Source: Rubrobacter sp. (GTDB lineage Bacteria; Actinomycetota; Rubrobacteria; Rubrobacterales; Rubrobacteraceae). Taken from it: a stretch of DNA of 11,676 nt. A model generated the notes under the pieces. That model did not search any database and was not told where the DNA came from. It saw nothing but the letters and a program-made list of their open reading frames with translations. Within the stretch, counting starts at the first letter, position 1. Each line of letters starts with the position of its first letter. The position numbers and the translations under genes were made by a program. The DNA is taken from positions 1 through 11,676 of the forward strand of contig JACDFX010000016.1 of assembly GCA_013815575.1 (NCBI GenBank). Reading direction: 5' to 3'. Below are positions 1-11,676 of this stretch, piece by piece.

Positions 1-378
1 GTCGATGGCCTCGGCGGCCTTCGCGGCGGCCCGCTTGTCCACGCCGCGCACCAGCTCCAGCATCCCCTGGACGGACGTGGGGCAGACGCCGCGCCTGAGG
101 TGGTTGATCTTGCGCACCGCGGTAAAGGCGTTGTGGTGCTCCCAGTGCCACACGTACTCCCGGACCCTCTCGACCGCAGCCGAATCCTCCGGCACGAACT
201 CGATGGTGACCGCGTTCCCGACGTAGCGACCGTTGGCCCCCGGCAGGTGCTCCGCCGGATACATCACCTGTACCTTGACCGAAGGCGAGTAGAAGGAGAA
301 GCCCACCGGAACACCCGGCGCAACCTCCTTCAACAACCGCCTGCGAAACACGTTGTCCTCGAGATCCGACTCAAACAT
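1..378 (-). CDS. Unrecognised protein, N-terminal 126 residues (runs off the left edge)
   Basis: An open frame starts at ATG 376-378 and stays open to base 1, so only the N-terminal 126 residues are visible. I do not recognise the family. The protein starts MFESDLEDNVFRRRLL and is mixed in character. A likely beta-rich stretch (GFSFYSPSVKVQVMY, about residues 28-42) is followed by an acidic helix with VERVREYVWEHWEHHNAF, and then by KINHLRRGVCPTSVQG and a Lys/Ala-rich helix. No signal peptide or membrane segment is seen. An in-frame TAG lies 15 bases upstream of the ATG, which fixes the start to this codon or a later one. No Shine-Dalgarno sequence precedes it, but a TAGAAT hexamer does, so it may have its own promoter and a very short leader. 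It lies 90 bases downstream of moeA on the same strand. The codon pattern (GC-rich third positions) supports a real gene. Confidence 0.6.
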   Translation of the reverse strand, partial: MFESDLEDNVFRRRLLKEVAPGVPVGFSFYSPSVKVQVMYPAEHLPGANGRYVGNAVTIEFVPEDSAAVERVREYVWHWEHHNAFTAVRKINHLRRGVCPTSVQGMLELVRGVDKRAAAKAAEAID

Positions 379-387
379 TGGACTCGT

Positions 388-393
388 ATTCTA
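388..393 (-). promoter_or_regulatory. Possible -10 element for a leaderless or short-leader transcript
   Basis: On the minus strand TAGAAT, which fits the TANNNT pattern of actinobacterial -10 elements, ends nine bases before the ATG at 378. No convincing -35 box is found 16-18 bases upstream, and no Shine-Dalgarno sequence lies between the hexamer and the start. Leaderless mRNAs are common in actinobacteria and would explain this layout. The call rests on a single hexamer in the 90-base moeA-downstream gap. Confidence 0.25.
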
Positions 394-468
394 CCATCGG
401 ACCCCGATTTCCCGCCCTAGAGTTGGGCATGAGGTTACAGGTTTCAGGCACCGGGAAACGCCGGGACC

Positions 469-1698
469 TCAAAGCAACCTCTCTTCGCGCAGGACGATGG
501 CCTCGGCCGGTTCGCCGGCCCGGACACCCTCGGATTCGGGGCCAATGAGGGCTAGGGCGTCGGCCCTGGTCAGGGAGCTTACGAGGCCGGATCCCTGGGC
601 GCCGACGGAACTGGCAAGCCAGCCCTTCTCGGTCTTCCGGAGGGACACCCTCATGGCGTGCATCCTGCCAAACTTGTTGACGACATCCTCCTCGAAGTAC
701 ACCCGGATACGCGGCCTCTTCCGGTCCTCGCGGCCCATCATGCCCATGAGGGCGGGCCGGACGAAGAGGTCGAAGCAGACCATCGCGGAGACCGGGTTGC
801 CGGGGAGGCCGAAGAAGCGGGTCTCGTCCCGTTTGCCGTAGAACAGAGGTTTGCCGGGTTTGAACTTTACGCCCCAGAAGACCTGCTCCACGCCGAGGTC
901 GAGCAGCGTGCTCTTGACGAGGTCCTTCTCCCCCACCGAGACCCCACCGCTCGTCACCACCACGTCCGCCGTTTCGAGCGCCTCTTCTATGGCGGCGCGC
1001 AACGTTTGCGCATCATCGGAGGCGGCGTAGAGGCGGCTGGCGTCGGCGCCGGCTTCGCGGGACTGGGCGACGATGGCGTAGGAGTTGGAGTCGAAGATCT
1101 CACCCGGGGCGAGGTCGCGCGTCCCGGGCTCAACGAGCTCCGTCCCCGTCGAGAGCACGACGACCTTCGGCCTGCGGTAGACGGGCAACGTCCCGTAGCC
1201 CTGCGTCGCCGCGAGCGCGATCTCGGGCGCCCCGACCTCCGTCCCCGCCCGCAAGATCTCGCTCCCCGTTCGGGCGTCCTGGCCGGCGTCACGGATGTTC
1301 TGCCCGGGGGAGGCGGCCTTCTTCAACTCGAAGCTCTCGCCCCAGCCTGAGGTGTTCTCGACCATCACGACCGCGTCGGCGCCGTCGGGGATGACGCCAC
1401 CGGTGAAGATCTTGATCGCTTCGCCTTCTCCAACACTCTTCTGCGCCGGACGACCCGCCGGCGCCTCGTCAACGACCGGAAACGTCCGTCCCACCTCCGC
1501 GTCCGCGCTTCTCACGGCGTAACCGTCCACGGCACTGTTATCGAACGGCGGCGAATCCACTGTAGCCCGCAGGTCCCTCGCCAGCACGAGGCCGAGCGCC
1601 TCCCCTAGCGGCGTCTCCTCTACGGGCAATTGATAAGTACTGTCGAGTACCCGCCTCTCGGCGTCCGGGTACTCTATGAGTTTCTCGAAGAGTTGCAC
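469..1698 (-). CDS. moeA: Molybdopterin molybdotransferase MoeA
   Basis: MoeA inserts molybdate into adenylylated molybdopterin in the cytoplasm, the last common step of molybdenum cofactor synthesis. With the chosen GTG start the protein has 409 residues, close to the usual MoeA size of about 400-410. Visible motifs, in order, are FDNSAVDGYAVRS (52-64, with Asp58 matching E. coli Asp59), STGTELVEPG (183-192), GEIFDSNS (199-206), GGVSVGEKD (251-259), PGKP (281-284) and LPGNPVS (298-304). The last C-terminal domain follows to residue 409. The frame is open to 1830, but the added 44 residues look nothing like MoeA and are rich in Arg, Gly and Pro. The GTG at 1698 has a strong Shine-Dalgarno sequence six bases away. 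The gene is 159 bases downstream of the RidA-family gene, so it may be the last gene of the operon or have its own promoter. Nothing else for molybdenum is visible, so its link to the sugar genes is uncertain. Confidence 0.93.
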   Translation of the reverse strand: MQLFEKLIEYPDAERRVLDSTYQLPVEETPLGEALGLVLARDLRATVDSPPFDNSAVDGYAVRSADAEVGRTFPVVDEAPAGRPAQKSVGEGEAIKIFTGGVIPDGADAVVMVENTSGWGESFELKKAASPGQNIRDAGQDARTGSEILRAGTEVGAPEIALAATQGYGTLPVYRRPKVVVLSTGTELVEPGTRDLAPGEIFDSNSYAIVAQSREAGADASRLYAASDDAQTLRAAIEEALETADVVVTSGGVSVGEKDLVKSTLLDLGVEQVFWGVKFKPGKPLFYGKRDETRFFGLPGNPVSAMVCFDLFVRPALMGMMGREDRKRPRIRVYFEEDVVNKFGRMHAMRVSLRKTEKGWLASSVGAQGSGLVSSLTRADALALIGPESEGVRAGEPAEAIVLREERLL

Positions 1699-1704
1699 GT
1701 CGTA

Positions 1705-1713
1705 CCTCTTCCT
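1705..1713 (-). promoter_or_regulatory. Ribosome binding site of moeA
   Basis: Minus-strand AGGAAGAGG lies six bases before GTG 1698. It decides for the shorter MoeA start over the upstream in-frame GTG at 1830, which has a GGAGGT directly abutting it with no spacer. Confidence 0.7.
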
Positions 1714-1857
1714 TACCGGTTCAGGTCTTCCCCCCGGATACGCTACCACACCCGAAGAAGTTGCCGAACCGTCTCGCCCGGGGGTCCGGAGAGCCAACGG
1801 CTTCAGGCCGCTATCTCTTCTCAGCCACACCTCCGGCGTCCATATTCGGTCTTCTCC

Positions 1858-2262
1858 CTATCCCACGGTAACATCCGGGCTTCCTGCCACGGCGACGGCC
1901 TCTATCTCGACCAACTGCCCCCCGTACCCCAGCAACGAAACGCCGAGCAGCGTGCTGGCAGCGGCGGCCAAGGGTGACTCCTGGACGACGCCCCACACGT
2001 CGGCCGGATCCTTCCGGTCCTCCGCGACGACGTACACCGTGGTCTTGAGCACGTCCTCCCACCCCGCGCCCGCCGTTTCAAGCGCCTGTCCGAGGTTGTC
2101 GACGACCCGCCTAGTCTGGGCGGCGTGGTCACCCGGGCCTACGAGATCGCCTTCCGCGTCGAGCGGCACCGCGCCGGCGGTCAGGACGAGCCGATCCCCG
2201 GCCGCGGCGTGCGAATAGCCGGGAGTTTGGGCCAGGACGGGGGCGTCGAAACGTTCGGTCAC
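1858..2262 (-). CDS. RidA/YjgF/UK114-family protein lacking the catalytic arginine
   Basis: The protein has 134 residues, the normal size of a single RidA domain. Typical RidA proteins hydrolyse reactive enamine/imine intermediates; they are small trimers in the cytoplasm. Family features are PGYSHA (14-19), LTAG (27-30), the helix TRRVVDNLGQALETAGAGW (50-68), LKTTVYV (72-78) and LVEIEAVA (117-124). Ungapped alignment backwards from VEIEA places Thr104 where E. coli RidA has Arg105, the residue that binds the substrate carboxylate. The local sequence is AASTLLGV instead of PARSCVEV. This places it in an Rid subgroup unlikely to act as a classical enamine deaminase. It starts at GTG 2262, and its GTGA overlaps the TGA stop of the cyclase gene by four bases, so translation is probably coupled. 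AGGGGG upstream is a reasonable binding site. Its real substrate cannot be told from sequence. Confidence 0.88.
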   Translation of the reverse strand: MTERFDAPVLAQTPGYSHAAAGDRLVLTAGAVPLDAEGDLVGPGDHAAQTRRVVDNLGQALETAGAGWEDVLKTTVYVVAEDRKDPADVWGVVQESPLAAAASTLLGVSLLGYGGQLVEIEAVAVAGSPDVTVG

Positions 2263-3068
2263 GGTCCCCCTGGCAACAACGCCATCGCCCGTCCCGGTCC
2301 GCCGGAGGAGCCGGCTATCTTGACGGGTAGGAATACGAAGAGAGCCCCGCGCACCGGCAGCTCCGAGAGGTTGGTCAGAAGCTCCACGTAGCGCATCCCG
2401 CGCCCAAGTCCCTCCTGGTGAACGGGTACGCCGTCGTGGGCGCTCCCGATGCTCGGGGCGTCGATGCCGATGGTCTTTATACCCTTCTCGTGCAAATAGA
2501 CGGCGGTCTGCGGCGAGGGGGCCGGCCAGCCGGGATGCTTCTCTGTGACAAGCGAGCCGCTCAGGTACTTCTCGCCCTCTTCCCCCTCTACGTAGTAGCG
2601 GTCCCAGCCCGTCCGGAAGAGGACGACCTCGCCCTCGACGAGCCCGCCGTGCTCTTCCTCGAAACGGCGGACGTGGTCCGGCTCGATAAACGGGCTGACG
2701 CCGGGCTCTCCCTGCCCGGACAAGAAGCTCACGTCAACGACCACGGCGGGCCCCATCAGGTCTTCGAGGGGGACCTTCTCGCCGGTCTGGGCACCGAGGT
2801 CGCCCGCGAGCGGCAGCCCGGAGCCAGGCGGGGGTACAAAGTGGGTCGGGGCGTCGAAGTGGGTGCCGCAGTGCTCGTCAATGACGAAGAAATTGGTCTG
2901 GTAGGGGGCGGAGCTCCTCGTCTTTCCCGTCGGTCCTTCTACCTCGGCAAACCAGTTCCAGTTGTGGTGGGCGAAGGTCATGTGGCCGGGCCAGGTGCCA
3001 GGCAGCCGCTCGGAGACGGTTACCGAGAGGTCAACGACCTTTGAGTTAGAGAGCGCGTTTGCGTCCAC
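2259..3068 (-). CDS. Cyclase-family metal-dependent hydrolase (PF04199, kynurenine formamidase-like)
   Basis: A 269-residue protein carrying the family signature HCGTHFDAPTHF (66-77), whose His and Asp residues bind the metal. Further family features are the opening VVDLSVTVSERLPGTWPG, the TIGIDAPSIG segment in the C-terminal half, and a VELLTNLSELP segment near the end. Known members hydrolyse cyclic or linear amides (kynurenine formamidase, isatin hydrolase), and some act on other cyclic compounds, so the substrate here is open. A role as a lactone or amide hydrolase in the sugar-acid pathway is speculation. The GTG start at 3068 is preceded by GAAGGAGG four bases away, a strong site. The gene follows the LarA-family gene after a 116-base gap, the largest within the tightly packed central block, and overlaps the RidA-family gene by four bases. 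The two may be a functional pair. Length is normal for the family. Confidence 0.88.
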   Translation of the reverse strand: MDANALSNSKVVDLSVTVSERLPGTWPGHMTFAHHNWNWFAEVEGPTGKTRSSAPYQTNFFVIDEHCGTHFDAPTHFVPPPGSGLPLAGDLGAQTGEKVPLEDLMGPAVVVDVSFLSGQGEPGVSPFIEPDHVRRFEEEHGGLVEGEVVLFRTGWDRYYVEGEEGEKYLSGSLVTEKHPGWPAPSPQTAVYLHEKGIKTIGIDAPSIGSAHDGVPVHQEGLGRGMRYVELLTNLSELPVRGALFVFLPVKIAGSSGGPGRAMALLPGGP

Positions 3069-3080
3069 GGTTCCTCCTTC

Positions 3081-3094
3081 GGGTAAATTTATCC
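3081..3094. promoter_or_regulatory. AT-rich imperfect palindrome upstream of the cyclase gene (possible operator)
   Basis: GGGTAAATTTATCC is a 14-base inverted repeat with six of seven pairs matching. It is an AT-rich island in very GC-rich DNA and sits just upstream of the cyclase Shine-Dalgarno sequence in the 116-base gap. It could be an operator or part of a promoter, but no -35 box is seen at the right distance and there is no second copy in the window that I noticed. Further upstream in the same gap is a small CCCGA-TGT-TCGGG hairpin (3132-3144) without a T-run, so no terminator is called. Confidence 0.25.
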
Positions 3095-3184
3095 GCGATC
3101 CGGACGTCGGGCCCGGAGCGCCACCGTTACGCCCGATGTTCGGGACGGTTCGCGGACCGCCACTACCTGATCGCCGCGTCTACC

Positions 3185-4435
3185 TCAAAACTCACCGATG
3201 GACCCGTCGGCTTCGAAACGGAGCTCCTCGGGTCCGGAGACGACCTCGGCGTCGGAGTTCGCGAGCGCCTCTTGAACGAGGTTCTCGGAGACGTAAAGGT
3301 ACTCAAGGTGCAGCGTGTTCGGGATGCGGACGAAGCGCGTCTCTTCGGGCGGGACGCCCCAGTTGCAGCGGACGGCCGTCTGGAGTGCCTCCCTGTCGGT
3401 GGAGAGAACCATCGGGACCTTCGCGCGTTCGACGAAGGTGCTGGTGACGACGTTGGCGTTCATGGCGCTGCGGTCGATCTGCCCGACGAGCCGCTCCGTG
3501 GTCAGGTCGGCGAGGCCGACGCCCAAAGCGTTGCCGTGCGACTCCTCGCTGACGTCGCCTACTATCACGTACTTCACGTTCGGGGTCTCGGGCTCATCCA
3601 CGCCGAGGATGCGGAAGCGTCCGATCACGTTCGTGTCCATCCCCGTCCCCGAGTAGTTCTTGCCGAGGGCGTCCACGTAGAGGATGTCCACGTCAGAGAC
3701 GGGAAGTACGGGCATCATCCCCATGTACCCGCGCAGGAGTTCCCGCTCGCGGCGCGGGATCTCGCCGGTAGGTATCGCCTCGATGGTCGCCGGCTCGTCG
3801 TAGGCGTTCTCCACGATGCCGAGCCCGAAGAGGATGTGCCCGGAGTCAAGGACCTCCTCGCCTACTTCGACCATGAAGTCACGGATACCCTCGACGCCGT
3901 AGCCGTGCAGGGCGAGGGCCTGGGCGTGCTTGCCGAGCCCGATGGAGGCCATCTTCAAGAGGCCGCTCTCCACCTCGGCGCGGAAGTCCGTGTGGGCCTT
4001 GATCCTGTTGACGACCACGACGCCGTCGGCCTCGGAGGCGATCTTATCCATGAACACTGGAATACCGCGTTCGGTCTCCCCTATCTCGACCGTCTCCATA
4101 GACGACCGGATCGGCGCCCCGCAAAACTCCTCCGTGACGCCTAGAGAGGCCAGGATCTCGACCTGCCCCTCCGCCGTCGCCCCGCCGTGGCTCCCCATCG
4201 CCGGCACGATGAACGGCTGGGCCCCCATCTCCTTGAGTCCGTCTACTACCGCGCGCAGGACCTCGTCGATCCTGGCGATGCCGCGGCTGCCGGCCGTGAC
4301 CGCCACGCTCATCCCCGGCCTGACGGCGGACGCGACGTCTTCGCGCCTCAACTGCTCGCGCACCGTACCTTCAACGCTCTCGACGCGGGGGCGGGGGAAG
4401 GTCTGGCGTACTTTTACGACCTTTGGGAAGTCCAA
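3185..4435 (-). CDS. LarA-family (nickel-pincer cofactor) 2-hydroxyacid racemase/epimerase homologue
   Basis: With the TTG start the protein has 416 residues, typical of LarA (lactate racemase, DUF2088 fold). LarA swaps the configuration at C2 of a 2-hydroxyacid by reversible hydride transfer to a nickel pincer nucleotide cofactor bound to a lysine. Candidate equivalents of L. plantarum His108, His174, Lys184 and His200 are His83 (PAMGSHGGATAEGQ), His148 (NRIKAHTDF), Lys161 (SGLLKM) and His177 (ALALHG). The Lys-to-His spacing of 16 is the same as in LarA. GSHGGA replaces the SHR-type motif of true lactate racemases, so the substrate is probably not lactate. The TTG is one base past the PdxA stop and has AGAGGAG five bases upstream; the in-frame extension up to 4600 lies inside pdxA and is a shadow. 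Coupling to the kinase and PdxA genes suggests an aldonate such as a tetronate as substrate. The cofactor-making larB, larC and larE genes are not in the window. Confidence 0.85.
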   Translation of the reverse strand: MDFPKVVKVRQTFPRPRVESVEGTVREQLRREDVASAVRPGMSVAVTAGSRGIARIDEVLRAVVDGLKEMGAQPFIVPAMGSHGGATAEGQVEILASLGVTEEFCGAPIRSSMETVEIGETERGIPVFMDKIASEADGVVVVNRIKAHTDFRAEVESGLLKMASIGLGKHAQALALHGYGVEGIRDFMVEVGEEVLDSGHILFGLGIVENAYDEPATIEAIPTGEIPRRERELLRGYMGMMPVLPVSDVDILYVDALGKNYSGTGMDTNVIGRFRILGVDEPETPNVKYVIVGDVSEESHGNALGVGLADLTTERLVGQIDRSAMNANVVTSTFVERAKVPMVLSTDREALQTAVRCNWGVPPEETRFVRIPNTLHLEYLYVSENLVQEALANSDAEVVSGPEELRFEADGSIGEF

Positions 4436-4436
4436 G

Positions 4437-5435
4437 CTAACTCCTCTCTTCGGCGCCGGCCAGGGTGCGGGCGAGGTCCAGGGCTGCCTTGAGGCTCGCG
4501 TGGTCGGCCTTGCCGGTACCGGCGATGTCGAAGGCGGTGCCGTGGTCCACGCTGGTGCGGAAGAACGGCAGGCCGACGGTGACGTTGACGCCCGTGTCAA
4601 AGCCCATGAGCTTTATGGGGATGTGGCCCTGGTCGTGATACTGGACGACGACCACATCGAAGTATCCCTGCCTGGCGCGCATCATTACCGTATCAGGCGC
4701 CCACGGGCCGCTGGCGTCGACACCTTCCTCCAGGGCCGCCTTGACGGCGGGCCTGATCCTCTCCAGGTCCTCCTTGCCGAAGAGGCCGTTCTCCCCGGCG
4801 TGCGGGTTGAGCCCGGCCACGGCCACGCGGGGACTCTCGACGCCGAGCTTCCTCAGGGACTGGTGGGCCAGACGGATAACGGCGAGCTCGCGCTCCGGCT
4901 GGGCGCGCTCTATGGCCTCTTTGAGGGAGACGTGGGTCGAGACGTGGATCACTTTTAGCTCGTCGGTGACGAGCATCATGGCGTAGTCGTCGGTGTCTGT
5001 GAGGTCGGCCAGTATTTCGGTGTGCCCCGGATACCTGTGGCCCGCGAGGTGCATCGCCTCCTTGTTCAATGGGGCCGTGGCTATCGCCGCCACACGGCCC
5101 GCGCTCGCAAGTCTGGCCGCCCGCTCGACGTACCGGAACGCCGCATCACCCGCCCTGGCGTCCAGCTCTCCGAATGGCAGGTCCTCCGGAAGCCCGCCGA
5201 CTTGCAGCACGTCAACGGTTCCGGTCTCGAATACGGCGCTTTCGGGCTCGGGGATCTCGTTGACCTTCAGCGGGGAGTCCAGCAGTTGCGCGGCCCGCCT
5301 CAGCATTCCGGCGTCGCCGACCACGAGGGCGCGGTTCCTGTGGTGGAAGTCGGGGTCGGCGAAGGTCTTTGAGATTATCTCCGGCCCGACCCCGGCCGGA
5401 TCCCCCATGGTTACGGCTACGAGCGGCGGCGTCAC
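4437..5435 (-). CDS. pdxA2: PdxA-family 4-phospho-hydroxyacid dehydrogenase, probably PdxA2 (D-threonate/D-erythronate 4-phosphate)
   Basis: A full-length 332-residue PdxA homologue. It has GDPAGVGPE (11-19), APLNKEAM (121-128), GHTE (137-140) and the three metal histidines His168 (STHVSL), His212 (NPHAGE) and His267 (YHDQGH), which correspond to E. coli His166, His211 and His266. RTSVDHGTAFDIAGTG (293-308) is also present. PdxA proper oxidises 4-phosphohydroxythreonine in vitamin B6 synthesis. PdxA2 paralogues paired with DUF1537 kinases oxidise D-threonate or D-erythronate 4-phosphate, and decarboxylation yields dihydroxyacetone phosphate. The four-base GTGA overlap with the DUF1537 kinase gene, and the absence of any other B6 gene, favour the catabolic role. 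Sequence alone cannot separate the two activities. The start is GTG 5435; a GGGAG lies about ten bases upstream. Gene order kinase-PdxA2-LarA with almost no gaps implies stoichiometric co-translation. Confidence 0.9.
   Translation of the reverse strand: MTPPLVAVTMGDPAGVGPEIISKTFADPDFHHRNRALVVGDAGMLRRAAQLLDSPLKVNEIPEPESAVFETGTVDVLQVGGLPEDLPFGELDARAGDAAFRYVERAARLASAGRVAAIATAPLNKEAMHLAGHRYPGHTEILADLTDTDDYAMMLVTDELKVIHVSTHVSLKEAIERAQPERELAVIRLAHQSLRKLGVESPRVAVAGLNPHAGENGLFGKEDLERIRPAVKAALEEGVDASGPWAPDTVMMRARQGYFDVVVVQYHDQGHIPIKLMGFDTGVNVTVGLPFFRTSVDHGTAFDIAGTGKADHASLKAALDLARTLAGAEERS
4441..4447 (-). promoter_or_regulatory. Ribosome binding site of the LarA-family gene, inside the end of the PdxA gene
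   Basis: Minus-strand AGAGGAG is encoded by the last codons of the PdxA-family gene and lies five bases before TTG 4435. It supports the TTG start and translational coupling of the two genes. Confidence 0.65.
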
Positions 5436-6634
5436 GTCTTTTCGTCTCCCTTCAAGAGCGATTCCACGGCCCCGACGATCGTGTCCGGCCTCCCGAAGCC
5501 ACCGGCCTTCGTCACGACGGTGTAGGGGCTAGGGCCGATCAGGGCCCCGACCGGCACGCCGGCCTCCAACTCCCCCGAGAGCCGGATGCCCGAAGCCCCG
5601 AGCGCCCGCGAGACCGCGACCGCGGTGGACCCCCCGGTCAACACCAGCCCGTCGAATGACCCCTCCCCGGCGAGCGCGGCGGCCGCCCCCGCGAGCGACC
5701 TCATGACCTGCCCCCGGGCGGAGGACGAAGCCCTGCCCGAGGAATGCACGACGGCGCACGACCCGCCGGAGAGAATGCCCCGGGCCGTGCCCACCACCTC
5801 CCCGACAGTGCCCGGCCCGACCGGCACGGCCACCTCACCGTACCGCTCGACCATCTTGTCGAGCTGCCCCCGCGACGCGGCGTTTAGGGAACCGATAACG
5901 ACCAGCACGGAACGCGCCTTCGCGAAGGATGGCCTGGTCTCCGCGGGATGCGGCCCCGGGTAGACGGCGCCGAGCGCCAGCGCCAGCCCCGCCGAGCCGG
6001 CCCAGAGGACCGCGCCAGGGTCCGGGACGGCCCGAACCAGGGCCTCCAGATCCGCGTCGCTCTCCGCGTCAACCACGGTCCACTCGTCCCTATCCAGGGC
6101 GCGGCGCACGTTTTCGGGGTCCCCGAGGTCCTCGACGCCCAGAGTGCCTACGGAGGACGACCACCTGCCGAGCAGCGTCGGTACGTGCCCCTCCCTGACG
6201 GGGGTGCGCGGGTCGTTCCTCATCTCCGTCTCATGAACCGGGACGCCGTGGACGAGCTGTGTACCGCCGACCGTGGTCCGTGCGGCGGCCGGGAAGGCCG
6301 GGGCGACGATGGCGCGCCGGCGGCGGGTGGACTCGAAGGCTGAGGTGAGCTCCGCGGCGACCGAGCCGCGCAGGGTTGAGTCGAACTTCTTGTAGACAAA
6401 GCGGGCGGCGCGGGAGTTTCGCCCCGCCTCCGCCACGTACCGGGCGGCGAGGCTGGGGCGTAGCGTGCGGGAATTCGTGTCGAAGACGACGGCGTCGAGG
6501 TCCTCCGGGGGCACCGGCTCTCCGCGAAAGACGACGGCGGTGCGATAGCCGGCGCGGGCAAACTGGACGCCGGTGTCGGCCGCCCCCGTCAGGTCGTCGG
6601 CTATCACGGCGGTAAGCAACTCAGCCCGCCTCAT
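5432..6634 (-). CDS. DUF1537 four-carbon acid sugar kinase (D-threonate/D-erythronate kinase-like)
   Basis: A 400-residue protein with both halves of the DUF1537 family. The N-terminal substrate domain shows IADDLTGAADTG (11-22), DTNSRT (52-57) and KKFDSTLRG (82-90). The C-terminal nucleotide-binding domain shows LTGGST (332-337) and TKAGGFG (375-381). Characterised members (DtnK, DenK, OtnK) use ATP to phosphorylate the terminal hydroxyl of D-threonate, D-erythronate or 3-oxo-tetronates; a relative acts on 3-oxo-isoapionate. Being followed by a PdxA homologue rather than an aldolase points to the threonate/erythronate type. The ATG at 6634 lies 14 bases inside the end of the GrpB gene, and the stop overlaps the PdxA GTG. 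The binding site is weak (GGAG about 11 bases upstream), so a TTG five codons later is a possible alternative start. The substrate assignment is inferred from the neighbour and not from specificity residues. Confidence 0.9.
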   Translation of the reverse strand: MRRAELLTAVIADDLTGAADTGVQFARAGYRTAVVFRGEPVPPEDLDAVVFDTNSRTLRPSLAARYVAEAGRNSRAARFVYKKFDSTLRGSVAAELTSAFESTRRRRAIVAPAFPAAARTTVGGTQLVHGVPVHETEMRNDPRTPVREGHVPTLLGRWSSSVGTLGVEDLGDPENVRRALDRDEWTVVDAESDADLEALVRAVPDPGAVLWAGSAGLALALGAVYPGPHPAETRPSFAKARSVLVVIGSLNAASRGQLDKMVERYGEVAVPVGPGTVGEVVGTARGILSGGSCAVVHSSGRASSSARGQVMRSLAGAAAALAGEGSFDGLVLTGGSTAVAVSRALGASGIRLSGELEAGVPVGALIGPSPYTVVTKAGGFGRPDTIVGAVESLLKGDEKT

Positions 6635-7157
6635 CCCGGATGCGGCTCCAGAAAAGGGCCTCCCTTTCCGTCCTTTTTATGAAGGCATCCTTGCCGCCCA
6701 TGTAGGCTTGTATGTCCGTGGGAAACCTTTCGGCCAGGTCCTTCTTCAACGTTCCGTAGGCGCGGGCGGTCTCTGGGTGCTGGATCAGGTAGTCCTTGAA
6801 AGCCAAGTGACGCTCCACTTCCGGGGTGCCGGCCTCAAAGACGTGAACGTTGCAGGTTCGCACGGACCCGCGATTCCTCGTGAAGAAGCGTCGCCCGGGG
6901 ATACCGTATTCCCCCCAAGCCTCGTAATCTCTCCCGACCAGCACCCCGTTGAAATCGTCCACTTTCCGGATCTTTCGGACTTCTACCAGGACGTCTACCG
7001 TCGGCTTGGCGCTCAGGCCCGGCACGGCGGTGCTGCCGATGTGGTGAACGGCAAGGGCTTCGTCGCCGAGGGTGAAGCGCAGCGCGGTGGCCTCCGTCTC
7101 GAAAGCTTCCGTCCAGGCGGGGTCGTGCGGCACGACCCTGACCTCGCGGGGCGTCAC
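6621..7157 (-). CDS. GrpB/UPF0157 family protein (nucleotidyltransferase-like)
   Basis: A 178-residue protein of the GrpB family (PF04229), which belongs to the nucleotidyltransferase fold. The signature is VHHIGSTAVPGLSAKPTVD (37-55): GST forms the start of the active-site loop and Asp55-x-Leu resembles the metal-binding pair. The opening VRVVPHDPAWTEAF and the later HVFEAGTPEVERHLAFKDYL are also family features. The biochemical role of GrpB proteins is not settled; in actinobacteria the domain is sometimes fused to dephospho-CoA kinase. Here it stands alone, 13 bases after the permease stop (GTG start at 7157), and its end overlaps the kinase start by 14 bases, so it is firmly inside the catabolic operon. 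Whether it modifies a sugar, a protein or a nucleotide cannot be seen. The family call is solid and the function unknown. Confidence 0.85.
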   Translation of the reverse strand: MTPREVRVVPHDPAWTEAFETEATALRFTLGDEALAVHHIGSTAVPGLSAKPTVDVLVEVRKIRKVDDFNGVLVGRDYEAWGEYGIPGRRFFTRNRGSVRTCNVHVFEAGTPEVERHLAFKDYLIQHPETARAYGTLKKDLAERFPTDIQAYMGGKDAFIKRTEREALFWSRIRDEAG

Positions 7158-7170
7158 GGGTTCGTCCCTA

Positions 7171-8199
7171 TCAACCGGCCCTGCTCTCGCGGCGGCGATT
7201 CAGGGCGTCCACGAGGACGGCCAGAAAGATCACGACGCCCTGGACGAACTGGACCCAGAACGGTGGGACGTTTAGCAGGGTGAGGCCGTTGTTGAGCGTG
7301 CCGATCAGGAGGACGCCCACGAGCGTACCGCCCATGCTGCCCCGCCCCCCGAAGAGTGAGGTCCCGCCGATGACCACCGCCGCGATGACCTGCAGCTCCA
7401 GCCCTTCGGCCGCCGAGGGCAGCGCGGAGTTCAGGCGGCTCGTCAGGACCACCGCCGAGAGGCCGGCGCAGAGGCCGGAGATCGCGTACACCAGAAACGA
7501 GACCCGCCGCACGGGGATGCCGGCCAGGCGCGCGGCCTCCCGGTTGCCGCCAATGGCGTAGACCTGGTGGCCGAAGACCGTGCGGGAGAGGACGAAGTAG
7601 CCGATGGCGAAGACGGCGAGCGTCAGCCACACGAGCAGGCTCACGCCCAGGATCTCCGCCTGCCCGACGAACGTGAAGCTCGCGGGGAAGCCGAAGACCG
7701 TCTGTCCGCTGCTCACGGCGAGGGTCAGGCCGCGGCCCATCGAGAGGACGGCGAGGGTGACGATAAACGGCGTGATGCCGAAATACGTGGTGGAGAAGCC
7801 GTTAAAGGCCCCGATCAGGAGCCCGGCGCCCAGCGCCACCAGGATACCCACGAAACCGGGAACCCCGCCCTGCATGGAGATCGCAGCCAACATCCCCGTC
7901 AGGGCGACGATCGAGCCTACCGAGAGGTCTATGCCGGCGGTAATGATGACGAACGTCATGCCCACGGCGGCGATACCGATAACCGCCGACTGCACGACTA
8001 TCTGGGTAAAGTTGTCGAACTCGAGGAAGTTCGGGGCCACGAGGGCGAGGACGACGCACAGGAGGATCCAGGCCGCCAGTATCGGCCCCGTGCCGGTCAG
8101 AGAACGGGCAAGGATGCCCCCTATCCCCCGCCGTCCGGAGCCTCCCTGCTGGGCCTGCTCCTTACCGGGCTCCGCCCCGGCAGCGCGTTTTTCGGCCAC
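7171..8199 (-). CDS. CUT2-type sugar ABC transporter permease (RbsC-like)
   Basis: A 342-residue integral membrane protein of the ribose/xylose/autoinducer-2 permease family (PF02653). A hydrophilic N-terminal tail of about 35 residues (AEKRAAGAEPGKEQ) is followed by roughly nine to ten hydrophobic segments, near residues 38-55, 67-88, 94-110, 113-133, 142-160, 184-204, 232-252, 268-283, 288-302 and 316-331. AGIDLSVGSIVALTGM (88-103) is a family hallmark. GGNREAARLAGIPVRRV (217-233) is the cytoplasmic coupling loop that docks on the ATPase, and VIGGTSLFGGRGS (276-288) is also conserved. It would work as a homodimer with the ATPase encoded just upstream. The GTG start at 8199 lies three bases after the ATPase stop, with the GGAGGAAGG binding site formed by the last ATPase codons. 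Confidence 0.95.
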   Translation of the reverse strand: MAEKRAAGAEPGKEQAQQGGSGRRGIGGILARSLTGTGPILAAWILLCVVLALVAPNFLEFDNFTQIVVQSAVIGIAAVGMTFVIITAGIDLSVGSIVALTGMLAAISMQGGVPGFVGILVALGAGLLIGAFNGFSTTYFGITPFIVTLAVLSMGRGLTLAVSSGQTVFGFPASFTFVGQAEILGVSLLVWLTLAVFAIGYFVLSRTVFGHQVYAIGGNREAARLAGIPVRRVSFLVYAISGLCAGLSAVVLTSRLNSALPSAAEGLELQVIAAVVIGGTSLFGGRGSMGGTLVGVLLIGTLNNGLTLLNVPPFWVQFVQGVVIFLAVLVDALNRRRESRAG

Positions 8200-8202
8200 G
8201 TA

Positions 8203-9729
8203 CTATCCTTCCTCCCCGTCCGTCTCCGCGCCATTCTCTTCCGTTCCGGAGGTCGCGTACTCCAGGATCTTCTCCTGGTCCGCCTCCGCGCTGGAGATCT
8301 CACCCACCACCCTGCCCCCACGCAGGACCACGATGCGGTCGGCCATCCCGAGAAGCTCCGGAAACTCGGAGCTCACCATCACAACGGCCCCGCCCCCGGC
8401 CGCGATCTCCAGCACGTGCTCGTAGATCTCGCTCTTCGCCCCCACGTCTATCCCCCGCGTCGGCTCGTCGAGGAGCACCACGGAGGGCTCGGTAGCCATC
8501 GCCCGCGCCAGCACGACTTTCTGCTGGTTGCCGCCGGAGAGCAGCCCGGCCTCCTGCTTCAGGGACGAGGCCCTAACCCCGAACCGCTCTCGCAGTCTTT
8601 GCCCGAAGGAGCGGTAGCGTCCCCCGTCCACGAAGCCGGCGCGGCTAATACGGTCGAGGACGCTCAGGATCATGTTCTCGTTGATGGACGCCGAATGTAT
8701 GATCCCCTCGGTCCCTCTGTCCTCCGGCACGTACACGATGCCCGAGTCGAGGCCTTCCGACACGGTGCGTATTTTCCGCCCCTGTCCTTTGACCAGGATT
8801 TCACCGCCGGTTGCGGGCGTGACGCCGGCTATCGTCTTTAGCGTCTCGGTGCGGCCCGCGCCGACGACGCCGGCGAGGCCCAGTATCTCGCCCCGCCTCA
8901 CGCTGAAGGAGACGTCCCGCACCCGCGGCTCCAGGCTTAGGTTCTTTACCTCAAGCGCAACCTCCCCGAGCTCCCGCTCGCGGCTCGGGAAGAGGGAGTC
9001 CAGGCGCTTGTTGACCATCGCCTGCACGAGAGATTCGGTGGTCCATTCGTTTATCGGCCTGGAGCCGACGACCGCGCCGTCGCGCATGACGGTCGCCGCG
9101 TCGCAGATCTCGAATACCTCTTCTAGATGGTGGCTTATATAGATGACGGAGATGCCTTCCTGGCGGAGGTCGCGCACCACGTCGAAGAGCACCTGTATCT
9201 CGGAGCTCTGGAGGGCGCTCGTGGGCTCGTCCATTACCAGGATGCGGGCATCGCGGTGGAGTGCTTTCGCCACCTCGAGGAGCTGGCGAACCCCGAGCCT
9301 GAGCGACCGGACCGGCGCCCCCGTGCTCAGGTTGTCGAGCCCTACCCGGGCGAGCAGACGCCGCGCCCGCGTCCGCGCCTCGCGGCGGTCGAGCAGCGGG
9401 CCGCGCGAGGGCATATCCCCGAGAAAGAGGTTCTCGGCCACGCTCATCTCCGGGACGAGGCTCAACTCCTGGTAGATCACGGCGATGCCGGCCGCTAAAG
9501 AGTCGGCCGGGCTGCCGGCCTCCAGCGGCTCCCCGTCCACCACGATGCGCCCGTCGTCAGAGCGGTAGGCCCCCGCCAGCACCTTTATGAGGGTGGACTT
9601 GCCGGCCCCGTTCTCGCCCACAATACCCATGACCTGCCCGCGCCCCACGCGCAGGTCCACCCCCTTGAGCGCGTGCACGCCCGGGAACCTCTTGTCTATC
9701 CCCTCCATCACAAGCGCGGTCTCCGTCAC
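8203..9729 (-). CDS. CUT2-type sugar ABC transporter ATP-binding protein (RbsA-like, two NBDs)
   Basis: With the GTG start the protein has 508 residues, matching the tandem-domain sugar ATPases (RbsA about 500). The first nucleotide-binding domain has Walker A GENGAGKST (38-46), Q-loop IYQELS, a degenerate signature LRLGV (143-147), Walker B ILVMDEPTSAL (163-173) and switch His200. The second has the degenerate Walker A GVVGAGRTE (287-295), a full LSGGN signature (397-401), LLDEPTRGIDVGAK (419-432), and Ser instead of the switch His (VSSEFPE). This asymmetry is normal for the family, so probably only one site hydrolyses ATP well. A longer frame to ATG 9780 would translate a GC-rich palindrome into a Pro/Arg-rich leader and is rejected. 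GAAGGAG stands four bases before GTG 9729. It would power uptake with the neighbouring permease and binding protein. Confidence 0.95.
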   Translation of the reverse strand: MTETALVMEGIDKRFPGVHALKGVDLRVGRGQVMGIVGENGAGKSTLIKVLAGAYRSDDGRIVVDGEPLEAGSPADSLAAGIAVIYQELSLVPEMSVAENLFLGDMPSRGPLLDRREARTRARRLLARVGLDNLSTGAPVRSLRLGVRQLLEVAKALHRDARILVMDEPTSALQSSEIQVLFDVVRDLRQEGISVIYISHHLEEVFEICDAATVMRDGAVVGSRPINEWTTESLVQAMVNKRLDSLFPSRERELGEVALEVKNLSLEPRVRDVSFSVRRGEILGLAGVVGAGRTETLKTIAGVTPATGGEILVKGQGRKIRTVSEGLDSGIVYVPEDRGTEGIIHSASINENMILSVLDRISRAGFVDGGRYRSFGQRLRERFGVRASSLKQEAGLLSGGNQQKVVLARAMATEPSVVLLDEPTRGIDVGAKSEIYEHVLEIAAGGGAVVMVSSEFPELLGMADRIVVLRGGRVVGEISSAEADQEKILEYATSGTEENGAETDGEEG

Positions 9730-9733
9730 ACGT

Positions 9734-9740
9734 CTCCTTC
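9734..9740 (-). promoter_or_regulatory. Ribosome binding site of the ABC ATPase gene
   Basis: Minus-strand GAAGGAG, four bases before GTG 9729, decides the start of the ATPase gene. It lies just past the intergenic palindrome. Confidence 0.65.
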
Positions 9741-9747
9741 GGCCGGC

Positions 9748-9771
9748 CCGCCGGGCCCCGGGGCCCGGCGG
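9748..9771. repeat. Perfect 24-nt palindrome between the binding-protein and ATPase genes
   Basis: The half-site CCGCCGGGCCCC is followed directly by its exact reverse complement. In the mRNA this gives an all-GC hairpin with at most about 10 stable base pairs and a four-base loop. It sits 15 bases after the binding-protein stop and seven bases before the ATPase Shine-Dalgarno sequence. There is no T-run after it, so it is not a standard intrinsic terminator. In sugar importer operons such hairpins often protect the upstream binding-protein message from 3' decay, giving more binding protein than ATPase and permease. That role is inferred here. Confidence 0.75.
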
Positions 9772-9786
9772 ACGAGGCATTGCTTC

Positions 9787-10794
9787 CTACTTGACCTGGT
9801 TGCTCCAGATACCGTAGTCCTTCACTTCCTGGCTGTCTATGTTCTCCTTGTCGATGACGATCGTCGGGTAGAAGAACTCCTTCGGGGGCGTCTTGTCCTG
9901 GTTGGCCTGCTGGTCTATGAAGTCCATGGCGGTGCGGGCCATCTCGACGGGGTTCTGGCTCACGGTGGCGGTCTGCTTGTCGTTGCGGATGGCGTCCAGC
10001 GCCTGGGCCGTGCCGTCGATGCCGACGACGTAGATATGCTCGTCGCTGCTCGGCGGCTCGTAGCGGCCGGCCGAGTCTATGCCCCGGATCGCGCCTACCG
10101 TGTTGTCGTCGTTGGCGCCGAAGATGGCGTCCACCTTCGGGTTGGCCTGCAGGATGTTGGTCGTGACGTTCAGGGCCTTCTCCTGGTCGAAGTCCGCCGG
10201 CTGATTCGCCACGATCTCGATGTCCGGGTGCTGCTTCATCACCTGCTGGAAGCCGGTCTCCCGGTCGGCCGCGGCGGTCGTGCCGACGAGGCCCTGAAGG
10301 TCCACCACGTTGCCCCTCGGCTCGCCGTACCTTTTTTCGAGCAGGTCAACGATGTAGTTGGCGCCCTTCTTGCCGGCCTGGATGTTGTCTGTCTCCACGG
10401 CGCTGGCGAGCTCGCCGCCCTCGGAGCCACGGTCGAGGGTGAAGACGGGGATATCCGCGTTGTTGGCGGCCTGGACCGCCGGGACGATGCCGTTGGCGTC
10501 GATCGGGACGAGGACGAGCGCGTCAACGTCCTGGGTGATGAGGTCCTGGGTCTGGTTGAACTGGGCGCCCGCATCACCGTTGGCGTTCGTCTCCTTGAGC
10601 TCGAAGCCGTGCTCCTTCGCGCCGTCCTTGACGCCCTTCTGGAGGCCGACGAAGAACGCGTTGTTCAGCGTCGGGCCGGCGTAGCCGACCGTAAGCTGGT
10701 CTCCTCCACCTCCGCCGCTTCCGCCTCCCGCGCAGGCGGTGACGACCAGCGCCAGTGCCGACACCAAAACCACCCGAACCAAAGAACCTCTCAC
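9787..10794 (-). CDS. Ribose-type sugar ABC transporter substrate-binding lipoprotein (RbsB-like)
   Basis: A 335-residue type I periplasmic-binding-fold protein (PF13407). The signal peptide is VRGSLVRVVLVSALALVVTAC, with lipobox VTAC and Cys21 as the lipidated residue; a Gly/Ser linker follows, so it is anchored outside the membrane. Alignment by eye to E. coli RbsB keeps all the ribose-contact residues: Asn45, Phe47 and Phe48 (TLNNAFF), Asp121-Arg122 (FTLDRG), Arg178 (ADRETGF), Phe202 (QPADFD), Asn228 (GANDDN), Asp260 (VGIDGT) and Gln280 (TVSQNP). The ligand is therefore likely a neutral pentose-like or smaller sugar, which is hard to square with an acid substrate. The GTG at 10794 is chosen over an upstream ATG (10869) because of GAGGAGGAG five bases away and because the extension would displace the signal peptide. 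It follows the SDR gene by 105 bases in which I see no clear promoter or terminator. Confidence 0.95.
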   Translation of the reverse strand: MRGSLVRVVLVSALALVVTACAGGGSGGGGGDQLTVGYAGPTLNNAFFVGLQKGVKDGAKEHGFELKETNANGDAGAQFNQTQDLITQDVDALVLVPIDANGIVPAVQAANNADIPVFTLDRGSEGGELASAVETDNIQAGKKGANYIVDLLEKRYGEPRGNVVDLQGLVGTTAAADRETGFQQVMKQHPDIEIVANQPADFDQEKALNVTTNILQANPKVDAIFGANDDNTVGAIRGIDSAGRYEPPSSDEHIYVVGIDGTAQALDAIRNDKQTATVSQNPVEMARTAMDFIDQQANQDKTPPKEFFYPTIVIDKENIDSQEVKDYGIWSNQVK

Positions 10795-10799
10795 CGTAA

Positions 10800-10808
10800 C
10801 TCCTCCTC
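10800..10808 (-). promoter_or_regulatory. Ribosome binding site of the sugar-binding lipoprotein gene
   Basis: Minus-strand GAGGAGGAG lies five bases before GTG 10794. It is among the strongest sites in the window, as expected for the most highly made importer component, and it decides the start. Confidence 0.7.
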
Positions 10809-10899
10809 GTTTCTCTCCCGGAACCCCTCGGGTCCCGCCCTTTGGACGACCGACCGCCTCCCTCTTCAAGGTTCCTTCTCCCGCCGGGGGCGCCGCGCC

Positions 10900-11667
10900 T
10901 CACTGGGCAAGGTAGCCGCCATCCACCGGCAGGATCGCACCGGTCACGAACGACGCCTCGTCGGAGGCCAGAAAGAGGATGGCGTTCGCCACCTCCGACG
11001 GCTCCCCGAGCCTCCCGATGGGGTGCGCCTCCTTCATGGGCGCCTTGTACTCCTCCGGCAGGTCCGCGACGGCCTCGGTCGTTATGGTGCCAGGCGCCAC
11101 GGCGTTCACGCGGATGCCGCGGGCAGCCCACTCGACGGCGAGGTGCTTGGTAATGCCGGTCGCCACGAACTTCGCAGGCCCGTAGGTGGACTGCTGCGCC
11201 TGCCCCGCCACCCCGCTTATGGAGGAGAGACAGACGATGGAACCACCCGGGTTCTCCTGCTCCAGCATCGCCTCGACGGTGAACTTGCAGGTCAAGAACA
11301 TCCCCCGCCCGTCCACGGCCATGACGTGGTCCCAGTCCTCCGGCGTGGCGTCAACGATATTGTTCAAGGGAATAACCCCGGCGTTCGCCACGAGCACGTC
11401 AACCCGCCCGAACGACTCGACCGCTGCCCCGATGATCCGCTTCGCGTCGTCCACCGCCGAGACGTCACCCACTACGGAGACGACCTCGGCCCCCTCCCCG
11501 CCCAGCCGGTCTTCCAGATCCTTCAGCCCTGCCTCGTCCACATCGTTTACGACGAGCCTCGCCCCTTCGCGGGCGAAGAGCTCGGCGGTCGCCCGTCCGA
11601 TACCCTTGGCGGCCCCCGTCACGATCGCGGACTTGCCACCCAGCCTGCTCAACCCCGTCTCTGCCAC
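10900..11667 (-). CDS. Short-chain dehydrogenase/reductase, classical NAD-type
   Basis: A 255-residue classical SDR. TGAAKGIG (17-24) is the cofactor loop. Asp42 (VVNDVDE) at the end of the second strand favours NAD over NADP. NAG (95-97), Ser149 (CLSSISG), Tyr162 and Lys166 (STYGPAK) form the active site, and VNAVAPGTI and the terminal VDGGYLAQ are typical of the family. The fourth catalytic position, usually Asn in a VNLxG segment, reads Asp119 (MAVDGRG). Substrates in this family include sugar alcohols, aldoses, aldonates and 3-oxoacyl compounds; placement before a sugar importer suggests oxidation of the imported sugar or sugar alcohol, but that is inference. The start is GTG 11667 with GAGGAG a few bases upstream at the window edge. 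It is on the same strand as the importer genes, 105 bases from the first of them, and could be the first or an internal gene of the operon; what lies upstream is outside the window. Confidence 0.92.
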   Translation of the reverse strand: MAETGLSRLGGKSAIVTGAAKGIGRATAELFAREGARLVVNDVDEAGLKDLEDRLGGEGAEVVSVVGDVSAVDDAKRIIGAAVESFGRVDVLVANAGVIPLNNIVDATPEDWDHVMAVDGRGMFLTCKFTVEAMLEQENPGGSIVCLSSISGVAGQAQQSTYGPAKFVATGITKHLAVEWAARGIRVNAVAPGTITTEAVADLPEEYKAPMKEAHPIGRLGEPSEVANAILFLASDEASFVTGAILPVDGGYLAQ

Positions 11668-11676
11668 GCTCTCCTC

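Follow-up and report, generated by a model that had tools for sequence, protein, structure and literature searches.

Gene organization of the locus

What might a protein of the LarA (lactate racemase) family do in one gene block with a DUF1537 kinase and a PdxA-family enzyme? The question is raised by a locus of Rubrobacter sp. (contig JACDFX010000016.1). The window, meaning the whole stretch of 11,676 nucleotides that was analyzed, holds the following features.

1858..2262, minus strand: RidA-family protein (PF01042)
2259..3068, minus strand: cyclase-family hydrolase (PF04199), 3' of the trio, possibly a lactonase
3185..4435, minus strand: LarA-family protein of NPN isomerase group 22 (PF09861), candidate sugar-acid C2-epimerase; TTG start, 416 amino acids
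4437..5435, minus strand: PdxA-family oxidative decarboxylase, PdxA2-like (PF04166, 361.4 bits)
5432..6634, minus strand: DUF1537 four-carbon acid sugar kinase (PF07005, 185.5 bits; PF17042, 63.4 bits)
6621..7157, minus strand: GrpB-domain protein (PF04229, 172 bits), overlapping the kinase start
7171..8199, minus strand: ABC sugar transporter permease, RbsC-like (PF02653)
8203..9780, minus strand: ABC sugar transporter ATPase, RbsA-like (PF00005, two stretches); start unrefined
9787..10869, minus strand: sugar-binding protein of the CUT2 type (PF13407); nearest solved structures are 2ioy, a periplasmic sugar-binding protein, and ribose-binding proteins
10900..11667, minus strand: SDR dehydrogenase (PF13561), a candidate for a sugar oxidation step

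The initial annotation had described the kinase, PdxA, and LarA genes as a translation-coupled block, and the nucleotide sequence bears this out. The kinase and PdxA genes have four bases in common (5432 to 5435), and a single base lies between the PdxA stop codon (TAG, 4437 to 4439) and the LarA start codon (TTG, 4433 to 4435). Because of this TTG, the LarA gene was taken as 3185 to 4435, and a longer open frame reaching 4600 was rejected as the gene. The start is supported by homologous loci in which the two genes are directly adjacent, since 13 of 14 carry ATG, GTG, or TTG at the same aligned codon; in the fourteenth, L075, an ATG lies three codons upstream of it. The distance from PdxA stop to LarA start is -4 to +6 nt in all 14, and a GAGG string, noted by eye without a chance control, stands just upstream of each LarA start.

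Assignment of the kinase and PdxA

A D-threonate pathway built from a DUF1537 kinase and PdxA2 (DtnK/PdxA2) was reportedly described by Zhang in 2016, and the characterized pairs are said to act on C4 acids. The proposal that the pair studied here forms such a tetronate route held at the level of family. The kinase exceeds the cut-offs of SBD_N (185.5 bits against 25) and NBD_C (63.4 bits against 28.3), which places it in DUF1537, and PdxA is a PdxA-family member by both PF04166 (361.4 bits; cut-off, 27) and TIGR00557 (365.3 bits; cut-off, 290.35). The best-scoring NCBIfam models are those for D-threonate kinase (NF047819, 238.9 bits) and D-threonate 4-phosphate dehydrogenase (NF002891, 380.6 bits), but both scores fall below the equivalog cut-offs of 450 and 583. 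The kinase was therefore not filed as DtnK, and the tetronate assignment is one by family, not by equivalog. Among solved structures, PdxA is nearest to 4jqp (357 bits), to the D-threonate 4-phosphate dehydrogenase 6e85 (354 bits), and to 2hi1, "dehydrogenase 2" (337 bits); the remaining 12 matches are at 200 bits or less. Excerpts of PMC10971088 name both D-threonate and D-erythronate kinases in the DUF1537 family. A second DUF1537 locus, L156, was noted by eye in the same genome.

The LarA-family protein

The view that this protein is of the LarA type was upheld by a score of 542 bits against NCBIfam NF052515 (NPN isomerase group 22; cut-off, 400) and by the PF09861 match. It has the fold of the LarA superfamily, with a Lar_N match above cut-off covering residues 19 to 149, and gave no sequence match in the PDB at E 0.001, the lactate racemase 5huq included. 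Judged by its sequence, the enzyme is of a divergent LarA subgroup, far from the characterized LarA proteins.

The catalytic histidine pair (H108 and H174 in LarA) is present as H83 and H148 in all 21 rows of the alignment of clade A, the branch to which this LarA belongs, and R51, K161, H177, and K259 are likewise invariant. The two histidines line up with their canonical counterparts in L001, a LarA of the same genome, and in 2yjg, at low scores (probability 1.7, over residues 75 to 149 only, and E 0.2, respectively). The other four were tentatively equated with the NPN-binding R75, K184, and H200 and the catalytic K298 of LarA by motif and spacing only; the K161-H177 spacing of 16 is that of K184-H200. 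At the position expected for the catalytic Asp72 of LarA, three before R51 by motif alignment only, 20 of the 21 rows have alanine (Ala48) and one has valine. The haloarchaeal relative L119 has a tyrosine where others carry His83. The protein has a Thr-Asp loop after His148 and a glycine preceding Lys259. The aspartate of this loop, Asp150, two residues after His148, is found in 26 of 26 trio proteins and in 5 of 54 others; mapped on the tree, the difference amounts to two independent contrasts on starred branches, with which a sign test is unable to reach 0.05. We dropped D150 as proof of specificity and regard it as only suggestive.

Conservation in Rubrobacteraceae

Of 39 Rubrobacteraceae genomes, 23 carry both PdxA and clade-A LarA and the remaining 16 carry neither, a match with a chance of 1/C(39,23) = 2.7e-11 when kinship between genomes is ignored. 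Clade A is a single branch (SH-aLRT 100) in a tree whose rooting and deep order are weak, with 17 of 77 inner branches open and long branches flagged. Counting one locus per genome and full-length LarA genes only, and excluding L099 to L106 as repeats of genomes already counted, there are 20 other clade-A loci. PdxA is directly upstream of LarA in 13 and one gene away in 5; in the other 2 it is on the same strand but downstream, 3.6 to 5.5 kb off. On these counts the LarA-PdxA coupling is more than chance, and the conserved neighborhood rules out chance adjacency of the trio. The initial annotation would have counted its reading as refuted had relatives not kept the three genes together; the comparison was made and the reading withstood it, with gene linkage and co-occurrence both observed in the family and the trio recurring in haloarchaea.

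Five of these 20 loci (L081, L082, L084, L085, and L092) have a GrpB gene next to the trio. The SDR gene lies upstream of the kinase without intervening ABC genes in the relatives L083, L086, L087, and L091, and in L084 with GrpB in between. A DeoR-type regulator is found near the operon in relatives.

Haloarchaea and other settings of group 22

The trio is also carried on plasmids of five haloarchaea, in the orders kinase-PdxA-LarA (L162 and L163), LarA-kinase-cupin-PdxA (L168 and L169), and LarA-kinase-PdxA (L170). LarA and the kinase overlap by 8 to 11 nt in L168 to L170, and all five LarA proteins score above the group-22 cut-off (482 to 488 bits). The recurrence of the trio in haloarchaea makes it probable that inversion at C2 takes part in the tetronate pathway. 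LarA is an add-on not needed for kinase-PdxA function, since Rhizobium sp. Pop5 has a kinase-PdxA pair with no LarA within the 17 kb viewed; for most such pairs seen on plasmids of bacteria, of which one was examined, no link to LarA is known.

Group 22 was seen in Actinomycetota, Pseudomonadota, Bacillota, and haloarchaea. Outside Actinomycetota, its genes (472 to 532 bits) adjoin altronate and arabinonate-type dehydratases and larB/larC, which lends support to the sugar-acid setting proposed for the locus. A LarA-kinase-PdxA rule for all of group 22 was rejected. Among 40 LarA matches from clade B (other group-22 LarA) and elsewhere (35 to 48% identity; some loci short, 3.9 kb and up; L076 and L077 near-copies; matches under 150 bits, such as L078, outside the table), 36 lack PdxA in the locus retrieved, and in 4 it is 8.6 to 17.2 kb away. 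The NF052515 model joins at least three contexts (kinase-PdxA, LutABC, and altronate dehydratase), so it probably does not stand for one function.

Proposed pathway

D-Erythronate is 2R,3R and D-threonate is 2S,3R; to our knowledge, they are the sole tetronate pair joined by C2 inversion with the 3R carbon, the one oxidized by PdxA2, kept. On this basis the C2-epimerase logic of the initial annotation was judged coherent. On balance we lean slightly toward a block for taking up and degrading four-carbon sugar acids in which LarA would epimerize C2. Since LarA would most likely interconvert D-erythronate and D-threonate, one kinase/PdxA2 pair could serve both epimers. LarA, carrying the nickel-pincer nucleotide, would reversibly invert C2 from D-erythronate to D-threonate, a hydride leaving C2 and returning to the opposite face with His83 and His148 as the acid/base pair. 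The kinase would phosphorylate C4, and PdxA2 would oxidize C3 and release CO2 to yield dihydroxyacetone phosphate. Gene linkage, co-occurrence, family, fold, and motif residues are observed; substrate, direction, nickel loading, and order of steps are the predicted parts of this scheme. For the loading, LarC and LarE were found in the same genome; no LarB scored above cut-off in this 83%-complete genome, and LarB is present in 35 of the 39 family genomes. The missing LarB match counts against the scheme, as do the alanine at the position expected for Asp72, the distance from characterized LarA proteins, and the kinase-PdxA pairs that do without LarA.

Gene context has given wrong leads in this superfamily: according to PMC7583248, Mar2 and GntE2 catalyze reactions in keeping with their context, but a link was not apparent in the other cases. 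LarA could be the C2-epimerase of another sugar acid handled by the kinase/PdxA pair, such as a pentonate, a hexonate, or a branched C4 acid; the logic of the pathway would then be unchanged, with something other than a plain tetronate as substrate. The hexonate- and pentonate-type dehydratases beside group-22 relatives outside the clade fit this, as do the missed D-threonate cut-offs and an importer whose binding protein most resembles ribose binders. We consider it unlikely, however, because the DUF1537 family includes kinases for D-threonate and D-erythronate and characterized pairs act on C4 acids. Less likely still is action after the kinase, in which LarA would turn 4-phospho-D-erythronate into 4-phospho-D-threonate for PdxA2 and perhaps also clear 4-phosphoerythronate, which is toxic. 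LarA is coupled to PdxA, not to the kinase, in Rubrobacteraceae, and excerpts of two papers report a phosphorylated ligand tentatively modeled in another LarA subfamily (PMC12611868) and an enzyme that dephosphorylates 4-phosphoerythronate (PMC7954711). In L168 to L170, however, the overlap is with the kinase and not with PdxA, and substrates are unphosphorylated in the excerpts of two papers on LarA activity.

Group 22 also pairs with LutABC, including near the trio, and thus allows a different hydroxyacid substrate. LutABC adjoins the trio in R. indicoceani and shares a 20-kb stretch with it in L079, L092, and L097; in 11 loci the clade-B gene has LutB no more than 3.1 kb away, and LUD genes adjoin the trio in Halarchaeum. 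Even so, a lactate- or glycerate-type racemase serving LutABC and merely co-regulated with the kinase and PdxA is quite improbable, as clade A matches PdxA exactly (23/23), the loop residues are unlike those of lactate racemase, and the separate clade B is already paired with LutABC. We give almost no credence to a block that makes or salvages vitamin B6 via 4-hydroxythreonine, with LarA incidental. In excerpts of the respective papers, 4-hydroxythreonine is phosphorylated by a DUF1537 kinase (PMC7954711, PMC10971088) and PdxA2 is capable of the PdxA reaction (PMC9997740), and a PdxS match is also absent from this incomplete genome. However, PdxJ, the partner of a vitamin B6 PdxA, was found in none of the 39 family genomes, so a vitamin B6 role for this PdxA was judged unlikely; PdxS is above cut-off in 24 of the 39.

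A broader proposal, to which we give slightly less than even credence, is that the clade-A proteins of group 22, like their counterparts in haloarchaea, act as nickel-pincer tetronate C2-epimerases, that the LarA-kinase-PdxA2 pathway was assembled at least twice (in Actinomycetota and haloarchaea), and that D150 marks the specificity. If true, a group of nickel-pincer enzymes across Actinomycetota, Pseudomonadota, Bacillota, and haloarchaea would gain a function, tetronates would join the natural substrates of these enzymes, a single kinase would take in two epimeric sugar acids, sparing microbes a second pathway, and "lactate racemase" labels on group-22 genes may be wrong.

Comparison with known systems

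No description of the trio was found in the literature searched, which included PMC11770544, PMC10971088, PMC12540250, PMC7954711, and PMC9997740 (Desguin 2020 Table S1, on group contexts, lay outside the search), nor was an assignment of tetronate C2-epimerization to a natural NPN enzyme. The LarA studied here is a direct member of group 22, whose model NF052515 carries no reaction. From the lactate racemase LarA of Lactiplantibacillus plantarum (5huq) it differs in context, in the substrate loop (F175/F176 there), at the residue before Lys259 (V297 there), and in the spacing of His148 and Lys161, which is 13 residues as opposed to 10 for H174-K184. The Thermotoga maritima D-gluconate 2-epimerase GntE2 (LarAH20, 4nar; PMC7583248) has different neighbor genes and 13% identity in a structural alignment, but the Thr-Asp loop and the glycine before Lys259 resemble its E155/S156 and G286 by the criteria of that paper. 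With the DtnK/PdxA2 pathway, the block shares the same two enzyme families, here adjacent and coupled, with a sugar importer in the window and, in relatives, the DeoR-type regulator close by; it differs in scoring below the D-threonate equivalog cut-offs and in the addition of a gene for a nickel-pincer-type epimerase.

Organization of the gene block and its genomic setting

The window spans one whole contig of 11,676 bases, and its main genes all lie on the minus strand. The closest named proteins assign its genome to the Rubrobacteraceae. They encode an SDR dehydrogenase, a sugar importer (binding protein, ATPase and permease), a GrpB protein, a DUF1537 kinase, PdxA, a LarA-family protein, a cyclase-family hydrolase, RidA and MoeA, the last identified by eye and not from the domain scan. 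Three of these genes form the trio considered here:

5432-6634, minus strand, DUF1537 kinase
4437-5435, minus strand, PdxA
3185-4435, minus strand, LarA-family protein of group 22 (NCBIfam NF052515, cut-off 400 bits)

The tight spacing described in the initial annotation, a four-base overlap of kinase and PdxA and a one-base gap between the PdxA stop and the LarA TTG, is exact in the sequence. A longer LarA frame in the ORF list, extending to 4600, was not accepted as a gene.

The window's own genome encodes LarC (402.8 bits) and LarE (323.9 bits, above cut-off). No LarB above cut-off was found in this 83% complete genome (best, 24.8 bits), and LarB is above cut-off in 35 of the 39 Rubrobacteraceae genomes, including all eight other members of the genus. 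PdxJ was found in none of the 39, the window's genome included; PdxS is above cut-off in 24, and the window's genome has no PdxS match. It does encode two further Lar_N proteins. One, L001, is a canonical LarA that scores 232 bits against the Isosphaera pallida enzyme, and the other, L002, by eye adjoins an alcohol dehydrogenase-like gene. A second DUF1537 kinase (L156, G000:C359) has as neighbors, again by eye, an SDR, the end of a dehydratase and a gene resembling beta-hydroxyacid dehydrogenases, and perhaps belongs to another sugar-acid pathway.

The trio is conserved within the Rubrobacteraceae

A search of 396 genomes of the phylum gave a match in 65, above cut-off in 40. For comparison with the proteins of the window we fetched 60 stretches, which include every above-cut-off place other than the window itself, together with a few that scored lower. 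The LarA proteins were of two sorts, one 62 to 93% identical to that of the window (clade A, a single branch with SH-aLRT of 100) and the rest 35 to 48% identical. The kinase and PdxA are encoded on the strand of LarA in all 20 other full-length clade A loci, one per genome. PdxA is directly upstream of LarA in 13 of these, about 930 bases away in five (L081, L082, L084, L086 and L087), and downstream, 3.6 to 5.5 kb off, in two (L095 and L080). One partial locus, L074, has PdxA 12 nt from LarA with the kinase beyond it; another, L073, begins within LarA. The distance from PdxA stop to LarA start is -4 to +6 nt in 14 adjacent loci (the 13 and L074), with L075 measured to its ATG, at -4. In the five spaced relatives the intervening gene encodes an alpha/beta hydrolase (by Pfam for L084, by shared cluster for L081, L082 and L086, and by eye for L087), which may serve this pathway as a lactonase:

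L081:4152-5042, inserted alpha/beta hydrolase gene between PdxA and LarA
L084:6611-7498, the same
L087:8382-9263, the same

PF04166 (PdxA) occurs in 23 of the 39 family genomes, and clade A LarA occurs in exactly those 23, two of them (G184 and G371) having split or partial proteins assigned by 74 to 79% identity, outside the tree. Both are missing from the other 16, of which 11 have no group 22 match and five have other group 22 proteins only. DUF1537 is found in 27 genomes, including all 23 with PdxA; the others are G163, G259, G387 and G394. The kinase match is broken into two or three pieces at L085:11390-12594 and L086:12429-13573, in operons otherwise conserved, which may reflect decay or sequencing error.

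In 12 of the 20 loci (L075, L079, L082 to L087, L091, L092, L096 and L097), a metal transporter gene of the Nramp family (cluster 5) is found close to the trio; the L097 copy, the only one scanned, scored 510 bits to NCBIfam Nramp_1. Such genes also occur near the second, paralogous LarA of the family (clade B) in some other loci. The transporter near the trio could supply nickel.

The trio also occurs in haloarchaea

The window LarA has matches in 115 records of a plasmid collection, and the matches listed comprised the 40 best and 60 spread rows. Among these, Natronococcus sp. CG52 has kinase, PdxA and LarA in the order of the window, with a 14-base overlap and a 2-base gap, and Natronococcus sp. 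AD-5 has the same order, judged from ORFs and matches in a record without annotation. The order is LarA, kinase, cupin, PdxA in Haladaptatus halobius and H. salinisoli, and LarA, kinase, PdxA, with LUD genes alongside, in Halarchaeum sp. CBA1220; LarA and kinase overlap by 8 to 11 bases in these three. All five LarA proteins exceed the group 22 cut-off (482 to 488 bits). A PdxA survey gave nine haloarchaeal records of at least 64% identity, query included, among the matches listed (60 of 516). The trio is a single block in five of these nine; in three (Haladaptatus QDMS2, DYSN1 and YSMS36) a group 22 gene (491 to 493 bits) is encoded on the opposite strand, some 4 kb away from the pair of kinase and PdxA, and in Halomarina BND7 the genes lie apart.

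The trio is real and conserved across two domains of life. The CG52 PdxA is no closer to that of Rubrobacter (46.8% identity) than to those of Rhizobium (44.2 to 49.7% among the matches listed), and the LarA proteins of the two lineages fall in separate parts of a tree whose rooting is unsure. We read its presence in both, from these sequence comparisons, as reflecting either assembly on separate occasions or a link of great age, and not a recent joint transfer.

Other group 22 proteins have different neighbors

Six contrast plasmid proteins, from Roseobacteraceae, Sporomusa and Marinovum, are also above the group 22 cut-off (472 to 532 bits). Next to the Roseobacteraceae genes lie LarC, in one case LarB too, aldolase-like proteins, and altronate dehydratase accompanied by an L-arabinonate or IlvD/Edd dehydratase; the neighbors are UxaA hydrolases in Sporomusa and a ketodeoxy-sugar kinase and an aldolase in Marinovum. 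In 11 Rubrobacteraceae loci (L041, L044, L045, L047, L050, L052, L056, L057, L079, L092 and L097) clade B LarA lies within 3.1 kb of LutB (cluster 7), which suggests a lactate-type racemase. The Haloferax gibbonsii plasmid pHG3 (L175) carries a group 22 gene (496 bits) and, about 0.9 kb off on the opposite strand, two LUD-domain genes, recalling the LarA-LutABC pairing in Rubrobacteraceae. Since these group 22 neighborhoods are mostly of sugar-acid breakdown, a C2-epimerase of sugar acids is the natural reading. NF052515, an NCBIfam "equivalog" model, spans at least three metabolic contexts and probably mixes functions; its proteins are named in records as lactate racemase domain or DUF362 proteins.

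An Asp two residues beyond the catalytic His148 (D150, numbered as in the window LarA) is shared by all 26 trio proteins, as against 5 of 54 others, in a comparison holding only two independent contrasts. The five are L115, L049, L166 and the second copies of L170 and L171; L166, counted as non-trio, is the protein of QDMS2, whose gene lies some 4 kb away from a kinase-PdxA pair.

Proposed pathway and comparison with characterized LarA proteins

PdxA2 acts on 3R acids phosphorylated at C4, so among the tetronates C2 inversion can join only D-erythronate and D-threonate. For this reason we favor a route in which LarA would turn D-erythronate into D-threonate as the free acid, the DUF1537 kinase would then act, and PdxA2 would yield dihydroxyacetone phosphate. 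Next in likelihood is that LarA acts on a different sugar acid. Action on the 4-phosphate ranks third, and a lactate-like substrate fourth. A nickel-dependent epimerase added onto the known kinase/PdxA2 pathway is the best current reading and a well-supported prediction.

No description of the trio was found in the open-licence papers searched, in part at the level of listings. Group 22 lies outside the 13 tested LarA proteins in the accessible text of PMC7583248, provided that the NCBIfam group numbers match those of the paper, and single-His LarA proteins with sugar context exist, according to the portions available of PMC12611868. In the sections available of PMC11770544, the mentions of threonate and erythronate found are all of the 4-deoxy forms. 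There, several LarA proteins interconvert 4-deoxy-threonate and 4-deoxy-erythronate, with kcat/KM reaching about 2.7 x 10^2 per M per s, and these substrates are close analogues of the tetronates.
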